From Arthrobacter sp. ISL-72 (GTDB lineage Bacteria; Actinomycetota; Actinomycetes; Actinomycetales; Micrococcaceae): 64,000 nucleotides of DNA. The stretch lies in NCBI RefSeq assembly GCF_018613755.1, contig NZ_JAGGPP010000014.1:1-64000 (forward strand). The letters are read 5' to 3'. The notes under the pieces were generated by a model. That model made no database searches, was not told where the DNA came from, and saw nothing but the letters and a program-made list of their open reading frames with translations. Positions 1-64,000 of the stretch are shown here, one piece after another. Positions within the stretch are counted from its first letter, which is position 1. The number at the start of each line of letters is the position of its first letter. A program made the position numbers and the translations under genes.

Positions 1-58
1 GGTATCTTCTCCTGCAGCCACGGCAGCCTCTTTTCATCTTTGAATGTCTGGGCTCGGT

Positions 59-73
59 TGTTTTCATATTGTG
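59..73 (-). promoter_or_regulatory. Operator half-site shared with the 4851-4889 operator
   Basis: TGTTTTCATATTGTG is the exact reverse complement of CACAATATGAAAACA at 4856-4870. It lies on the side of the intergenic region nearest the presumed leftward gene. A 15-base exact match in a non-coding region suggests a binding site for one regulator. No regulator gene is visible nearby in the window. Confidence 0.5.
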
Positions 74-237
74 ATAAAACATTCTTGCTATCCGAGATTA
101 GGCAGGTGGGCCCAAGGCGGTCAAGGTGAAGCCGCGGGGCCGAAGGCAACCACGGTCACTTTCCCTGCTTCACACCGAATGTGACCGTTCCCGATGGCTA
201 GGGACCCTTGACCGGAAGGTGACCCAGGTCATACCCT

Positions 238-276
238 TATTCCACTATTCAAAACTGCATTTCCACCTTATGGAAG
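238..276 (+). promoter_or_regulatory. Bipartite operator upstream of the NCS1 permease
   Basis: The 39-base element starts TATTCCAC and ends in the pseudo-palindrome TTCCACCTTATGGAA (arms TTCCA/TGGAA). The same arrangement, with identical overall length, recurs at 4851-4889. TTCCA-TGGAA arms resemble operators of IclR-family regulators, but the regulator family is an inference. Confidence 0.5.
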
Positions 277-369
277 TCGCGTCGGGGAAGCCGCGCTTCC
301 CTTCAAGCCCTTTCCCAGATCACCCCATCACGCAGAACCCACACCCATCCCCCAGAACTGGAGATCCAG

Positions 370-1938
370 ATGCAGACGACCCCATCAGTCGGCGTCGATA
401 CGGCTCCTGCCCCGACAGAGTTGTCGGGCCAGCCGATCCATCCCGCAACGGGCATTGACGCCCTTTGTGAAACAGCCACCGCAGCCTCCGGGCGCACCAT
501 CAGCCCCAGCCTCTACAACATCGACCTGGCCCCGACCAAGCGCGAGGGGCGCCGCTGGACCAGCTACAGCATCTTCACCCTGTGGGCGAATGACGTGCAC
601 AGCCTCGGAAACTACGCCTTTGCCATTGGGCTTTTCGCGCTGGGGCTCGGCGGCTGGCAGATTCTCCTGGCCCTCGGTGTGGGAGCTGTCCTGCTGTTCG
701 CCCTCCTTAGTTTCTCGGGCTTCATGGGCGTCAAGACCGGTGTGCCATTCCCCGTCATGAGCCGGATCAGCTTCGGCATCCGGGGTGCCCAGATCGCAAG
801 CCTCCTGCGCGGGGCGGTGGCAGTGGCCTGGTTCGGCATCCAGACCTACCTGGCATCGGTGGTGCTTCGCGTCATGCTCGTGGCTATGGTTCCTGCACTG
901 CACGAACTGGACACCAACGCCGTCCTCGGACTGTCCACCCTAGGCTGGGCCGCCTTCGTGTTCCTCTGGATCGTCCAGCTGGTCATCGTCAGCTTCGGCA
1001 TGGAAATGATCCGCAAGTACGAGGCCTTCGCCGGTCCGGTCATTCTGGTGACCATGGCCGCCATCGCCATCTGGATCTTCGCCGAGGCCGGCGGCTCCAT
1101 CGCGTGGGCTTCGGACAACGCACTCGAAGGCGCGGACATGTGGCGCACCATCTTCGCCGGCGGCGCCCTCTGGGTGTCCATCTACGGAACCTTCGTCCTG
1201 AACTTCTGCGACTTCACCCGGTCCGCCGTCTCCAAGAAGGCGGTAGTGCGCGGCAACTTCTGGGGCATCCCGATCAACATGCTCCTTTTCGGGGCAATCG
1301 TGGTGGTCATGGCCGGCGGCCAGTTCAAGATCAACGGCACGGTCATCCAGAGCCCGTCGGACATTGTCCAGACCATTCCGAACACGCTGTTCCTGGTGCT
1401 GGCCTGCCTCGCCTTGCTCGTCCTCACCATCGCCGTGAACCTGATGGCCAACTTCGTTGCTCCTGTCTACGCCCTGACCAACCTTTTCCCGAAGCACCTC
1501 AACTTCCGCAAGGCCGCCTGGGTCAGCGGCACCATCGGCCTCGTCATCCTTCCGTGGAACCTCTACAACAACCCGCTCGTGATCGTGTACTTCCTGGGCG
1601 GCCTCGGGGCTTTGCTCGGACCTCTCTTCGGCGTCGTGATGGCCGACTACTGGCTGCTGCGCCGCGGCCGGGTCAACGTGATTGAGCTCTACACGGAAGA
1701 CCCCGCCGGTGCGTACTTCTACAAGAAGGGCTTCAACCCCCGGGCGATCATTGCCCTGGTTCCGGCGGCCGCCGTCGCGCTCCTGATAGCGTTCGTTCCG
1801 GCGCTCGAGGCAGCCGCCCCGTTTGCCTGGTTCTTCGCGGCCGGCATCGCCGCCGTCGTCTATTACTTCATTGCGGACCGCTCGCAGCGGCTGGAAGATG
1901 TCGACGGCGAGACGATCGCCGTCGCGAGCACCCACTGA
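370..1938 (+). CDS. NCS1 family nucleobase/hydantoin/allantoin:cation symporter
   Basis: This 522-residue polytopic membrane protein imports a nucleobase-like or ureide substrate with a cation. About 12 hydrophobic segments start near residue 75 after a hydrophilic N-terminus, and the N-terminal signature around LYNIDLAPTKREGRRWTSYS and TLWANDVHSLGNY is typical of NCS1 carriers related to Mhp1/HyuP, PucI and cytosine permeases. The ATG at 370 is chosen because GGAG lies at 360-363. It is followed after about 60 bases by a hydantoin-racemase-like gene, a pairing known from hydantoin and allantoin utilisation loci. A bipartite operator lies about 95-130 bases upstream. The exact substrate cannot be read from sequence. 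Confidence 0.85.
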   Translation: MQTTPSVGVDTAPAPTELSGQPIHPATGIDALCETATAASGRTISPSLYNIDLAPTKREGRRWTSYSIFTLWANDVHSLGNYAFAIGLFALGLGGWQILLALGVGAVLLFALLSFSGFMGVKTGVPFPVMSRISFGIRGAQIASLLRGAVAVAWFGIQTYLASVVLRVMLVAMVPALHELDTNAVLGLSTLGWAAFVFLWIVQLVIVSFGMEMIRKYEAFAGPVILVTMAAIAIWIFAEAGGSIAWASDNALEGADMWRTIFAGGALWVSIYGTFVLNFCDFTRSAVSKKAVVRGNFWGIPINMLLFGAIVVVMAGGQFKINGTVIQSPSDIVQTIPNTLFLVLACLALLVLTIAVNLMANFVAPVYALTNLFPKHLNFRKAAWVSGTIGLVILPWNLYNNPLVIVYFLGGLGALLGPLFGVVMADYWLLRRGRVNVIELYTEDPAGAYFYKKGFNPRAIIALVPAAAVALLIAFVPALEAAAPFAWFFAAGIAAVVYYFIADRSQRLEDVDGETIAVASTH

Positions 1939-1999
1939 CGCCCGCACCACTCATCTGTCCAGACCAACTCTGTCCATACCAACAGCGGAAGACACCACC

Positions 2000-2743
2000 A
2001 TGCGCATTCTTGTCGCGAACGTAAATACAACGCAGTCCATGACGGATTCCATCGCCGCCCAGGCACGGGCGGCGGCGGCGCCGGGCACCGAGATCGTGGG
2101 GATCACGCCCCGATTCGGCGCGGACTCCTGTGAGGGAAACTTCGAAAGCTACCTGGCAGCCATTGCCGTCATGGACGCGGTGGTGAACTATCCGGAGCCG
2201 TTCGACGCCGTCATCCAGGCAGGCTATGGCGAGCACGGCCGTGAGGGGCTGCAGGAGCTCCTGGACGTTCCCGTCGTCGACATCACCGAGGCTGCGGCCT
2301 CGACGGCCATGTTCCTGGGCCACAAATACTCGGTGGTCACCACCCTGGACCGGGCCGTCCCATTGATCGAGGACCGGCTGAAGCTGGCCGGGCTGGAGGC
2401 ACGGTGCGCCTCGGTGCGTGCCAGCGGGATGGCCGTCCTGGAACTGGAGGAGGAACCGGAGCGGGCTGTCGAAGCGATCATTGAGCAGGCACTGGTCGCC
2501 GTCCGCGACGACAAGGCCGAAGTCATTGTCCTGGGCTGCGGCGGCATGGCCGGGCTGGACGAGGAGATCCGCAAGCGCGCCGGCGTCCCGGTGGTGGACG
2601 GCGTCGCGGCGGCCGTCACCATCGCCGAGTCGCTCGTCCGGCTGGGGCTTTCCACGTCCAAAGTCCGGACCTACGCCAGCCCGCGACCCAAGACCGTCAT
2701 AGGCTGGCCCATAACGGCAGCGGCTGTGCCCGCTGCGCGGTAG
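2000..2743 (+). CDS. Asp/Glu/hydantoin racemase superfamily protein with a single catalytic Cys
   Basis: The 247-residue protein aligns end to end with hydantoin racemase (HyuA-like, PF01177). It starts MRILVANVN and has VIVLGCGGM near residue 180, which carries the second catalytic Cys (C180). The position of the first catalytic Cys is Gly75 (AGYGEHG, where hydantoin racemases have ACFGDPG). Racemases of this family normally use two Cys; arylmalonate decarboxylase has Gly plus one Cys at these places. It may therefore be a decarboxylase or isomerase rather than a racemase. The internal ATG at 2000 is chosen because it gives the family N-terminus; a longer in-frame opening from 1823 overlaps the permease and is unlikely. 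It is probably cotranscribed with the permease. Confidence 0.8.
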   Translation: MRILVANVNTTQSMTDSIAAQARAAAAPGTEIVGITPRFGADSCEGNFESYLAAIAVMDAVVNYPEPFDAVIQAGYGEHGREGLQELLDVPVVDITEAAASTAMFLGHKYSVVTTLDRAVPLIEDRLKLAGLEARCASVRASGMAVLELEEEPERAVEAIIEQALVAVRDDKAEVIVLGCGGMAGLDEEIRKRAGVPVVDGVAAAVTIAESLVRLGLSTSKVRTYASPRPKTVIGWPITAAAVPAAR

Positions 2744-2814
2744 CCTGGCCGGACCCGCAAGCCTGGCCAGACCCGCAAGTTTGGCCAGATCCGCAAGTTT
2801 GGCCAGATCCGCAA
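2743..2814 (+). repeat. Four tandem 18-bp repeats between racemase-like and SDR genes
   Basis: Four head-to-tail 18-base units lie at 2743-2760, 2761-2778, 2779-2796 and 2797-2814, of the form GCCTGGCCAGACCCGCAA or GTTTGGCCAGATCCGCAA. Copies 3 and 4 are identical, and copies 1 and 2 differ at one base. The array begins on the last base of the upstream stop codon. It ends where AAGGAG forms the Shine-Dalgarno sequence of the SDR gene, so it fills the whole spacer. Confidence 0.9.
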
Positions 2815-2824
2815 GGAGCGACAA

Positions 2825-3604
2825 ATGACTGCAACCCACCGGCCCGTAGCACCCCACCGGCCGGGGCCGGTCGCCGTCGTGACCGGTGCCGGTTCCGGAA
2901 TCGGCCGGGCGGTGGCGCGGCTGATGCTGGCCGAGGGGTACCGCGTAGTGCTGGCCGGACGCCGTGAGGAGCCCCTGCTCGAGTCCGCGGCGGGGCATCG
3001 CCAGGCGCTGACAGTGCCATGCGATGTCACAGTGCCCGACGACGTCGAACGCCTTTTCGCTGCTGCCCTCCACAAGTGGGGGAGGGTGGACGTCCTGTTC
3101 AACAACGCGGGCGTGTTCGGGCCGGCCGCGTCGGTGGATGAGATCAGCGTAGAGGACTGGAATGCGGTGGTGGCGGTGAACCTCACCGGTTCAATGCTGT
3201 GCGCCGCTGCTGCCGTGCGGGCCATGAAAGCTCAGGAGCCGCAGGGTGGCCGGATCATCAACAACGGGTCCATCGCCGCGCACTCCCCCCGGCCGCGGAC
3301 TGTGGCCTACACGGTCACCAAGCACGCGATGACGGGGCTGACCAAGAGCATCGAATTGGACGGCCGGGAGTTTGGCATCACGTGCGGCCAGATCGACATC
3401 GGCAACACGGCCACCGACATCATGGGCGCCATCGGCGTCGACTCCGGCGCCTTGCAGGCCGACGGCACGCGGAAGGTGGAGCCGACATTCCCGGTCCAGG
3501 ACGCAGCGCGGGCTGTGCTGCTGATGGCAGGCATGCCGGCCTCGGCCAGCGTGGGCTCGGTGGTGGTGACGGCGGCCGGAATGCCCTTCATCGGCCGCGG
3601 CTGA
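2825..3604 (+). CDS. SDR family oxidoreductase
   Basis: A 259-residue classical short-chain dehydrogenase/reductase. The cofactor-binding motif GAGSGIGRA is near residue 20, NNAG is in the middle, and the catalytic Ser and YxxxK ([13 protein letters not shown]) are present. Length is normal for the family. The start at 2825 follows AAGGAG with six bases between. It lies behind an 18-bp repeat array and is probably in the same transcript as the permease and racemase-like genes. The substrate is unknown; the operon suggests catabolism of the imported compound. Confidence 0.85.
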
Positions 3605-3618
3605 GCCGGGGCTTCTTG

Positions 3619-3681
3619 GAGTTTTTGTCCACATAACGGGACTTCCGGGCCTCGGAAGTCCCCGTAGCTGGACAAAAACTC
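3619..3681. repeat. 63-bp palindromic element, copy 1
   Basis: An almost perfect inverted repeat. Outer arms are GAGTTTTTGTCCA (3619-3631) and TGGACAAAAACTC (3669-3681); inner arms are GGGACTTCCG (3638-3647) and CGGAAGTCCC (3653-3662). Copies of identical length lie at 4758-4820 and 6652-6714. It sits between the SDR gene and the DUF559-like gene. It resembles a REP-type or small non-autonomous element rather than a simple terminator, since no T-tract follows the stem. Confidence 0.85.
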
Positions 3682-3730
3682 GCGTTCCCGGAAGCAGGCC
3701 TGTGGATAACCCCTGGTTCCCATTCTGGGA

Positions 3731-4759
3731 GTGCCTCAATGGATCATGAGCAGATTGTCACCGCTTCCCGACGAGATCAGCGGCAGGCCCTTCGCGGTTC
3801 AGGAGGCAACCGACGCCGGCGTGCGCACCAGCAGGCTGCTGGGTTCCGACCTGCACCGGCCAAGCCGCGGGCTCCGCGTGCCGAAGGGATACCAGACTGA
3901 TCTTGCCGGCCTTGTCCGTTCACATACGGAGCTCGATGCGGGCACCTTCGGCACCCTTCTCAGCGCTGCCGAAATCCACGGGCTTCCGCTGCCGCCGTGG
4001 GCGGAATTCCGGCCCGACGGCGGCGGTCCCGTTACCGCCGTCGTCGAACCCGTGCCGTGGGGAAAGAAGACAGGCCCGCATTTCCGCCAGCCCGGCCGCT
4101 TCCTGCACCTCGCGCGACGGGGCGGCGCAACGCTGCCGCGGCGGAAGGGAGTGGCGGGGCACCGCCTCCGGATCCGCGAAGGCGATCTCATCGACATCGA
4201 CGGATTGAGGCTCACCTCTGTGGCCCGCACCTGGGTTGACCTCGGCTCGGTACTGCCCATTGACGACCTTGTGGTGGCCGGCGATGCCATCGTCAGCGAG
4301 CACAACCGGACGTTCGGGCCGCCCAAACGGGCAATGGTGCCGCTGGCAGAGCTGCGGACGTTCGTAGACAACGCCAACGGAATCCACGGCGTGCGCAAGG
4401 CAAGGCTCGCGCTTGAGCTGCTCCGCGTCGGCGTCGATTCGCCTCCCGAAAGCAAGCTCCGCCTGCTGCTGGACAATGCCGGGCTCCCCGAGTTCACGCC
4501 GAACTTCCGTGTCGACGATGCTACGCACCGGCCGGTCTGGACGGACCTGGGCTGCGCGAGGTTCCGGACATGCATCGAGTACGACGGCGGGCATCACCTC
4601 ACGCCGCCACAACAGGCTTTGGACGCCTACCGGGATCAGCGGGTGGCAGACGCGGGCTGGAGACAGGTCAAAATCAACAAAATCGACATGGAGCACGGAC
4701 CCGAGTGGGTAGCGTGGAGGGTCAAAAACGCGCTTCGCAAGCAGGGCTGGCAGCGTTGA
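3731..4759 (+). CDS. DUF559/Vsr-like endonuclease-domain protein with AbiEi-like N-terminus
   Basis: A 342-residue protein. The N-terminal about 60 residues (EISGRPFAVQEATDAGV, then RLLGSDLHRPSRGLRVPKG) look like the small winged-helix start of AbiEi-type antitoxin-like proteins. The C-terminal about 80 residues (CIEYDGGHHL near residue 280, then RDQRVADAGWRQVKI) match the DUF559/very-short-patch-repair fold, a PD-(D/E)XK-type nuclease. Such proteins are common and variable in Arthrobacter; function is unproven. The GTG at 3731 is the longest start and ATG at 3746 is an alternative; neither has an ideal ribosome-binding site. The gene is bracketed by two 63-bp palindromes, and its stop codon lies within the second. 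Confidence 0.65.
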   Translation: MPQWIMSRLSPLPDEISGRPFAVQEATDAGVRTSRLLGSDLHRPSRGLRVPKGYQTDLAGLVRSHTELDAGTFGTLLSAAEIHGLPLPPWAEFRPDGGGPVTAVVEPVPWGKKTGPHFRQPGRFLHLARRGGATLPRRKGVAGHRLRIREGDLIDIDGLRLTSVARTWVDLGSVLPIDDLVVAGDAIVSEHNRTFGPPKRAMVPLAELRTFVDNANGIHGVRKARLALELLRVGVDSPPESKLRLLLDNAGLPEFTPNFRVDDATHRPVWTDLGCARFRTCIEYDGGHHLTPPQQALDAYRDQRVADAGWRQVKINKIDMEHGPEWVAWRVKNALRKQGWQR

Positions 4760-4820
4760 AGTTGTGGTCACATATCGCGGGAAGGAGTCCTCGCAGCTCC
4801 CCGGAAGTGGACAAAAACTC
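4758..4820. repeat. 63-bp palindromic element, copy 2 (left arm degenerate)
   Basis: The right arm TGGACAAAAACTC (4808-4820) is identical to that of the other copies, while the left arm (GAAGTTGTGGTCA, 4758-4770) has diverged. Total length is again 63 bases. It overlaps the stop codon of the DUF559-like gene, so the element pair flanks that gene on both sides. Confidence 0.7.
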
Positions 4821-4850
4821 CGGAATCCTAGAGCCGCACCGAGGCACACC

Positions 4851-4889
4851 TATTCCACAATATGAAAACACTATTTCCCCTTGCGGAAT
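4851..4889 (+). promoter_or_regulatory. Bipartite operator upstream of the DctA-type transporter
   Basis: It starts TATTCCACAATATGAAAACA and ends TTTCCCCTTGCGGAAT. Length and the order of the conserved blocks (TATTCCAC, AAA, CC-CCTT--GGAA) match 238-276 base for base. This implies that one regulator controls the NCS1 permease unit and the dicarboxylate transporter. Confidence 0.55.
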
Positions 4890-4960
4890 AATGTGAGGGG
4901 GGTTACTTTGGAAACAGACCCCGATCTCCGGGGCTGTTCCCGATTGATAGGTACAGATCA

Positions 4961-6469
4961 ATGAAGATCCCAGATTCCGCGGCGCTGAAGGCGAGTTCGG
5001 CGCCGTCGAAGAAGAAGCCCCTGTACAGGTCGCTCTTCTTCCAAATTCTGATCGCCGTCGTGGCAGGTGTTCTTATCGGACATTTCTGGCCGGACCTCGG
5101 CTCGCAGCTGAGGCCTCTCGGTGACGGATTCATCCAGCTCATCAAGATGATCATCGCGCCGCTGATTTTCCTGGTGATCGTTACCGGAATTTCGGCCGTA
5201 GGCGACGTCAAGGCGGTCGGAAGGGTCGGAGTCAAAGCCCTTCTCTACTTCACCGCGGCCACGCTTTTCGCGCTGGTCTTCGGCCTGATCGTAGGCAACA
5301 TCGTCCAGCCCGGTGCCGGACTGAACATCGATCCCAGCACCCTGTCCCAGGAAGCGCTGAACGCGAAAACCGGCACCACGCCGCCGAAGGACGCAGCCCA
5401 CTTCATCCTGGACATCATTCCCACCAGCGTGATCGGCGCCTTCGCCAGCAACAGCCTGCTTCAGGTCCTGTTCTTCTCGGTCTTCTTCGGTGCGGCCATC
5501 GTGGTCATCGGACGCGAGCGGTGCATGCCGGTCATCAGCCTGATGGAGACCGTCCTGGAGCTCATCTTCAAGATCATGTCCTGGATCATGAAGGTTGCGC
5601 CGATCGGTGCCTTCGGCGCCATGGCGTTCATCATCGGCCAGTACGGCCTCGACACCCTCAGCACCTACGCCATGCTGATCGCTGCCTGCTACGGCGCGGC
5701 CATCGTCTTCATCGCGCTGCTGTTCCTCGTGGCCTGGGGATTCGCCCGGGTGCCGCTCTGGCACTTCCTGAAGTACACCCGTGAAGAGTTCCTGCTGGCC
5801 CTCGGCACCGCCTCCACCGAAGCGGTCATGCCGCGCATCATGACCAAGCTGACCAACGCCGGCTGCTCCCGCGCCACCACCGGCCTGGTGGTTCCCACCG
5901 GCTATTCCTTCAACCTCGACGGCGCCGCGATCTACCTCTCGATCTCCCTGCTCTTCCTGGCCCAGGCCTTCGGGCACCACCTGGACCTTGGCCAGCAGCT
6001 GGCCGCTCTCGGCGTCCTGCTCCTGACCTCCAAGGGTATGGCCGGTGTGCCAGGATCATCGTTCCTTGCACTGTCCGCCACCGCGGCCGCTCTCGGGATC
6101 TTCCCGGTTGCCGGCGTAGCCCTGCTCCTTGGCGCGGACCGGCTCATGGATTCCATGCGAGTTGTGGTCAACCTGCTCGGGAACTGCGTGGCCACGTTTG
6201 TCGTCTCGAAGTGGGAGGGCCAGTTCGACCGCAGCGTCATGGTCCGTGCGTTCCAAGGCGAAATCACCAACCACGATTCGGCCATTATGCTCGGAGTCGA
6301 GGACGACTTTGAGGACCAGGAACTCGAACGGATCAGTGGAGGAGGGGCACCGTCGCCCAAGTTCCGCGGCGGCCCGAGCCCCGGGGACATCCCCGGATTC
6401 CAAATGAGCCGGCCCGGCGCCCACGCAGGTCCGCCGGAGCACAGCTCGGCCGCCATCCACCACGAATAA
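4961..6469 (+). CDS. Dicarboxylate/amino acid:cation symporter, DctA-like
   Basis: This 502-residue DAACS-family membrane protein takes up C4-dicarboxylates or similar acids with H+ or Na+. Typical features are TASTEAVMPRIMTKL, GYSFNLDGAAIYLSI (helix 7) and TSKGMAGVPGSSFLAL (re-entrant loop), which are closest to DctA. The hydrophobic core spans about residues 20-410. The last about 80 residues form a hydrophilic, Pro/Gly-rich tail that is long for the family. The ribosome-binding site before the ATG at 4961 is weak. Control by the operator at 4851-4889 is inferred. Confidence 0.88.
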   Translation: MKIPDSAALKASSAPSKKKPLYRSLFFQILIAVVAGVLIGHFWPDLGSQLRPLGDGFIQLIKMIIAPLIFLVIVTGISAVGDVKAVGRVGVKALLYFTAATLFALVFGLIVGNIVQPGAGLNIDPSTLSQEALNAKTGTTPPKDAAHFILDIIPTSVIGAFASNSLLQVLFFSVFFGAAIVVIGRERCMPVISLMETVLELIFKIMSWIMKVAPIGAFGAMAFIIGQYGLDTLSTYAMLIAACYGAAIVFIALLFLVAWGFARVPLWHFLKYTREEFLLALGTASTEAVMPRIMTKLTNAGCSRATTGLVVPTGYSFNLDGAAIYLSISLLFLAQAFGHHLDLGQQLAALGVLLLTSKGMAGVPGSSFLALSATAAALGIFPVAGVALLLGADRLMDSMRVVVNLLGNCVATFVVSKWEGQFDRSVMVRAFQGEITNHDSAIMLGVEDDFEDQELERISGGGAPSPKFRGGPSPGDIPGFQMSRPGAHAGPPEHSSAAIHHE

Positions 6470-6496
6470 CAGCAACGTCCCAAACAGCATTTCACG

Positions 6497-6531
6497 CAGC
6501 CCCGCCCCGGGAGCCCTCCGGTGCGGGGCTG
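6497..6531. terminator. Hairpin terminator downstream of dctA-like gene
   Basis: CAGCCCCGC (6497-6505) pairs with GCGGGGCTG (6523-6531) around a 17-base loop, 28 bases after the dctA-like stop codon. There is no clear T-tract, so termination strength is uncertain. Confidence 0.5.
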
Positions 6532-6651
6532 TGCTGTGTCCGCCTATAACCCGCCGCCCGCCGCCGCCCGCCCGCCGCCGTCACCCGCGGCCGTCGCCCG
6601 CCGCCGACTCCCGCACCTGCGCCGAGCCGCCCCGTCTCCCGCCCCCGCATG

Positions 6652-6714
6652 GAGTTTTTGTCCAGATAATGGGGCTTCGGACGTCCGGAAGTCCCTCGAT
6701 ATGGACAAAAACTC
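6652..6714. repeat. 63-bp palindromic element, copy 3
   Basis: The outer arms GAGTTTTTGTCCA (6652-6664) and TGGACAAAAACTC (6702-6714) are identical to copy 1, with a diverged inner arm pair (GGGGCTTCGG and CCGGAAGTCCC). It is intergenic between convergent genes. Confidence 0.85.
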
Positions 6715-6723
6715 GAATGGAAC

Positions 6724-6753
6724 GGGGGGAGGAGGGGACGAGGGGAGGAGGGG
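6724..6753 (+). other. Predicted G-quadruplex in a polypurine tract
   Basis: Four G-runs of at least four (6724-6729, 6734-6737, 6742-6745, 6750-6753) are separated by four-base AGGA/ACGA loops, giving a regular eight-base period. The surrounding strand from 6717 to about 6794 is almost all purine. The arrangement fits a stable intramolecular quadruplex on the plus strand; function is unknown. Confidence 0.7.
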
Positions 6754-6798
6754 ACGAGGAAGGAGGGGAGGAGGGAAAGGGGGCGGAGGGGGATTTGG

Positions 6799-7185
6799 TC
6801 AGAGGGGGAGGAGGTCCGAGAGGTCGGCCCGCAGGCCTGAGGCGGCTACGTTGCCGGAGGCGACGGCGTCGGCCCAGCTCAGCCGGCCGGTGACCATCGC
6901 CAGCCAGGTGGCGGCGTCGCACTCTATGACGTTCGGGGGAGTGCCGCGCGTGTGCCGCGGGCCCTCCACACACTGGGTGACGCCGAACGGCGGGACGCGC
7001 ACCTCCACGGAATTGCCCGGCGCCCGCGCGGTGACCTCCTCCAGCGAGTAGCGCACCGCCGTCGCGGTCACCGCCCGCGGAACGCCCGACGCCGGGACCT
7101 CCGACGCCGGGACGGCGGCTTCCAGCCACGCGGCCAGGGCGGCGCGGCCTTCTTCAATGTCAATACGTCGACGTGAAACGGCCAT
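6799..7185 (-). CDS. Sterol carrier family protein
   Basis: A 128-residue protein starting MAVSRRRIDIEEGRAALAAW, with the pattern EVRVPPFGVTQCV followed by TPPNVIECDAATWLAMVTG that marks the actinobacterial sterol-carrier (SCP2-like) family. SCP2-like folds bind hydrophobic ligands; the ligand here is unknown. The start at 7185 is one base after the asparaginase stop codon (TGACATG), so the two are translationally coupled. A longer upstream opening would overlap asparaginase and is rejected. The 3' end borders the G-rich tract. Confidence 0.75.
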   Translation of the reverse strand: MAVSRRRIDIEEGRAALAAWLEAAVPASEVPASGVPRAVTATAVRYSLEEVTARAPGNSVEVRVPPFGVTQCVEGPRHTRGTPPNVIECDAATWLAMVTGRLSWADAVASGNVAASGLRADLSDLLPL

Positions 7186-7186
7186 G

Positions 7187-8203
7187 TCAGTCCAGGAGTG
7201 CCGAGACGGCGTGGCCGAGCCGGATCTTGCCCACGGGCCGTCCGCCGCCCAGCACGGGTTCAACCACCTTTTCCAGGACGCTGGCGACGCCCGGGATGTC
7301 CACCGCGCCTGAGGCGGCCAGCAGCGTAAGGCCCACCAGGGTGGTGGCCCGCAGGTTTCCGTCCAACACCTTGATGGCCACCGAAACGCCCGTGGTGGTG
7401 GCCATGGCCAGGACGCCTTCCGCGCCGATCTTGGCGATGATCTCGAGCTCGTCCATCACGAGGGTGTTGGGCTCACCCTTGCCTTGGACGGCCCACGGGT
7501 AATCCAGCATGGACGTGGCGATGGTGGCTGCCCTGGCATTGGAGTTCTTGTCGCCCGGGGCCTTGGCCAGCCGCGAGTACGCACGCGCGAGTCCAGTCAA
7601 GGAGATGGCCGCCACCGGAGCGCCGCAGCCGTCGATGCCCAGGTGCGCAATCTGCTCGCCGGAGTACTCCTCGATGGCTGACCGGACGCGCTGCTGCATC
7701 GGATGGTTGGGCTCGAGGTAGCTGTGGGTGTCCCAGCCGTTCTCCGTGCAGGCCCACAGGAACGCGGCGTGCTTGCCTGAGCAGTTGAACGCGAGCTTGG
7801 ACTTGCCCTGTTCGGACCGGATGAGCCAGTGCCGCGCGTTTTCGTCCTGCGGCCAGGCGGCGGGGCACTGCAGCTGCTCTTCCTTGACTCCGGCAGCCTT
7901 GAGCATTCCCTCCACCACGTCCATGTGGTCCAGGGATCCGGTATGGCTGGCGCAGGCCAGGGCAACCTGCGCGCCGCGCAGGGGCACTCCGGCCTGCATG
8001 GCGGCCAGGGCCTGGAGCGGCTTCAAGGAGGAGCGGGCGTAGATGGGGGTGGTGATGTCGCCGAGCTGCGTGACCACCGTTCCGTCGGCGGCAAGAACCA
8101 CGGCTGAGCCGATGTGCCGCGACTCGACGAAGCCGCTCCGTTCCACGACTGCCAGTTCGACGGCGGACTCCACTGTGAATGTGGCATGCGGATTTTGTGG
8201 CAT
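7187..8203 (-). CDS. L-asparaginase II family protein
   Basis: A 338-residue asparaginase of the PF06089 (asparaginase II) type. It probably hydrolyses L-asparagine to aspartate and ammonia in the cytoplasm. Recognisable blocks are ERSGFVESRHIGSAVVL near the N-terminus, SLKPLQALA, ACASHTG, NCSGKHAAFL and GIDGCGAPV. Length is normal and the ATG at 8203 fits the family start. It is followed by the sterol-carrier family gene with a one-base gap. No signal peptide is seen. Confidence 0.85.
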   Translation of the reverse strand: MPQNPHATFTVESAVELAVVERSGFVESRHIGSAVVLAADGTVVTQLGDITTPIYARSSLKPLQALAAMQAGVPLRGAQVALACASHTGSLDHMDVVEGMLKAAGVKEEQLQCPAAWPQDENARHWLIRSEQGKSKLAFNCSGKHAAFLWACTENGWDTHSYLEPNHPMQQRVRSAIEEYSGEQIAHLGIDGCGAPVAAISLTGLARAYSRLAKAPGDKNSNARAATIATSMLDYPWAVQGKGEPNTLVMDELEIIAKIGAEGVLAMATTTGVSVAIKVLDGNLRATTLVGLTLLAASGAVDIPGVASVLEKVVEPVLGGGRPVGKIRLGHAVSALLD

Positions 8204-8255
8204 GGCTAAAGTCTATTCTGCCGGCGGCTGAAACCCCGGCAATCCGGGCCCACAG

Positions 8256-9833
8256 CTACTGCACCGTGACCATGACCGACTGCCAGCCGGAGGCTCCGTC
8301 GGGCACAGGATCGGCGCGCTTCTCCGTCTGGACCTCTCCCGTGCCGTCCGTGGCGCGGGCCTTGATGTAGTGCGGCCCGGGCGTGGCATCCCATTCGAAC
8401 GACCACTGCCGCCAGGTCACCACTGACGCTTCCGCGGACAGCACCGCTTCGGTCCAGGGGCCATTGTCGATCTGCACTTCCACCTTGGTGATGCCCCGGG
8501 TCTGCGCCCAGGCAGTGCCGCCGATCGCGACCTTTCCGGCCGGGACCTGGGCAAAGGACCTGGGCACCTCCACCCTGGCCATGGTCTTGATGGGGCCGCG
8601 TTCGGACCAGCCGCGGTCGGTCCAGTACGCCTTGCTGTCCGCGAAGCGCGTGACTTCGAGGTCAACCACCCACTTGGTGGCGGAGACGAAGCCGTACAAA
8701 CCCGGGACCACCATGCGGACGGGGTAGCCGTGTTCCAGCGGCAGGGGCTCGCCGTTCATGCCGATCGCCAGCATCGCGTCCCTGTCGTCCTGCAGGACTT
8801 CCAGCGGTGTGGAGGCGCTGAAGCCGTCCTGGGAGGTGGACAGGACCATGTCGGCGCCTTCCGTGGGGCGTGCCATCTTCAGGACCTCGCGAAGGGGGAA
8901 GCCAAGCCATTTGGCGTTGCCGGCCAGGTTGCCGCCCACCGGGTTCGACACGCAGGTGAGGGTTACGTGGGACTCGATCAGCTCGGCGTCGAGCAGGTCC
9001 TGGAAGGTGAGGGTGACTTCCTGCTCCACCAGGCCGTGGACCCGGAGCTCCCATTCCTCGGCGTTGATCTCCGGCGCGCTCAGGGCGGTGTCGATCCGGT
9101 AGAACTCGTTATTGGGCGTGATCCACGGCGTGACGCCAGGCGCGGCGGACTGCACTCCTGCAGGGACGGCCGGAGCTGCCTTGACCGGCGAAGGAAGGGT
9201 AAGCGACTCACGGGCCTGCGCGACGTTGTTCCGCGCCGCGCTGAGTAGCCGGCCTCCGGTGGCCGCGATGGCAGCGGCCGCCGCCGTGATGCCGGTGGCG
9301 GCGAAAAACGCGCGCCGCGTGGTGGCAGGTCGTTCGGGGTCCTTGGCTGCCACGTCCGCGGCGACGCCGGGCCATGAACGCATCCGCCACAGCCGCGTGA
9401 TGAGGAGGCGCAGCACCACCAGCCCGGCCAGGGTGCCGATCAGCGAGGGAACGGCGTCCACCGGCTTCACGCTGGCCCGCGTGACCACGCTGGCCACAAT
9501 GACCCCGCCCATCAGCAGCACTCCGGCCACGCCCAGGGCCCACTTGCGGTAGGCCACCACACCCAGGACGCAGGCGAGCAGGAGAACTGTCAGCCCCATC
9601 CCTGCAAACAGCGCCGCCTTGTCATTGGTGCCGAACGTGGCGATGGCAAAGTCCTTCAGCCACGGCGGAGTGAAGTCGATGAACGTGGAGCCCACGGCAA
9701 TGAGCGGCGTTGCCCGCGCCGTGAAGAAGGCGCCGATCAGTTCCGCAACGGAAAGTACGACGGCGGCCGCGGCCACGCCTGCCAGCGCAGCCATCGCCGT
9801 GGGACCCTTGAGCCAGTTCGTGAGCTTCTTCAT
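8256..9833 (-). CDS. Membrane-anchored molybdopterin-dependent oxidoreductase (sulfite-oxidase-like)
   Basis: A 525-residue protein. The first about 155 residues hold about five hydrophobic helices. A second signal-like stretch RRAFFAATGITAAAAAIA then leads into an Oxidored_molyb domain. That domain has TCVSNPVGGN, which supplies the Cys that ligates Mo, and is followed by a C-terminal Mo-cofactor dimerisation domain. The twin-Arg pair before the second hydrophobic stretch suggests Tat export of the folded, cofactor-loaded domain to the outer face. The start MKKLTNWLKG at 9833 is preferred; GTG at 9881 is possible. Neither has a good ribosome-binding site. It is divergent from purD. The substrate is unknown. 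Confidence 0.8.
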   Translation of the reverse strand: MKKLTNWLKGPTAMAALAGVAAAAVVLSVAELIGAFFTARATPLIAVGSTFIDFTPPWLKDFAIATFGTNDKAALFAGMGLTVLLLACVLGVVAYRKWALGVAGVLLMGGVIVASVVTRASVKPVDAVPSLIGTLAGLVVLRLLITRLWRMRSWPGVAADVAAKDPERPATTRRAFFAATGITAAAAAIAATGGRLLSAARNNVAQARESLTLPSPVKAAPAVPAGVQSAAPGVTPWITPNNEFYRIDTALSAPEINAEEWELRVHGLVEQEVTLTFQDLLDAELIESHVTLTCVSNPVGGNLAGNAKWLGFPLREVLKMARPTEGADMVLSTSQDGFSASTPLEVLQDDRDAMLAIGMNGEPLPLEHGYPVRMVVPGLYGFVSATKWVVDLEVTRFADSKAYWTDRGWSERGPIKTMARVEVPRSFAQVPAGKVAIGGTAWAQTRGITKVEVQIDNGPWTEAVLSAEASVVTWRQWSFEWDATPGPHYIKARATDGTGEVQTEKRADPVPDGASGWQSVMVTVQ

Positions 9834-9923
9834 GCCGGAGGTTCGTAGCCGCCCGCCGTCCGGATTGACGGAGCAGGTCACGGCTTAGGAGCGGACCCGG
9901 TGCACAAAGTACCCTTGGAGACT

Positions 9924-11240
9924 GTGAAGGTACTCGTCATTGGCCCCGGTGGCCGCGAACACGCCATTGTCCGTTCCCTGCTTGCAGACCCCAACGTTTC
10001 CGAAGTCCACGCGGCTCCCGGCAATGCGGGCATCGGAAAGCTGGTCCCCACGTACGCCATTGACGGCAATGATCCGGATGCTGTGGCGGCCCTGGCCACC
10101 CGGCTGGGCGTGGACCTCGTGGTGGTCGGCCCCGAGGCGCCCCTGGCGGCCGGTGTTTCCGATGCCGTCCGTGCTGCCGGGATCCCGGTGTTCGGACCCA
10201 GCAAAGCGGCTGCCCAGCTGGAGGCCTCCAAGGCATTCGCCAAGCAGATCATGGCCGAGGCCGGAGTCCCCACCGCCATGGCCCGCGTCGCCGGCACCAT
10301 TGAGGAAGCCGCCGACGCGTTGGACGCCTTCGGCACCCCCTATGTCGTCAAGGACGACGGCCTGGCCGCAGGCAAGGGTGTCGTGGTCACCAGGAACCGG
10401 GACGAAGCCCTGGCCCACGCCCAGAGCTGCTTCGACGCCGGCGGCACCGTGGTGATCGAGGAATTCCTGGACGGCCCGGAAGTTTCCCTGTTCGTCCTGT
10501 GCGATGGTCGCAACACCGTTGCCCTGTCACCGGCGCAGGATTTCAAGCGCATCTTCGACAACGACGAAGGCCCCAACACCGGCGGCATGGGCGCGTACAC
10601 CCCGCTGGAATGGGCCCCTGAAGGCCTGGTCCAGGAGGTCATCGACCGGGTGGCGCAGCCCACCGTGGACGAAATGGCCCGCCGCGGCACTCCTTTCGTC
10701 GGCGTCCTGTTTGTCGGCCTGGCCCTGACCTCGCGCGGCACCCGTGTCATCGAATTCAACGTCCGCTTCGGCGATCCCGAAACCCAGGCTGTCCTCGCCC
10801 GGCTCAAGACGCCGCTCGGTGCCCTGCTCCTCGCAGCAGCCAAGGGCGAACTGGACAAGGCGGAAGAGCTGCGCTGGTCCAAGGAGACCGCGGTCGCCGT
10901 CGTCGTCGCGTCCGAAAACTACCCGGACACTCCGCGCACCGGTGAGCGCATCCGGGGCCTCAAGAAGGTGGAAGAGCTGGAAGGCGTGCACGTGATCCAC
11001 GCCGGCACCAAGCTGGACGAGGAAGGCAAGGTGGTCTCCGCGGGGGGCCGGGTACTCGCCGTGGTGGCGCTCGGAACCGACCTCGTGGAGGCACGCGAAC
11101 GGGCGTACGACGGCGTGGAGCTGGTTCAGCTCGAAGGCGGACAGTTCCGCACGGACATCGGCGGCAAAGCGGCACGCGGTGAGATCAAGGTAGCCTCCAC
11201 TGCCACCAGCTCACTGCCCGTGACGAAGGCGAAGGCGTAG
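9924..11240 (+). CDS. purD: Phosphoribosylamine--glycine ligase
   Basis: GARS catalyses the second step of de novo purine synthesis, joining phosphoribosylamine and glycine with ATP. The 438-residue protein starts MKVLVIGPGGREHAIVRSL, the usual family start. It has the ATP-grasp core (KDDGLAAGKGVVV, GPEVSLFVLCDG, NTGGMGAYTP, VIEFNVRFGDPETQ). GTG at 9924 preceded by TTGGAG is chosen over GTG at 9900, which adds eight residues not expected in the family. purC follows after one base, so the two form an operon. Confidence 0.95.
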   Translation: MKVLVIGPGGREHAIVRSLLADPNVSEVHAAPGNAGIGKLVPTYAIDGNDPDAVAALATRLGVDLVVVGPEAPLAAGVSDAVRAAGIPVFGPSKAAAQLEASKAFAKQIMAEAGVPTAMARVAGTIEEAADALDAFGTPYVVKDDGLAAGKGVVVTRNRDEALAHAQSCFDAGGTVVIEEFLDGPEVSLFVLCDGRNTVALSPAQDFKRIFDNDEGPNTGGMGAYTPLEWAPEGLVQEVIDRVAQPTVDEMARRGTPFVGVLFVGLALTSRGTRVIEFNVRFGDPETQAVLARLKTPLGALLLAAAKGELDKAEELRWSKETAVAVVVASENYPDTPRTGERIRGLKKVEELEGVHVIHAGTKLDEEGKVVSAGGRVLAVVALGTDLVEARERAYDGVELVQLEGGQFRTDIGGKAARGEIKVASTATSSLPVTKAKA

Positions 11241-11241
11241 C

Positions 11242-12192
11242 ATGACTGAGAATTCCCCGCTGGAATCCCCCAAAACGGGACTGGACACCGAAACGCTGGA
11301 CCTGCCGGGCTGGCGCCACGTTTACTCCGGAAAGGTCCGCGACCTCTACGTCCCCGCGGATGAATCGCTCGCGGAGCAGTTCGGCCAGGAGTGCGTCCTG
11401 GTGGTGGCCAGCGACCGCATCAGCGCCTACGACCATGTGCTTTCCAGCGAGATCCCGGACAAGGGCCGCATTCTAACGCAGCTGAGCCTCTGGTGGTTCG
11501 ACCAACTGGACGTGGACCACCACGTGCTGGCATCCACTGTGGAGGACGGTGTCCCCTCGGCGGTCGCGGGCCGGGCCATGATCTGCAAGAAGCTCGAAAT
11601 GTTCCCGGTGGAATGCATCGCCCGCGGCTACCTCACCGGCTCCGGCCTGCTGGAGTACCGGCAGTCCGGGACCGTCTGTGAGATCCCGCTGCCGGAGGGA
11701 CTGGTGGACGGTTCACGCCTGGAGCACGCCATCTTCACACCGTCCGCCAAGGCGGAAGTGGGAGAGCACGACGAAAACATCACGTACGACGCCGTGGTGG
11801 CCATGGTCGGCGACGATATCGCTGCCCGGCTCAGCGAGCTGACGCTGAAGATCTACACGACGGCGGAAGAGACCGCCCGGGAGCGGGGCATCATCCTTGC
11901 TGACACCAAGGTGGAGTTTGGCTACGACGCCGTCTCCGGGTCCATCACCCTGGGCGATGAGGTCCTCACGCCGGATTCCTCGCGCTTCTGGGACGCGGCT
12001 ACTTATGAGCCCGGCAGGGCCCAGCCGTCCTATGACAAGCAGTATGTCCGTGACTGGCTGACTTCCGCAGAATCCGGCTGGGACCGGGAATCGGACGTGC
12101 CTCCGCCGGCCCTGCCGGAGGACGTGGTGAGCCGCACGCGCGGCCGCTACGTTGAGGCCTATGAAAAGCTCACCGGGCTGAAGTTTGTTTAG
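11242..12192 (+). CDS. purC: Phosphoribosylaminoimidazole-succinocarboxamide synthase
   Basis: SAICAR synthetase condenses CAIR with aspartate using ATP in purine synthesis. The 316-residue protein has YSGKVRDLY near residue 29, VVASDRISAYDHVL, ECIARGYLTGSG and LADTKVEFG, all standard. Length is of the longer, about 300-residue type. It starts one base after the purD stop, so purD and purC are cotranscribed. It is convergent with the XRE-TPR regulator gene, leaving only 11 bases between stop codons. Confidence 0.95.
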   Translation: MTENSPLESPKTGLDTETLDLPGWRHVYSGKVRDLYVPADESLAEQFGQECVLVVASDRISAYDHVLSSEIPDKGRILTQLSLWWFDQLDVDHHVLASTVEDGVPSAVAGRAMICKKLEMFPVECIARGYLTGSGLLEYRQSGTVCEIPLPEGLVDGSRLEHAIFTPSAKAEVGEHDENITYDAVVAMVGDDIAARLSELTLKIYTTAEETARERGIILADTKVEFGYDAVSGSITLGDEVLTPDSSRFWDAATYEPGRAQPSYDKQYVRDWLTSAESGWDRESDVPPPALPEDVVSRTRGRYVEAYEKLTGLKFV

Positions 12193-12203
12193 GTGAAGTT
12201 CGT

Positions 12204-13478
12204 CTAGCTGGCCTCTGCCGCGGCTTCGGCCGCGGCGGCGCGCCGCTGGGCGAGTTTGATCTCCAGTACGGCGTCCATGGCCTGCTGCACCCGGTCCGAG
12301 GCGCCGGCTGCGCTGAATTCCTGCTGCGCCTCCTCGAGGAGCACCAGTGCTTCGTCGGATTCCCCGGCAGCCTTAAGCGACTTTCCCAGCAGGAGTGATA
12401 CTTCGCCGGCCACGTGCCGGGCGAGGTCCTTCCGCTCGGCGTGGATCTCGCGGAGTTTCGCGACGGCAGCGGGGATGTCACCTGTGAGGTACAGCCAGCG
12501 CGCACGGATGAACGCCACTTCCAATTGGTCCGTCTTGTTGCCGCCCACGATGGACAGGGCCAGCTCGGCACGCTCGATCGCCGAGAGGGTTTCCGGCTCC
12601 ACGATGCCGGAGGAGAGCCGGACTGCGGCGGAGGCCTTGTTGAAGCGGGCCCAGAGTTCAATGTCGTTGGCCGGCGAGAGCAGCTTGGCCGCGCGCTCGT
12701 GGTGCTTGATGCCTTCCGGGTAGTCATGCCGCATGAAGGCAACGTTCCCTATCACCCAGGCCACTTCGCCTGCGAGCTGCGAGATGGATTGATCGTCCAT
12801 CTGGTCGTTCATGGCCTGGCAGTAGGTCCAGGCTTCGTCCAGCCGCCCGCTTTCCGCCAAGGCGCCGATCAGCGCCCGCAGGGCGCCGATGATCAGCGTT
12901 GAGCCCTTCGGCAGTTGCGAGCACAGTTCCACGGCCTTCTGCGCATGCTCGACGGCGGTGGCCAGCTGGCCCTGGCCGTGGCACACCGCGGCAAGCATCT
13001 GCCGGGCCCGCACGCCCAGGCCGGCGGACTCGGTGGCCATGGGGTGTTCGAGGAGGTGCAGCATGATGTTCTGGCATTCCTGCAGCTGGCCCTGCTTCAT
13101 GAGGCATTCCGCCTGCATGTAGGTCATGTTCCACCAGGCGCTGGTGTTCTTTCCTTCTAGGGCAATCTGGGCTGCCGTGGCGGCGTGGGCGGCTGCGAGG
13201 GGATAGTCCCGGAGGTCCCACGCCTGGCGGGCATAGAGCCCGGCGAGTACGTACTCGGCGTCGCTGACCGAGATGGGCTGGCTCCAGGCTTCCAGCGCCT
13301 TGGGTGCCAGCTCGAGCCGGCGTGCTAACTCTTCAATAACGTCCGCGGTTGGTTCACGCCGGCCTGTTTCCAAGAGGGAGATGTAACTGGGAGAATAGAG
13401 GTCCCTTCCAAGTTCTGCTTGCGTCAACCCACGTTCGAGTCGTTCGGCGCGGAGCTTCTCCCCGAATCCGTTTCCCAC
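12204..13478 (-). CDS. XRE-family regulator with TPR-like C-terminal domain
   Basis: A 424-residue protein. An N-terminal HTH spans about residues 7-58 (KLRAERLERGLTQAELGRDL, SYISLLETGRREPT). About 350 residues of helical, TPR-like repeats follow (for example AWNHAxxx-type helices such as AWTYCQAMNDQ, ALVLLEEAQQEFSA). This is the architecture of peptide-sensing RRNPP regulators (Rgg, PlcR, NprR) and of many actinobacterial TPR regulators. GTG at 13478 is chosen because GGAGG lies at 13486-13490 at ideal spacing; a longer opening to 13652 would overlap the divergent gene. The divergent neighbour, 131 bases away, encodes a small secreted repeat peptide, which I infer to be its ligand precursor. 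Confidence 0.75.
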   Translation of the reverse strand: MGNGFGEKLRAERLERGLTQAELGRDLYSPSYISLLETGRREPTADVIEELARRLELAPKALEAWSQPISVSDAEYVLAGLYARQAWDLRDYPLAAAHAATAAQIALEGKNTSAWWNMTYMQAECLMKQGQLQECQNIMLHLLEHPMATESAGLGVRARQMLAAVCHGQGQLATAVEHAQKAVELCSQLPKGSTLIIGALRALIGALAESGRLDEAWTYCQAMNDQMDDQSISQLAGEVAWVIGNVAFMRHDYPEGIKHHERAAKLLSPANDIELWARFNKASAAVRLSSGIVEPETLSAIERAELALSIVGGNKTDQLEVAFIRARWLYLTGDIPAAVAKLREIHAERKDLARHVAGEVSLLLGKSLKAAGESDEALVLLEEAQQEFSAAGASDRVQQAMDAVLEIKLAQRRAAAAEAAAEAS

Positions 13479-13518
13479 GGGTTTTCCTCCAATTCCGGAC
13501 AGTCGTTGTACCAAATGC

Positions 13519-13558
13519 TTGACAGTCTCTGTGGAAAACATTTTACAATGTATGTCAA
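13519..13558. promoter_or_regulatory. Overlapping divergent promoters with palindromic operator
   Basis: TTGACA at 13519-13524 with TACAAT at 13544-13549 (19-base spacer) could be the promoter of the peptide gene. An inverted TTGACA (TGTCAA on the plus strand, 13553-13558) faces the regulator gene. Between them lies ACATTTTACAATGT (13538-13551), with arms ACATT/AATGT. A regulator bound here could control both directions. These calls are by eye and unverified. Confidence 0.45.
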
Positions 13559-13609
13559 CAAGGGCAGTGCTGACTTTGTAACGAATCCGACTCGTATTGA
13601 GGAATCCTA

Positions 13610-13831
13610 ATGTTGAAGAAGATCGCAGCCGCCGCCGCTTTGGCAGGCGCACTGGCGTTTTCAGCCGCAGCTCCGGCAGTGTTGTCTGCCAGTCCTGTCG
13701 GCAACTGGGCGGATCAGCTGGGCAGCACTATTGCGATCGGCAACTGGCCCGATCCCATGCAGGCCATTGGAAACTGGCCGGACCCCATGGCTGTTCCGGC
13801 TTTCATCGGGAACTGGCCGGATCCGATGTAA
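13610..13831 (+). CDS. Secreted peptide precursor with three IGNWPDPM repeats (candidate signalling peptide)
   Basis: A 73-residue precursor. Residues 1-27 form a Sec signal peptide (MLKKI, hydrophobic Ala-rich core, cleavage after APA or LSA). The rest is almost only repeats: a degenerate VGNWADQL, then IGNWPDPM three times, separated by QA and AVPAF and ending at the stop codon. The three exact repeats use different synonymous codons (GGC/GGA/GGG, CCC/CCG, GAT/GAC), so the peptide rather than the DNA is conserved. SD GAGGA lies at 13599-13603. It is monocistronic, divergent from an XRE-TPR regulator and followed by a strong terminator. Proposed role: exported, processed, multi-copy peptide pheromone. 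A secreted antimicrobial or surface peptide is the alternative. Confidence 0.75.
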   Translation: MLKKIAAAAALAGALAFSAAAPAVLSASPVGNWADQLGSTIAIGNWPDPMQAIGNWPDPMAVPAFIGNWPDPM

Positions 13832-13862
13832 ACAGTTGAGGTACTTCCCGCAAGGGATCCAG

Positions 13863-13903
13863 GCTCCGGGACATGTGCGAACCATGTCCCGGAGCTATTT
13901 TTT
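13863..13903 (+). terminator. Strong rho-independent terminator of the peptide gene
   Basis: GCTCCGGGACATG (13863-13875) pairs perfectly with CATGTCCCGGAGC (13883-13895) around a seven-base loop, followed by TATTTTTT. It lies 31 bases after the stop codon, so the peptide gene has its own short transcript. Confidence 0.9.
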
Positions 13904-13989
13904 GGACCAAACGAGGTGCCCGGCCAGTCGACGCAAAGCAGCACCTTCAGGAACCTCTGAACGCTGCAGGCACGTCCGGGACATAAGCA

Positions 13990-14019
13990 AAGAGGGCCTT
14001 CCGAATGGAAGACCCTCTT
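13990..14019 (-). terminator. Hairpin terminator after tRNA-Pro
   Basis: AAGAGGGCCTTCC (13990-14002) pairs with GGAAGACCCTCTT (14007-14019), with one mismatch and a four-base loop. It is just past the 3' end of the minus-strand tRNA gene and probably ends its transcript. Confidence 0.7.
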
Positions 14020-14025
14020 ACTTTT

Positions 14026-14102
<77 letters not shown>

Positions 14103-14195
14103 ATCCGCTGCAAAAGCAACTTTACAAGAATAGCGGATGCTTGCCCCGGATGTGAAATCGGCTCTCCGGGGTACATGCCGGACGGCTCTGCAGGC

Positions 14196-16028
14196 CTACA
14201 CGAGCGAGTCTTTCCAGGCCCCGTGCAGCTGGGCAAACCGCCCGCCGCCGCCGATGAGCTCCTCCGGGGTGCCGTCCTCCACCACCTGTCCGTCGTGGAC
14301 CACCAGGACGCGGTCCGCTGTCTCGACCGTTGACAGGCGGTGGGCGATGATCAGCGCCGTGCGTCCGTCGTCGTGCCCCGATACGGCCTCCATCAGGCCG
14401 GCGAGCCCGCTCTGGACCAGGCGTTCGGAGGGGATGTCCAGCGAGGACGTGGCCTCGTCGAGGATGAGCACAGCGGGGCGGGCCAGGAAGGCGCGGGCAA
14501 AGCTGATGAGCTGGCGCTGGCCGGCCGAGACGCGGCCGCCGCGCTTGTTCACGTCCGTGTCGAAGCCTTCGGGCAGTTCCATGATGAACTCGTGGGCCCC
14601 GACGGCCCGGGCCGCCTCCTCGATCTCTTCGCGGGTGGCTTCCGGACGCCCCAGGGCAATGTTGTCCGCCACGGACCCGCTGAACAGGAAGGCCTCCTGG
14701 GTCACCATCACCACGTTCCGCCGCAGGTCATGCGTGGTGAGGTTCCGCAGGTCGACGTCGTCCAGCGTGACGGACCCCTCGGACACGTCGTAGAAGCGGG
14801 CGATCAGCTTGGCCAGCGTGGACTTGCCAGCACCGGTCCGGCCCACCAGGGCGACGATCTGGCCGGCCGGAATGTGCAGGTCCAGCTTCGGAATGATGAC
14901 GGGGCCGTCGCCGTACCGGAATTCCACGCCGTTGAAGTTGATGGTGCCGCGGGCTTCAGGGAGCGCCACGGGGTTCCTAGGCGGCCGCACGGTGGGGATC
15001 TCCTCCAGCAGCCCCGAGACCTTCTCCAAGGCTGCCTGGGCGCTTTGGAAGGAGTTGTAGAACATGGCCATCTGGTCCACCGGCTGGAAGAAGCGCTTGG
15101 TGGACAGGATCAGGGCCAGCAGCACCCCCACCGCGAGGTCTCCGCTGAGCACCCGGAAGCCGCCGAAGAGGAGCACAACGGCGACGCAGACGTTGCCGAT
15201 CAGCACGAGCCCGGGCTGGAAGACGCCGTTGAGGTTGATGGACCGGACCGTCGCCTTGCGGTAGTCCTCGGCCAGTTCGCCGTACCGTTCGGCGTTTTCC
15301 CGCTCCTTGCGGAAGGCCTTGACTGCCCGGATGCCTGTCATGGTTTCCACGAAATGCACGATCAGGCTGGCCGACACCACCCGGGATTCGCGGAAGGCGA
15401 CCTGCGAGTGCTTCTGGTACCAGCGGGCCAGGAAGTACATGGGAACGCCTGCGGCCAGCACAATAAGCCCGCTGCGCCAGTCCAGGGCGAACACCGTGAC
15501 AGCGGTGAACACCATAAAAAGCATCCCGGAGGCCAGCGAGCTGACGCCCGAGTCCAACAGTTCACGCAGCGCTTCCAGGTCCGAGGTCTGGCGGGCGATT
15601 ATCCGGCCGGAGGTGTATTTCTCGTGAAACTCGAGGCTGAGCCGCTGCGTGTGCCGGAAAACGCGCACCCGAAGGTCCAGCAGCATCGACTGGCTCAGTT
15701 TGGCCGTCGATGTCACGTACAGGGCGGTGAGGCCCGCCGTGGCAACCGACGCCGCGACGTAACCGACGCCGGTGAGCACCAGGGGCAGGTTGTCCCCGGC
15801 CCGAAGGGCCGGAAGGGCGTGGTCGATGCCGAAGGCGATCAGCGCCGGGCCGGCTACCCGGGCCGCCTGTGAGAGGACCACCATGGCGATGGTCAGCCAG
15901 AACCTGAACCGGACGGGCCGGATCAGCGACCCCAGCAAGGCGAGCGACCGGCGTCGTACGGCTTTGCTTTCGGTCTTGCTCAGGTGGGCGTTGTCCTCGT
16001 TGGCGGTGCCGAACGTTGCGGTGCTCAT
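14196..16028 (-). CDS. ABC exporter half-transporter, canonical Walker B subunit
   Basis: A 610-residue fusion of a six-helix membrane domain (about 38-320) and an ATPase domain. Walker A is GRTGAGKS (396-403) and Walker [12 protein letters not shown] keeps the catalytic Glu. The signature is VSAGQ (500-504) instead of LSGGQ. It overlaps the partner gene by four bases (ATGA). The pair forms a heterodimeric multidrug or lipid exporter of the BmrCD/TM287-288/MdlAB type. Its altered signature faces the partner's altered Walker B, as expected for one degenerate and one consensus ATP site. Substrate is unknown. Confidence 0.88.
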
Positions 16029-17845
16029 CGGGAAACTTCCTCGGCGTGGGCGTCCGCCTGTTCTTCAAGCTCTGACAGTTCGGAATCGAGGTCCCGGGGT
16101 TCCGTTTCCAGGCTGGCGATCACATAGCGGTAGTGCTCGTTGTGAGCCAGCAGTTCCGAGTGTGTGCCGACCGCGGCGATCCGGCCGTCCTCGAGCAGCG
16201 CCACCCGGTCCGCCAGGGCCACGGTGGAGGGCCGGTGGGCGACGATCAGGGTGGTGGTCTCGGCGAGGACCTCGCGCAGCCGGGCTTCCACGAGTTCTTC
16301 GGTGTTGACGTCCAGGGCGGACAGCGGATCATCCATCACAAGCACCGTGGGCTTGGCGGCGATGGCCCGGGCCAGGGCGATCCGCTGCCGCTGCCCGCCG
16401 GAAAGGCTGAGGCCTTCCTCGCCGATCAGCGTGTCCACGCCGTCCGGCAGGGAGTAGGCAAAGTGCGCCTGGGCCACATCGAGGGCTTCCTCCAAGGTTT
16501 CCTGGCTCCGCTCCCTCGCACCGAGCAGGACGTTGTCGCGGACGGAACTGGAGAACAGGGTGGTGTCTTCGAAGGCCACCCCCACCACCGTGCGCAGTTC
16601 CTCCACGGGGAACTCGCGCAGGTCGACGCCGTCGATTGTGATGGAGCCGGTGGTGACGTCGTAGAGGCGGGGGACCAGCTGCAGGAGCGCGCTCTTGCCG
16701 CTGCCGGTGATGCCGACGAGGGCCATGGTCTCGCCGGGGCGGATGTCGAGGCTGACTTCCCTGAGGATCGGCTTGTCCGGGGCGTCATCGAACGCGAATG
16801 TGGCTGCGTTGAAGCTGAGCGCGCCCTTGAGCTGTGCGGGTGTCCGTGGCTTCTCCGGGCTGGTGATGGTGTTGGCCGTGTCCATGACTTCGAAGTGACG
16901 GTCCACCGCATTTTTGGCGGTCAGTGCCATGGCCAGCAGCATTCCGCTGAATTCCACGGGGGCGGCGATGACGGCGGCGGTGGCGAAAAAGGCCACCAGG
17001 GAACCGATGCTCAGCTGTCCGCCGGCTGCCAGCATGATGCCCACCACCAGTGCCGCGCCAAGGGCGAGTTCGGGCAGGAGCGTGACCACCATGCTGAACG
17101 TTGCCTGGTGGCGGGCCTTGGCAATTTCGGTCTGGCGGAGTTCCTCGGCCTGCTCGTTGAAACTTTCCAGGGCTTCGCGGCTGCGGCCGAATGCCTTGAG
17201 GACGCGGATTCCGTGGACCGATTCCTCAACGGTGGTGGCGAGGTCGCCGGCCTGGTCCTGGCTGCGCCGGGCCACCTTGCTGAAACGGGTCCGGAACCGG
17301 AATCCGTAGGCCATGATGGGCACCGCGGCGGCGAGGAAGATCAGGGCCAGCTGCCAGCTCATGGAAAACATCACGACGACGCCGATCACCACCGTCAGGG
17401 TGGTCACCACCAGCATGATGGCGCCGAAGGCCATCCAGCGCCGGAGGAAGTTCAGGTCCGTCATGGCCCTGGAGAGCAGCTGCCCGGATCCCCAGCGGTC
17501 ATGGAAGGAGACCGTCAGGTCCTGGAGATGTCCGTAGAGCGATACGCGCATCCGCGTTTCCACGGTGGTGGCAGGGTTAATGACGAATTGGCGGCGAAGG
17601 GCAACAAGTCCGGCCTCGGCGATGCCCAGGGCCAGGATGACCAGGGATGCGTTCCAGACCGCTTCGGTGGCACCGCCGGGACGGAGCGATTCGTTGACCA
17701 GGACGCGGAGAACCTGCGGGATGGTCAGCGCGACGACGCTCGCCAGGAGGGCGGAGATCAGCCCCAGCAGGAGCCGGGGGAGGATGGGCCTGACGTGAGG
17801 GTATAAACGGCTGATGGATCTGAAAAATGACGTCTGCTTGGCCAT
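16025..17845 (-). CDS. ABC exporter half-transporter, degenerate-site subunit
   Basis: A 606-residue membrane/ATPase fusion, first gene of the pair. Walker A is GITGSGKS (378-385) and the signature LSGGQ (481-485) is intact. The catalytic Glu after Walker B is Asp (VLVMDD, D506) and the Q-loop Gln is Glu426. These changes mark the non-hydrolysing site of heterodimeric exporters. The promoter region at 17846-17948 carries a MarR-like inverted repeat, which suggests control by a compound-sensing repressor. Confidence 0.88.
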
Positions 17846-17872
17846 GCCCGCTTCTCACGCTCTAAAACGAAT

Positions 17873-17893
17873 GTAGTTTCCTCTAGCAACTAC
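17873..17893. promoter_or_regulatory. MarR-like inverted repeat upstream of the ABC exporter pair
   Basis: GTAGTT (17873-17878) and AACTAC (17888-17893) form an inverted repeat 28 bases upstream of the start codon. MarR-family operators often have TAGTTG...CAACTA form. No MarR gene is in the window, so the regulator would act in trans. Confidence 0.4.
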
Positions 17894-17948
17894 CTTATGC
17901 CATGGAGTGACGCCGTTCACAGGATTCAGCGGGGTATTGAGGCCCTGC

Positions 17949-18893
17949 TCAGCTCTCCGTCAGAGTCAGGAGCACGGCCTCGGGCCGGCAGGCGATGCGC
18001 ACCGGGGCGAAGCGCGAAGTGCCGATGCCGCCTGACACGTTCACCGGCGTCGTGCTTCCGTTGCTCTGCCAGTTGTTGAGTCCCTTGGCGCGCCAGGTGG
18101 GAAGGTCACAGTTGGATACCAGGGCACCGTATCCGGGAAGGCAGATCTGGCCGCCGTGGGTGTGGCCGGCGAGCAGGAGGTCCGCACCGTCCTCGGTGAA
18201 ATGGTCCAGGACGCGCTGGTAGGGGGCGTGGGTGACTGCCACCTTCAGGTGCGGCGTGGTGTCCTGCCCCCTGGTCCCGCGCGGCCAGCCGGCATAGCGT
18301 TCCAGGCCCAGGTGGGGATCGTCCACGCCGGAAAAATCGAAGCGCAGGCCGTTCAGCACCACGGACTGGTGGCGGTTGGTCAGGTCCACCCAGCCGGACA
18401 TGCCGAAATGGGAGCGAAGCCGAGGCCAGTCCAGTTCCACCGGGTTATCGCGGGCCTTGGAGGGTCCGAGGAAGTAGGACGCTGGATTCTTCAGGGTGGG
18501 CGCGAAGTAGTCATTGGAGCCGGGAACGAACACGCCCGGAAACTGCATCAGCGGGTCCAGCGCCGTCAGCAGCGGATCGACCGCCTTGGCGTGGCTGAGG
18601 TTGTCCCCGGTGTTCACCACAAGGTCCGGTTCCAGCTCAGCCAGCGAGGACAGCCACCGGGCCTTCCGCTGCTGTCCGGGGACAAAGTGGATGTCGCTCA
18701 GGTGCAGGATCCGGAATGGACCGTAACCCGCCGGAAGGATGGGCAGGAGTTCCTCGCGGAGGATGAACTGGTTCTTCTCCCACAGGCCGTAGCCGGCTGC
18801 GGCCATGCCTGCTGCAGCACTGGCCGCTGCTGTTACGGCAAGGCCGCGCCCGATGCTTCGGGCGCGGCCTGCCAAAGTCGTTGCGACGGCCAC
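17949..18893 (-). CDS. Metallophosphoesterase, membrane-anchored
   Basis: A 314-residue calcineurin-like phosphoesterase. A hydrophobic N-terminal stretch (about 15-37) anchors or exports it. The metal-binding motifs follow in order: LSDIHF, NTGDN, GSND and GHTHGGQICLPG. This layout is like YkuE/LpxH-type membrane phosphoesterases. It lies seven bases after the PBP stop codon, so it is cotranscribed with the PBP; such pairs are common in actinobacteria. The substrate is unknown. Confidence 0.85.
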   Translation of the reverse strand: MAVATTLAGRARSIGRGLAVTAAASAAAGMAAAGYGLWEKNQFILREELLPILPAGYGPFRILHLSDIHFVPGQQRKARWLSSLAELEPDLVVNTGDNLSHAKAVDPLLTALDPLMQFPGVFVPGSNDYFAPTLKNPASYFLGPSKARDNPVELDWPRLRSHFGMSGWVDLTNRHQSVVLNGLRFDFSGVDDPHLGLERYAGWPRGTRGQDTTPHLKVAVTHAPYQRVLDHFTEDGADLLLAGHTHGGQICLPGYGALVSNCDLPTWRAKGLNNWQSNGSTTPVNVSGGIGTSRFAPVRIACRPEAVLLTLTES

Positions 18894-18899
18894 CGGTGC

Positions 18900-21200
18900 T
18901 TACCCGTTGCCATTTCCGTTGTTGCCGTTGCTCTTGTTACCGCTGGGCGCCGGCGCGGGGGAGGACGGCGCCGGGGCGGGTGATGAGTTCTGAGTCGACG
19001 GCGTGGTCTGGCGCGTGGGTGTCCCGCTGATCATGTTGGACGGCGGGGCGGTGAACGGGTTGGTGCCGTACGCGGGAGCCACCTGGGACATGAAGTTGGA
19101 GAACATCGGGCCGGCGATCATGTAGCCGTCGATCCCCGTGTAGAACTTGCCGTTGACCGTGACGTTCTGGCCTGCCCGCTGCTGGGTGCCGAGGGCATCA
19201 CCGAACCACGCGGCGGTGGCCAGGCCGGTGGTGTGGCCCACCACCCAGGTCGATCCGTTGTTGTTGGACGTACCGGTCTTTGCGGCGATCGGGAAGTTGG
19301 TCTTCGTGGAGATCCGCGGCTGGATCAGCGAGCCGGATCCCCGGTTGAGGACTTCCTGCAGGGCGTAGTTCACGCCGCGGGCAACATCCGGTTTCAGGGC
19401 ATCCCGGCAATTCGTGGTCTGGGCGGGCAGCTGCGCTCCGGTCTGGTCCTTCACGGAGGTGATGGCGATGGGCGCGCAGTATTTGCCGTCATTCGAGAAG
19501 GTGGCGAAGGCGCTTGCCATCGCCAGCGGCGACGTCTGCCTGGAACCCAGGAGGTTACCCAGGGTTGTCATGGTGATGGGCGGCGTCGGGTTGATGATCT
19601 TCCCGGCGTCGTCCCGCTGCGGAAGGCCTTCGTGGAGCCCGACGGCGTCCACGACCTTCTGGATTCCGCACAGGTCAACTTTGGAAGCCGTGGCAAACGT
19701 CATGGTGTTGATCGAGTTTGCCAGCCCGTCGAGGACGGTCATGGAACGGTAATACCCCGGCTCCGCGTTCTGCAGGTCTGTGGAGTCACCGTTGGTGCTG
19801 TCATACCAACCGACAGTCGGCGTCTGGCAGGTGTTCCTCCACGGGAAGCTTTGCGGATAGCGGCGAACCGCGCCGTTCAGGATGGTGTTCATCGAGTTGC
19901 CCTCGTTGAGCCATTCCGCGAAGGTGAAAGGCTTCATCGTTGAACCCGGCTGTGCACCGCCGAGGCCGTTGAGGTCGTTGCCGTTGGCGTCGTACTGGTC
20001 AACGCTGAAGTTCAGCTGGCTGTCGAACTTGCCGTCGCCGGCGAACCACACCGTGTTCTGCGCCATGTTGGTGATCTTGCCGGTGTTCGGCTGGACCGAG
20101 ACGACTGCAGCACCCCACTTGTCCGGGTTGGCTCCGGCGGAGGCGTCCACCTGGGCCTGGGCCACGCTCTGGGCGTTGGGGTCAAGGGTGGTGGTGATGG
20201 TCAGGCCGCCGCGGAAGACCGTCCGCTCACGTTCTGTGGCATCGGCACCGTAAGCCGGATCGTTCAGCAGCAGGTGCAGGACGTAGTCACAGAAATACGG
20301 CGCAGTTGAGGCGTAGGCACAACCCTGGCGGGCGGGCGTGACCTTGGTTTCCACCGGCGTTGCAACCGCGGCCTCGTAGTCGGCCTGGTTGATCTTGCCC
20401 TGGGTGTACATGGCATTCAGCACCTGGTCGCGGCGGTTCTTCGCGTTTTCCGGGTTGTTGATGGGGTCATAGAACGACGGGCTGTTCACCACGCCGGCCA
20501 GCAGGGCCGCCTGCGGAAGGGTGAGGTCCTTCGCGGTGGTGCTGAAGAAGAACTTGGACGCGGCTTCGATGCCGTAGGCGTCCCGGTTGAAGAACACAAT
20601 GTTGAGGTAGCCCTCGAGGATCTGCTCCTTGGTGAACTTCTTCTCCAGTGCGATGGCCAGCTTCATCTCGCGAAGCTTGTCACCCACGCCCTTGTTGACG
20701 CCGTTGAGCTTGATGTCCTCGGTGTTGCCCTCAGCCTCCAGCGAGGCGTTGATGACGTTGTTCACGTACTGCTGCGTGATGGTTGACGCGCCCTGCTTGT
20801 TGCCGCGGGCCGTGCTGACCAAGGCACGCATGATGCCGGTGGTGTCCACGCCGCCGTGCTCATAGAAACGGCTGTCCTCGATGGCGATCACTGCGTCCTT
20901 GATGAACGGCGACATCTGGTCCAGTGAAACGCGGGTCCGGTTTTCCGCGTAGAGGTTGGCGATCAGGCTGCCGTCAGCGGCAAGGATCTTGGTGGACTGG
21001 CTGGGCGGGTCCACCTGCAGCTCTGCCGGGAGCGTGTCGAAGAACTCGATGGAACCGCTGGCTGTGCTGCCGGAAACAGCAGCCGCCGGGACCAGCAGGC
21101 CCGCTACCAGGACACCACAAATCGCGCTCACGCCAAGGAAAGCAAGGATCTTTCCGAGGGTGGTGGCTGTATCGAATAGAGGGTTCTTACCAGTCGCCAT
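18900..21200 (-). CDS. Class A penicillin-binding protein (transglycosylase/transpeptidase)
   Basis: This bifunctional peptidoglycan synthase acts outside the membrane. One transmembrane helix lies at about residues 20-45. The glycosyltransferase domain has EDSRFYEHGGVD and QGASTITQQYVNN. The transpeptidase has the active-site GSTMK, SIN and KTGTSNNNGSTW. The C-terminus is a Pro/Ser then Asn/Gly-rich low-complexity tail. The ATG at 21200 (MATGKNPLF) gives 766 residues; GTG at 21209 adds three. A metallophosphoesterase gene follows in the same operon. Confidence 0.92.
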   Translation of the reverse strand: MATGKNPLFDTATTLGKILAFLGVSAICGVLVAGLLVPAAAVSGSTASGSIEFFDTLPAELQVDPPSQSTKILAADGSLIANLYAENRTRVSLDQMSPFIKDAVIAIEDSRFYEHGGVDTTGIMRALVSTARGNKQGASTITQQYVNNVINASLEAEGNTEDIKLNGVNKGVGDKLREMKLAIALEKKFTKEQILEGYLNIVFFNRDAYGIEAASKFFFSTTAKDLTLPQAALLAGVVNSPSFYDPINNPENAKNRRDQVLNAMYTQGKINQADYEAAVATPVETKVTPARQGCAYASTAPYFCDYVLHLLLNDPAYGADATERERTVFRGGLTITTTLDPNAQSVAQAQVDASAGANPDKWGAAVVSVQPNTGKITNMAQNTVWFAGDGKFDSQLNFSVDQYDANGNDLNGLGGAQPGSTMKPFTFAEWLNEGNSMNTILNGAVRRYPQSFPWRNTCQTPTVGWYDSTNGDSTDLQNAEPGYYRSMTVLDGLANSINTMTFATASKVDLCGIQKVVDAVGLHEGLPQRDDAGKIINPTPPITMTTLGNLLGSRQTSPLAMASAFATFSNDGKYCAPIAITSVKDQTGAQLPAQTTNCRDALKPDVARGVNYALQEVLNRGSGSLIQPRISTKTNFPIAAKTGTSNNNGSTWVVGHTTGLATAAWFGDALGTQQRAGQNVTVNGKFYTGIDGYMIAGPMFSNFMSQVAPAYGTNPFTAPPSNMISGTPTRQTTPSTQNSSPAPAPSSPAPAPSGNKSNGNNGNGNG

Positions 21201-21237
21201 GTTTTCCACTTTACCGGCAAGGACTAGGCTTTAGCTC

Positions 21238-21393
21238 ATGACCAAATGGGAGTACGCCACGATTCCGCTCATTATTCACGCCACGAAGCAGATTCTGGAC
21301 CAGTGGGGAGAGGACGGCTGGGAGCTCGTCCAGGTAGTCCCGGGACCTGACGGCAACGGTCTTGTTGCCTACCTCAAGAGGGAGAAGCAGTAG
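21238..21393 (+). CDS. DUF4177 domain protein
   Basis: A 51-residue protein starting MTKWEYATIPLIIHATKQIL and containing QWGEDGWELVQVV, the DUF4177 hallmark. It ends with VAYLKREKQ. It is divergent from the PBP gene by 37 bases and ends two bases before the RidA gene, so it is first in a DUF4177-ridA-Nudix unit. Function is unknown; the family is small, soluble and widespread. Confidence 0.85.
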   Translation: MTKWEYATIPLIIHATKQILDQWGEDGWELVQVVPGPDGNGLVAYLKREKQ

Positions 21394-21395
21394 TT

Positions 21396-21965
21396 ATGAC
21401 AAGCCCTGCAGGCACGGCGCCGGAAACCCCGGCACAGGCCGAAAACCGCGTCTCCGGCGCAGAAAACGGAGCACCGGCTTCCGCCGTCGAACAGCGGCTG
21501 GCGGAGCTGGGATTGGCCCTCCCGGAGGTCGCCGCCCCGGTGGCTGCCTACGTGCCGGCCGTCATCTCGGGCAGCCATGTTTACACCTCCGGCCAGTTGC
21601 CATTTATTAACGGCAAACTCGAAGCCACGGGCAAGGTGTCCACGGGCAGCGAAGGCTTCGCGGACGAACCGACTGTGTCCCCCGAAGACGCCAAGCGTTT
21701 CGCTGCGGTCTGCGCCGTGAACGCCCTCGCGGCGGTCAAGAGCGTAATCGGCGACCTCGACCGCATCACCAGAATCGTCAAGGTTGTCGGTTTTGTTTCC
21801 TCGGATCCGTCCTTCACCGGGCAGCCGGGCGTCATCAACGGTGCTTCCGAGCTCCTGGGCCAGGTCCTGGGCGACGCCGGCCAGCACGCCCGTTCCGCCG
21901 TCGGCGTGTCGGTCCTGCCGCTGGACTCGCCGGTCGAGGTCGAACTGATCGCCGAATTTAGCTAA
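21396..21965 (+). CDS. RidA family protein
   Basis: A 189-residue member of the RidA/YjgF family, which hydrolyses reactive enamine/imine intermediates. The core begins after about 30 variable residues (AVEQRLAELGL) and contains VYTSGQLPFINGKL, CAVNALAAVKSVIGDLD and GVSVLPLDSPVEVEL. It belongs to the longer subgroup with a C-terminal VEVELIAEF. It is tightly packed behind the DUF4177 gene (TAGTTATG) and before a Nudix gene. Confidence 0.85.
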   Translation: MTSPAGTAPETPAQAENRVSGAENGAPASAVEQRLAELGLALPEVAAPVAAYVPAVISGSHVYTSGQLPFINGKLEATGKVSTGSEGFADEPTVSPEDAKRFAAVCAVNALAAVKSVIGDLDRITRIVKVVGFVSSDPSFTGQPGVINGASELLGQVLGDAGQHARSAVGVSVLPLDSPVEVELIAEFS

Positions 21966-21980
21966 GGCCGGTCACTTCCC

Positions 21981-22892
21981 TTGCCCCAGTTAGCCCGCCG
22001 CCTGTTTGTGCTGCCCCCGGATCTCGAGGGGGCAGCACAAAGCTGGGTCGAACACGGCGAGCGGACCCCGCGCGCCGCCCGCCTCGCGTCCTCGGTCGTC
22101 CTGCTTCGCGACTCTCCCACCGGATTGGAGACCTGGTTGGGCTACCGTCCGGGTTCTTCCCCGCTCGGTGTGCTCGCCTTTCCCGGCGGTTCCCTGGATG
22201 CGTCCGACGACGACGCCGTCGGCTGGCTCGGCCCCTCAGCCCAGCATTGGGCGGAACAGATGGGAACAGACGACGTCGGGCTTGCTCGCCGCCACGTGGT
22301 GGGCGCCATCCGCGAACTGTTTGAAGAGACCGGGGTGCTGCTGGCCGGCCCGGACCTGTCCACCACGGTGGAAGCCACTTCCACGTCGGAATGGATGAAA
22401 GCCAGGGTGGCTGTCGCCGAGCAGGAGAAATCCTTCCCGGACGTCCTGGCCAAGCGGGGGCTCTCCATCCGCACCGACCTGCTCAAGCCGCTGGTCAACT
22501 GGCTCAGCCCCGACTTCGCCCACCGCCGGTTCAACACCCGCTACTTTGCTGCCACGGTGCCCGTGAACCAGCAGCCCACGCTGCTGGAAGGCAAGGGAGT
22601 GTGGGGCCGCTGGGTCTGCGCCAGCAAGGTCATCGCCGAACGCGACACCACTGCCCTGGGCGACGAAGTAGGCCAGGAAAACACTGTGGGCCTGGCCCTC
22701 GGACAACTGCTTGTGCCCGGCTCGGAGATCATGCTCGAAAAAATGGCGGCGGCCAACGGCTGCATCGCCTACCTGAGCTACAAGCGGAAGCCCCACGTCT
22801 ACCAGCCGAAGCTGGTCGAAGAAGACGGGAAGCTCATGCTCGAAGTCGAGGCAGCAAAGACCGTCGCGGGAGAGCCCCAGCGCGAGCGCTAG
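21981..22892 (+). CDS. Nudix hydrolase
   Basis: A 303-residue protein with an N-terminal Nudix domain: WLGYRPGSS, LAFPGGSLDASDDD and the Nudix box GAIRELFEETGVLL. A C-terminal part of about 170 residues follows (WLSPDFAHRRFNTRYFAAT), as in the actinobacterial long Nudix group. The substrate is not predictable. The TTG at 21981 is the best start in reach, but no strong ribosome-binding site supports it. It follows ridA by 15 bases and is closed by a convergent terminator. Confidence 0.75.
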   Translation: MPQLARRLFVLPPDLEGAAQSWVEHGERTPRAARLASSVVLLRDSPTGLETWLGYRPGSSPLGVLAFPGGSLDASDDDAVGWLGPSAQHWAEQMGTDDVGLARRHVVGAIRELFEETGVLLAGPDLSTTVEATSTSEWMKARVAVAEQEKSFPDVLAKRGLSIRTDLLKPLVNWLSPDFAHRRFNTRYFAATVPVNQQPTLLEGKGVWGRWVCASKVIAERDTTALGDEVGQENTVGLALGQLLVPGSEIMLEKMAAANGCIAYLSYKRKPHVYQPKLVEEDGKLMLEVEAAKTVAGEPQRER

Positions 22893-22922
22893 GTCCGCAG
22901 CTCCCTCACTACCACCGACAGA

Positions 22923-22956
22923 GAAGGCCGGCTCCGATTCCTGGAGGCCGGCCTTC
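22923..22956. terminator. Terminator between Nudix and glxR-like genes
   Basis: GAAGGCCGGC (22923-22932) pairs with GCCGGCCTTC (22947-22956), loop of 14 bases. It lies between convergent genes and probably serves both strands. Confidence 0.65.
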
Positions 22957-22982
22957 GTCCATATGGAGCTGTTGAATAATAT

Positions 22983-23660
22983 TTAGCGGGAGCGCTGGCG
23001 GAGGCGCTGCATGTCCAGGATCACGACGGCGCGGGCTTCCAGGCGGAGCCAGCCTCGCTGCACGAATTCGGCCAGGGCCTTGTTCACGGTTTCACGGGAG
23101 GCGCCCACCAGTTGGGCCAGTTCCTCCTGCGTGAGCTCGTGGGCCACCAGGACGCCGTCGGTTGCCGGCCGGCCGAAGCGGTCTGCCAGGTCCAGCAGTG
23201 CCTTGGCCACGCGGCCCGGGACATCGGAGAACACGAGGTCGGACAGGGAGTCGTTGGTGCGGCGCAGGCGGCGGGCCAGGGCCTGCAGGAGCTGGGCCGA
23301 AACTTCCGGACGGGTCCGGAGGAGCGAGTTCAGGCTTTCGTTCTTCAGGCCGGCGAGGCGGGTCTCGGAGACGGCGGTTGCCGTGGCCGTGCGGGGGCTG
23401 GGGTCGAACAGTGCCATTTCGCCGAAGAGCTCGCCCGGGCCGAGGATGGCCAGCAGGGACTCGCGTCCGTCCGGGGAAGTGCGGCCGAGCTTCACCTTGC
23501 CGGAGACGATGAAGTAGAGCTGATCACCCTGGTCGCCTTCACGGAAAACCGATGCTCCGCGTGACAGATCCACCTCGGTCAGTTCGTCCGTGAGCAGACG
23601 GAATGCTTCGTCGTCGAGCGTGGCAAATAGGGGTGCGCGGCGCAATACCTCGATGTCCAT
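22983..23660 (-). CDS. Crp/Fnr family regulator, GlxR-like
   Basis: A 225-residue cAMP-receptor-type regulator. The cyclic-nucleotide-binding domain (about 1-130) contains the phosphate-binding cassette FGEMALFDPSPRTATA. The C-terminal HTH is LTQEELAQLVGASRETVNKAL. The sequence closely resembles GlxR/Crp of Corynebacterium and Mycobacterium, global regulators of carbon use. ATG at 23660 (MDIEVLRRAPLF) is chosen because AGGAGA lies six bases upstream; the longer opening to 23720 is rejected. A candidate GlxR site lies upstream at 23726-23741. Confidence 0.9.
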   Translation of the reverse strand: MDIEVLRRAPLFATLDDEAFRLLTDELTEVDLSRGASVFREGDQGDQLYFIVSGKVKLGRTSPDGRESLLAILGPGELFGEMALFDPSPRTATATAVSETRLAGLKNESLNSLLRTRPEVSAQLLQALARRLRRTNDSLSDLVFSDVPGRVAKALLDLADRFGRPATDGVLVAHELTQEELAQLVGASRETVNKALAEFVQRGWLRLEARAVVILDMQRLRQRSR

Positions 23661-23725
23661 GAAATCTCCTGAGTAAATGTGTCGGCTGGGGCGCTTCAGC
23701 CATTGTTTCAGAATTTTCAACGTTC

Positions 23726-23741
23726 TGTGACGTACTTGGCA
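23726..23741. promoter_or_regulatory. Candidate GlxR binding site upstream of glxR-like gene
   Basis: TGTGACGTACTTGGCA fits the GlxR/Crp consensus TGTGA-N2-TA-N2-TCACA in the full left half and the central TA. Only three of five bases of the right half match. It lies 66-81 bases upstream of the start codon and could mediate autoregulation. Confidence 0.35.
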
Positions 23742-23932
23742 GCTGAAACGCCTGAAACGGGGCCTTCGAGGCCGTCGCGGAGCCGTCGAGCGACGCGCAT
23801 GACGGCGGTTCCGCTGACGCCGTGAGGGCTGCGAAGTGCTCTGCGGAGTGCGCGGGGCGGCGGTCTGTCGTCGGGAAACTGTCAGGGTTCACCACTAGAA
23901 TTGGGGCTTACCTGTTTTTGTGAGGAGCCCGT

Positions 23933-25117
23933 GTGTTCGGCTTGACCATCCTGGACCTGGCCTTGATCCTGACGCTTTTGTCCTACCTGATCTACGGCCT
24001 GCGCAACGGCTTCCTGGTGACGCTGGGCGGCATCGCCGGATTTATTGTCGGCGCCCTGGCCGCGTTCGTCTCGGTGCCCATTGTCAGCAACCTTGTTGAG
24101 GACAGCGGCTGGAGGCTCACCGCGATTGTGGCCGCCGCCGTCGTGCTGATTGTCCTGGGACACGCGCTGGGAACCATGATCGGCCGCAAAATCCGCAGCG
24201 CCGTGCGGATCCAGCCGCTGCGGGCCATGGACCGCGTGATCGGCGGCGGCGTCAACGTGGTGGTGGCGGCGCTGGTCATGTCGATGCTGTCCTTCAGCAT
24301 CAGCGCGCTGGGTGTCCCCTTCGTGTCCCAGCAACTGGCCGAGTCCAAGGTCATCCGCTTCATCGACGGCCTCACTCCCGTGCCGGTGAAGGCCGCCGTG
24401 GCGCAGCTGCGCTCCACCGTGATCGGTGACGGCATTCCCACGCTCATCGCGGGGCTCGGCCAAGGCCGCCAGGTGGCCATTCCAAACGCGAGCACGGACA
24501 CCCCGGCCCTGAACCGGGCAGCGGAGTCGGTCCTGAAAATTGCGGGCACGGCCTACGAATGCGGGCAGAACCAGACCGGAAGCGGCTTTGTGGTTTCGCC
24601 GGGGCGCGTTGTGACCAACGCCCACGTGGTGGCGGGCGTGTCGCAGCCCGTGGTGGAGATTCCCGATGCTGGAGCCATGCCCGGCCGGGTGGTCTACTTC
24701 GACAGCCAGCATGACCTCGCAGTCCTGGCTGTCGACGGTCTGCCGTCATCCCCGCTGCAGCTGAGTGCGGACCTGCCTGCCGGCAGTTCGGCAGCGTTCG
24801 CCGGCTACCCCCACGGCGGCCCGTTCCAGTCCAAACCGGCGACAGTGCAGGACATCGCCACCGTCATGGTGCCGGACATCTACGGCAGCAACGCTGCGGC
24901 CGAAGACGTCTACCGGCTGGCCGGCGACGTCCAGCCGGGCAACTCGGGCGGGCCGCTCCTGACCACCGAAGGCCAGGTGGCCGGTGTGATCTTCGCGAAG
25001 GCCACCTCGGACGCGGACATGGGCTTTGCCATCACCATGGACGACCTCGGTCCGGTCGCTGCGCAGGCCCCGGGCCTGAGCAGTGCCGTTTCGTCCGGGC
25101 AGTGCATCCAGAAGTAG
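23933..25117 (+). CDS. marP: MarP-type membrane serine protease (CvpA-like domain + S1C protease)
   Basis: A 394-residue protein. Four N-terminal helices (about 5-130) are of the colicin V production type, followed by a trypsin-like protease on the outer side. The triad is His231 (TNAHVVAG), Asp261 (HDLAVL) and Ser338 (GNSGGP). Cys210 and Cys391 lie where M. tuberculosis MarP has its regulatory disulfide. MarP protects against acid and oxidative stress through cell-wall hydrolase processing; the same role is inferred here. GTG at 23933 follows GAGGAG. Confidence 0.88.
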   Translation: MFGLTILDLALILTLLSYLIYGLRNGFLVTLGGIAGFIVGALAAFVSVPIVSNLVEDSGWRLTAIVAAAVVLIVLGHALGTMIGRKIRSAVRIQPLRAMDRVIGGGVNVVVAALVMSMLSFSISALGVPFVSQQLAESKVIRFIDGLTPVPVKAAVAQLRSTVIGDGIPTLIAGLGQGRQVAIPNASTDTPALNRAAESVLKIAGTAYECGQNQTGSGFVVSPGRVVTNAHVVAGVSQPVVEIPDAGAMPGRVVYFDSQHDLAVLAVDGLPSSPLQLSADLPAGSSAAFAGYPHGGPFQSKPATVQDIATVMVPDIYGSNAAAEDVYRLAGDVQPGNSGGPLLTTEGQVAGVIFAKATSDADMGFAITMDDLGPVAAQAPGLSSAVSSGQCIQK

Positions 25118-25156
25118 CACGCTTTTAGAGGTAGCGGGCCATAGAAGCAGCAGTGC

Positions 25157-26203
25157 CTAGAGCCACTCCAGGCTTTGGCCGTGGGGACCGGCGATGCCCA
25201 CGGGGACGCCGTCCTGGACCAGGAGGAAGCGGCCCTTCAGCCGTGCGTCGTCCATCTCCGGTACCACCACCGAGCCGTCTGCCTGCGCGAGCACCGTGTG
25301 GCCCTCGTTGGACAGCCAGTGGCAGCCGCGCTCGGCGGCAAGCGTGGCCATGGTGGAGCGGAAGGCGTTCCGCTGGGAGGAGTCCAGGTAGGCCATCACG
25401 GCACTGTGGAACACCACGAGGACCGCGTCAGGCGGCGCCTGTCCGGCCAGTGACACCAGCTGTTCGTTCAGGTCACCGGCCACTAGCAGCGGCGGATCCT
25501 GCTGTGCGATGGCGATGGCCCGGCGCAGCCGCTCGCGGCGGAAGTCCTGCTCCGGCCAGATGAGGGCCTCCAGCCAGGCGACGTCGTCGGGATTGCTGAT
25601 GTCGAGCGGATTCAGGTCGATGCCGGCCCGCCACACCACCTCGGGAAGCTCCGCGGGGAGCGGCACCCGGCCCGCCACTGTGCACTGAAGGACGGGCGGT
25701 CCGCCTGCCGGGGCCGGAGCGGCTTCGCCTGCTCGCGGAGCCAGCCGCGTGACGGAGGAGCCGTCGTCGTATTCGTACGCGTACCTGTCCGGATACAACG
25801 CCAGCCCGGCAGAGGCACCCACCTCGATCAAGGCAAGCGGGCGGCCCGTTGAGCCGGCGATGGCGGCGAGGGACGGCAGGAGTGTGGCGCAGCGGCCTGC
25901 CTCGTTGGTCTGCGTCGCGCGGGAGAGCACGATCCGGGCAACATCGTCCCAGCGCGCCAGCAGGAACTCGCGGAATTCGCCGTACGGGGCGATCTGCGCA
26001 CCGAGAAACCGCGCGGCGGCCAGGATCAGCAGGGGCTGGCGCTTGGTGTGCGGCAACTGCTCGATGCGCGCGATCAGTTCAGGATCGCCCGCGATTCCCA
26101 CCGACCATTCGGCATAGCACGGCGAGGAGGCCGGGGCGTCGATGGTGCCGAAATTCCGGTACCAGTCGGCCGTGCCTGCCTTCCCCGTGCTGGGGGATGG
26201 CAT
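25157..26203 (-). CDS. DUF2332 family protein
   Basis: A 348-residue protein with the DUF2332 layout: YAEWSVGIAGDPELI near the N-terminus, then LIEVGASAGLALYPDRYAY, and a C-terminal block VVFHSAVMAYL and CHWLSNEG. The EVGASAGL segment looks like a SAM-binding glycine loop, so a methyltransferase-like fold is possible, but function is unknown. It starts one base after the aroQ stop (TGAGATG) and is translationally coupled to it. Confidence 0.75.
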   Translation of the reverse strand: MPSPSTGKAGTADWYRNFGTIDAPASSPCYAEWSVGIAGDPELIARIEQLPHTKRQPLLILAAARFLGAQIAPYGEFREFLLARWDDVARIVLSRATQTNEAGRCATLLPSLAAIAGSTGRPLALIEVGASAGLALYPDRYAYEYDDGSSVTRLAPRAGEAAPAPAGGPPVLQCTVAGRVPLPAELPEVVWRAGIDLNPLDISNPDDVAWLEALIWPEQDFRRERLRRAIAIAQQDPPLLVAGDLNEQLVSLAGQAPPDAVLVVFHSAVMAYLDSSQRNAFRSTMATLAAERGCHWLSNEGHTVLAQADGSVVVPEMDDARLKGRFLLVQDGVPVGIAGPHGQSLEWL

Positions 26204-26204
26204 C

Positions 26205-26681
26205 TCAGGCCCTGCCGGCGTTCAGTTCGGCGAGGTATTCGACGGCGAACCGGTAGCCCATGACGCCGGCGCCGGCGATCACGGCCTTGCTGATGTCCGA
26301 CAGGTACGAGTGGTGCCGGAATTCTTCGCGCGCGTGCACGTTGGTGATGTGAACCTCCACCGCCGGCACCTGCACCGCAGAGATGGCATCGCGGATGGCA
26401 ACCGAGGTATGCGTGTAGGCGCCGGCGTTAAGGACGATGCCGATCGCCTTGCCCCGCGCCGCGTGGATGGCGTCAACCAGTGCGCCCTCGTGGTTGGACT
26501 GGAAGCATTCAATCTCCACGCCGTGCGCCGCGCCGGCGTCTTTGGCGAGCTGTTCGACATCGGCCAGGGTTGCCGTGCCGTACTTCTCCGGCTCCCGCGT
26601 TCCCAGAAGATTCAGGTTGGGCCCGTTGAGGACCAGGATCGTGCGGCGGCCGGCATCAGTGGCGGAGGGGGCTTCAGTCAT
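26205..26681 (-). CDS. aroQ: 3-dehydroquinate dehydratase, type II
   Basis: The enzyme removes water from 3-dehydroquinate in the shikimate pathway. The 158-residue protein has [18 protein letters not shown] with the catalytic Tyr and Arg loop, [16 protein letters not shown], and [18 protein letters not shown]. These are complete type II active-site motifs. ATG at 26681 gives the normal length; the reading frame stays open to 27251 but that extension crosses the XRE gene. It is coupled to the DUF2332 gene downstream. Confidence 0.92.
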
Positions 26682-26742
26682 GTCAGCCAATCTATCGCTT
26701 CCGGTGGTGCCTGGCCGCTTCTTTACGGCCTGCCGGTCCCTC

Positions 26743-27045
26743 TCACGAGGCCAGCCGGTCAGGTGCATTGTGGTCAGGCCTGCTCGGTTCAACCCCACGT
26801 TTGGCCTGGTTGATCTCGGCCCAGACCGCATCGAGGGAGAGTCCGACGACATCGGCGATCGCAGCGATGGTCGGGAAGGCAGGGGTCGCCACGCGGCCGG
26901 ACTCGATCTTCCGAAGGGTCTCCGGCGACACACGTGCATCGAGCGCGATTTCGAGCATCGAGCGCTCGCCCCTGGCGCGACGCAACAGGGCACCGAGCCG
27001 CTGTCCGCGCTCGACTTCTGGGGGTGTGAGCGGCAACCTGACCAT
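26743..27045 (-). CDS. XRE family transcriptional regulator
   Basis: A 100-residue single-domain regulator. The HTH spans about residues 15-70 ([49 protein letters not shown]). It starts 66 bases from, and divergent to, a methionine aminopeptidase gene, which it probably controls. The intergenic space holds two direct repeats of CCGGGATA. The short C-terminal tail has no recognised domain. Confidence 0.8.
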
Positions 27046-27061
27046 GGCTCCAATTGTAGTA

Positions 27062-27083
27062 CCGGGATAATATGGCCGGGATA
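27062..27083. promoter_or_regulatory. Direct-repeat operator between XRE and map-like genes
   Basis: CCGGGATA occurs at 27062-27069 and 27076-27083, 14 bases apart, in the 66-base gap between divergent genes. A GATAAT (27067-27072) inside could be a -10 box. It is a plausible site for the XRE protein. Confidence 0.4.
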
Positions 27084-27111
27084 GTTATTGGATCCGTGAG
27101 ACAGGCGCCGC

Positions 27112-27894
27112 ATGATCGAGATTCTGAACCCGGCCGAACTGGCCCGGGCAAAAGAGACAGGCGCCCTGGTCGCTGACATCCTGCAGACGCTGAGGAGCCG
27201 CAGCACGGTCGGCACGAACCTTCTGGACGTCGACCGATGGGCCGCGACCATGATCGTCGAGGCTGGAGCGCAGTCCTGCTACGTCGACTACGAGCCATCC
27301 TTCGGACGCGGGCCGTTCGGACACTACATCTGCACGGCCGTCAACGACGCCGTGCTCCACGGACTGCCGCACGACTACACACTTGCCGACGGCGACCTGC
27401 TGACGCTCGACCTCGCCGTTTCCAAAGGAGGAGTCGCTGCAGACTCTGCCATCAGCTTCATCGTGGGCGACTCAAAGCCCCCGGAGAGCGCCGCGATGAT
27501 CAGCGCGACCGAGCGCGCATTGAACGCAGGGATAGCCGCTGCCGGACCCGGGGCCCGCATCGGCGACATCTCCCATGTCATCGGCTCGGTCCTCAGTGAA
27601 GCGGGGTACGCGATCAACACCGAGTTCGGGGGTCATGGCATCGGATCGACGATGCACCAGGACCCGCACATTCCGAACACCGGACGGCCAGGCCGTGGAT
27701 TCAAACTGCGCCCCGGGCTGCTGCTCGCACTGGAGCCGTGGGTCATGGCCGACACCGCTGACCTCATCACCGACGCCGACGGGTGGACGCTCCGAAGTGC
27801 GACAGGCTGCCGGACAGCACACAGTGAGCACACGATCGCCATCACCAACGACGGAGCCGAAATCCTCACCTTGCCGACGCAGCCGCACTCGTAA
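27112..27894 (+). CDS. map: Methionine aminopeptidase, type I
   Basis: It removes the initiator Met from new proteins. In the 260-residue protein all metal ligands are present: LDLAV (Asp), AADSA (Asp, 11 residues on), [12 protein letters not shown] (His), LALEPW (Glu) and SEHTIAI (Glu). The substrate-pocket His is in VLHGLP. ATG at 27112 fits the family start. It stands alone, away from secY/adk and divergent from an XRE regulator, which suggests an accessory, regulated second MAP. Confidence 0.9.
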
Positions 27895-28066
27895 AATCAG
27901 AGCCGGACGGGCCCGCGTACGCGCCGGGGGGAGACAGCCGGCGCCCGCCGGCCCGCGGGCACTCTGGCAACCCTTTGCGGCGGTGCCTAAACTTGAAGAA
28001 CCATCGTGCGGAGCTCCCGTACTCGGTCAGCTCGCGCGGAAAGCCCGATCTGGAGAGAGCGTCATC

Positions 28067-29032
28067 ATGCGCTACAAAAATGTGGATTCAGGAAAAACAG
28101 TTCGCCGTGCTGCCGCAGTGGGACTCGTAGCCCTCGCAGCACTCGTAATTCCGGCGCCGGTGGTTTCGGCCGGCCCGCCGTCATCCAACGGCCACGACAA
28201 GGTCATTCAGCTTCCGGGAGCCTCCTCCGCCGAAGGCATTGCCGAGGGGAAAGGCACCACGTTTTTTGCCGGGGACCTCGGCAAGGGGGACATCTTCCGC
28301 GGCGATATCCGCAGGGGAACGGCCAGGCTCTTCATCGACGTGCCTGACGGCTGGGAGGCCGTGGGCATGAAAGTGGATGTGGACAACGATCTGCTCTTTG
28401 TTGCCGGCGGCAGCACCGGCCAGGGGTACGTCTACGACACCGACACGCGGGAGACGGTGGCCACGTACCAGCTGACTGCAGTGTCGGAGCAGCAGCCGGC
28501 CTTCATCAACGACGTCGCAGTCACGGACGACGGGGCCTGGTTCACAAATTCGCTGAAAGGCGAGCTGTACTTTGTTCCGGTGGACCGCCGCGGCACGCCC
28601 GGCGACATGAAGACCCTGCTCCTGACCGGCCCGGCCGCAGCGACTCCCGCTGCGTTCAACCTCAACGGCATCGCGGCCGTGCGGGGCGGCCGGACGTTGA
28701 TAGTGGCGCATTCGGCCAATGGGGCCCTGTACACGGTGGACCCGGCCTCCGGTGCCAGTGCCGCCATTACGGGCGCCAAGTTGCCCTATGTGGACGGGAT
28801 CGTGGTTAAGGGGAACACGCTCTGGGCCGTGCAGAACATGCTCAACCAGGTGAGCCGGGTGCGGCTGGATTCCGGGCTGGAATCCTTTGAGGTCAGGGAC
28901 GTCATCACCAGCCCCGACTTCCAGGTCCCGACGACGGCGGCCGTCTTCGGCGATACGCTCGCCGTGGTCAACGCGAAGTTCGGGGTTCCCGGCGCCAGCA
29001 CGTACGAAGTTGTCCTGGTGGACGCCCGTTAA
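28067..29032 (+). CDS. Secreted beta-propeller (SMP-30/gluconolactonase-like) protein
   Basis: A 321-residue protein. Residues 1-35 form a signal peptide (basic start MRYKNVDSGKTVRR, hydrophobic core, cleavage near VSAGP). The mature part repeats four-strand blade patterns such as AEGIAEGKGTTFFAGDL, NDVAVTDDGAWFTNS, LNGIAAVRGGRTLIVAHS and DGIVVKGNTLWAVQN, typical of six-bladed propellers. Function and ligand are unknown. ATG at 28067 follows GGAGAGAG. It ends at a strong bidirectional terminator. Confidence 0.75.
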   Translation: MRYKNVDSGKTVRRAAAVGLVALAALVIPAPVVSAGPPSSNGHDKVIQLPGASSAEGIAEGKGTTFFAGDLGKGDIFRGDIRRGTARLFIDVPDGWEAVGMKVDVDNDLLFVAGGSTGQGYVYDTDTRETVATYQLTAVSEQQPAFINDVAVTDDGAWFTNSLKGELYFVPVDRRGTPGDMKTLLLTGPAAATPAAFNLNGIAAVRGGRTLIVAHSANGALYTVDPASGASAAITGAKLPYVDGIVVKGNTLWAVQNMLNQVSRVRLDSGLESFEVRDVITSPDFQVPTTAAVFGDTLAVVNAKFGVPGASTYEVVLVDAR

Positions 29033-29040
29033 GGGAACCC

Positions 29041-29095
29041 ACACAAAACGGCGTGCCGTCCGGGATGGATACCCGGCCGGCACGCCGTTTTGTGT
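29041..29095. terminator. Bidirectional terminator
   Basis: A perfect 18-bp stem, ACACAAAACGGCGTGCCG (29041-29058) with CGGCACGCCGTTTTGTGT (29078-29095), has an inner CCGGG/CCCGG helix. It lies between the convergent propeller and alpha-galactosidase genes. The T-rich strand end and A-rich start let it work both ways. Confidence 0.85.
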
Positions 29096-29103
29096 GAAAC
29101 AGC

Positions 29104-31320
29104 CTACGACGCCGTGAAGCGCAGGAGCAGCGCGTGTTCCGGGTTCAGGATGGGCATCGGCAGGCCCACTTCCGCCAGGAACCTTCCGCTGGCCTCGGCG
29201 CCTGACGCCAGCCAGGCCGGCGGCTGCACCTGGGTGAAGTTGTGTGCGTAGTCGGCGTCGCCGGGGGCCGGGAAGATGGCCTCCACCTTATAGCTGCGGT
29301 CCGGTTCCAGGCCCGGGATGGCGATGCGCCCGGGCTGCTCAGCGAAGGCGGTCCTGGTGCTGACCAGCGCGAACAGCGCCGCGGTGTCGCCCTGTCCGGC
29401 GGGACGCGGTGCAACCACGCCGTGGAGCATCAGGGAATCGTCGGCCACATCCGCGCGGACCATCCGGCCGGAGTGGATCAGGCCGCGGTGCTCCTTGTAG
29501 AGGCCGATGAACCGCCTGAGTTCTTCCCGCTCGGCGCCGTGGATCTGGCGGACGTCCCATTCCAGGCCGAAGTGGCCGAACAGGGCAGTGATCGCGCGGA
29601 AGGACACGTCGTGCGTCCGGGCCGTGGTGTGGGAGGTGGTGGGGCCGATGTGCCCGCCCACCAGTTCCGGCGGGACAACAATGCCGGTCCAGCGCTGGAT
29701 GGTCTGCCGTTCCAGGGCATCGTTGCAGTCCGAGCCCCAGATCCGGTCCGTCCGCTCCAGGATGCCCAGGTCCACGCGCGCGCCGCCCGAGGAGCAGCTT
29801 TCAATCTCGATCCCCGGGTGGGCCTTCTTGAGCTCGTCGAAGAGCCGGTAGGCGGCCAGCGTCTGTTCGTGGACCGACGAGCGCCCGGCGTGGCCGTGCT
29901 CGGTCAGGTCCCGGTTCTGGTCCCACTTCAGGTAGCTGACGTTGTTCTCGCGGAGCAGGGCATCGATGCGGTCGAAGATGTACTGCCAGGCTTCCGGGTT
30001 GACCAGGTCGATGACATGCTGGTGGCGCCAGGGCAGGGGCAGCCGGCCGCCGTCCTTGTGCGACCGTGTGGCGGGGCCGACGATCCATTCGGGATGTGCC
30101 CGCGCAATGTCGGAGTCGAGGTTGACCATTTCCGGCTCAACCCAGAGGCCGAACTCCATGCCGCGGGAGGTGACGGCTTCAATGAGCGGGGTGAGACCGT
30201 CCGGCCACAGGCCCTCGTCCACGTACCAGTCGCCCAGGCCCGCCTGGTCGTGGCGGCGGCCGCGGAACCAGCCGTCGTCCAGGACAAACCGCTCCACGCC
30301 CAGGTCTGCAGCGGAATCCGCCAGTTCGATCAGGGTGTCGAGGTCGTGGTTGAAGTACACAGCCTCCCAGACGTTCAGCACCACGGGGCGGGCCTTGCCG
30401 GCGCGCGCGTTGCCTGCTCCTGACCTGGCGGAAGCGGCTGGCAGCACGTGGTGCGGACGGTTCCGGAACCAGCTGTAGAAGGCTTCGCTGATGCCGTCGA
30501 GGCCCCGGTCCGAGTAGGCGGCAAAGAGCGCCGGCGTGGTGTAGCTGCCGCCCGGCTGGAGCACGACTTCAGCCGGACCGAGCAGTTCGGACCCGCCGAT
30601 CATGGTGCGTCCGTCCGCGATGTTGTCCGCGAACTGCTCGTGGTTGCCGCTCCAGGCAAGGTGGGTGGCCCAGACTTTGCCGTGGCGGTTGCCGAAGCCT
30701 GCCGTACCCGCGGCCAGCAGCAGGGAGGAGTCGTGGCCGGTGCGGCCGTGCCGTCCGGTCCGCACCCAGGTGCCCTGCTGGATGGTCCGGCGCTGTGGGT
30801 GGCGTTCGCGGCACCAGCGGCCGGTCAGGTCGAGGAGTTCGACGGCGTCGGGAGCCACCGGCAGCACGGTGGCCAGTTCGTCGAGCTGGAAAGGCGAGGT
30901 ACCGGTGTTGGTGACGGTGTGCCGCATTTCCAGCAGGCCGCCGTCGTGCAGTTCCAGCGTTGATTCCACGGCGATGCCGGCGTCCGGGTCGGACTGGACA
31001 ACCACGGCGGTGTTGGCGCCCTTGTCGCCGGGCGGGGTGGCGGCGACGCGGAGGCGGACGGAGAAGTCGTAGCCGGGAACGCCGTCGGCGATCCGGTGGC
31101 CGCGGAGGGCGGGACGCCCGCGCCAGCTGGAGGATGCCTGCGGCAGCAGCCCGGCGGGGACAGTGGCGTCGATGGCAGAGTGCGGGATCGGTTCGCCGAG
31201 GATGGCCAGATCGGGCAGCGAAGAGCCCAGGTCGGCGCCCCAGTGAATGACCTCGGCCTCCCCGCTGTCGAAGCTGATCACCAGGCTGGTGCCGGCGGAG
31301 CGGAGGTGCAGGGGATCCAT
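29104..31320 (-). CDS. Alpha-galactosidase, GH36
   Basis: A 738-residue cytoplasmic glycoside hydrolase that releases alpha-galactose from raffinose-family sugars or melibiose. GH36 motifs are FVLDDGWFRGRR, YLKWDQNRDL (nucleophile Asp), ESCSSGGARVDLG and DRIWGSDCNDALER (acid/base Asp). No signal peptide is seen. ATG at 31320 (MDPLHLRSAG) is chosen; ATG at 31344 is possible. It is the last gene of an ABC importer operon (two permeases, binding protein, hydrolase), so substrate uptake and cleavage are linked. Confidence 0.9.
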   Translation of the reverse strand: MDPLHLRSAGTSLVISFDSGEAEVIHWGADLGSSLPDLAILGEPIPHSAIDATVPAGLLPQASSSWRGRPALRGHRIADGVPGYDFSVRLRVAATPPGDKGANTAVVVQSDPDAGIAVESTLELHDGGLLEMRHTVTNTGTSPFQLDELATVLPVAPDAVELLDLTGRWCRERHPQRRTIQQGTWVRTGRHGRTGHDSSLLLAAGTAGFGNRHGKVWATHLAWSGNHEQFADNIADGRTMIGGSELLGPAEVVLQPGGSYTTPALFAAYSDRGLDGISEAFYSWFRNRPHHVLPAASARSGAGNARAGKARPVVLNVWEAVYFNHDLDTLIELADSAADLGVERFVLDDGWFRGRRHDQAGLGDWYVDEGLWPDGLTPLIEAVTSRGMEFGLWVEPEMVNLDSDIARAHPEWIVGPATRSHKDGGRLPLPWRHQHVIDLVNPEAWQYIFDRIDALLRENNVSYLKWDQNRDLTEHGHAGRSSVHEQTLAAYRLFDELKKAHPGIEIESCSSGGARVDLGILERTDRIWGSDCNDALERQTIQRWTGIVVPPELVGGHIGPTTSHTTARTHDVSFRAITALFGHFGLEWDVRQIHGAEREELRRFIGLYKEHRGLIHSGRMVRADVADDSLMLHGVVAPRPAGQGDTAALFALVSTRTAFAEQPGRIAIPGLEPDRSYKVEAIFPAPGDADYAHNFTQVQPPAWLASGAEASGRFLAEVGLPMPILNPEHALLLRFTAS

Positions 31321-31405
31321 AGGGGTTTCTCTTTCAGTAATCATGGTGTGCGTCCGGTGACGGGGCTGGTTGGTCGGGTGGCTGGTTGTTTCAGTGGGGG
31401 TGGCT

Positions 31406-31441
31406 GGATGCCGCCGTCGCGAGGAAGGAACGGCGGCATCC
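31406..31441 (-). terminator. Intercistronic hairpin between binding protein and alpha-galactosidase
   Basis: GGATGCCGCCGT (31406-31417) pairs with ACGGCGGCATCC (31430-31441), loop of 12 bases, no T-tract. It may protect the binding-protein mRNA 3' end or attenuate reading into the hydrolase gene. Confidence 0.5.
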
Positions 31442-31491
31442 GGCCGTGTGACTGCGACCACTCACGCTGTCACGCTTTGGCGGGAACGTGT

Positions 31492-32832
31492 CTACTTGAA
31501 AAGATCGTTCACCTGGTTGTTGGCTTCGGTCAAGGAGCTGGCGGGCTGTTTGCCCGATACGACGGCGTCCATGGCGGGTTCCATGATGCCCTTGACCTTC
31601 GCGGTGTTGTCAGTGATGGGGTACAGGAAGGTGGTTTTGTTCTTGACGTGCTCGGTAAACGCCGTCACGTCTACGCCCTTGGCCTTGAAGGCCTCCGCGG
31701 CCTTGTCAGAAGAGGCCTTGAGCGCCGGGAACACCACAGCCTTGGACGCGACGACGTCCTGGCAGTCGGCCGAGGCAAGGTATTCGACCCACTTGATGGA
31801 CGCGTCCTTCTTTTTGGTTCCGGCCCAGATCGAGTCGGCCAGGCCGTTGAACATTGATGCACGCTTGCCCTCAGGGCCCACGGGGGTCGGGGCGATGCCC
31901 ACCTCGACGCCCTTGTAGCCGGTGTACTGGCCGATCATCCACGAACCGTGGGCGTTGATCGCCGACTTGCCCGCAGCGAAGGTGTCGGCCATGGCCGCGC
32001 CTACAGTGGTTTCGAGCTTGGGCATGTAGCCCTTGTCAACAAGCCCGGCAAACCACTCCATTGATTTCTGGAACTTCGGGTCATCGTAGTTGTAGTGCGT
32101 GCCCCACGGGTTCTTGTCCGTGTGGGACCAGCCGGTTGTATTGGCGAAGTAGCTCCACTCGGTCTGGCCCGAGGAGTCGCCGCCGCCGTTGAGCCCGAGG
32201 CCGTAGACGTCAACGTTGTTCTTATCGAAGCCGGCCTCGTCACCCCGCTTGCCGTTCTTGTCAACGGTCAGGTGGGCGATGACTTGCTCGTACGTTCCGC
32301 CGTCCTGCGGGTTCCAGGTGAGGTTCTTCATCTGCTCCTCGGAGATGCCGGCGCTGGAGAGCATCGCCTTGTTGTAGAACAGCCCGATGGTGTCCCAGTC
32401 CTTCGGCAGGCCGTAGCGCTTCCCGTCCTGGCCCACCCAGAGGTCCGCGAGGCCCTCGTTGTACGCGGACAGGTCCACGTTGTCCTTTTCGACGGCGTCG
32501 TCGATGGGCAGCAGCTGCTTGTTCTCGGCCAGCTCGCCGTAGCGGCCCAGGTGGTTGGTGAAGACGTCCGGGGCGGTGCCGCCCACGAATCCGTTGGTGA
32601 GGGTGGACCAGTAGTCGTCCCAGCCGCGCTGGGTGATCTTGACCTTGATGTCCGGGTTGGCCTTGGTGAAGTCGTCTGCGCACTGCTGGTAGGCGGGAAG
32701 CTGGTTGGCATCCCAGAGCCAGTAGCTGATCTCGCCCTTGGCCGATTCTGCGGAGGATCCTGAGCCGCCGCAGGCGGAGAGGGAGAGCGCCATGGCTGCA
32801 GCGACGGCGACGGTGCCGAGGGATTTCTTCAT
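31492..32832 (-). CDS. Sugar ABC transporter substrate-binding lipoprotein
   Basis: A 446-residue extracellular binding protein of the type 1 carbohydrate family. The lipoprotein signal (MKKSLGTVAVAAAMALSL, lipobox SACG) anchors it to the membrane. Family blocks include EISYWLWDANQ, FTNHLGRYGEL and GLPKDWDTIGLFYN. ATG at 32832 follows GGAAAG. It is the third gene after two permeases and is followed by alpha-galactosidase. The sugar is probably an alpha-galactoside, by context. Confidence 0.9.
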   Translation of the reverse strand: MKKSLGTVAVAAAMALSLSACGGSGSSAESAKGEISYWLWDANQLPAYQQCADDFTKANPDIKVKITQRGWDDYWSTLTNGFVGGTAPDVFTNHLGRYGELAENKQLLPIDDAVEKDNVDLSAYNEGLADLWVGQDGKRYGLPKDWDTIGLFYNKAMLSSAGISEEQMKNLTWNPQDGGTYEQVIAHLTVDKNGKRGDEAGFDKNNVDVYGLGLNGGGDSSGQTEWSYFANTTGWSHTDKNPWGTHYNYDDPKFQKSMEWFAGLVDKGYMPKLETTVGAAMADTFAAGKSAINAHGSWMIGQYTGYKGVEVGIAPTPVGPEGKRASMFNGLADSIWAGTKKKDASIKWVEYLASADCQDVVASKAVVFPALKASSDKAAEAFKAKGVDVTAFTEHVKNKTTFLYPITDNTAKVKGIMEPAMDAVVSGKQPASSLTEANNQVNDLFK

Positions 32833-32888
32833 TGTTTTCTTTCCGTTCGGGGTTCGGGTGTGCGGTGTGCGGGAGGAGATGCGGGTGC

Positions 32889-33830
32889 TTATTTGATGCC
32901 GGAGAAGCCGATGGAGTTGACGATCTTCTTGCCGAAGGCGGCGAAGAGGATCAGGACAGGCAGTGCCGAGACCAGGGTGGCGGCCATCAGGCCGGACCAG
33001 TCCGGTGCTCCCTGCGGTGATTGGGACTTGAAGACGCCGAGCCCCACCTGCAGGACGCGTACGTCGTCCTGGGACCCGACCAGCAGCGGCCAGAAGTATT
33101 CGTTCCACTGGCCGATGAAGGTCAGCAGCGCAAGCGTGGCGATGGGGGCTGCCGCGTTGGGGAGAACGATCTGGAAGAAGATGCGCAGGTGCTTGGCGCC
33201 GTCGAGCATGGCCGCTTCCTCAACTTCACGGGACATGTTCAGGAAGAACTGCCGGAGGAAGAAGATGGCGAACGGGGTCATGAAGACGTACGGCAGGACC
33301 ATCCCGAGCATGGTGTTGAGCAGGTCCAGGTTCTTGATCAGGAGGAAGTTGGGCAGGGCTGTGAAGATCGGCGGGACCAGCATGGTGCCAAGGAACAGGC
33401 TGAAGACGGCGTTCCGTCCCTTCCAGCGCAGCCGGGCAAAGGCGTAGGCGGCCATCGCGCTGAAGAACACGGCGCCGGCGGTGGTGATGGAGGAGAAGAT
33501 GATCGAGTTGCGCAGGTACAGCCAGAAATCGATGGCGGCCCCGGAGCCGCCCTCCGCGACGGCGTCGGCCGGGCTCTGCAGCCCGAAAACACGCATGAAG
33601 GCGCCAAGGGTGAAGTCTGCAGGAAGCAGGCTGGCCGATTGGGTGGCCAGTGCCCCGTTGGTGGACAGCGCCGTCCGCAGCACCCACAGGAAGGGGAGGA
33701 CGGAGACGGCGATCGCGAGGGCCAGCAGGGCCCAGGCGCCGGCGCGGCGGGCGTTGAAAGTACGACGGCGGGTGGTTGAGGGGCGCAGTGCGGTGGCCGG
33801 CTGCGGTGCGCGGCTGGTGGTGGTGGTCAT
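32889..33830 (-). CDS. Sugar ABC transporter permease, MalG type
   Basis: A 313-residue inner-membrane permease with six predicted helices. The EAA loop is EEAAMLDGAKHLRIFFQIVL (about residues 210-230), which contacts the ATPase. Hydrophilic N-terminus of about 30 residues. It follows the MalF-type gene by 10 bases. No ATPase gene lies in the operon. Confidence 0.9.
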   Translation of the reverse strand: MTTTTSRAPQPATALRPSTTRRRTFNARRAGAWALLALAIAVSVLPFLWVLRTALSTNGALATQSASLLPADFTLGAFMRVFGLQSPADAVAEGGSGAAIDFWLYLRNSIIFSSITTAGAVFFSAMAAYAFARLRWKGRNAVFSLFLGTMLVPPIFTALPNFLLIKNLDLLNTMLGMVLPYVFMTPFAIFFLRQFFLNMSREVEEAAMLDGAKHLRIFFQIVLPNAAAPIATLALLTFIGQWNEYFWPLLVGSQDDVRVLQVGLGVFKSQSPQGAPDWSGLMAATLVSALPVLILFAAFGKKIVNSIGFSGIK

Positions 33831-33840
33831 GCGGGACTCC

Positions 33841-34782
33841 TTAGTCCAGGTCCGACTCGTTGCCCTTGAGGAACTTCATCTGAATGAAGGCGACGAGGGC
33901 GAGGATGAGGAAGAGGATGACGGCGATGGCGGATCCGTAGCCGAAATCCGACTCGGTGAAGGCGCGCTGGTAGATGTAGTACTGGATGACCCGGGTGGCG
34001 TTGACCGGTCCGCCCTGGGTGGTCACTGCCACGGTGTCGAAGACCTGGAAGGAGCCGATCACGGTGACGACCAGGACCAGGACCAGGACGGGGCGAAGCA
34101 GCGGCATGGTGACCTTGCGGAAGGTCTGGAACGGTGATGCGCCGTCCAGCTTGGCTACTTCATAGAGGTGCTGCGGAATGGCCTGGAGGCCGGCGAAGAT
34201 CAGCAGGGCGGTGTAGCCCATGTGTCGCCAGGTGTTGATCAGCGCCTGGGTGGGGATTGCCCACTCCTCGCTGCCGAAGAACGCGACGCGGGGCAGGCCG
34301 GCCCATTCGATGAACTGGTTCACGACGCCGATCTGGTAGTCCAGCATCCAGAACCAGAGCAGGGCGGCGATCACGTTGGACATCAGGTACGGCAGGAGCA
34401 GGGCGCCGCGGACCAGGGTGGACTTGGCCACCCTGTCCATCAGGAGGGCCAGGCCGAGAGCCAGGGCGGTCTGGAGGGCGATGTTCATCAGGACGTACTG
34501 CCCCGTGACGGCCAGCGAATTCCAGAACAGCGGATCCTTGGCGATCGCGGTGTAGTTATCCAGGCCCACCCATTCCGGGTCGCCCAGGATGTTGTACTCC
34601 GTGAAGCTGAGGTAGATGCCGCGGATGGTCGGCACCACGTAGAAGAGGATGAAGCCGATCATCGCGGGGGCGATGAAGAAGAGGGCGACCTTGAGGTCGC
34701 CGAACCGGCGGAGGCCGCCGCGCGGCGCCGGGGCGCCGGACCGGAGCCGGGGGGTACTCGTGTGCTTGGTAAGGGTGGTCAT
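33841..34782 (-). CDS. Sugar ABC transporter permease, MalF type
   Basis: A 313-residue permease with six helices and the EAA loop EVAKLDGASPFQTFRKVTMP. It is the first gene of the alpha-galactoside importer operon. ATG at 34782 (MTTLTKHTSTP) is chosen because a purine-rich AGGAAAGGG lies upstream; the open frame continues to 35262 but overlaps the divergent gene. LacI-type operators lie in the promoter region. Confidence 0.9.
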   Translation of the reverse strand: MTTLTKHTSTPRLRSGAPAPRGGLRRFGDLKVALFFIAPAMIGFILFYVVPTIRGIYLSFTEYNILGDPEWVGLDNYTAIAKDPLFWNSLAVTGQYVLMNIALQTALALGLALLMDRVAKSTLVRGALLLPYLMSNVIAALLWFWMLDYQIGVVNQFIEWAGLPRVAFFGSEEWAIPTQALINTWRHMGYTALLIFAGLQAIPQHLYEVAKLDGASPFQTFRKVTMPLLRPVLVLVLVVTVIGSFQVFDTVAVTTQGGPVNATRVIQYYIYQRAFTESDFGYGSAIAVILFLILALVAFIQMKFLKGNESDLD

Positions 34783-34827
34783 CTTCGACCCTTTCCTGAC
34801 TGTGATGTGGGTAACAACTGCGAGCCA

Positions 34828-34843
34828 ATCTACACGAGTAGAT
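34828..34843. promoter_or_regulatory. LacI-type operator O1
   Basis: ATCTACACGAGTAGAT has six-base arms ATCTAC/GTAGAT around ACGA. It lies 46-61 bases upstream of the MalF-type start. The half-site CGAGTAGAT recurs at 34914-34922. The LacI gene at 36208 is the natural candidate regulator. Confidence 0.6.
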
Positions 34844-34906
34844 GACGGGTGGCAAGTGTTTGAATCAACAAAAATATTGGAACTTGGCGACGGTCCGCCG
34901 GAAATC

Positions 34907-34922
34907 GTTGACTCGAGTAGAT
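34907..34922. promoter_or_regulatory. LacI-type operator O2
   Basis: GTTGACTCGAGTAGAT shares its right nine bases with O1 and has a central CTCGAG. It lies 78-93 bases before the oxidoreductase gene. Two sites 79 bases centre to centre in a divergent promoter could allow looping. Confidence 0.5.
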
Positions 34923-34999
34923 AGTGGTGGAAGACTTTCGGCAAGCCCACGCAAGGGCTCTTTGCCCGCAACCGCGGGCCAGCCATGGAAAGGTAAACA

Positions 35000-36202
35000 A
35001 TGCCGTTTTCAATCGGAGTCGTCGGTGTCGGACAGTTCGGCGGCCAATTCGCCCACCTCTTTAAGCTCCACCCGGGCGTCAGCGAGGTATACGTTGTGGA
35101 CGAGCGGCCGGAGCGCGCTGCGGCGGCCCTGGAACGCTGGGGACTTGACGGCACCAAGGCGAGTTTCGCGGAGCTGCTGGCGTCCGACGTCGACGCGGTG
35201 GCCATTTTCACGCAGCGCTGGACCCACGGCCCGCTGGTTGAGCAGGCGCTGCGCGCCGGCAAGCACGTCTACTCCGCTGTCCCCATGGCGGTTTCCGAAG
35301 CGGAGATCGAACGCATCATCGAGGCCGTGAAGGAAACCGGACTCGTCTACGCTATGGGGGAGACCAGCTACTACAACCCGGCCACGGTCTACGCGCGCGA
35401 GCAGCACGCCGCCGGAAAGTTCGGCCGGATCTTCTACAGCGAAGGCGATTACGTCCATGACATGGACCTGGGCTTCTATGACGCCTACCAGTACAGCGGC
35501 GGAGAGGCGTGGAAGTCGACGGCGAGCTACCCGCCGATGCTGTACCCCACCCACGCCATTGGCGGTGTGCTGGGTGCCCTGCCGTCCCACGCGGTCAGTG
35601 TCAGCTGCATCGGCGTCCGGGACGACCGACAGGACGGCGTCTTCGACAAGGACGTGAGCATGTTCGGCAACGACTTCTCCAACGCCACGGCCCTGTTTGA
35701 GCTGAACGACGGCGGGGCCATGCGCACCAACGAGATGCGCCGCGTGGGCTACCCGTCCCACATCCGGGAGTCGCGTTTCCGCTTCTTCGGCACCGAGGCC
35801 AGCTTCGAACAGCTCGCGAAGGTGACGGTGTGGCAGGACAAGGAAAACGTCCACGACATCTCCGCACAGGTGGAGACCAAGCCCAGCATCCCGCTGGATG
35901 ACCCGTCGCTTGCCGACGTCGCACCCGAACTGCGTGATGCCTTCATCTCCGGCCTTGCCCCCGTACACGACCGCGCACGCCTGCCTGAGGAATTCCGCGG
36001 CGCGCCGAACGGGCACGAGGGGAGCCACCAGTTCCTGGTGGATGATTTCGTCACCGCCGTCAAGGAAGGGACGCTGCCGCCCGTCAACGCCTGGGTGGCC
36101 GCAAGGTTCACCCTTCCCGGGATCGTGGCACATGCCTCGGCCCAGCAGAACGGCGAACGCCTGCCCATCCGCGATTTTGGCGACGCTCCGCGGGATGCAT
36201 AG
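35000..36202 (+). CDS. Gfo/Idh/MocA family oxidoreductase
   Basis: A 400-residue NAD(P)-dependent dehydrogenase of sugar metabolism. The Rossmann motif is GVVGVGQFGGQFA (residues 6-18), followed by the family domain with GKHVYSAVPMAVSEAEIE in the usual EKP-motif position; here the motif Lys is replaced (AVPMA). A second domain binds the substrate. It is divergent from the alpha-galactoside importer operon and directly followed by lacI, so it probably acts on the imported sugar. Confidence 0.82.
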   Translation: MPFSIGVVGVGQFGGQFAHLFKLHPGVSEVYVVDERPERAAAALERWGLDGTKASFAELLASDVDAVAIFTQRWTHGPLVEQALRAGKHVYSAVPMAVSEAEIERIIEAVKETGLVYAMGETSYYNPATVYAREQHAAGKFGRIFYSEGDYVHDMDLGFYDAYQYSGGEAWKSTASYPPMLYPTHAIGGVLGALPSHAVSVSCIGVRDDRQDGVFDKDVSMFGNDFSNATALFELNDGGAMRTNEMRRVGYPSHIRESRFRFFGTEASFEQLAKVTVWQDKENVHDISAQVETKPSIPLDDPSLADVAPELRDAFISGLAPVHDRARLPEEFRGAPNGHEGSHQFLVDDFVTAVKEGTLPPVNAWVAARFTLPGIVAHASAQQNGERLPIRDFGDAPRDA

Positions 36203-36207
36203 CTAGC

Positions 36208-37236
36208 ATGTACTCCATGACCACTTCCGCAGTGCACCCGCCCCGAGGCCCGGTAACCCGCAAGGATGTTGCCCGCTACGCCGGCGTGAGCACCGCTGTG
36301 GTCAGCTACGTTGTCAACGGCGGACCCAAGCGCGTTGCGCCGGCCACGGAAGCGAAAGTCCAGGACGCTATCCGCGTCCTGGGCTACCGCCCCAATGCGG
36401 CTGCCCGTGCACTGAAACTCGGATCAAGCGAGACCATCGGCCTGATCATTCCCGACAACAGCAACCCGTTTTTCTCGCAGCTTGCCCACGCTGTGGAGGA
36501 CGCTGCCGCGGAACTCGGTTTTGCACTGTTCCTGACCAACTCCGACGGCGACCTGGCAAAGGAACGCCGGCACATCCGAAACCTGGCCGCACGGCAGGTG
36601 GACGGAGTGGTGCTGGCCAGTGTCCTCTCCGAGCCGGACCTGGCCGATCTGGAAGCGGCGGAAATCCCCTCGGTCCTGCTGAGCCACAGCGAGCGGCCGG
36701 CCGGCCTCACCAGTGTGGGCGTGGACCTCGCCGCAGGGGCCCGCACTGCCGTGGAACACCTTGTGGGGCACGGCCACCTGAACATCGGACTGGCGATGGG
36801 CACCACCACGGCCAACGAAGCGGATGACCGTGAGCAGGGCTGGCTGCAGGCGCTCGAAGGTGCCGGCCTGCAGGAGGGCCCCATCGCGCGCAGCGCCTTC
36901 ACCCGCGAAGGCGGCTACGCGGCAGGGAAACGCCTGCTGGCGTCAGGGCACCGGCCCACCGCTATCTTCGCGAGCTCGGACATGCAGGCCGTGGGCATCC
37001 TCCGGGCCTTCCATGAGGCGGGGTTTTCCGTTCCGGAGGACTTCGCGCTGGTCGCCTTCGACGGCTCGGTGGAGGCTGAGTATTCCTGGCCTCCGTTGAC
37101 CACGGTGGAGCAGCCCGTGCGCGCCATGGCGGATGCCGCAGTGCGGGCACTCGTCGGGGAGGGCCGCGGGGAGCCGCCCCGGCACCACGTGTTCCCCACC
37201 CGGCTTGTGGTCAGGCAGTCCTGCGGCTGCCCCTAG
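36208..37236 (+). CDS. LacI family transcriptional regulator
   Basis: A 342-residue repressor. The N-terminal HTH is TRKDVARYAGVSTAVVSYVV (residues 16-35) with hinge YRPNAAARALKLGSS. A periplasmic-binding-protein-like sensor domain follows (IGLIIPDNSNPFFSQL). It starts six bases after the oxidoreductase stop codon. It probably binds the operators at 34828 and 34907 and is released by a sugar. ATG at 36217 is an alternative start. Confidence 0.9.
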   Translation: MYSMTTSAVHPPRGPVTRKDVARYAGVSTAVVSYVVNGGPKRVAPATEAKVQDAIRVLGYRPNAAARALKLGSSETIGLIIPDNSNPFFSQLAHAVEDAAAELGFALFLTNSDGDLAKERRHIRNLAARQVDGVVLASVLSEPDLADLEAAEIPSVLLSHSERPAGLTSVGVDLAAGARTAVEHLVGHGHLNIGLAMGTTTANEADDREQGWLQALEGAGLQEGPIARSAFTREGGYAAGKRLLASGHRPTAIFASSDMQAVGILRAFHEAGFSVPEDFALVAFDGSVEAEYSWPPLTTVEQPVRAMADAAVRALVGEGRGEPPRHHVFPTRLVVRQSCGCP

Positions 37237-37262
37237 GTGAATTAACTACTTAGGCTGCCTCG

Positions 37263-38060
37263 TTAAGCTGCTTCGCCGCCGACGATCCGCAGCCGGCTGA
37301 CGCTTTCCTGAAGGAGACGCCGGGCGTCCCGGCTGAGCCCGGCGTCGCTGATGACTTCGTCCGCTTCCTCGAAACCGGCGATGGTGCTCATGCCCTGGGT
37401 GCCCCACTTGGTGTGGTCAGCCACCACCACCACTTTGCGTGACGCAGCCACGAACGCCCGGTCCGTTTCGGCTTCCAGCAGGTTCGGCGTCGTGAAACCG
37501 GCGTCCGGATCCATGCCGTGCACCCCTAGGAACAGCAGGTCCAGGTGCAACTGCTTGAGCGCCGCCGTCGCAATCGGCCCCACGAGTGCGTCCGACGGCG
37601 TGCGTTCGCCGCCGATCAGGATCACCGTGGAGCCGTGTCGTCCGGCCCCGGAGGAGGAACCGTGGTGGAAAAGGTCGGCGATGCGGATGGAGTTGGTCAC
37701 CACCGTGATGGTGGGACCGTTCACCAGCTCCTTCGCCAGCGCCCAGGTGGTGGTGCCGGCGCCGAGTCCCACGGCCATGCCTTCATGCACCAGCGACGCC
37801 GCCTCGAGTGCGATGGCCCGTTTCTCCGCTGTCAGCTGGGTGGATTTCTGCTCGAAGCCGGGCTCATGGGTGCTGGCGTCGCCGGGGAGCTTGGCGCCGC
37901 CGTGGATGCGTTCCACCCGGCCGCCCTCCTCGAGCAGCTCAATGTCCCGCCTGACCGTCATGAGCGACACGCCCAGCTGCTGGGCGAGGTCCGAGACGCG
38001 GACCACCCTTTCGCGCTGGACGGCGTCGACGATTGCCTGGTGGCGTGCTGCGGGGAGCAT
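37263..38060 (-). CDS. DeoR family transcriptional regulator
   Basis: A 265-residue sugar-phosphate-sensing repressor. The HTH near the N-terminus is RVSDLAQQLGVSLMTVRRDI, followed by ELLEEGGRVERIHGGAKL. The C-terminal domain has VGLGAGTTTWALAKEL, the sugar-phosphate-binding type. It is the last gene of the second importer operon and probably regulates it through direct repeats at 41508-41527. Confidence 0.9.
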   Translation of the reverse strand: MLPAARHQAIVDAVQRERVVRVSDLAQQLGVSLMTVRRDIELLEEGGRVERIHGGAKLPGDASTHEPGFEQKSTQLTAEKRAIALEAASLVHEGMAVGLGAGTTTWALAKELVNGPTITVVTNSIRIADLFHHGSSSGAGRHGSTVILIGGERTPSDALVGPIATAALKQLHLDLLFLGVHGMDPDAGFTTPNLLEAETDRAFVAASRKVVVVADHTKWGTQGMSTIAGFEEADEVISDAGLSRDARRLLQESVSRLRIVGGEAA

Positions 38061-38118
38061 GGAGTTCCTTTCGGGCTTACGGCCGGGGAGTGCTGTCCCC
38101 GTCAGGGTCCATCATGGT

Positions 38119-39030
38119 CTACCCCTTGCTGGAACCAAGAGTCAGGCCTGCCACAAACTGCCGCTGGAGGAGCAGGTAGATCACCAGGGTGGGGATCACC
38201 GTGATGACGGCGCCGGCCGCCAGGAGGTTGTAGTTGTTCAGGAACTGGCCTTGGAGGTTGTTGATGGCCGTGGTGATGGGGAGCCTGTTGCCGCTCTGGA
38301 TGAACAGCAGCGGCCAGAAGTATTCGTTATAGATGAAGATGATCTGCAGGGTGCCGAGGGCGGCGAACGCGGGCCGGCACAGCGGCAGGATGATTTCCCG
38401 GTACTGCCGCCAGATTCCGGCGCCGTCCACCAGGGCGGCCTCGGTGAGGTCGGAGGAGAGCGCCTTCATGTAGTTGGACAGCACAAAGGTGCAGAATCCC
38501 ATTTGCACAGCGATATTGACCGCGATGACCACGATGTACGTATTCAGCATGTTGCCGGAGTCGCTGAAGGAGTAAGGCACCTCGAAGTGCTTCGCCATCT
38601 CGAACAGCGGCGCGGCCAGCACCTGCGGCGGCAGCAGGTTGCCGGCGGTGAACATGATGAGCAGGGTGATGTTGAACTTCCAGCTCACCCGGCTCACGGC
38701 GAACGCCATCAGGGAGGCCAGGAACAGGGTCAGCAGCACGGCCGGAACCGTAATGATAAGGGAGTTCATGAAGTACGTGGCGAACCCGCCCTGCGTCCAG
38801 GCCTGGGTGAAGTTGTCGAAATTGAAGTCCCCGGCCACGCTGAAGTACCCGTGTTCGTTGGTCGATGCGACCGGCCGCAGCGCCGTGAAGAGCGACCACC
38901 CCAGCGGGATCAGCCACATCACCGCCATCACCGTGAGGAAGATGTGCGTTCCGTAATGGCGCCTCGGGCGGCTGCCGGAGCGGAGGGCTGCCGTGCGGGT
39001 TCCGCCGGAGCGGGCTGTGGTGGTGCTCAT
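38119..39030 (-). CDS. Sugar ABC transporter permease, MalG type (second system)
   Basis: A 303-residue six-helix permease with EAA loop EAALVDGAGIWRQYREIILP. The N-terminus is hydrophilic (about 35 residues). It overlaps the MalF-type gene by four bases (ATGA). No ATPase gene is nearby, as in the first system. Confidence 0.9.
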   Translation of the reverse strand: MSTTTARSGGTRTAALRSGSRPRRHYGTHIFLTVMAVMWLIPLGWSLFTALRPVASTNEHGYFSVAGDFNFDNFTQAWTQGGFATYFMNSLIITVPAVLLTLFLASLMAFAVSRVSWKFNITLLIMFTAGNLLPPQVLAAPLFEMAKHFEVPYSFSDSGNMLNTYIVVIAVNIAVQMGFCTFVLSNYMKALSSDLTEAALVDGAGIWRQYREIILPLCRPAFAALGTLQIIFIYNEYFWPLLFIQSGNRLPITTAINNLQGQFLNNYNLLAAGAVITVIPTLVIYLLLQRQFVAGLTLGSSKG

Positions 39031-39998
39031 GCTTTGTTCTCCTTGCCGAAGGTGCGGCTGAGGTAGAAGACGATGGGGACAAGGGAAATAACCAGCAACA
39101 CCACCGCCAGCGCCGAGCCGACGCCGATCACCTGCCCTTCGCCCACCAGGTTCTGGATGACCAGGGCGCTGAGCATTTCCAGGCCGTTGGTTCCGCGGTT
39201 GATGACGTACACGACGTCGAAGGCCCGCAGCGACTCGATGATGGTGATGACCACAATCACGATGTTGATGGGACGCATGGCCGGAAAGACCACTCGGAAG
39301 AAGGTCTGGACAGCGTTGGCGCCGTCGATGGCCGCGGCCTCCTTGAGGGTGGGGTCAACACCCTTGAGCCCGGCCAGGTACAGGAGCATGACGTAACCGG
39401 CGTGGCGCCAGGTGGCGGCGATCATGGCAGCCCAGATATTGACCGAGGAATCCCCGAACCAGTCCACGGCCTGCGGTGTCCCCGCGGTGCCCAGCAGGAA
39501 GTTCAGCAGCCCGTTGTCGCGCTGGTAGAACAGCTGCCAGATGATGCCGATCAGGGCCAGCGAGAGCATTACAGGTGCGAAGAAAATGCTCTGGTAGATC
39601 TTGCTGCCGCGGATGTTCTGGTCCAGCAGTACAGCCAGCAGCAGACCCAGCGGGGTGGCAATCAGGGCCAGGAACAGCAGCCACAGCATGTTGTGCTGCA
39701 CCGCAGGCCAGAACGGCGGATAGTCCTGGGAGATGTACTGGTAATTGGCCACCCCCGCCGGGCGGATGTCGCCCAGGTCCAGGCCGTTCCACCGGGTGAA
39801 GCTGAGGCCCACCGACATCAGCATCGGCAGCCACACCAGGGTCAGTTCGATCAGCGTGGGGATGCCCACCATCAGGGCCAGGACCATTTTGTCCCGCCCT
39901 GACAGGCGGCGTACCCGCCCGCTTTTGACGCGGTGGACCGGCGCCCCCTCGGGCTCCCTGGATTCCTCCGGGATAAGTTCTCTTGCAGTGCTGCTCAT
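39027..39998 (-). CDS. Sugar ABC transporter permease, MalF type (second system)
   Basis: A 323-residue permease with six helices and EAA loop EAAAIDGANAVQTFFRVVFP. It lies 129 bases after the binding-protein gene; that spacer holds a long hairpin. It is coupled to the MalG-type gene. Confidence 0.9.
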   Translation of the reverse strand: MSSTARELIPEESREPEGAPVHRVKSGRVRRLSGRDKMVLALMVGIPTLIELTLVWLPMLMSVGLSFTRWNGLDLGDIRPAGVANYQYISQDYPPFWPAVQHNMLWLLFLALIATPLGLLLAVLLDQNIRGSKIYQSIFFAPVMLSLALIGIIWQLFYQRDNGLLNFLLGTAGTPQAVDWFGDSSVNIWAAMIAATWRHAGYVMLLYLAGLKGVDPTLKEAAAIDGANAVQTFFRVVFPAMRPINIVIVVITIIESLRAFDVVYVINRGTNGLEMLSALVIQNLVGEGQVIGVGSALAVVLLVISLVPIVFYLSRTFGKENKA

Positions 39999-40028
39999 GG
40001 AAGTCTTCCCTCGCTTGGTCCGGATGCA

Positions 40029-40076
40029 GGGAAAGTACGACGGCGGCAGGCGGTGCCGCCGTCGTCGTACTTTCCC
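40029..40076 (-). terminator. Long intercistronic hairpin between binding protein and permeases
   Basis: GGGAAAGTACGACGGCGGCA (40029-40048) pairs with the segment 40054-40076, except for one extra triplet that bulges. It is placed after the binding-protein gene and before the permeases, where such hairpins raise binding-protein mRNA levels by protecting the 3' end or partial termination. Confidence 0.65.
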
Positions 40077-40127
40077 CGCCGGTCGCCGGTGATGCGGCTC
40101 ATTCGGCTGGTACTGGCTGCGCTGGCC

Positions 40128-41438
40128 CTACTGGGCGGCGTACAGCGTCTTGGCCTGGGCTTCGAGGTTCTTGACGTCCATCTTGCCGTCCTTGATGAAG
40201 GACTGCAGGGCCGGGATCATCACGTTGTTGGCCATGGCCGGCAGGGCGTCGCGGTCGAAGAACTGGCTGATGTTTTTTGCATTCGCGATGGTGTCCGCAC
40301 ACGTCTTGTTCAGCGGGGTGAACTTGGACGTGTCCGTTCCCTTGGCCGTGGCGATGTTCGACGCGTCCACCGCTGCGTAGGCATCCTGGGCTTCGGAAGT
40401 TCCCAGGAACGCCATGAAGTCGCGGGCTGCCTTGTTCTCGCCGCCCTTCTTGGACAGCAGCAGGCCGTCGATGGGGGCTTCGACGGCGTCGCGGCCTTCC
40501 ATGGCGATCTCGGGGAAGGCGAAGAATCCGATGTCCGCCAGGACGGCGGGGTCTGTAAACTGCTGGGTCACGAAGGAGCCCAGCAGATACATGCCAGTCT
40601 TCTTTGCCTCCAGTGCCTTGGCGGCGTCCTGCCAGGTCTGGCCGAGGGCCGCCGGGTCCTGGAAGGGGAGGAGTTCGGCCCAGGTGTCAAAGACGGCGCT
40701 GACTTTTTGCTGGTCCCAGGATTCCTTATGGGCGCAAAGGTCCACGTGGAACTGGTAGCCGTTGAGCCGCATGTTCATGTAGTCGAAGGTGCCCATGGCC
40801 GGCCAGCCGTCCTTGTCGGCAAAGCCGATGGGAATGATGCCGTCAGCCTTCATCTTGGCAGCCAGCGCCTTGAGGGCGTCGAAGGTCTCCGGAACCTCAT
40901 AGCCCTTCTCGGCCCAAAGGCTCTTCCGGTAGAAGAAACCCCAGGGGTAGTTGTAGTTGGGGACGAAGTACATCTTGCCGTCAGGGCCGGTGGAGGCCTT
41001 CTTCAGGGCGTCGGAGTAGTTGTCGCCGATGCTTTCCCAGACGTCGTCGATGGGGGCCAGGAGTCCCTTCTCCGCGTAGTACTGCATGCGGTAGCCGGCG
41101 AACCAGGTGAACGTATCGTCCGGGGAACCTTGCAGGTAGGAGTTGATCTTGTTCTGGAAGTCGTTGTGCGGCACCACGTTCGTGGTGACCTTCTTCCCGG
41201 TTTTGGCGGTGAAAGCGTCCGTGACAGCCTGGTACGCGCGCTTGGGAACATCGTCCGAGGATCCTGAACCGAAGGTCAGGCCGGGGGAGTCGGAGCCTGT
41301 GGCCGAGGGGCCGCTTCCGCCGGTGCAAGCTGCGAGGAACGGGATGCCGGCCAGGCCTGCCGCGCCGACACCAACGGTCTTGAGGACGCTGCGCCTGCTC
41401 GGGTAACGGGCTTCCGAAGCATCAAACTTTGCTGCCAT
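40128..41438 (-). CDS. Sugar ABC transporter substrate-binding lipoprotein (second system)
   Basis: A 436-residue carbohydrate-binding protein. Its N-terminus has twin Arg (SRRSVLKTVGVGAAGLAG) and a lipobox (LAAC), so it is probably a Tat-exported lipoprotein. Family blocks include TFTWFAGYRMQYYAEKGLL and YPWGFFYRKSLW. ATG at 41438 follows GGGAGAGAGC. It is the first gene of the second importer operon; its sugar is unknown. Confidence 0.88.
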   Translation of the reverse strand: MAAKFDASEARYPSRRSVLKTVGVGAAGLAGIPFLAACTGGSGPSATGSDSPGLTFGSGSSDDVPKRAYQAVTDAFTAKTGKKVTTNVVPHNDFQNKINSYLQGSPDDTFTWFAGYRMQYYAEKGLLAPIDDVWESIGDNYSDALKKASTGPDGKMYFVPNYNYPWGFFYRKSLWAEKGYEVPETFDALKALAAKMKADGIIPIGFADKDGWPAMGTFDYMNMRLNGYQFHVDLCAHKESWDQQKVSAVFDTWAELLPFQDPAALGQTWQDAAKALEAKKTGMYLLGSFVTQQFTDPAVLADIGFFAFPEIAMEGRDAVEAPIDGLLLSKKGGENKAARDFMAFLGTSEAQDAYAAVDASNIATAKGTDTSKFTPLNKTCADTIANAKNISQFFDRDALPAMANNVMIPALQSFIKDGKMDVKNLEAQAKTLYAAQ

Positions 41439-41507
41439 GCTCTCTCCCTTGAAAAATAGCTGCGTGTGAGGCTCCTCACATGTTGATGACTATAACCTCT
41501 CAAAAGC

Positions 41508-41527
41508 GAACAGGAAAGAACGGGAAA
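41508..41527 (-). promoter_or_regulatory. Tandem direct repeats upstream of second importer (DeoR-type operator)
   Basis: GAACAGGAAA (41508-41517) is directly followed by GAACGGGAAA (41518-41527), one mismatch. DeoR-family repressors often bind tandem 10-11 base repeats. On the minus strand a TTATAG (about 41491-41496) downstream could be the -10 box. Confidence 0.45.
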
Positions 41528-41571
41528 TAACATTTTGGGTGCATTAGGTGTTTGAAACGTCACAACGCACA

Positions 41572-41615
41572 GCGGCCCTGTTGTTCCACCCTCTGGGGTG
41601 GAACAACAGGGCCGC
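41572..41615 (-). terminator. Terminator hairpin downstream of acs
   Basis: A perfect 19-bp stem, GCGGCCCTGTTGTTCCACC (41572-41590) with GGTGGAACAACAGGGCCGC (41597-41615), and a six-base loop. It lies 39 bases after the acs stop codon. No T-tract follows in the minus direction. Confidence 0.7.
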
Positions 41616-41653
41616 GTGGCTTCCTGCTGGGGGCTTTTGCTGCCGGCTTCTTG

Positions 41654-43711
<2,058 letters not shown>

Positions 43712-44179
43712 GGTGAACCTCATCATTCATCGATCTTTGCTGCGCGGGACCGCCGTCACCGGGCCGCAGCCGGGCCGCAGGCGCGGCGTCGGGCAGCGGC
43801 TGATCACGGCTGTACCGCAAAGAGCTGTTCCGAAATACACACTAATACCTGCCCCGGACAGCACGTGTGCCCGGTCACATTGTGAGCCGTGAGCGGCGTT
43901 TATTAAGCGGCGAATGGTTGCAGAATCGGCACCCCCACGGTACTGGCGCGGGTTCTGACGGGATACTCTCACCCGGCGAACAGAAGGGTGTGGTAGGCCA
44001 ATTCCGCGGTTATTCCGCCGCGCCCACGTCCGGCCCGTCAGCTAGTGATCAGCCAAGCACTTGGCTAGGCTGAGATGAAGTTGTGACATCCAATGGAGGC
44101 GACAGGACCGCTCGCGGTTCCGTTTCTGCCTGCCGTTAGGAGGCGCTGTCCAGGGCGCCGCCGTGCTAAGGAGAACAGA
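43712..44179. other. Long divergent intergenic region between acs and a membrane-protein gene
   Basis: These 468 bases hold no supported gene. They should contain both divergent promoters. Visible structures are a GGGCCGCAGCCGGGCCGCAG direct repeat near 43758-43780 and a perfect palindrome at 44051-44066. I see no clear full-length GlxR site. Confidence 0.55.
44051..44066. promoter_or_regulatory. Palindrome AGCCAAG-CA-CTTGGCT
   Basis: Seven-base arms with a two-base centre, 114 bases upstream of the membrane-protein start. It could be an operator or a 5'-leader hairpin. No matching regulator is known in the window. Confidence 0.4.
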
Positions 44180-45655
44180 ATGAACCAGCAAAGCCATGGG
44201 CAACAGAAGGCCGCCCATCCGCACCCCGGTCAGGCGACCGGCCCGGCGGGTTCCGACAGGCCGGTCAACGCGGACGGGCAAAAGTCCGCGGGAAGCAGGC
44301 TGACGGCGAAGAAGAACGAAACCGTCCTCGGGCCGTTCACAGTGCGCGACCTCGCCGTCTTCGCGTCAACGCTGATTCTGTTTGTGGCGTCCCTCATCCC
44401 TATGTTCGCTTCCCGCTACAACCTGTGGAATTTGGGAAGCCTCTTCTTCCTCGGCCTGGGAATCGTCCTGCCGCTGATCGTGACCGCCCTTTTTGTGGCC
44501 CGCCGGCTTACCCCTGAGTCCAAGGTCAGGATCGGATCGTTGTCCATTGACCAGTTCGCCTCCGTGGTTGCTTCGTTTGCCCTGGCGTTCTTCTTCCTGT
44601 CGGCCGCCGGAGCGTTCGTTCCGGTCATGCTGGTGGCGCTGATCGGATCCCTGGGACTGTTTGCGGCCACGGTGCTGGCACCCTTCATTCCCTTCTTTGC
44701 CGGTGACTTCCTGGACCGTGCCGAGGTGCCGGCGCACGTCGTGGCCCGCGAATCGGCCGCGCCGTTCCGCAAGCCCAGCGCCCCGAAGGTGCCAAAGCCT
44801 GCCAAGGACCCGGGCTCCAGCACGTTGGCTGGCTGGTCGAAGCGCCTGACGGCCGGTGCCGCCGGTGGCGGGGCCAAGAACGGTACCGACCAGCACGGTG
44901 CCGCCCAGAACGGTGCCCGTCCAGGCGCCGGTGCTCCGGACGCCGGTGCTTCCGCCGGCGAAGTCCGGCACGGGGCAACCGAGCTGGGTGTTGCCAGGCA
45001 GGCTGACGCGACGCCGGCCGGTGCCGCCGCAGCCCAGACCGGTGCCGCCGCAGCCCACACAGGTGCCGCCGCAGCCGCCACCGGTGCAGCGGCAGGCGCA
45101 ACAGGTGCAGCGGCAGGCGCCACGGGTGCAGCGGCAGGCGCAACAGCCGCAGGTTCCGAAGCTGCCCGCCTCGGAAGGGACGCCTCGCCCGCAACGCAGG
45201 CGGCCGACGTCGTGCCCTCCGCCGCAGAGCAGACGCAAGCCGCCGCCGTCGCCCCTTCCGCTCCGGAGGCCCAGGCAGCGGGCGCGCCCGCCGCGGTTAA
45301 CCAGCAGACCGGCGTTCCCGCAACAGGTCCTTTGCCGGCGTCGGCTCGGGCGGCGTCGCTGCCGGCTGAAACGATGGTGAACCCGCAGGTGCGGTCGCAG
45401 GAACCCATCCGTGCCACCGTGGACCCGTCCAGCCGGCCCGAGGAGCACGAGGAGCAGCCCGTCCACGAGGCATTCTGGTTCGCCGTCGCGCAGCCCCGCA
45501 CCGCCGTGGACGAACGGACGGGCATGCCCGCGTTCATTATCGAACCCGGCGGATGGGTTCTGGCACTGGAGGACCGCGGCCACGAATTCCTGGTGCAGCA
45601 CACTGACGGCCGGGTAGGGGTCCTGCGCGACCTCAGCAACATCGAGCGCGGCTAG
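44180..45655 (+). CDS. Membrane protein with Ala/Gly repeat linker, unknown function
   Basis: A 491-residue protein. About 50 polar residues are followed by four hydrophobic helices in two pairs (about 57-120 and 127-180, for example DLAVFASTLILFVASLIPMF and ASVVASFALAFFFLSA). A soluble part of about 300 residues comes next. Its middle is a low-complexity linker with GAAAGAT-type heptads from tandem 21-bp DNA repeats. The last about 70 residues form a compact conserved-looking domain (EAFWFAVAQPRTAVDERTG, WVLALEDRGHEFLV, GRVGVLRDLSNIERG). ATG at 44180 follows AAGGAG. I do not recognise the family. Confidence 0.7.
   Translation: MNQQSHGQQKAAHPHPGQATGPAGSDRPVNADGQKSAGSRLTAKKNETVLGPFTVRDLAVFASTLILFVASLIPMFASRYNLWNLGSLFFLGLGIVLPLIVTALFVARRLTPESKVRIGSLSIDQFASVVASFALAFFFLSAAGAFVPVMLVALIGSLGLFAATVLAPFIPFFAGDFLDRAEVPAHVVARESAAPFRKPSAPKVPKPAKDPGSSTLAGWSKRLTAGAAGGGAKNGTDQHGAAQNGARPGAGAPDAGASAGEVRHGATELGVARQADATPAGAAAAQTGAAAAHTGAAAAATGAAAGATGAAAGATGAAAGATAAGSEAARLGRDASPATQAADVVPSAAEQTQAAAVAPSAPEAQAAGAPAAVNQQTGVPATGPLPASARAASLPAETMVNPQVRSQEPIRATVDPSSRPEEHEEQPVHEAFWFAVAQPRTAVDERTGMPAFIIEPGGWVLALEDRGHEFLVQHTDGRVGVLRDLSNIERG
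45020..45145 (+). repeat. Six tandem 21-bp coding repeats
   Basis: Units at 45020, 45041, 45062, 45083, 45104 and 45125 encode GAAAAQT, GAAAAHT, GAAAAAT and three GAAAGAT heptads. The first three share GGTGCCGCCGCAGCC and the last three GGTGCAGCGGCAGGCGC, so two rounds of duplication are likely. Copy number probably varies between strains. Confidence 0.9.
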
Positions 45656-45664
45656 CCGGGTCCG

Positions 45665-46498
45665 ATGTCGATCGATTCCGGCACTCCGGAGCCGGGCAGC
45701 ACCACCCCGCGGGTGTCCGGAGAATCAACGCTGGCGCTGAAGCGGCGCGCCCGCAGGATTAACCGGGCGCTCGCCGAGCTCTATCCCTACGCCCACGCCG
45801 AACTGGACTTCCGCAGCCCCTTCGAGCTCCTGGTGGCCACGGTGCTCTCGGCCCAGACCACCGACGTCGTGGTCAACCAGATCACGCCGATGCTGTTCGC
45901 CCGGTATCCGGATGCCAAAAGCATGGCCGAGGCGGACCCGGCCGAGCTCGAAGTGATCCTCAAACCGACAGGTTTCTTCCGGGCTAAGGCGCGCAACGTC
46001 ATGGCGCTGTGCAACCGGCTGGTCGACGAGTACGACGGCGAGGTGCCGCCCAGGCTCCAGGATCTGGTGACGCTGCCGGGCGTCGGGCGGAAAACTGCCA
46101 ACGTGGTCCTGGGCAACGCCTTCGGCATACCCGGAATCACCGTCGACACGCATTTCGGCAGGCTGGCCCGCCGGTTCGGCTGGACGGAATCGGACGACCC
46201 CGTGCGGGTTGAAGCCGACGTGGCAGAGCTGTTCGAACCGAGGGACTGGACCATGCTTTCGCACCGGGTGGTGTTCCACGGGCGGCGCGTCTGCCATTCA
46301 CGCAAACCGGCGTGCGGGGCATGCGCGGTGGCCACCTGGTGCCCCAGCTACGGGACAGGGGAGACGGACGCGGAAAAGGCCCGGAAGCTGCTCAAGTATG
46401 AACTGGCCCCGGGGCAGGAAGCCCTCCTGGCCCAGCTGCTGGCCGAAACACACCGGGCTGCTGAAATCCGCATGGAATCCCAGAAGCGGGCGAAATGA
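45665..46498 (+). CDS. nth: Endonuclease III
   Basis: A base-excision-repair DNA glycosylase/AP lyase for oxidised pyrimidines. The 277-residue protein has the HhH motif [12 protein letters not shown] with the catalytic Lys, the catalytic Asp in TVDTHFGRL, and the 4Fe-4S loop C-x6-C-x2-C-x5-C ([17 protein letters not shown]). The N-terminus is about 25 residues longer than E. coli Nth. It starts 10 bases after the previous stop and overlaps the next gene by four bases. Confidence 0.93.
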
Positions 46499-47172
46499 CC
46501 GCCCGCCAGGATCTCATTGACCTGGTTGCCGCCATCGAAGCCGGGAACGGCCCGGCGCGCAATCCCTACTGGCGCGAGCTCAGCGTCGATGACACCGTGG
46601 CCCGCAAGGCCGCGGTGCTGATGCTCTTCGGTGCGCTGGACAACGTGCCGGCGGCTTCGGGAAAGCCCCTGGCTCCCGCTGACCTCGACGTCCTGCTGTT
46701 GGAACGCGCACATACCCTGGACGACCACCCCGGCCAGGTGGCGTTTCCGGGCGGCGGGATCGATCCCGGCGAGTCGCCCATCGAAGCGGCCCTGCGGGAA
46801 GCGGAAGAGGAAACGGGACTGGATGCAGCAGGCGTGGAGGTTCTGGGTGCCATGCCGCAGCTGGCCCTGCCCCGCGGGAATTTCCTGGTGACGCCGGTGC
46901 TGGCCTGGTGGCACTCGCCCTCGCCGGTCCGTGTGGTGGACTATGGCGAATCGGCCCAGGTTTTCCGCATCCCGGTCCGGGACCTGCTGGATCCCGACAA
47001 CCGTGCCATGGCCACCGTCAGCCGTGCGGGCCAGACCTTCCTTAGCCCGGCCTTTGTGGTGAACAAGCTGGTGGTCTGGGGTTTCACCGGGATGGTCCTG
47101 AACGAACTCTTCGATCATCTTGGCTGGTCGGTGCCTTGGGACCGGACCCGGCTGCACCCCATCGACGTGTGA
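46495..47172 (+). CDS. Nudix hydrolase, CoA-pyrophosphatase-like
   Basis: A 225-residue protein. [20 protein letters not shown] precedes the Nudix box (REAEEETGL), and the upstream pattern resembles the UPF0035/NudL CoA diphosphatases. These cleave CoA and its derivatives. It overlaps nth by four bases (ATGA), so the two are coupled; the nth-Nudix pair is common in actinobacteria. Confidence 0.85.
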
Positions 47173-47195
47173 TTTGCCGCCGAGGTTGTGACGGG

Positions 47196-47396
47196 CTACC
47201 CCGACGCCAGTTCGCGCCGCGAACGGTTGACCACAAGTCCTGTGGCCGCGTTTTCACGGACGGCATTAATACCTGCGACGACGCCTCTCAGCGTCTTGAA
47301 CCGTGGCGAAACCGCCACCAACGTGCCGTCTTCTGCCGTAAGGCGGAAGTAGAAAGCGTCTTCTTCCGCATTAACAATTTCAAATGTGCCAGCCAC
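47196..47396 (-). CDS. YegP family (DUF1508) protein
   Basis: A 66-residue protein: GTFEIVNAEEDAFYFRLTAE, then VAVSPRFKTLRGVVAGINAV and a C-terminal VVNRS. This is one DUF1508 repeat unit, which normally reads FxIxxxxxxxYRFxLxAxNGxxI. Function is unknown. It stands alone, convergent with the Nudix gene, with only 23 bases between stop codons. Confidence 0.8.
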   Translation of the reverse strand: MAGTFEIVNAEEDAFYFRLTAEDGTLVAVSPRFKTLRGVVAGINAVRENAATGLVVNRSRRELASG

Positions 47397-47554
47397 TTAT
47401 AGTGCCTCCCCAAATAACAATGCATCATTGCATCGGCCGGTCCTTGTCGGTGCTGCACTGCCACTGCTGCGAACCGGCTAATTGAGCTTAACCGGGAGGT
47501 GAGGCAGTTCACAAAGCTACCAGCGGGTACGTTACAGGACGTGTCTTATAGGGG

Positions 47555-49261
47555 CTACTTGGCCTTGTCGTAGGAGTCCACCACGGCCACGCTCACCGGA
47601 AATTCCACCGGGATCCGCCCGAACAGTAGTTCCTTCGCGGCAGCAGCCGCCTCCTCGATGGCCTGGATGCATGCGTCCACCGACTCGTCAGGGCAATGCA
47701 CCATCACTTCATCGTGCAGGAAGAACACGAGCTCGCCGGCGGGTTTTCCGGCCGATCTCAAGCCGCGGAGCCGCCGCCGTAATTCGGCCAGCCAGCAGGC
47801 AGCCCAGTCTGCGGCCGACCCCTGGACCACGAAGTTGCGGGTGAACCGGCCGCGGGAGCGGGCGAGCGCGTCGGCCCGCCGTTGCTCTTCGGCTGTGGTG
47901 GACTTCTGGCTCTGCCGCCAGCGGTCCGACGGCGGCGGGCTGCTGCGGCCCAGCCGCGAAGTGACGGTGCCGCCCGCTTCACCGTCCCGCGCGGCCTGTT
48001 CCACGAAGCCGACGGCGCGCGGATACGTGCGGCTCAGCTGCGGCATCAGGCGCCCCGATTCGCCCGTCGTGGCGCCGTAGATCGCGCCAAGCAACGCCAC
48101 CTTCGCCTTGGCACGGTCACCGCCGAAACCCTGGGCTGCGATGCCCGCGTAGAGGTCCTTGTCCCGCGCGGCTTCGGCCATTTTGGAGTCCTGGGCCAGG
48201 GCCACCAGGACCCGCGGCTCAAGCTGCGAGGCGTCCGCCACGATGAGTTTGTAGCCCGGGTCGGCGTGCACGGCGCCCCGGATCTGGCGGGGAATCTGCA
48301 GGGCACCGCCGCCGCGGGATGCCCACCGCCCGGAGACGACGCCTCCCACCACATACTCCGGCTGGAAGCGGCCGTTGTTAACCCAGGCGTCCAGCCAGGC
48401 CCAGCCGTTGGCAGTATGCAGCCGTGACAGCTTCTTGTAGGCAAGGAGCGGTTCGATGGCCGGATGGCTTGATTGCTTCAGCTCCCATTGCCGCGTGGTC
48501 TTCACCTCGATGCCGTTCCGGTGCAGCGCACGCATGAGTTCCTGCGGCGAATCCGGGTTCAGGCCGGGCGAGTTCAGGAGCCTTCGGAGCTCTGTATTCA
48601 GCGCCTCGAGCTTGGCGGGCCGATGTCCCAGCGGTGGTCGGGGGCCCAGGTAGTCGGCGAGGATCCGTTCGTGCAGTCCTTCGCGCCAGGGTACTCCGGT
48701 GTGCTGCATTTCCGCGGCGATCATGGCTCCGGCCGATTCCGCGGCCAGCAGCAGCTGGAGCCGCTGCCTGCGGTTGGCCTCCGTGCTCGCCTGTCTGAGT
48801 GCTTCCTGCTGCGCCGCGTACTCGGCGCGCAGCTCCTCGAGGGAGTGGCCCGGCGCACGGCCGAGCCCGGAGTCTTCGAACAGCGCCCCCTGGTGTGCCG
48901 GCGGGGGCGGCGGTTGGAGGCTGCGGGGCGTCTGCTGCGAATCGTCGTCCTGCGTGAGCTTTTCCGCGTTGCGGGCGTAGGCGGTGTGGGCGGTGAATTC
49001 CGAGTGGGCCAGGATGGCGCCGCAAAGGGCGAGGTCGTAGCAGCGCTCCAGCTCCACGCCCTTCGCCAGCAGCGCGGGGTACCAGTCCTGCGTCCGGTGC
49101 CAGATCCAACGGGGGCGACGCTTTTCGAGTTCACGTACGACGCCGGCCAGCTGGCCGGCGCTGATCAGGCGCGGTTCGGGGTTGCCCGGGGCAGGTGACC
49201 CGTCCGCGGTGAATTCCTGGAGGGCTGCGCCGCCAGCGTGGGCGGACAGCAGCAGATACAT
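47555..49261 (-). CDS. Family A DNA polymerase-like protein (bifunctional exonuclease/polymerase family)
   Basis: A 568-residue protein. The C-terminal half has all polymerase motifs: A (VADASQLEPRVLVALAQD), B (KVALLGAIYGATTG) and C (FFLHDEVMVH). The N-terminal about 190 residues occupy the place of the 3'-5' exonuclease, but the DxE-type metal ligands are not evident, and no 5' nuclease domain is present. ATG at 49261 (MYLLLSAHAGG) is the family start. It probably works in repair or damage tolerance; which is not known. Confidence 0.82.
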   Translation of the reverse strand: MYLLLSAHAGGAALQEFTADGSPAPGNPEPRLISAGQLAGVVRELEKRRPRWIWHRTQDWYPALLAKGVELERCYDLALCGAILAHSEFTAHTAYARNAEKLTQDDDSQQTPRSLQPPPPPAHQGALFEDSGLGRAPGHSLEELRAEYAAQQEALRQASTEANRRQRLQLLLAAESAGAMIAAEMQHTGVPWREGLHERILADYLGPRPPLGHRPAKLEALNTELRRLLNSPGLNPDSPQELMRALHRNGIEVKTTRQWELKQSSHPAIEPLLAYKKLSRLHTANGWAWLDAWVNNGRFQPEYVVGGVVSGRWASRGGGALQIPRQIRGAVHADPGYKLIVADASQLEPRVLVALAQDSKMAEAARDKDLYAGIAAQGFGGDRAKAKVALLGAIYGATTGESGRLMPQLSRTYPRAVGFVEQAARDGEAGGTVTSRLGRSSPPPSDRWRQSQKSTTAEEQRRADALARSRGRFTRNFVVQGSAADWAACWLAELRRRLRGLRSAGKPAGELVFFLHDEVMVHCPDESVDACIQAIEEAAAAAKELLFGRIPVEFPVSVAVVDSYDKAK

Positions 49262-49482
49262 ACCCCTAATTCTGCCTTGCGGAGTGCGGTGCTTTGCGCC
49301 GCGGCCCGGGCCGCAGCGCGCCGCGCACCGCGATGGCGGGCGGCTTGCCCGCGGGCGGGGGTTTTCGTTGGCGCAGGGTGGCGCCCGTCGCACTATCCCT
49401 CCACAGGTGCGCGTTAGCCTTCTTGTCCACATGGCGCGAAGGGCATCTGTCGGTCAGGAGGGTTGCCCGGAACAGTGGCAGG

Positions 49483-50919
49483 ATGAGCAGGCAGCATCTT
49501 CAAGAACCCACGCCGGAAATGACCGGACTGCGCACCGCGGCTTCGGGTGCCGACACCGGGGCGGCAATAGGACCTCCCATAGCTGCTGCCCCGCCGGCCC
49601 GCCGTGATGGCCGGGCCGGAACCGCAGAACCGGCCGCGCCGGCACGCCGCGCTTCCTGTGCTGCCCCGCCCGCACAGCCGGACGACGGCGGCGATCGCCA
49701 GGGAACCCGCGGCCGGGATAGGCCCGGTGCCGGGCAGCGGAATGCGGGTCGCAAGTCTGCCGGGGCCAGGCACCCCGAAGCAGACCCCGCACGCCGCCTT
49801 GTCCCGGCCGCAAGGAGTGTTCCTGCTGCCAAGGATGCGCCGGTGGGCGTGAGGGCTCCGGGCGCGTGGCTTCCGGCAGAGTCGGCCGAAACGCTGCTGG
49901 TGACGGGCTTTGATTTCTTGCGGGGTGAGGTTGAACGGATCGTAGCCGCGGCCGGCGGCCAGCTTCGCGTGGCTGTTGATGCCACCGAAGCGGCTCCGTT
50001 CTGGGACACCGCGGCCGTTGTGTTGGTGGGCAGCGACATCCGCGAATTGCCCCCGCGGCGGCGGGCTCCTGCCGTGCTCGTAGGACTGGGCGGAGAAGGC
50101 GACAGCCTCTGGCACCTTGCTGCCGCCCTGGGTGCGGAGCGCGTGGCGGTGCTCCCGGATGCTGCCGCATGGCTGGCTGAGTACCTGAGCCGCTCCAGGT
50201 CTCCCGAAGCCGGCGGCCTCGTCCTGGGTGTGACCGGCGGCTGCGGCGGCGCCGGCGCCACCACCGCTGCAATCTGGATCGCCCAGGCGGCGGCGGAGTG
50301 GGGAGCCCGGGTTTTGTTGATCGACGGCGACCCTTGGGGCGGCGGGCTGGAACTTGCCCTGGCTGCAGAGGAATCTCCCGGCCTGCGCTGGACCGACCTA
50401 TCGGACGCGAGCGGGAGCATCGATCCGGAGCAGCTGTCCGATGCCCTCCCGGTCGCGGGCGGGTTCTCCTTCCTGTCCTGGCCGGGCAGCCGCGAACGCC
50501 AGACGGGCGTGGAAGCGGCAACCGTCGGCGGTGTTCTCGATGCCGCCCGCAGGGGGTACGAACTCGTGCTGGTGGACATCGGCCGCGGAACGGAACCGCT
50601 GCGTACCTTCGCCTGGGACTGCGACCGCATCCTCGTGGTGGCGCCGGCCCAGCTGAAAGCCGCGGTTTCCTCGGCCCGGCTGCTGCAGGAACTCCCTCCG
50701 GTGGAAACGGCATTGGTGATCAGGGGCAAAGCAGGCGCCGTCCTGGACGGGCCGCTGATCGCCGAATCCGTGGGGCTGCCCCTGCAGGGACTCGTCCCGG
50801 AGGTAAGAGGCACCGCCAACGCCACGGAACTCGGCCGCTTGCTGGAAATGGGCCGCCGGCGCACCGTACGCCGCTTCGCTGCCTCGGTCCTGGACCTGCT
50901 GAGCGGTGAGCTGCCATGA
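49483..50919 (+). CDS. CpaE/TadZ-like protein of the Tad locus (Ssd-type)
   Basis: A 478-residue protein. An Ala/Pro/Arg-rich N-terminus of about 130 residues leads to a receiver-like part (LLVTGFDFLRGEVERIVAAA). A MinD-like ATPase domain follows, with the loop VTGGCGGAGATTAAIW in place of a Walker A; the usual Lys is missing. It matches the 'helicase/secretion neighbourhood CpaE-like' family, which positions Tad machinery and affects septation in mycobacteria (Ssd). The start is uncertain (ATG 49483 or 49519). It is the first gene of the tad operon. Confidence 0.8.
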   Translation: MSRQHLQEPTPEMTGLRTAASGADTGAAIGPPIAAAPPARRDGRAGTAEPAAPARRASCAAPPAQPDDGGDRQGTRGRDRPGAGQRNAGRKSAGARHPEADPARRLVPAARSVPAAKDAPVGVRAPGAWLPAESAETLLVTGFDFLRGEVERIVAAAGGQLRVAVDATEAAPFWDTAAVVLVGSDIRELPPRRRAPAVLVGLGGEGDSLWHLAAALGAERVAVLPDAAAWLAEYLSRSRSPEAGGLVLGVTGGCGGAGATTAAIWIAQAAAEWGARVLLIDGDPWGGGLELALAAEESPGLRWTDLSDASGSIDPEQLSDALPVAGGFSFLSWPGSRERQTGVEAATVGGVLDAARRGYELVLVDIGRGTEPLRTFAWDCDRILVVAPAQLKAAVSSARLLQELPPVETALVIRGKAGAVLDGPLIAESVGLPLQGLVPEVRGTANATELGRLLEMGRRRTVRRFAASVLDLLSGELP

Positions 50920-52190
50920 GCATGCCCTCGCAGCCGCCGGGGGTGTCCAGGTTTCCCGGTCCCGGCGGAGGCACCCGACGGCGGCAGAACCGTGCTTTGG
51001 ACGCGGGCCTGCTCGAATCCGTCCGGGAATCAGTGATGGCTGACTCCGGCCCGCTGACCCCGTCCCGGGTCGCCGCCGCGGTTCAGGCCACAGGAAAACT
51101 CCTGGGAACGGCAGGGTCGCTGGCTGCCGTCGAGCGGATCAGCGCGGAACTCAACGGCCTGGGACCGCTGCAGGTGCTGACCAGGGATCCCTCTGTCACG
51201 GACATCTTCGTCAACGGCCCGGATTCCGTCTGGCTGGACCGGGGAAACGGCCTGGAACATGCAGGGGTGTCGTTTTCCTCCGAAGCGGAAATCCGCGCAC
51301 TGGCGTCCAGGCTGGTGGCAGCAGGCGGGCGGCGCCTTGACGACGGCTCGCCGTGCGTGGACGTCCGGCTCGAGGCCGGGTACCGCATCCACGCCGTCCT
51401 GCCGCCCATTTCTACGGCAGGAACCCTGTTGAGCGTCCGAATCCGGCGGAACGAGGTGTTCACGCTGGATGAACTCCGGGAGGGCGGCATGTTCGGTTCC
51501 CTTGTCCAGGAGGTGCTGGAACGCATGGTCTCCCGTCGGTTGAGTTTTCTGGTCAGCGGTGCCACGGGCTCGGGCAAGACCACTTTGCTCTCCACTCTTC
51601 TGGGACTCTGCCATCCCGGCGAACGCCTGGTCCTCATCGAGGATGCATCCGAACTGAACCCTGTCCATCCGCATGTCGTGTCGTTGGAATCGAGGCACGG
51701 AAACCTCGAAGGGGGCGGTGGCGTTGACCTCGCCGAACTGGTCCGCCAGGCCCTCCGGATGCGGCCGGACCGGCTGGTGGTGGGGGAATGCCGCGGGGCC
51801 GAAGTCCGCGAACTGCTCACAGCCATGAACACCGGCCACACCGGCGGAGGAGGCACCATCCACGCCAACACTGCAGCTGCCGTGCCGGCGAGGCTGACGG
51901 CCCTGGGCGCCCTCGCCGGCATGGGACAGGACGCCATGCGGCTGCAGGTCGCCAGTGCCCTGGACATTGTGGTGCATGTTGAACGCTTCCGCGGCGGACG
52001 CCGGGTGGCATGTGTCGGCGTCGTCGACGACGGCCCGCACGGACTGGAGGTCTCGGTGGCCATAGCTGCGCACGCAGGTACGCTCAACCTGGGACCGGCA
52101 TGGCCAGGGCTTGCGCGGAGGCTGGGCCTTGACACCGAGGTCAACATTGACGCCGCATCGGGCCCGGCTGCGTATCAGGAAAGCACATGA
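50916..52190 (+). CDS. tadA: Tad secretion ATPase TadA
   Basis: A 424-residue type II/IV secretion ATPase that powers pilus assembly. It has an N-terminal domain (LGPLQVLTRDPSVTDIFVNG), Walker A GATGSGKTTLL, the Asp box (VLIEDASEL), Walker B-region LVVGECRGAEV and the His box NTGHTGGGGTIHAN. It overlaps its neighbours by four bases at both ends. Confidence 0.93.
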   Translation: MSMPSQPPGVSRFPGPGGGTRRRQNRALDAGLLESVRESVMADSGPLTPSRVAAAVQATGKLLGTAGSLAAVERISAELNGLGPLQVLTRDPSVTDIFVNGPDSVWLDRGNGLEHAGVSFSSEAEIRALASRLVAAGGRRLDDGSPCVDVRLEAGYRIHAVLPPISTAGTLLSVRIRRNEVFTLDELREGGMFGSLVQEVLERMVSRRLSFLVSGATGSGKTTLLSTLLGLCHPGERLVLIEDASELNPVHPHVVSLESRHGNLEGGGGVDLAELVRQALRMRPDRLVVGECRGAEVRELLTAMNTGHTGGGGTIHANTAAAVPARLTALGALAGMGQDAMRLQVASALDIVVHVERFRGGRRVACVGVVDDGPHGLEVSVAIAAHAGTLNLGPAWPGLARRLGLDTEVNIDAASGPAAYQEST

Positions 52191-53011
52191 TGATCCTGCT
52201 GATCGGGGCACTGGCTGTCGCTGCCTGGCTGGTGGCCAGGCCTCCCGGCGGCCGCTCAGGGAGGATCCGCGCCGCCCTCGGCACTCCGCATCCGCGCCGG
52301 GCCCGGAGAAGCGGAGCCCGCGAGGGGACCGGCGAAAGCGGCGGCCCGCCGGAGGCCCCCAGGTTCAGCCTGGCCGTGGGGCGTGCCCTGTCCCGCCAAC
52401 GGGCCGCGGCGGTGCCGATGACAGTTATCGTGCAGCAACTGGCGGCACTGTTGAAGGGTGGCCGGACGCCGGCGAGGCTCTGGGAAGAACTCTGGCTGGT
52501 GTATTCACCGGATGAGGAAACCGGGGCAGCCGACGGCGGGCCCGGACTGACGCCGGTGACCCGGTCGATGATAGTGGTGGCCCGTGCGGCTGCGACGAGG
52601 GGCTCGCCCGTTGCCGGTGCGATCAGTTCAGCGTTAGGCACTGGCTTCTCCGGTAACAACAACCGCGAACTGAGAATCTGGGGCGAGCTGGCTGCCTGCT
52701 TTGAGATTGCGGAAGCCAGTGGTTGTCCGTTGGCTGATGTCCTCACCCGCTTCGCCGCGCAGCTTGAGGTGGAGGATGATGCCGAAGCAGCCAGGCAGAC
52801 AGCCCTTGCCGGGCCGAAGGCGACCGTCACACTCCTGACCTGGCTGCCGCTTCTGGGCCTCGGACTGGGAGTCGCCCTTGGCGTGGACCCGCTCGCCATC
52901 CTTCTAGGCACACCGCTTGGCACGGCTGCACTCGCGGCCGGCATTGCCCTGACGGTGGCCGGACGGATTTGGTCCGCCCGGCTCGTCCGCACCGCCATCG
53001 GATCACCATGA
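52187..53011 (+). CDS. tadB: Type II secretion F-domain protein TadB
   Basis: A 274-residue membrane protein with an N-terminal helix, a T2SSF domain (about 75-200: VIVQQLAALLKGGRTPARLW, ACFEIAEASGCPLADVLTRF) and two C-terminal helices. It forms the inner-membrane platform with TadC. ATGA overlaps at both ends. Confidence 0.85.
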   Translation: MMILLIGALAVAAWLVARPPGGRSGRIRAALGTPHPRRARRSGAREGTGESGGPPEAPRFSLAVGRALSRQRAAAVPMTVIVQQLAALLKGGRTPARLWEELWLVYSPDEETGAADGGPGLTPVTRSMIVVARAAATRGSPVAGAISSALGTGFSGNNNRELRIWGELAACFEIAEASGCPLADVLTRFAAQLEVEDDAEAARQTALAGPKATVTLLTWLPLLGLGLGVALGVDPLAILLGTPLGTAALAAGIALTVAGRIWSARLVRTAIGSP

Positions 53012-53631
53012 CACCCGAATGGCTGCCTTCCCTGGTGGTCGCCCTGGCGCTCGCCGGTGCAGCGATGCTGGTACTGGCCGGCAGCGGCAAGGCCCGCCGC
53101 AGACTCCGCAGGCATCATCTGTTGGGTCAGGACCGGGCAGATCAAGGCAGTGTGGGCGGCGGAACGGCCGGAGCCCCGGAAATGCAGGCACACGGGGGTC
53201 TGCGGGACACCGCCATGATGCTGGAACTGGTCGGCGCCATGCTCGATGCCGGGTCCGGGATCGGGCGGTCGCTGGAGCTGGTTGCTGGGGCTGCCTCACC
53301 TGAGTACCACCAGTCGCTGCGGCCGGTTGTCTCTGCCTTGGCAATCGGGGCGGACTGGGAAACGGCCTGGCGCAGTTCCGAGACCCGCACTCCGGAACTC
53401 TTGGTCCTGCGGCAGGCGCTGGGCTTCGCTGCCCTGACAGGCGCTCCATCATCAGCCATCCTTTACGCCCAGGCCGCCAGACTCCGGCGGGAGCGGTTCC
53501 GTGCCGCGGAGAAGCGCGCTGCCGCCCTCGGCGTGAGGCTGGTGGTGCCGCTGGGCCTCTGCTCGCTTCCTGCCTTTATCTGTCTGGGCGTGGTGCCGGT
53601 CCTGCTGGCCATGCTTCCTTCCGGAACCTGA
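53008..53631 (+). CDS. tadC: Type II secretion F-domain protein TadC
   Basis: A 207-residue platform protein. The T2SSF domain includes ELVGAMLDAGSGIGRSLELV and ALGFAALTGAPSSAILYAQA, and the C-terminal helix is LGVRLVVPLGLCSLPAFICL. ATG at 53008 overlaps the tadB stop by four bases. A 166-base gap follows before the pilin gene, long enough for an extra promoter or processing site. Confidence 0.85.
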   Translation: MTPEWLPSLVVALALAGAAMLVLAGSGKARRRLRRHHLLGQDRADQGSVGGGTAGAPEMQAHGGLRDTAMMLELVGAMLDAGSGIGRSLELVAGAASPEYHQSLRPVVSALAIGADWETAWRSSETRTPELLVLRQALGFAALTGAPSSAILYAQAARLRRERFRAAEKRAAALGVRLVVPLGLCSLPAFICLGVVPVLLAMLPSGT

Positions 53632-53797
53632 CTTGGAGGCACCCGGCAGCCGCTGCCCTGCCGGCCGAGTGTTCCTCCACAGCCACGACCGCACCGGTTT
53701 TTCCACTTAGCCGAACCCGTCCCTTACCGGCCTTTTCAGGAGCCGGGAGAGTCGACTCAGCCGGCAATTCCGCCGGAAACCAACGAAAGGAAATGCC

Positions 53798-54091
53798 ATG
53801 TCAATCACTTCCGATAACCGCCAGTTCGCCCAGCAGGACTCCTCCCGCGCGGACCGCCCGGAGGATGCCGAAGTCAGGGAGATCTATCCGGGAGCCAGCT
53901 ATGCTGCCCCGGTTTCCGGCCGGCGGCGAAGCCGACTCATGGGATCCGAGGTGGGAATGGCTACCGCTGAATATGCCATCGCCACCCTGGCGGCTGTGGG
54001 CTTTGCCGGCATCCTGGTGTTCATCCTCCGCAGCGACGAAGTCCGGGGGTTCCTGCTGAACCTGATCCGGACGGCGCTGGCGTTGCCATGA
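53798..54091 (+). CDS. DUF4244 protein, Flp-type pilin
   Basis: A 97-residue prepilin. A polar leader of 53 residues ends GSEVG, followed by MATAEYAIATLAAVGFAGIL. The Gly53/Met54 site with Glu at +5 and Tyr at +6 is the prepilin peptidase site of Flp pilins. The leader is long compared with classical Flp. SD AGGAAA precedes the ATG. It is the probable major subunit of the Tad pilus. Confidence 0.88.
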   Translation: MSITSDNRQFAQQDSSRADRPEDAEVREIYPGASYAAPVSGRRRSRLMGSEVGMATAEYAIATLAAVGFAGILVFILRSDEVRGFLLNLIRTALALP

Positions 54092-54600
54092 CCCGCAGGC
54101 TCCACCAGGGGGCACCACCAGCCAAGGAACCCGGTGGTTCGGGGAAGGACCGCGGAGCTGTCACTGCTGAATTCGCCGTTGCACTTCCGGCGGTCCTTCT
54201 TCTGCTGGCCCTGCTGCTCGCGGGCTCGGCGGCCGGGATTACGCAGCTGCGGCTCGAAGAAGCGGCAAGGGCAGGGGCGAGGGCGCTGGCCCGAGGGGAG
54301 GACGCCGGAGCCGTTGACGGAATCGTCCGGCAACTCGCGGGTGCCTCAGCGTCATCGTCGGTGGTGGCCGAAGGCGAATGGCTCAGCGTCACGGTGTTCG
54401 CCAGGGTCTCCGGGCCGGTCGGCTCGATCGTCCCGTGGACATTGTCGGCCCGGGCCTTGGCCCGGAGCGAAACCCCGGAGTCAGCAGGCGTCCGTTCGCC
54501 GGTCTTGCGGTCCCAAACCCAGGGGGACCCGGCGAGGGAGGAGCAGACACGGGAGACACAGCTGAGTGAGGAGCAGCGGCTAGCTGCTGCCGCCTCATGA
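54088..54600 (+). CDS. TadE-like minor pilin
   Basis: A 170-residue pseudopilin. After a polar leader, GAVTAEFAVALPAVLLLLAL gives a Gly23/Ala24 cleavage site with Glu at +5. The remainder is an extracytoplasmic domain (RLEEAARAGARALARGEDAG, WLSVTVFARVSGP). ATGA overlaps with the pilin gene and the next gene show tight coupling. The C-terminal about 40 residues are low complexity. Confidence 0.85.
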   Translation: MTRRLHQGAPPAKEPGGSGKDRGAVTAEFAVALPAVLLLLALLLAGSAAGITQLRLEEAARAGARALARGEDAGAVDGIVRQLAGASASSSVVAEGEWLSVTVFARVSGPVGSIVPWTLSARALARSETPESAGVRSPVLRSQTQGDPAREEQTRETQLSEEQRLAAAAS

Positions 54601-54965
54601 CCTTGCCCGGAAATCCTTCGCAAGGTGCCCGCGAGCGCGGTTCAGGAACGGTTCTTGCGGCCGGGCTGGGGATGCTGGTGATGGTGGCCATGGCGCTGAT
54701 GCTCTTACTGGCCCAGTCCGCCGTGATGGCCTCAAGGGCCGCGGCGGCCGCGGATCTGGCAGCATTGGCGGCCGCAGATGCACTGCGCGGAATCAGCCCG
54801 GGGGTGCCGTGCTCTGTGGCTGCCGAGGTCGCCGGCCGGCAAGGCGCCAGAATATCGAGCTGCACGGAAGGGGGAGGAAACACCGTGGAGATTAGAACCG
54901 AGCTGTTGAGCCGCAGCATGTTCGGAGCGGCCACCGGCCATGCGAGGGCCGGTCCGCCTCCCTGA
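54597..54965 (+). CDS. Rv3654c-family TadE-like protein
   Basis: A 122-residue protein: ERGSGTVLAAGLGMLVMVAM, a helix, then SRAAAAADLAALAAADALRG and a short Cys-containing part. This is the 'helicase/secretion neighbourhood TadE-like' family. It lacks the Glu+5 pilin signature. It is the last gene of the operon, convergent with the helicase. Confidence 0.82.
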   Translation: MTLPGNPSQGARERGSGTVLAAGLGMLVMVAMALMLLLAQSAVMASRAAAAADLAALAAADALRGISPGVPCSVAAEVAGRQGARISSCTEGGGNTVEIRTELLSRSMFGAATGHARAGPPP

Positions 54966-54990
54966 TCGTAGCGGGACGGGCTGATCGGGC

Positions 54991-57417
54991 TCAGGACCGG
55001 GTTGCGTGCTCTTCCGTCCGCAACGGGTCGGTCAGGGGAGCTGCCGGCTTCTTAGCGATCCGCCCGGAGGTCTCCTCGGTGGCGTCCTTAAGCAGGACAT
55101 TGATCAGCGTGATCGCGGCGGCCTTGTCCAGGGGGTTGTTCTTGTTGCCGCACTTCGGCGACTGCACGCAGGAGGGACAGCCTGCATCGCATTCGCAGGC
55201 CGCGATGGCATCGCGGGTCGCGGAAAGCCACACTTGTGCCTTGTCGAAGCCGCGTTCGGCAAAGCCGGCGCCGCCGGGGTGCCCGTCGTACACAAAGATC
55301 GTGGGCACCCCGGTGTCGGCATGGATCGCAGTGGACACTCCGCCGATGTCCCAGCGGTCGCTCGACGCCACGAGCGGGAGCAGCCCGATGGCCGCGTGCT
55401 CGGCCGCGTGCAGTGCGCCGGGGAACTGGGCTTCGATCAGGCCGGCCCCGGTCAGCGAACGGTTGTCCACCACAAACCAGACAGCCTTCGTGAACAGGTC
55501 CCGGGCACCGAGCTCCAGCGGTTCCTCGCCCAGGATCTCATTCGAAATAAGCGCCTTGCGCTGAAAGGAGACCACCTGTGTTGTCACCTTTACGTCGCCG
55601 AAGTGCACGGCGACGTCGCCCCATTCCGCTGTCCGCTGCGTCTCCAGAACTTCGATCTGGGTCACGTCACGGGCTGTGGTGTAGTAGTCGGGGTTGGCGC
55701 GGCGCACCATCACGCAGTGGTCGGCCTCGTTCAGGTCTTCCACAACATAACTGTCGCCCTGGTGCACGTACACGGCTCCGGTGTGGGCCTGGTAATGCGT
55801 CTGAGGGGAGTCCATCGTGCCAAGGAGGGAACCCGTTTCGGCGTCGACGATGCTCACCGGACCGCCGCCGTCGGCCCGCAGGTTGACCATGGCCGCCGCG
55901 CTCTGCGGGTGCGTCCAGAACCAGCCGGCCGGACGCTTGCGCAGGTAGCCCTGGGACACGAGCTGGCCCAGCAGTTTCTCCGCGGTGGGCCCGAACAGCT
56001 CCAGCTCGGCGTACCCCAGCGGAAGTTCGGCGGCAGCCGCGCACAAATGCGGCCCCAACACATACGGATTGGAGGGATCGAAAACAGTCGCCTCGACGGA
56101 CACGTCAAAGATGGCTTCCGGATGGTTCACCAGGTAGGTGTCCAGCGGATCGTCGCTGGCCACAAAGGCGGCGATGGCGTCCTGCCCGGCGCGACCCGCC
56201 CGGCCGATCTGCTGGAAGAGGGACGCCCGCGTCCCGGGCCAGCCGGCCACCAGGACGGCGTCCAGCCCGGAGATGTCGATGCCGAGTTCGAGGGCCGACG
56301 TACTGGAGACACCCAGCAGTTCCCCTGACCGCAGCGCCCTCTCCAGCGCCCGCCGCTCCTCGGGCAGGTAACCGGAACGGTAGGCGGCCACCCGCTGGGG
56401 AAGGCTGGGATCCACCTCGTCCAGCAGCCGCTTGGTGATGGCGGAGATGGTCTCCGCGCCGCGACGGGACTTGATGAACGCAATGGTCCGGATACGGGAG
56501 GAAACCAGGTTCGCCAGCAGGTCGGCGGTTTCAGCGACGGCCGTCCGGCGTTCCTTGGCACCGTTCTCACCCCGCAGTTCCGTCAGGGCAGGCTCCCAGA
56601 AGGCCACTGTGGTGGAGCCGTGCGGCGAGGAATCCTCTGACACGGCCCGGACCGGCGCCCCGATGAGCCGGCCGAAGGACGTGCCCGGTTCGGAGGCCGT
56701 CGCCGAAGCCGCGATGAACACCGGGCCCGGCTGTGATGTGTCGGCGCTGTAATACGCGCAGATCCGCCGCAGCCGGCGCATCAGGTTGGCCACATGGGAG
56801 CCGAAGACGCCGCGGTAACTGTGGGCCTCGTCCACAATGACGTACTTGAGCCGGCGGAAGAAGCTGGCCCACCAGGCATGGTTGGGCAGGATGCCGAAGT
56901 GCAGCATGTCGGGGTTGGCCAGGATGACGTTGGCGTGGTCCCGGATCCAGCGCCGCGACGCGGGGTCCGTGTCGCCGTCGTACGTTTCAGCCCTGACGGT
57001 CGGCAGCCTGAGCGACCGGATGGCCGCGAGCTGATCGGCGGCCAGGGCCTTGGTGGGGGAAAGATACAGGGCCACGGCGCGGTCGTCGTGGATTTTGCCC
57101 GGCTCGGAGAGCACGCGCAACTCCGAACGGTGGATCGCATCCAGGGCAGGCAGCTGATAGGCCAGCGACTTACCGGAAGCGGTGCCGGTGGCGATCACCA
57201 CGTGCTCGCCACCGTGGGCAAGCTCCGCGGCCTGGACCTGGTGACGGTACGGCTCATGGATCCCCAAGGAACCGTAGGCGCTGATGAGGTCGGGGTGTGC
57301 CCAGTCCGGCCATGGCTCATTGACGGCCCGGCGGGCCGGAATGGTGCGGACATGACGCAGCTGTTCCGGTTCCGGGCCACGGCCCAGCAGCGGAATCAGG
57401 GAGTCATGGGGGTTCAC
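54991..57417 (-). CDS. DEAD/DEAH-box helicase with DUF1998 (MrfA/Hrq1-like)
   Basis: An 808-residue helicase. N-terminal motifs include the P-loop ATGTASGKSLAYQLP, DEAH (VIVDEAHSYRG) and SATASEPG; the second RecA domain has SALELGIDISGLDAVL and QQIGRAGRAGQ. The C-terminal DUF1998 carries the Cys cluster CECDAGCPSCVQSPKCG, which probably binds zinc. Relatives (MrfA in Bacillus, Hrq1 in yeast) act in crosslink and mitomycin-damage repair. It is the helicase that defines the actinobacterial Tad neighbourhood. GTG/ATG choice at 57417 is conventional. Confidence 0.9.
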   Translation of the reverse strand: MNPHDSLIPLLGRGPEPEQLRHVRTIPARRAVNEPWPDWAHPDLISAYGSLGIHEPYRHQVQAAELAHGGEHVVIATGTASGKSLAYQLPALDAIHRSELRVLSEPGKIHDDRAVALYLSPTKALAADQLAAIRSLRLPTVRAETYDGDTDPASRRWIRDHANVILANPDMLHFGILPNHAWWASFFRRLKYVIVDEAHSYRGVFGSHVANLMRRLRRICAYYSADTSQPGPVFIAASATASEPGTSFGRLIGAPVRAVSEDSSPHGSTTVAFWEPALTELRGENGAKERRTAVAETADLLANLVSSRIRTIAFIKSRRGAETISAITKRLLDEVDPSLPQRVAAYRSGYLPEERRALERALRSGELLGVSSTSALELGIDISGLDAVLVAGWPGTRASLFQQIGRAGRAGQDAIAAFVASDDPLDTYLVNHPEAIFDVSVEATVFDPSNPYVLGPHLCAAAAELPLGYAELELFGPTAEKLLGQLVSQGYLRKRPAGWFWTHPQSAAAMVNLRADGGGPVSIVDAETGSLLGTMDSPQTHYQAHTGAVYVHQGDSYVVEDLNEADHCVMVRRANPDYYTTARDVTQIEVLETQRTAEWGDVAVHFGDVKVTTQVVSFQRKALISNEILGEEPLELGARDLFTKAVWFVVDNRSLTGAGLIEAQFPGALHAAEHAAIGLLPLVASSDRWDIGGVSTAIHADTGVPTIFVYDGHPGGAGFAERGFDKAQVWLSATRDAIAACECDAGCPSCVQSPKCGNKNNPLDKAAAITLINVLLKDATEETSGRIAKKPAAPLTDPLRTEEHATRS

Positions 57418-57492
57418 TTCAACATTGTTTCATCCGGACTCAAATCGTCCGGCATTAACAACAACATAACAGCAGCCCAGCTTGACGCAGTG

Positions 57493-58185
57493 TCAGCCGA
57501 CGGAAAGATCCGCACCTTCGTCAGAGGAGGAAAGCATCAGCACGTGGCACAACGTCGTCCAACCCAGGTGCGAGTAGAGCTTCTGCCCGTCCAGGGAGGC
57601 CAGCAGCAGGCCGTTTTCAACATCGTGCTCGAAGGCCTGCGCCGCGAGCGCCCTCATGATGAAGCTCCCCAGTCCGCGCCGTTGAAAGGCGGGCTCGACG
57701 ATGATCTTGTCGAATACCGCGGTGTGTCCCACCACGAACACTCGACCGCTCGCAGCCAGGGTGTCACCGGAGCGCACCACGGCATGGTGGACTCCGTCCT
57801 CATTGGACGTGCTGATCTTCAGGTCATCATCGGCCAGCCAGGGGTCTTCGGAGTCCTGTGTTTCCATGTCCACGATCATCATCGTCTGGGACGCGGAGGT
57901 TACGTTCAGCCCCTGCTGCCCGGCAAGGTAGTGATACCGGGCGACGTCGTTGGTGAGGATCGTGAGGATCCGGGCCTCGGCCTCGGCCGTCTTTGCCGCA
58001 AGCTCCGAGAACTCCGTGTCCGAGGGATCATGGGCGAAGAATTCCCACTCCCTCGTGGTGTCCGCACGCAGGACGGCGGGGAAGCGGCCTTCCATTCGCG
58101 TCTCGTAACCCCGGCAACCGGCCCATCCGGTTACCCAGATTTCCACGAGGCGTGTGATGTCTTCAACCAAGGCGTCTGGGCTCAT
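57493..58185 (-). CDS. GNAT family N-acetyltransferase
   Basis: A 230-residue protein. The C-terminal part has FDKIIVEPAFQRRGLGSFIM, the acetyl-CoA-binding motif, then AFEHDVENGLLLAS and LYSHLGW. The N-terminal about 110 residues are less conserved and may set substrate choice, which is unknown. It is divergent from trhO and 75 bases upstream of the helicase start in the same direction. Confidence 0.82.
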   Translation of the reverse strand: MSPDALVEDITRLVEIWVTGWAGCRGYETRMEGRFPAVLRADTTREWEFFAHDPSDTEFSELAAKTAEAEARILTILTNDVARYHYLAGQQGLNVTSASQTMMIVDMETQDSEDPWLADDDLKISTSNEDGVHHAVVRSGDTLAASGRVFVVGHTAVFDKIIVEPAFQRRGLGSFIMRALAAQAFEHDVENGLLLASLDGQKLYSHLGWTTLCHVLMLSSSDEGADLSVG

Positions 58186-58333
58186 GTGATGAGAGTATTC
58201 CAGCCCTGCCGTAAGTAACAGGGGTATGCTCCGGTGAAGAGTCCTTGCTTATGGAATTGTGACCGGGCGAGCCTCTGCGGTTGCGGAATGGTCCCGGTTC
58301 CGGGGCCAATGGGCAGGAAGTACCCTTAAATAC

Positions 58334-59227
58334 GTGGCTTTGAACCGAATTGTGCTCTTTTACGGCTTTACTCCGATCGCCGACCCCGACGCCGTGCGCC
58401 TCTGGCAGCGCGCCCTGTGCGAGAAGCTGGGCCTGACCGGCCGCATCCTCATCTCCAAGGACGGCATCAACGCGACGGTCGGCGGCGAACTGAACGCCGT
58501 CAAGCAGTACGTGAAGACCACACGCGAATACAAGGGCTTCCACGGCATCGACGTCAAATGGTCCGAGGGCGGAGCAGCGGACTTCCCCCGCCTCAGTGTC
58601 AAGGTGCGGGACGAGATCGTTTCCTTCGGCGCACCGGGCGAGCTCAAGGTGGACAAGAACGGCGTGGTCGGCGGCGGCACCCACCTCAAGCCCGAAGAGC
58701 TTCACCAGCTGGTCGACGCCAAGAAGGAAAGCGGCGAGGACGTGGTGTTCTTCGACGGCCGCAACGCCTTCGAAGCGCAGATCGGCAAGTTCAAGGACGC
58801 CATTGTCCCGGACGTCGCCACCACCCACGACTTCATCAAGGAACTCGAGTCCGGCAAGTACGACTCCCTCAAGGACAAGCCCGTGGTCACCTACTGCACC
58901 GGGGGGATCCGCTGCGAGGTGCTCTCCAGCCTCATGGTGAACCGCGGCTTCAAGGAGGTCTACCAGCTCGACGGCGGGATTGTCCGCTATGGCGAAACGT
59001 TCAAGGACCAGGGCCTATGGGAAGGTTCGCTCTACGTTTTCGACAAGCGCATGCACCTCGAATTCAGCGAGGAGGCCAAGACCATCGGCGAGTGCGTCCG
59101 CTGCTCGGCACCCACGAGCAAGTTCGAGAACTGCTCCAATCCGAGCTGCCGCACGCTGACGCTCTACTGCCCGGATTGCGCGTCCAGCCCTGAAACCCTC
59201 CGCTGCCCCGAAGGCTGCGCGGCCTAG
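58334..59227 (+). CDS. trhO: tRNA uridine(34) hydroxylase (rhodanese TrhO)
   Basis: It makes 5-hydroxyuridine at tRNA position 34. The 297-residue protein has the N-terminal domain ([34 protein letters not shown]), a rhodanese domain with the active-site Cys in [10 protein letters not shown], and a C-terminal Cys-rich part ([19 protein letters not shown]). GTG at 58334 gives the family start ALNRIVLFY; a longer opening from 58259 is rejected. Confidence 0.9.
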
Positions 59228-59254
59228 CTGGTACCGGTCGGAGAAGCCGCATGG

Positions 59255-59794
59255 TCAGAGCCGGCTGACCCGGAAGGCGAAGTTCGCACCGGACTGCGCG
59301 GCCACCTCCACGCTGAGCACCGCATCGTTGGACACGTGGATCACGTTCACGCGTGATGTTCCGCACCGCACGCTCAGGTCAACAAGCGCAAGCTCGCCGT
59401 CCCGCACGGTGAACGACACCCTGCGCGGGCTCTTGCAGGCGAGCGTCAGCGAGTACGTGCCGCTGGGCAGTTGCCCGGTGCTTTCCCTGCGAGTTGTGCC
59501 GGGCTCCAGCAGGCCGAACCCTGTGTGGAAAACCTGGCCCTCGGTTTCCGGGAGGACCTGCTCAACCCACCGGTCGAGTTCCGCCCCGGTGACCGGCAAA
59601 TTCCGGCGGGGGTCCTGCGGCAGCGCTGCATCGGTGAAGCGCGGCGCCGTCGCGCTGGGCAGCGGGCCGCGCCCGTCGTCGTATACGTACTCGCAACCGC
59701 TTAACGCTGCCCCGGCAGCCAGCGCACCGGAAAGCACGACGCCGGCCGCCGCGGCCGCCCGCCGTGGCACCCGGGGTGCCTGCACGGTGTGCAT
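59255..59794 (-). CDS. Small lipoprotein of a four-gene family (member 1)
   Basis: A 179-residue exported lipoprotein. The signal peptide ends in lipobox LSGC (Cys about 34), followed by EY. The mature part has a linker, then SGTYSLTLAC, and a second Cys in SVRCG about 27 residues later, probably forming a disulfide in a beta-rich domain. It is the last of four neighbouring minus-strand genes of the same plan. Function is unknown. Confidence 0.75.
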   Translation of the reverse strand: MHTVQAPRVPRRAAAAAGVVLSGALAAGAALSGCEYVYDDGRGPLPSATAPRFTDAALPQDPRRNLPVTGAELDRWVEQVLPETEGQVFHTGFGLLEPGTTRRESTGQLPSGTYSLTLACKSPRRVSFTVRDGELALVDLSVRCGTSRVNVIHVSNDAVLSVEVAAQSGANFAFRVSRL

Positions 59795-59889
59795 ACTCTG
59801 ACTTTAGGCCTGCTGCCACCCCCAAGCCATAGACGGCCGGACCCCCTGCTTATGCACGTCCAAGCGTCGTGCGGTATCTCCCCGGCCCC

Positions 59890-60447
59890 CTACGGCACGG
59901 GGTCCGAAATCCGCATGGCCCCCACCGCTGCCGGGTATTCACTGCTTTCGTCCCGACTCCCGAGATAGGCCGTAAAAGGACTGGTTCCCAGCTCAATCTG
60001 CTGGCTGATCCGTTCTCCGCAGGGCACGTCGATCTGCCGCGAGCCGCCGGCGGTTCCGCCCGATGTGATCACCAGCCGGGCCCCGGCCCCGCCCACACAA
60101 ACGGCGGTGACGGTATAGGCACCGGCCCGCGTGAGGACTCCGTCGTAGGCGAAACCGCCGCCTGCGCCGCCCTGACCGCTGATACCTCCCGCACCACCGG
60201 CCGAGCCCATCGGAACGTCCGCCAGCATCAGTTCGACGGCGGCCATGTTCCGTTCCAGCTCAGCCTCAAGCTTGGGATCCGGCGAAGCGAAGGGAACTGG
60301 GTTGGCGCCCAGGCTGCGTACCGGCCGGTCGGCGGGTCCGGACGGCTCCGCCCCGGTTTCGTCGGCATATTCGCAACCGGCCACGCCCGCCATCAGGGCG
60401 CCGGCCACCAGGAACACTGCGAGCTGTGGCCACCGGCCCGCCCTCAC
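59890..60447 (-). CDS. Small lipoprotein of a four-gene family (member 2)
   Basis: A 185-residue lipoprotein with lipobox VAGC then EY, a Gly-rich middle (GGAGGISGQGGAGGG), AGAYTVTAVC and second Cys in DVPCG. GTG at 60447 is chosen because AGGAG lies upstream and it overlaps the stop of member 3 by four bases (GTGA); a longer start at 60468 is possible. The overlap shows cotranscription with member 3. Confidence 0.72.
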   Translation of the reverse strand: MRAGRWPQLAVFLVAGALMAGVAGCEYADETGAEPSGPADRPVRSLGANPVPFASPDPKLEAELERNMAAVELMLADVPMGSAGGAGGISGQGGAGGGFAYDGVLTRAGAYTVTAVCVGGAGARLVITSGGTAGGSRQIDVPCGERISQQIELGTSPFTAYLGSRDESSEYPAAVGAMRISDPVP

Positions 60448-60965
60448 CGTGATGTCTCCTGGTCCCACGCGGCCGGACCGGGATCCAGCCTAACGCCGGT
60501 GAATACGTGCGGCGCGTCCGTGAGCGGCACGATTTCCGCGCTAATCCTGCCGCCCTGATGGTCCAGGTACACCACCTTGCCCGTGCCGCACCCGAATGTC
60601 GTCCGCTCCGGTTCGGCATTCCCCAGGCGCACCACCAGGTCAGCGGCGGGCGCCGCGACGCACGCGGCCGTCAGGATGTATGTTCCGGCCGGAATTTCCG
60701 CGCTCCACGATGCCGCACTCGCTGACGCGTAGGGCAGTCCGCTCCCGTCCGGAAAGCCAAGAATTTCCGTCAGCGCGTCAATGGAGCCCTGCTGGCTTTC
60801 CTGGGCACTTTGGCCGCCGGAACTGGAGCTCGACGGCGGGGAATCAGCAACCCTGGGCTCATCGCTGTCGCTGCTGTACTCGCAGCCGTTCAGGCCCGCG
60901 GCGAGCAGGCACAGAACCGGCACCAGTGCGAGGCCTATCATCCGCTTCCCCCAGAGAGCTGGCAT
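60444..60965 (-). CDS. Small lipoprotein of a four-gene family (member 3)
   Basis: A 173-residue lipoprotein: lipobox LNGC then EY, a Ser-rich linker, AGTYILTAAC and a second Cys in TFGCG. ATG at 60941 (MIGLAL), with GGGGGAAG upstream, is an alternative and perhaps better start. It is translationally coupled to member 2. Confidence 0.72.
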   Translation of the reverse strand: MPALWGKRMIGLALVPVLCLLAAGLNGCEYSSDSDEPRVADSPPSSSSSGGQSAQESQQGSIDALTEILGFPDGSGLPYASASAASWSAEIPAGTYILTAACVAAPAADLVVRLGNAEPERTTFGCGTGKVVYLDHQGGRISAEIVPLTDAPHVFTGVRLDPGPAAWDQETSR

Positions 60966-61007
60966 ATCCCTGAGCTTACGCGCCTTGGCTGCCGGTGCTG
61001 TTGACCC

Positions 61008-61469
61008 CTAGCTTGCTGCAGCCAGATGGTAGGCGTAGATGAGCGGAGCGTCCACGCTGGAGGTGCTGATCTGCACGGGGCCCGTTGCGGGAATCGTGAT
61101 TTTGGCGCGCTCCCGGCTGCCGTTGCAGGCGGCCCCTGCTTCCGCAATGGGGGTACCGCCCGCAGAGACCGAGAAGAAGGCCTTGCCGCCGCCGTCGCAC
61201 GTCATGGTCAGCGAGTACACACCTGCCGGAACATCGGCTGCGTCCTTCACCAGCGGCTCGCGGTTGAGGATCTTGCCGGCGTCCTCAAGCACGATCCCGC
61301 TGGCCGTCGGCAGGGCCGTGGCTTTCCAGGCGGGGACGTCCGCGTTCTCTACGGAGACCGCCGAGGAGCAGCCCGAGGCAGCCAGCATTAGGCAGGCGCC
61401 GGCAGCCGCCGCACCGACGAAGCGCACGGGTGCTGTCGGCCGGAAAGGCCCGGATGAACGTGAAAGCAT
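61008..61469 (-). CDS. Small lipoprotein of a four-gene family (member 4)
   Basis: A 153-residue lipoprotein with lipobox ASGC, then SS instead of EY. It has AGVYSLTMTC and a second Cys in GAACNG, spaced as in the other members. It is the first gene of the four and the most divergent. GGAGG lies directly before the ATG, which is unusually close. Confidence 0.72.
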   Translation of the reverse strand: MLSRSSGPFRPTAPVRFVGAAAAGACLMLAASGCSSAVSVENADVPAWKATALPTASGIVLEDAGKILNREPLVKDAADVPAGVYSLTMTCDGGGKAFFSVSAGGTPIAEAGAACNGSRERAKITIPATGPVQISTSSVDAPLIYAYHLAAAS

Positions 61470-61527
61470 TCCTCCAACTTACCTGCTGGTCCGCGCCCGG
61501 AATCACCGCTGCATGGCGCGGGCGCTG

Positions 61528-62928
61528 CTACACGAGCTCATCGAGACGGCGCCAGAACGCTGCCCGGATGGCCTTGCGGATGTCCTGCAGGTCCGTCTTG
61601 GCTTCACCGATCTTCGCGGCACAGTCCTTGATCAGGACCCGGTCAATGGTCGGCGGGAGCAGCGGACGCTCGGCAAGGAGTTCGTTGAGTTCGCGCTGGG
61701 TGACGCTGCCGTGCCAGTTGTCCGCCAGGCTGACAGCCACCGCTTCGGCACTTTCCACCAGGTCGAACCACGGGCTCTGGGCTGAGGGGCCGCCTGTTTC
61801 GGTCGAATACACGGGCTCACGGCGAACGACGCCGGCAGCCGGCACCGGCCGCCCGTCCTGCTGGACGCGCCTGGGGCCAGGCGTCGGAATCGGCCTGCCG
61901 GACGTACCCGGGCGGGGTGCGAAGGGAGGAGAGGCGGGAGGTACGGCGGGCCCTGCGGCACGCTGGAGATTGGAATCCTGGGACGAACCGGACCCTTCCA
62001 CCGACGCTGCCGCACCGGCGCCCGACCCGCCGCGCGCGGTGCCACCAGCAGCCTCCGCCGTCGTGCCCGCAGCAGCGGCCGCGGCACCCGCACCAAGTGC
62101 CGGCGCCAGGCTGGGAAACACGCCCGGCCCGGGTACCGGGCGGTGGCCGCTCGCGGAAACACGGCCAGGATCCGGCGCGGCAGCAAAAGTCGGCTCCGTC
62201 TTCGCAGCTGCCGCGCCGTCAGCAGAGGCACCGACAGCAGAGGCGCCGACAGCGGCACTGTCAGCAGCAGATGCCGCGATGGCGCCCGCGTCCGCATCGG
62301 ATCTCGCCGCAGCGGCGTGGGCAACCGCCTCGCCCGGTTCCATGGTTGCCCACGCCGTCAAGGGCGCCGTCTTGGCAAAGCATCCGTCCAGCAGCGACTG
62401 CGGCAGAGTGGCGATATCGTCAACCTGCAGCGCCAGATGCTCCGCCACCGCGGTGACCCCCAGCCGGTGCCCCTGGTTCTCGATTCCCAGCAGCACCACC
62501 TTCATGCCCAGGTCCTGGGCTGCCTCCACGGCTTCGGCCAGATCGTCGTCGCCGGACAGCAGGTAGGCCACGTCGGCCGAACGGTTCCGCGCAACGCCCA
62601 CAAGGTCCAGGCCCAGCTTGAGGTCCACGCCCTTCTGCTCGCCGTTGTATGACATGCGCCCCAGCCGGACCTTAACGCCCGGCAACAGGCCGATCCGTTT
62701 GTGTTCGTCGCTGAACAAACCGTCCTTGGCAGCGTCATACCAATACATGCGCAGCAGGTCACGGCTGTCGCGTTCGCTCACGAAACCCTGGATGCCATCC
62801 ACCAGGCTCTTGTACTGGACGGAAAAGGCAGAGCGCAGCGAGTTCCCGGTGACCCGCAGCCCGCCCGTGGCCAGGAGGAAACCTGCGTCAACGAAGATCA
62901 CACTTTTGCGGCTCATGCTCAGAAGCAT
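61528..62928 (-). CDS. NYN (PIN-like) domain protein with long low-complexity linker
   Basis: A 466-residue protein. The NYN/LabA-like domain (about 5-185) has acidic motifs SVIFVDAGFLL, KGVDLKLGLDLV and YLLSGDDDLAEAV, which suit a metal-dependent RNase. About 165 residues of Ala/Gly/Pro-rich linker follow, then a C-terminal helical domain of about 90 residues (WFDLVESAEAVAVSLADNW, VTQRELNELLAERPLLPP). ATG at 62928 has AGGA upstream; ATG at 62916 is the alternative. Targets are unknown. Confidence 0.78.
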   Translation of the reverse strand: MLLSMSRKSVIFVDAGFLLATGGLRVTGNSLRSAFSVQYKSLVDGIQGFVSERDSRDLLRMYWYDAAKDGLFSDEHKRIGLLPGVKVRLGRMSYNGEQKGVDLKLGLDLVGVARNRSADVAYLLSGDDDLAEAVEAAQDLGMKVVLLGIENQGHRLGVTAVAEHLALQVDDIATLPQSLLDGCFAKTAPLTAWATMEPGEAVAHAAAARSDADAGAIAASAADSAAVGASAVGASADGAAAAKTEPTFAAAPDPGRVSASGHRPVPGPGVFPSLAPALGAGAAAAAAGTTAEAAGGTARGGSGAGAAASVEGSGSSQDSNLQRAAGPAVPPASPPFAPRPGTSGRPIPTPGPRRVQQDGRPVPAAGVVRREPVYSTETGGPSAQSPWFDLVESAEAVAVSLADNWHGSVTQRELNELLAERPLLPPTIDRVLIKDCAAKIGEAKTDLQDIRKAIRAAFWRRLDELV

Positions 62929-63018
62929 AGGTGGTCCTGCCGGCAATCCCGTCGTAGGCATGGCGGAGCCAGGACGATCCCAAGGGAACGGAGGCGGCCC
63001 GGAACATAGACTTGCACG

Positions 63019-64000
63019 GTGACTGAAACAGCTATGCACTTCACGGCCGGCAACACTTCCGACGCCCCGCGCAGCGACCTCCCGGAGCTGCTGTCCGTCC
63101 TCGCCAAAGACCTGCGCGGCGTTGGCTACACCGTGGATGGAGTGGCCGGATTGCTTGGCGACTCCGCCAATTCCGCCCTCAGCCGGGACCAGCTCATCCC
63201 GGCGCTGATCGTCACCGAAGCCGCCGCAAAAGGTGACCCGGCCGCGGCGGCGCTTGCCGCCGTCGTGCGCCTCTGGCTGCTGGCGGTGCCCCAGCAAACT
63301 GAACTTCTCGACGCCGCCCTCCCGGGGATTCGCACCGAAGGCCTCCTCACGCTGGGGCTCGTTGAACCGGCCGCATCCACGGGCCCCGGCAGCGGGACCG
63401 TCAGGGCGAAGGCCGATCTGCGCCCGTATGGCTGGAACGGCGATGCCGCAACCGACGCTGACGGCAGTGGCGGCGTCGAACTCTGGGTGGCCAGCGACCT
63501 TGCCGCGCACCAGCAGCCCGGTGTCCTCCGGCACGATCATGTGCTGGGAATCGGGCAGGCTTCCACCACCCTGGTGCGGACCACCATCCGCCGGCACGTG
63601 GGGAAGGCCCTCGACCTGGGCACCGGCTGCGGGATCCAGTCCTTTCACCTTCTGCATCACGCGGAACACGTGACAGCCACGGACATCTCCTCCCGGGCGC
63701 TTGCCTTTACCCGCTTCAACCTGCTCCTGAACGCCGACGCGCTGGACCTCGACCCGGCCAGGCTCGAAAACCGGGTCAGCCTGCGCCTTGGTTCGCTGCT
63801 GGAGCCCGTGGCCGGAGAGACCTTCGACCTGGTGGTGTCCAATCCGCCGTTCGTCATCACGCCGCGGAGCGTGGGGGAGTGCGCCGCGGACCAGTTCACC
63901 TACCGCGACGGCGGCCTGCCCGGGGACGACATCGTGGCGTCGCTGGTCCGGGATCTGCCATCGGTCCTCGCACCGGCCGGCACAGCCCAGCTTCTGGGCA
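63019..64000 (+). CDS. Class I SAM-dependent methyltransferase (3' end outside window)
   Basis: An open frame of at least 327 residues that is still open at the window end. An N-terminal domain of about 150 residues (VLAKDLRGVGYTVDGVAGLL, PALIVTEAA, RLWLLAVP) is followed by a methyltransferase core: motif I ALDLGTGCGIQSFHL, acidic TATDIS, and VVSNPPFVI. The NPPF motif marks N-methyltransferases such as PrmC/HemK and RsmC-like enzymes. GTG at 63019 is chosen; ATG at 63034 is possible. Confidence 0.8.
   Translation, partial: MTETAMHFTAGNTSDAPRSDLPELLSVLAKDLRGVGYTVDGVAGLLGDSANSALSRDQLIPALIVTEAAAKGDPAAAALAAVVRLWLLAVPQQTELLDAALPGIRTEGLLTLGLVEPAASTGPGSGTVRAKADLRPYGWNGDAATDADGSGGVELWVASDLAAHQQPGVLRHDHVLGIGQASTTLVRTTIRRHVGKALDLGTGCGIQSFHLLHHAEHVTATDISSRALAFTRFNLLLNADALDLDPARLENRVSLRLGSLLEPVAGETFDLVVSNPPFVITPRSVGECAADQFTYRDGGLPGDDIVASLVRDLPSVLAPAGTAQLLG

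Follow-up and report, generated by a model that had tools for sequence, protein, structure and literature searches.

The question raised by this locus is whether a very short secreted repeat protein of an actinobacterium and the XRE-family regulator encoded divergently from it form a peptide-signaling pair. TPR receptors that sense peptide pheromones inside the cell have so far been described mainly in Bacillota. The original prediction, made from the window (the whole stretch of 64,000 nt of DNA that was analyzed), was that the small gene encodes a multicopy pheromone precursor and the regulator its receptor. Our comparisons make it highly probable that the two genes constitute an RRNPP-like peptide quorum-sensing circuit, composed of a multicopy exported precursor and a divergent XRE-TPR receptor. 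The features of the locus, in coordinates of the window, are as follows.

12207 to 13478, minus strand: XRE-TPR regulator of 424 aa with a GTG start at 13478, the proposed intracellular peptide receptor (Pfam and model)
13516 to 13562, plus strand: conserved operator/promoter with TTGACA (13519 to 13524), TTTTACAAT (13541 to 13549), and TGTCAA (13553 to 13558), present in 166/171 loci
13599 to 13603, plus strand: Shine-Dalgarno-like GAGGA, 5' of the precursor ATG (sequence)
13610 to 13831, plus strand: putative pheromone precursor gene, 73 aa (ORF list; homologues in 205/206 genomes of the genus)
13610 to 13690, plus strand: Sec-type signal peptide, approximately residues 1 to 27 (by eye, with a presumed boundary)
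13697 to 13720, plus strand: diverged repeat VGNWADQL (translation; the closest relative reads IGNWADQL)
13736 to 13759, plus strand: repeat copy 1, IGNWPDPM (translation)
13766 to 13789, plus strand: repeat copy 2, IGNWPDPM (translation)
13805 to 13828, plus strand: repeat copy 3, IGNWPDPM, the last copy, up to the stop codon (translation)
13862 to 13896, plus strand: intrinsic terminator, a 14-bp stem followed by ATTTTTT (terminator scan)

The precursor reads MLKKIAAAAALAGALAFSAAAPAVLSASPVGNWADQLGSTIAIGNWPDPMQAIGNWPDPMAVPAFIGNWPDPM up to its stop codon. Rereading the sequence reproduced the predicted 73-residue ORF, in which VGNWADQL, which we take to be a diverged repeat copy, precedes three exact copies of IGNWPDPM, the last of them at the stop codon; as claimed, the exact copies differ at synonymous third positions only (the Gly, Pro, and Asp codons named originally, and also Ile). 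The signal peptide, called by eye and with a simple hydrophobicity rule, consists of MLKK, a hydrophobic core, and an AxA-like end and is kept in the precursor alignment. The gene was also said to have a ribosome-binding site, a terminator, and promoter candidates of its own. The first two were found again, as GAGGA ahead of the ATG and as a 14-bp stem with a T run after it. The promoter candidates did not hold up: the scan gave no sigma-70-type promoter with a 16- to 18-nt spacer, and TTGACA and TACAAT (13544 to 13549) are 19 nt apart, both within the conserved operator. On the other strand, Pfam (HTH_31 at 1.9e-11, HTH_3, and TPR_12 at 5.9e-9) and an analysis of the start agreed with the description of a 424-residue XRE regulator with a TPR-like domain, divergent from the precursor. 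An upstream-extended reading of 445 aa is interrupted by a stop in 41 of 117 relatives, so that the 424-aa GTG form is the likely one. The AlphaFold model of the regulator is an all-helical repeat (pLDDT, 92.8).

Within the genus, 205 of 206 genomes contained a match to the precursor (E value of ≤1e-5), the exception being an assembly in ca. 730 contigs. The named relatives came from Arthrobacter, Pseudarthrobacter, and Paenarthrobacter (80 of 127 loci were retained). The exact GNWPDP-coding pattern was present in 61 of 295 genomes of the family, including 24/24 of those sampled from the genus and 4/4 of genus g40; elsewhere in the family, some isolated matches are probably due to chance. The same pattern written backwards gave at most one match in any of the 295 genomes. 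A chance origin of the repeat was ruled out by its conservation and by the controls (backwards pattern, shuffles, and control windows). Within the family, the regulator had homologues in 66 of 149 genomes, representing 17 of 32 genera (E value of ≤1e-15), and a profile search recovered it in 15/149 genomes across the order and 27/197 across the class (each with an E value of ≤1e-20).

We scanned 171 loci at which the identity of the regulator was 50% or more (a count of loci, many of them from one genus and some from the same genome twice). Our script detected a divergent precursor in 166, which corresponded to 141 distinct pairs, and among the five misses a precursor was visible by eye in three (L042, L095, and L098). 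Orthologues keep the pair, and short GNWPDPM-type ORFs do lie beside XRE-TPR genes in other Micrococcaceae, the check that had been proposed. The proposal was expected to fail if orthologues of the small gene were never beside the regulator or had no repeat. On the first point, the pair is kept, save for some distant orthologues at the purC locus without a visible precursor. On the second, most precursors have several copies, but the repeat is not essential: just one intact unit is present in 5 of 142 distinct rows, and the only unit of L042 is the altered SGNWPYPV.

A search with tblastn gave no relatives of the precursor (P0001) in phages or plasmids and none of the query protein P0002 in phages. 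In plasmids, P0002 matched seven records, all below 30% identity, and pattern-based scans of viral contigs yielded no relative. An origin from a mobile element was ruled out by these phage, plasmid, and viral-contig searches.

Comparison of the octapeptide copies within each precursor bore out the claim that selection acts on the peptide. Over 384 copy pairs from 135 distinct precursors with at least two copies, pS was 0.53 and the pN/pS ratio 0.016. Peptide residue 1 was uniform among the copies in 133 of these precursors (the largest value in 2,000 shuffles was 65) and residue 8 in 125 (largest value, 91), with shuffles that ignore relatedness. Because synonymous sites are so diverged between copies, recent copying is no explanation of this uniformity. 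On the regulator tree (131 rows), no fewer than 10 changes of residue 1 and 6 of residue 8 are required, and such changes appear to have been made nearly always in every copy of a precursor, the copies changing in concert. A structural or adhesive function outside the cell, with no role in signaling, is hardly credible: tandem repeats and a signal peptide would suit such a function, but the precursor is very short, its copies are uniform at residues 1 and 8 despite their synonymous divergence, and the motif varies by lineage together with the receptor.

The last of these points could be followed residue by residue. In a tree of 125 close receptors, the rows with an Ile peptide (72/72) had His at residue 167, and those with a Val or Thr peptide (53/53) had Gln, with six changes each for receptor residue 167 and peptide residue 1. 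Pagel's test of correlated evolution gave a likelihood ratio of 46.9 for this pair (P = 1.6e-9), and ratios of 31.5, 27.0, and 22.9 for receptor residues 127, 132, and 166, respectively, against peptide residue 1, figures to be read in the knowledge that the rows share ancestry and that six changes on a quick-method tree are few events. Among 100,000 simulated traits with 5 to 8 changes, none matched the residue 167 pattern (best agreement, 118/125), and a test restricted to well-supported branches gave only four pairs, all in favor (P = 0.125). Residue numbers are those of the 424-aa form, and both trees were built by a quick method. The regulator tree dropped 14 of 145 rows, in which the receptor reading broke at an upstream stop, and the 125-receptor tree further omitted six distant rows (L091 to L094, L096, and L097).

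With the dropped rows restored, the 142 distinct rows comprised 79 with Ile and His, 45 with Val and Gln, 9 with Thr and Gln, 5 with Val and His, and 4 with Leu. The rule had a clear range of validity. At a receptor identity of ≥74.6%, 132/132 rows agreed with it (79 Ile-His and 53 Val/Thr-Gln), while it was broken in nine of ten distinct rows with receptors under 69% identical, namely, all five rows of genus g40, where a Val peptide goes with His, and four with Leu; L092 (Val-Gln, 59.5%) was the sole distant row in agreement. L042 (73.6% identity, Ser peptide with Gln167) has the altered unit and stands outside this count. For peptide residue 8, no receptor residue was a significant partner after correction (best P value of about 0.02), and the Thr-specific receptor residues 129 and 168 depend on a single clade. 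Residues 127 and 167, which are 40 apart, are located near the C-terminal ends of model helices 112-129 and 152-169. From the TPR_2 match, these would be the A-helices of neighboring repeats and hence would line the groove. The coevolution of residues 127, 132, 166, and 167 with peptide residue 1 lends indirect support to peptide binding in the TPR groove.

The region between the two genes carries a conserved operator. TTGACA and TGTCAA enclose a TTTAC core upstream of the precursor, and the gap between them is exactly 28 nt (TTGACA-N28-TGTCAA) in each of the 166 matching loci. Of the five loci without this pattern, L093 to L095 show GTGACA as a variant; at L099 and L106, both the complete element and a visible precursor are missing. 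An operator profile (R1) detected a single site in the genome of origin, that at 13516 to 13562 (E value of 1.2e-14); it was made from 22 of 60 distinct operators, and diverged sites could escape it. R1 found no site at the orphan-precursor and TPR-only loci tried and matched at 4 of 34 XRE loci, mostly distant. The core pattern, with up to two mismatches allowed, gave in the same genome the precursor's own promoter and one two-mismatch site, and its backwards control also gave one. A wide regulon was accordingly rejected, R1 yielding the own promoter alone and the core pattern giving, besides that promoter, no more sites than its backwards control. As one operator was recognizable in the genome, the circuit seems to act on itself. 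The pairing, the concerted copies, the coevolution of residues 167, 127, and 132, and the operator all support the proposal of a multicopy pheromone precursor with the regulator as its receptor.

Past the regulator lie purC (SAICAR_synt) and purD (GARS). Past the precursor terminator there is a tRNA-Pro(cgg) gene (14026 to 14102, minus strand) and, beyond it, two ABC transporter genes (Pfam). No recognized modification enzyme was found among the nearest neighbors of the pair. Multicore secreted precursors beside a regulator occur in bacteriocin/RiPP-like systems, so the precursor could be a product of that kind, with the XRE-TPR protein merely regulating it in response to another cue, and there was a subthreshold NCBIfam match to a RiPP precursor (E value of 0.13). 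We consider this unlikely. The nearest genes are purC, purD, the tRNA gene, and the two transporter genes rather than modification enzymes, the receptor residues follow peptide residue 1, and relatives without an HTH retain the same arrangement (see below), so that transcriptional control of the peptide is no reason for their pairing. The two ABC transporter genes (14196 to 17845) adjoin the pair and are also kept in distant loci, such as L109 and L161; either shared synteny or a connection with export would account for this adjacency.

For the wider family in the Micrococcaceae, we used 85 loci (L074 to L158) picked by receptor similarity alone, in which a divergent signal-peptide ORF with WP was sought. 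Such an ORF was present at 25/25 loci with an HTH-less receptor and 34/60 XRE-TPR loci (L135 and L152 being doubtful), versus 0/85 on the other strand and 6/258 control strand-windows. In the window itself, the detector was positive in 6/252 slices, 2 of them the precursor. Of the 26/60 XRE-TPR loci without a precursor by this detector, seven had by eye a short leaderless candidate ending at or near GDWPD, GNWPD, or IGDWPHA. The motifs were lineage specific (GNWPDA, GNWPN, GDWPH, GEWPH, WIWPD, GIWPN, GWWPN, GDWPN, NNWPY, GSWPF, GLWPY, and others), with up to eight copies, variants included, in GDWPH precursors and at least five AVGNWP units in those of genus g36 (L130, L132, and L142). As judged from these motifs, the system is not confined to the genus of origin or to the GNWPDP peptide.

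Some members of the family deviate from this arrangement. Several purC-adjacent XRE-TPR orthologues have no visible xWPx precursor (L099, L101, L110 to L112, and L121), and L101, L111, L112, and L121 share the sequence AWPSLAT..VTPG, encoded in a small upstream ORF. Receptors of this kind may be eavesdroppers or users of unrecognized peptides. Genus g28 has extra XRE-TPR paralogues (L105 to L108 and L116) without a recognizable precursor, as well as tiny ORFs (L162, L163, and L308 to L310) that have no evident signal peptide and whose last codons encode GNWPDP[MIV]. In the g28 stretches L162 and L163, we found no homologue of the XRE-TPR regulator.

The HTH-less branch is represented in the genome of origin by a TPR-only protein of 342 aa (L104:987-4308; G000:C15:64000-71000), beside a precursor ending in QIGWWPD. 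The same locus also holds a GGDEF-EAL protein (GGDEF, 9e-43; EAL, 4.5e-74) and a histidine kinase gene. At all 25 TPR-only loci, the receptor has no HTH and is paired with an exported-peptide ORF. A GGDEF-EAL homologue was in view at 21/25 of them versus 0/32 XRE loci with comparable flanks, the absence having been judged on 32 XRE loci among L105 to L161 with one GGDEF-EAL protein as the query (at L074 to L103, the flank is only about 1.5 kb). The model of the TPR-only protein (pLDDT, 95.7) is a TPR superhelix of helix pairs, with LGN as the closest match and NprR and Rap lower. In this sister branch, every HTH-less receptor has an xWPx precursor of its own, and the output may run through the neighboring GGDEF-EAL enzyme. 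A link from peptide to c-di-GMP is hypothetical, because it comes from gene neighborhood only. In the literature searched, a single paper was found to mention RRNPP, c-di-GMP, and diguanylate cyclase together, and its subject is fatty-acid signals.

The histidine kinase gene beside the TPR-only paralogue bears on another explanation, namely, that the peptide is a genuine signal sensed outside the cell by another receptor, such as a histidine kinase or a transporter, and that the XRE-TPR protein does no more than regulate the peptide gene. Peptide import is indeed a presumed step, and this explanation would do without it. However, a histidine kinase homologue was in view at just 7/25 TPR-only loci, and the coevolving residues sit on neighboring TPR helices of the XRE-TPR protein. 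We give extracellular sensing little credence, slightly less than a bacteriocin-like product, and retain the intracellular peptide receptor as the preferred reading.

In some genomes there are also orphan precursors, that is, a second ORF with the same units, no signal peptide, and no receptor beside it. The orphan in the genome of origin (L031:5207-5392; G000:C56:505000-516000) contains IGNWPDPM twice and IGWWPDAV once, units that resemble the ligands of both receptors, XRE-TPR and TPR-only. It is flanked by a gene without a Pfam match and a glycosyltransferase gene. When the orphan and the TPR-only precursor were compared in seven genomes, a WW unit was found in three orphans and agreed with the TPR-only precursor in each (WWPD in both for G000 and G020, WWPN in both for G180). 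The orphans of G282, G028, G002, and G036 have no WW unit. By supplying ligands for both receptors, leaderless orphan precursors could connect the two branches in one cell.

We then analyzed 33 regulator loci of the order and class that belong to other families. At 17 of them (L191, L193 to L196, L200 to L207, L209, L174, L176, and L178), the regulator faces a signal-peptide ORF with Cys-Cys not more than four residues from its end, and 5 have a divergent ORF with WP; 3 have both, which makes 19 in all; at 3 of the remaining loci such an ORF was on the same strand, and at 11 the detector found none. As a control, the detector gave one match in ca. 2,556 one-kilobase strand windows of other loci (a window count that includes these 33 loci) and 4/95 in stretches of the same 33 loci, a set that includes upstream regions on the other strand. 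Examples of these C termini are QWPGMCC, NWPTMCC, HPPTCC, and PGMYCC, and L172 has three copies of GGSWPT. We regard the secreted Cys-Cys micropeptides as a separate peptide class. Taken further, we lean toward the reading that Actinobacteria possess a large, ancient, and unnoticed class of intracellular peptide-pheromone systems, built from XRE-TPR receptors and divergent secreted microprecursors, with at least two peptide codes and two outputs. The codes would be xWPx in Micrococcaceae and C-terminal Cys-Cys in other families, and the outputs transcription (HTH receptors) and c-di-GMP turnover (TPR-only receptors near GGDEF-EAL).

How close the pair is to known systems was assessed from its sequence and its fold. 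The available text of a survey of RRNPP systems delimits them by a propeptide of 10 to 100 aa, secreted by Sec and matured outside the cell, a receptor of 250 to 500 aa with TPRs, and adjacent genes (PMC10075063). Here, a propeptide of 73 aa (Sec signal by eye) and a receptor of 424 aa with the TPR_12 match are encoded by adjacent divergent genes. To our knowledge, all RRNPP(A) receptors but Rap have an N-terminal XRE-type HTH, and the HTH_31 match places one in the regulator. The regulator family profile matched PlcR over residues 2 to 210, spanning HTH and TPR, with an E value of 3.4e-11, although designed PPRs outscored it (1.6e-14). The regulator model matched Rap-pheromone complexes, NprR, and AimR at Z scores of 20 to 24, and generic TPR folds (LGN, MalT domain III, and APPBP2) at equal or higher values. 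Because generic repeat proteins match equally well or better in both profile and fold, the fold is no proof of pheromone binding, and fold comparison was discarded as a discriminator, RRNPP and generic TPR proteins not being separated. We call the pair RRNPP-like in the sense that it would work like these systems; the term is not meant to imply shared ancestry of the receptor with PlcR, Rap, NprR, and AimR.

The pair resembles PlcR-PapR in having an XRE HTH and TPR receptor beside an exported-propeptide gene and in the profile match. It differs in phylum, in the length of the receptor (424 residues versus 293 in the PlcR PDB sequence), in its multicopy octapeptide with a W-P core, and in having one recognizable operator, whereas PlcR controls a regulon. 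Rap and NprR are TPR receptors of imported peptides, to which the regulator model is similar at Z scores of about 23 (Rap-peptide complexes) and 22 (NprR). The actinobacterial TPR-only proteins (about 342 aa) share with Rap a TPR domain without an HTH and the adjoining exported-peptide gene (25/25 loci), but they are nearest to LGN superhelices and mostly near GGDEF-EAL. In Rap, a response regulator is bound by an N-terminal bundle of three helices; the TPR-only model is a row of helix pairs, with LGN-type folds scoring best and Rap lower. AimR-AimP (arbitrium) and ComR-ComS are small dedicated circuits with few DNA targets, a likeness to the present one, and AimR is at a Z score of about 21; here, in contrast, the genes are chromosomal and syntenic with purC and purD, and no phage, viral, or plasmid relative of the precursor was found.

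According to the accessible portion of PMC9765709, the propeptides that go with AimR, NprR, Rap, and PlcR are often multicopy. Phage Rap systems described in the available portion of PMC11343458 have tandem pheromone propeptides, with several pheromone copies per exported propeptide as here, but peptide, phylum, and receptor family are all different. As far as their accessible text goes, one survey of RRNPP systems covers Bacillota and viruses only (PMC10075063) and another makes no mention of Actinobacteria (PMC9765709). Signals of Actinomycetota are typically enzyme-made small molecules in the former (PMC10075063, same portion), and cyclic or modified peptides and butyrolactones in the available part of an older review (PMC4748050). 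No description of the pair or the peptide was found in the literature searched, whose scope left out preprints and most subscription papers.

The gene pair, its repeats, the selection on the peptide, the receptor-peptide coevolution, and the conserved operator, found once in the genome of origin, can all be read from the sequences themselves, and they suggest the following scheme. The precursor would be exported by Sec, and proteolysis would release several GNWPDP-type octapeptides, approximately [I/V/T]GNWPDP[M/A/V]. The peptide would then be reimported, probably via an oligopeptide permease; the genome of origin has ten SBP_bac_5 matches, candidates that could serve this import. Inside the cell, the divergent XRE-TPR protein would take it up in its TPR groove, in the vicinity of residues 127 and 167, and a receptor dimer, either peptide bound or free, would act on TTGACA-N28-TGTCAA with a sign of regulation that we infer. 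The receptor would thereby set transcription of the precursor, and probably that of its own gene as well, giving a self-reinforcing and lineage-specific loop.

The phylum concerned is that of soil and antibiotic-producing bacteria. A pair that is nearly universal in Arthrobacter and its relatives, and in which a receptor residue predicts residue 1 of the peptide, is a directly testable system. If it is true that the TPR-only branch acts on its GGDEF-EAL neighbor, a peptide signal would be joined to c-di-GMP in one step.
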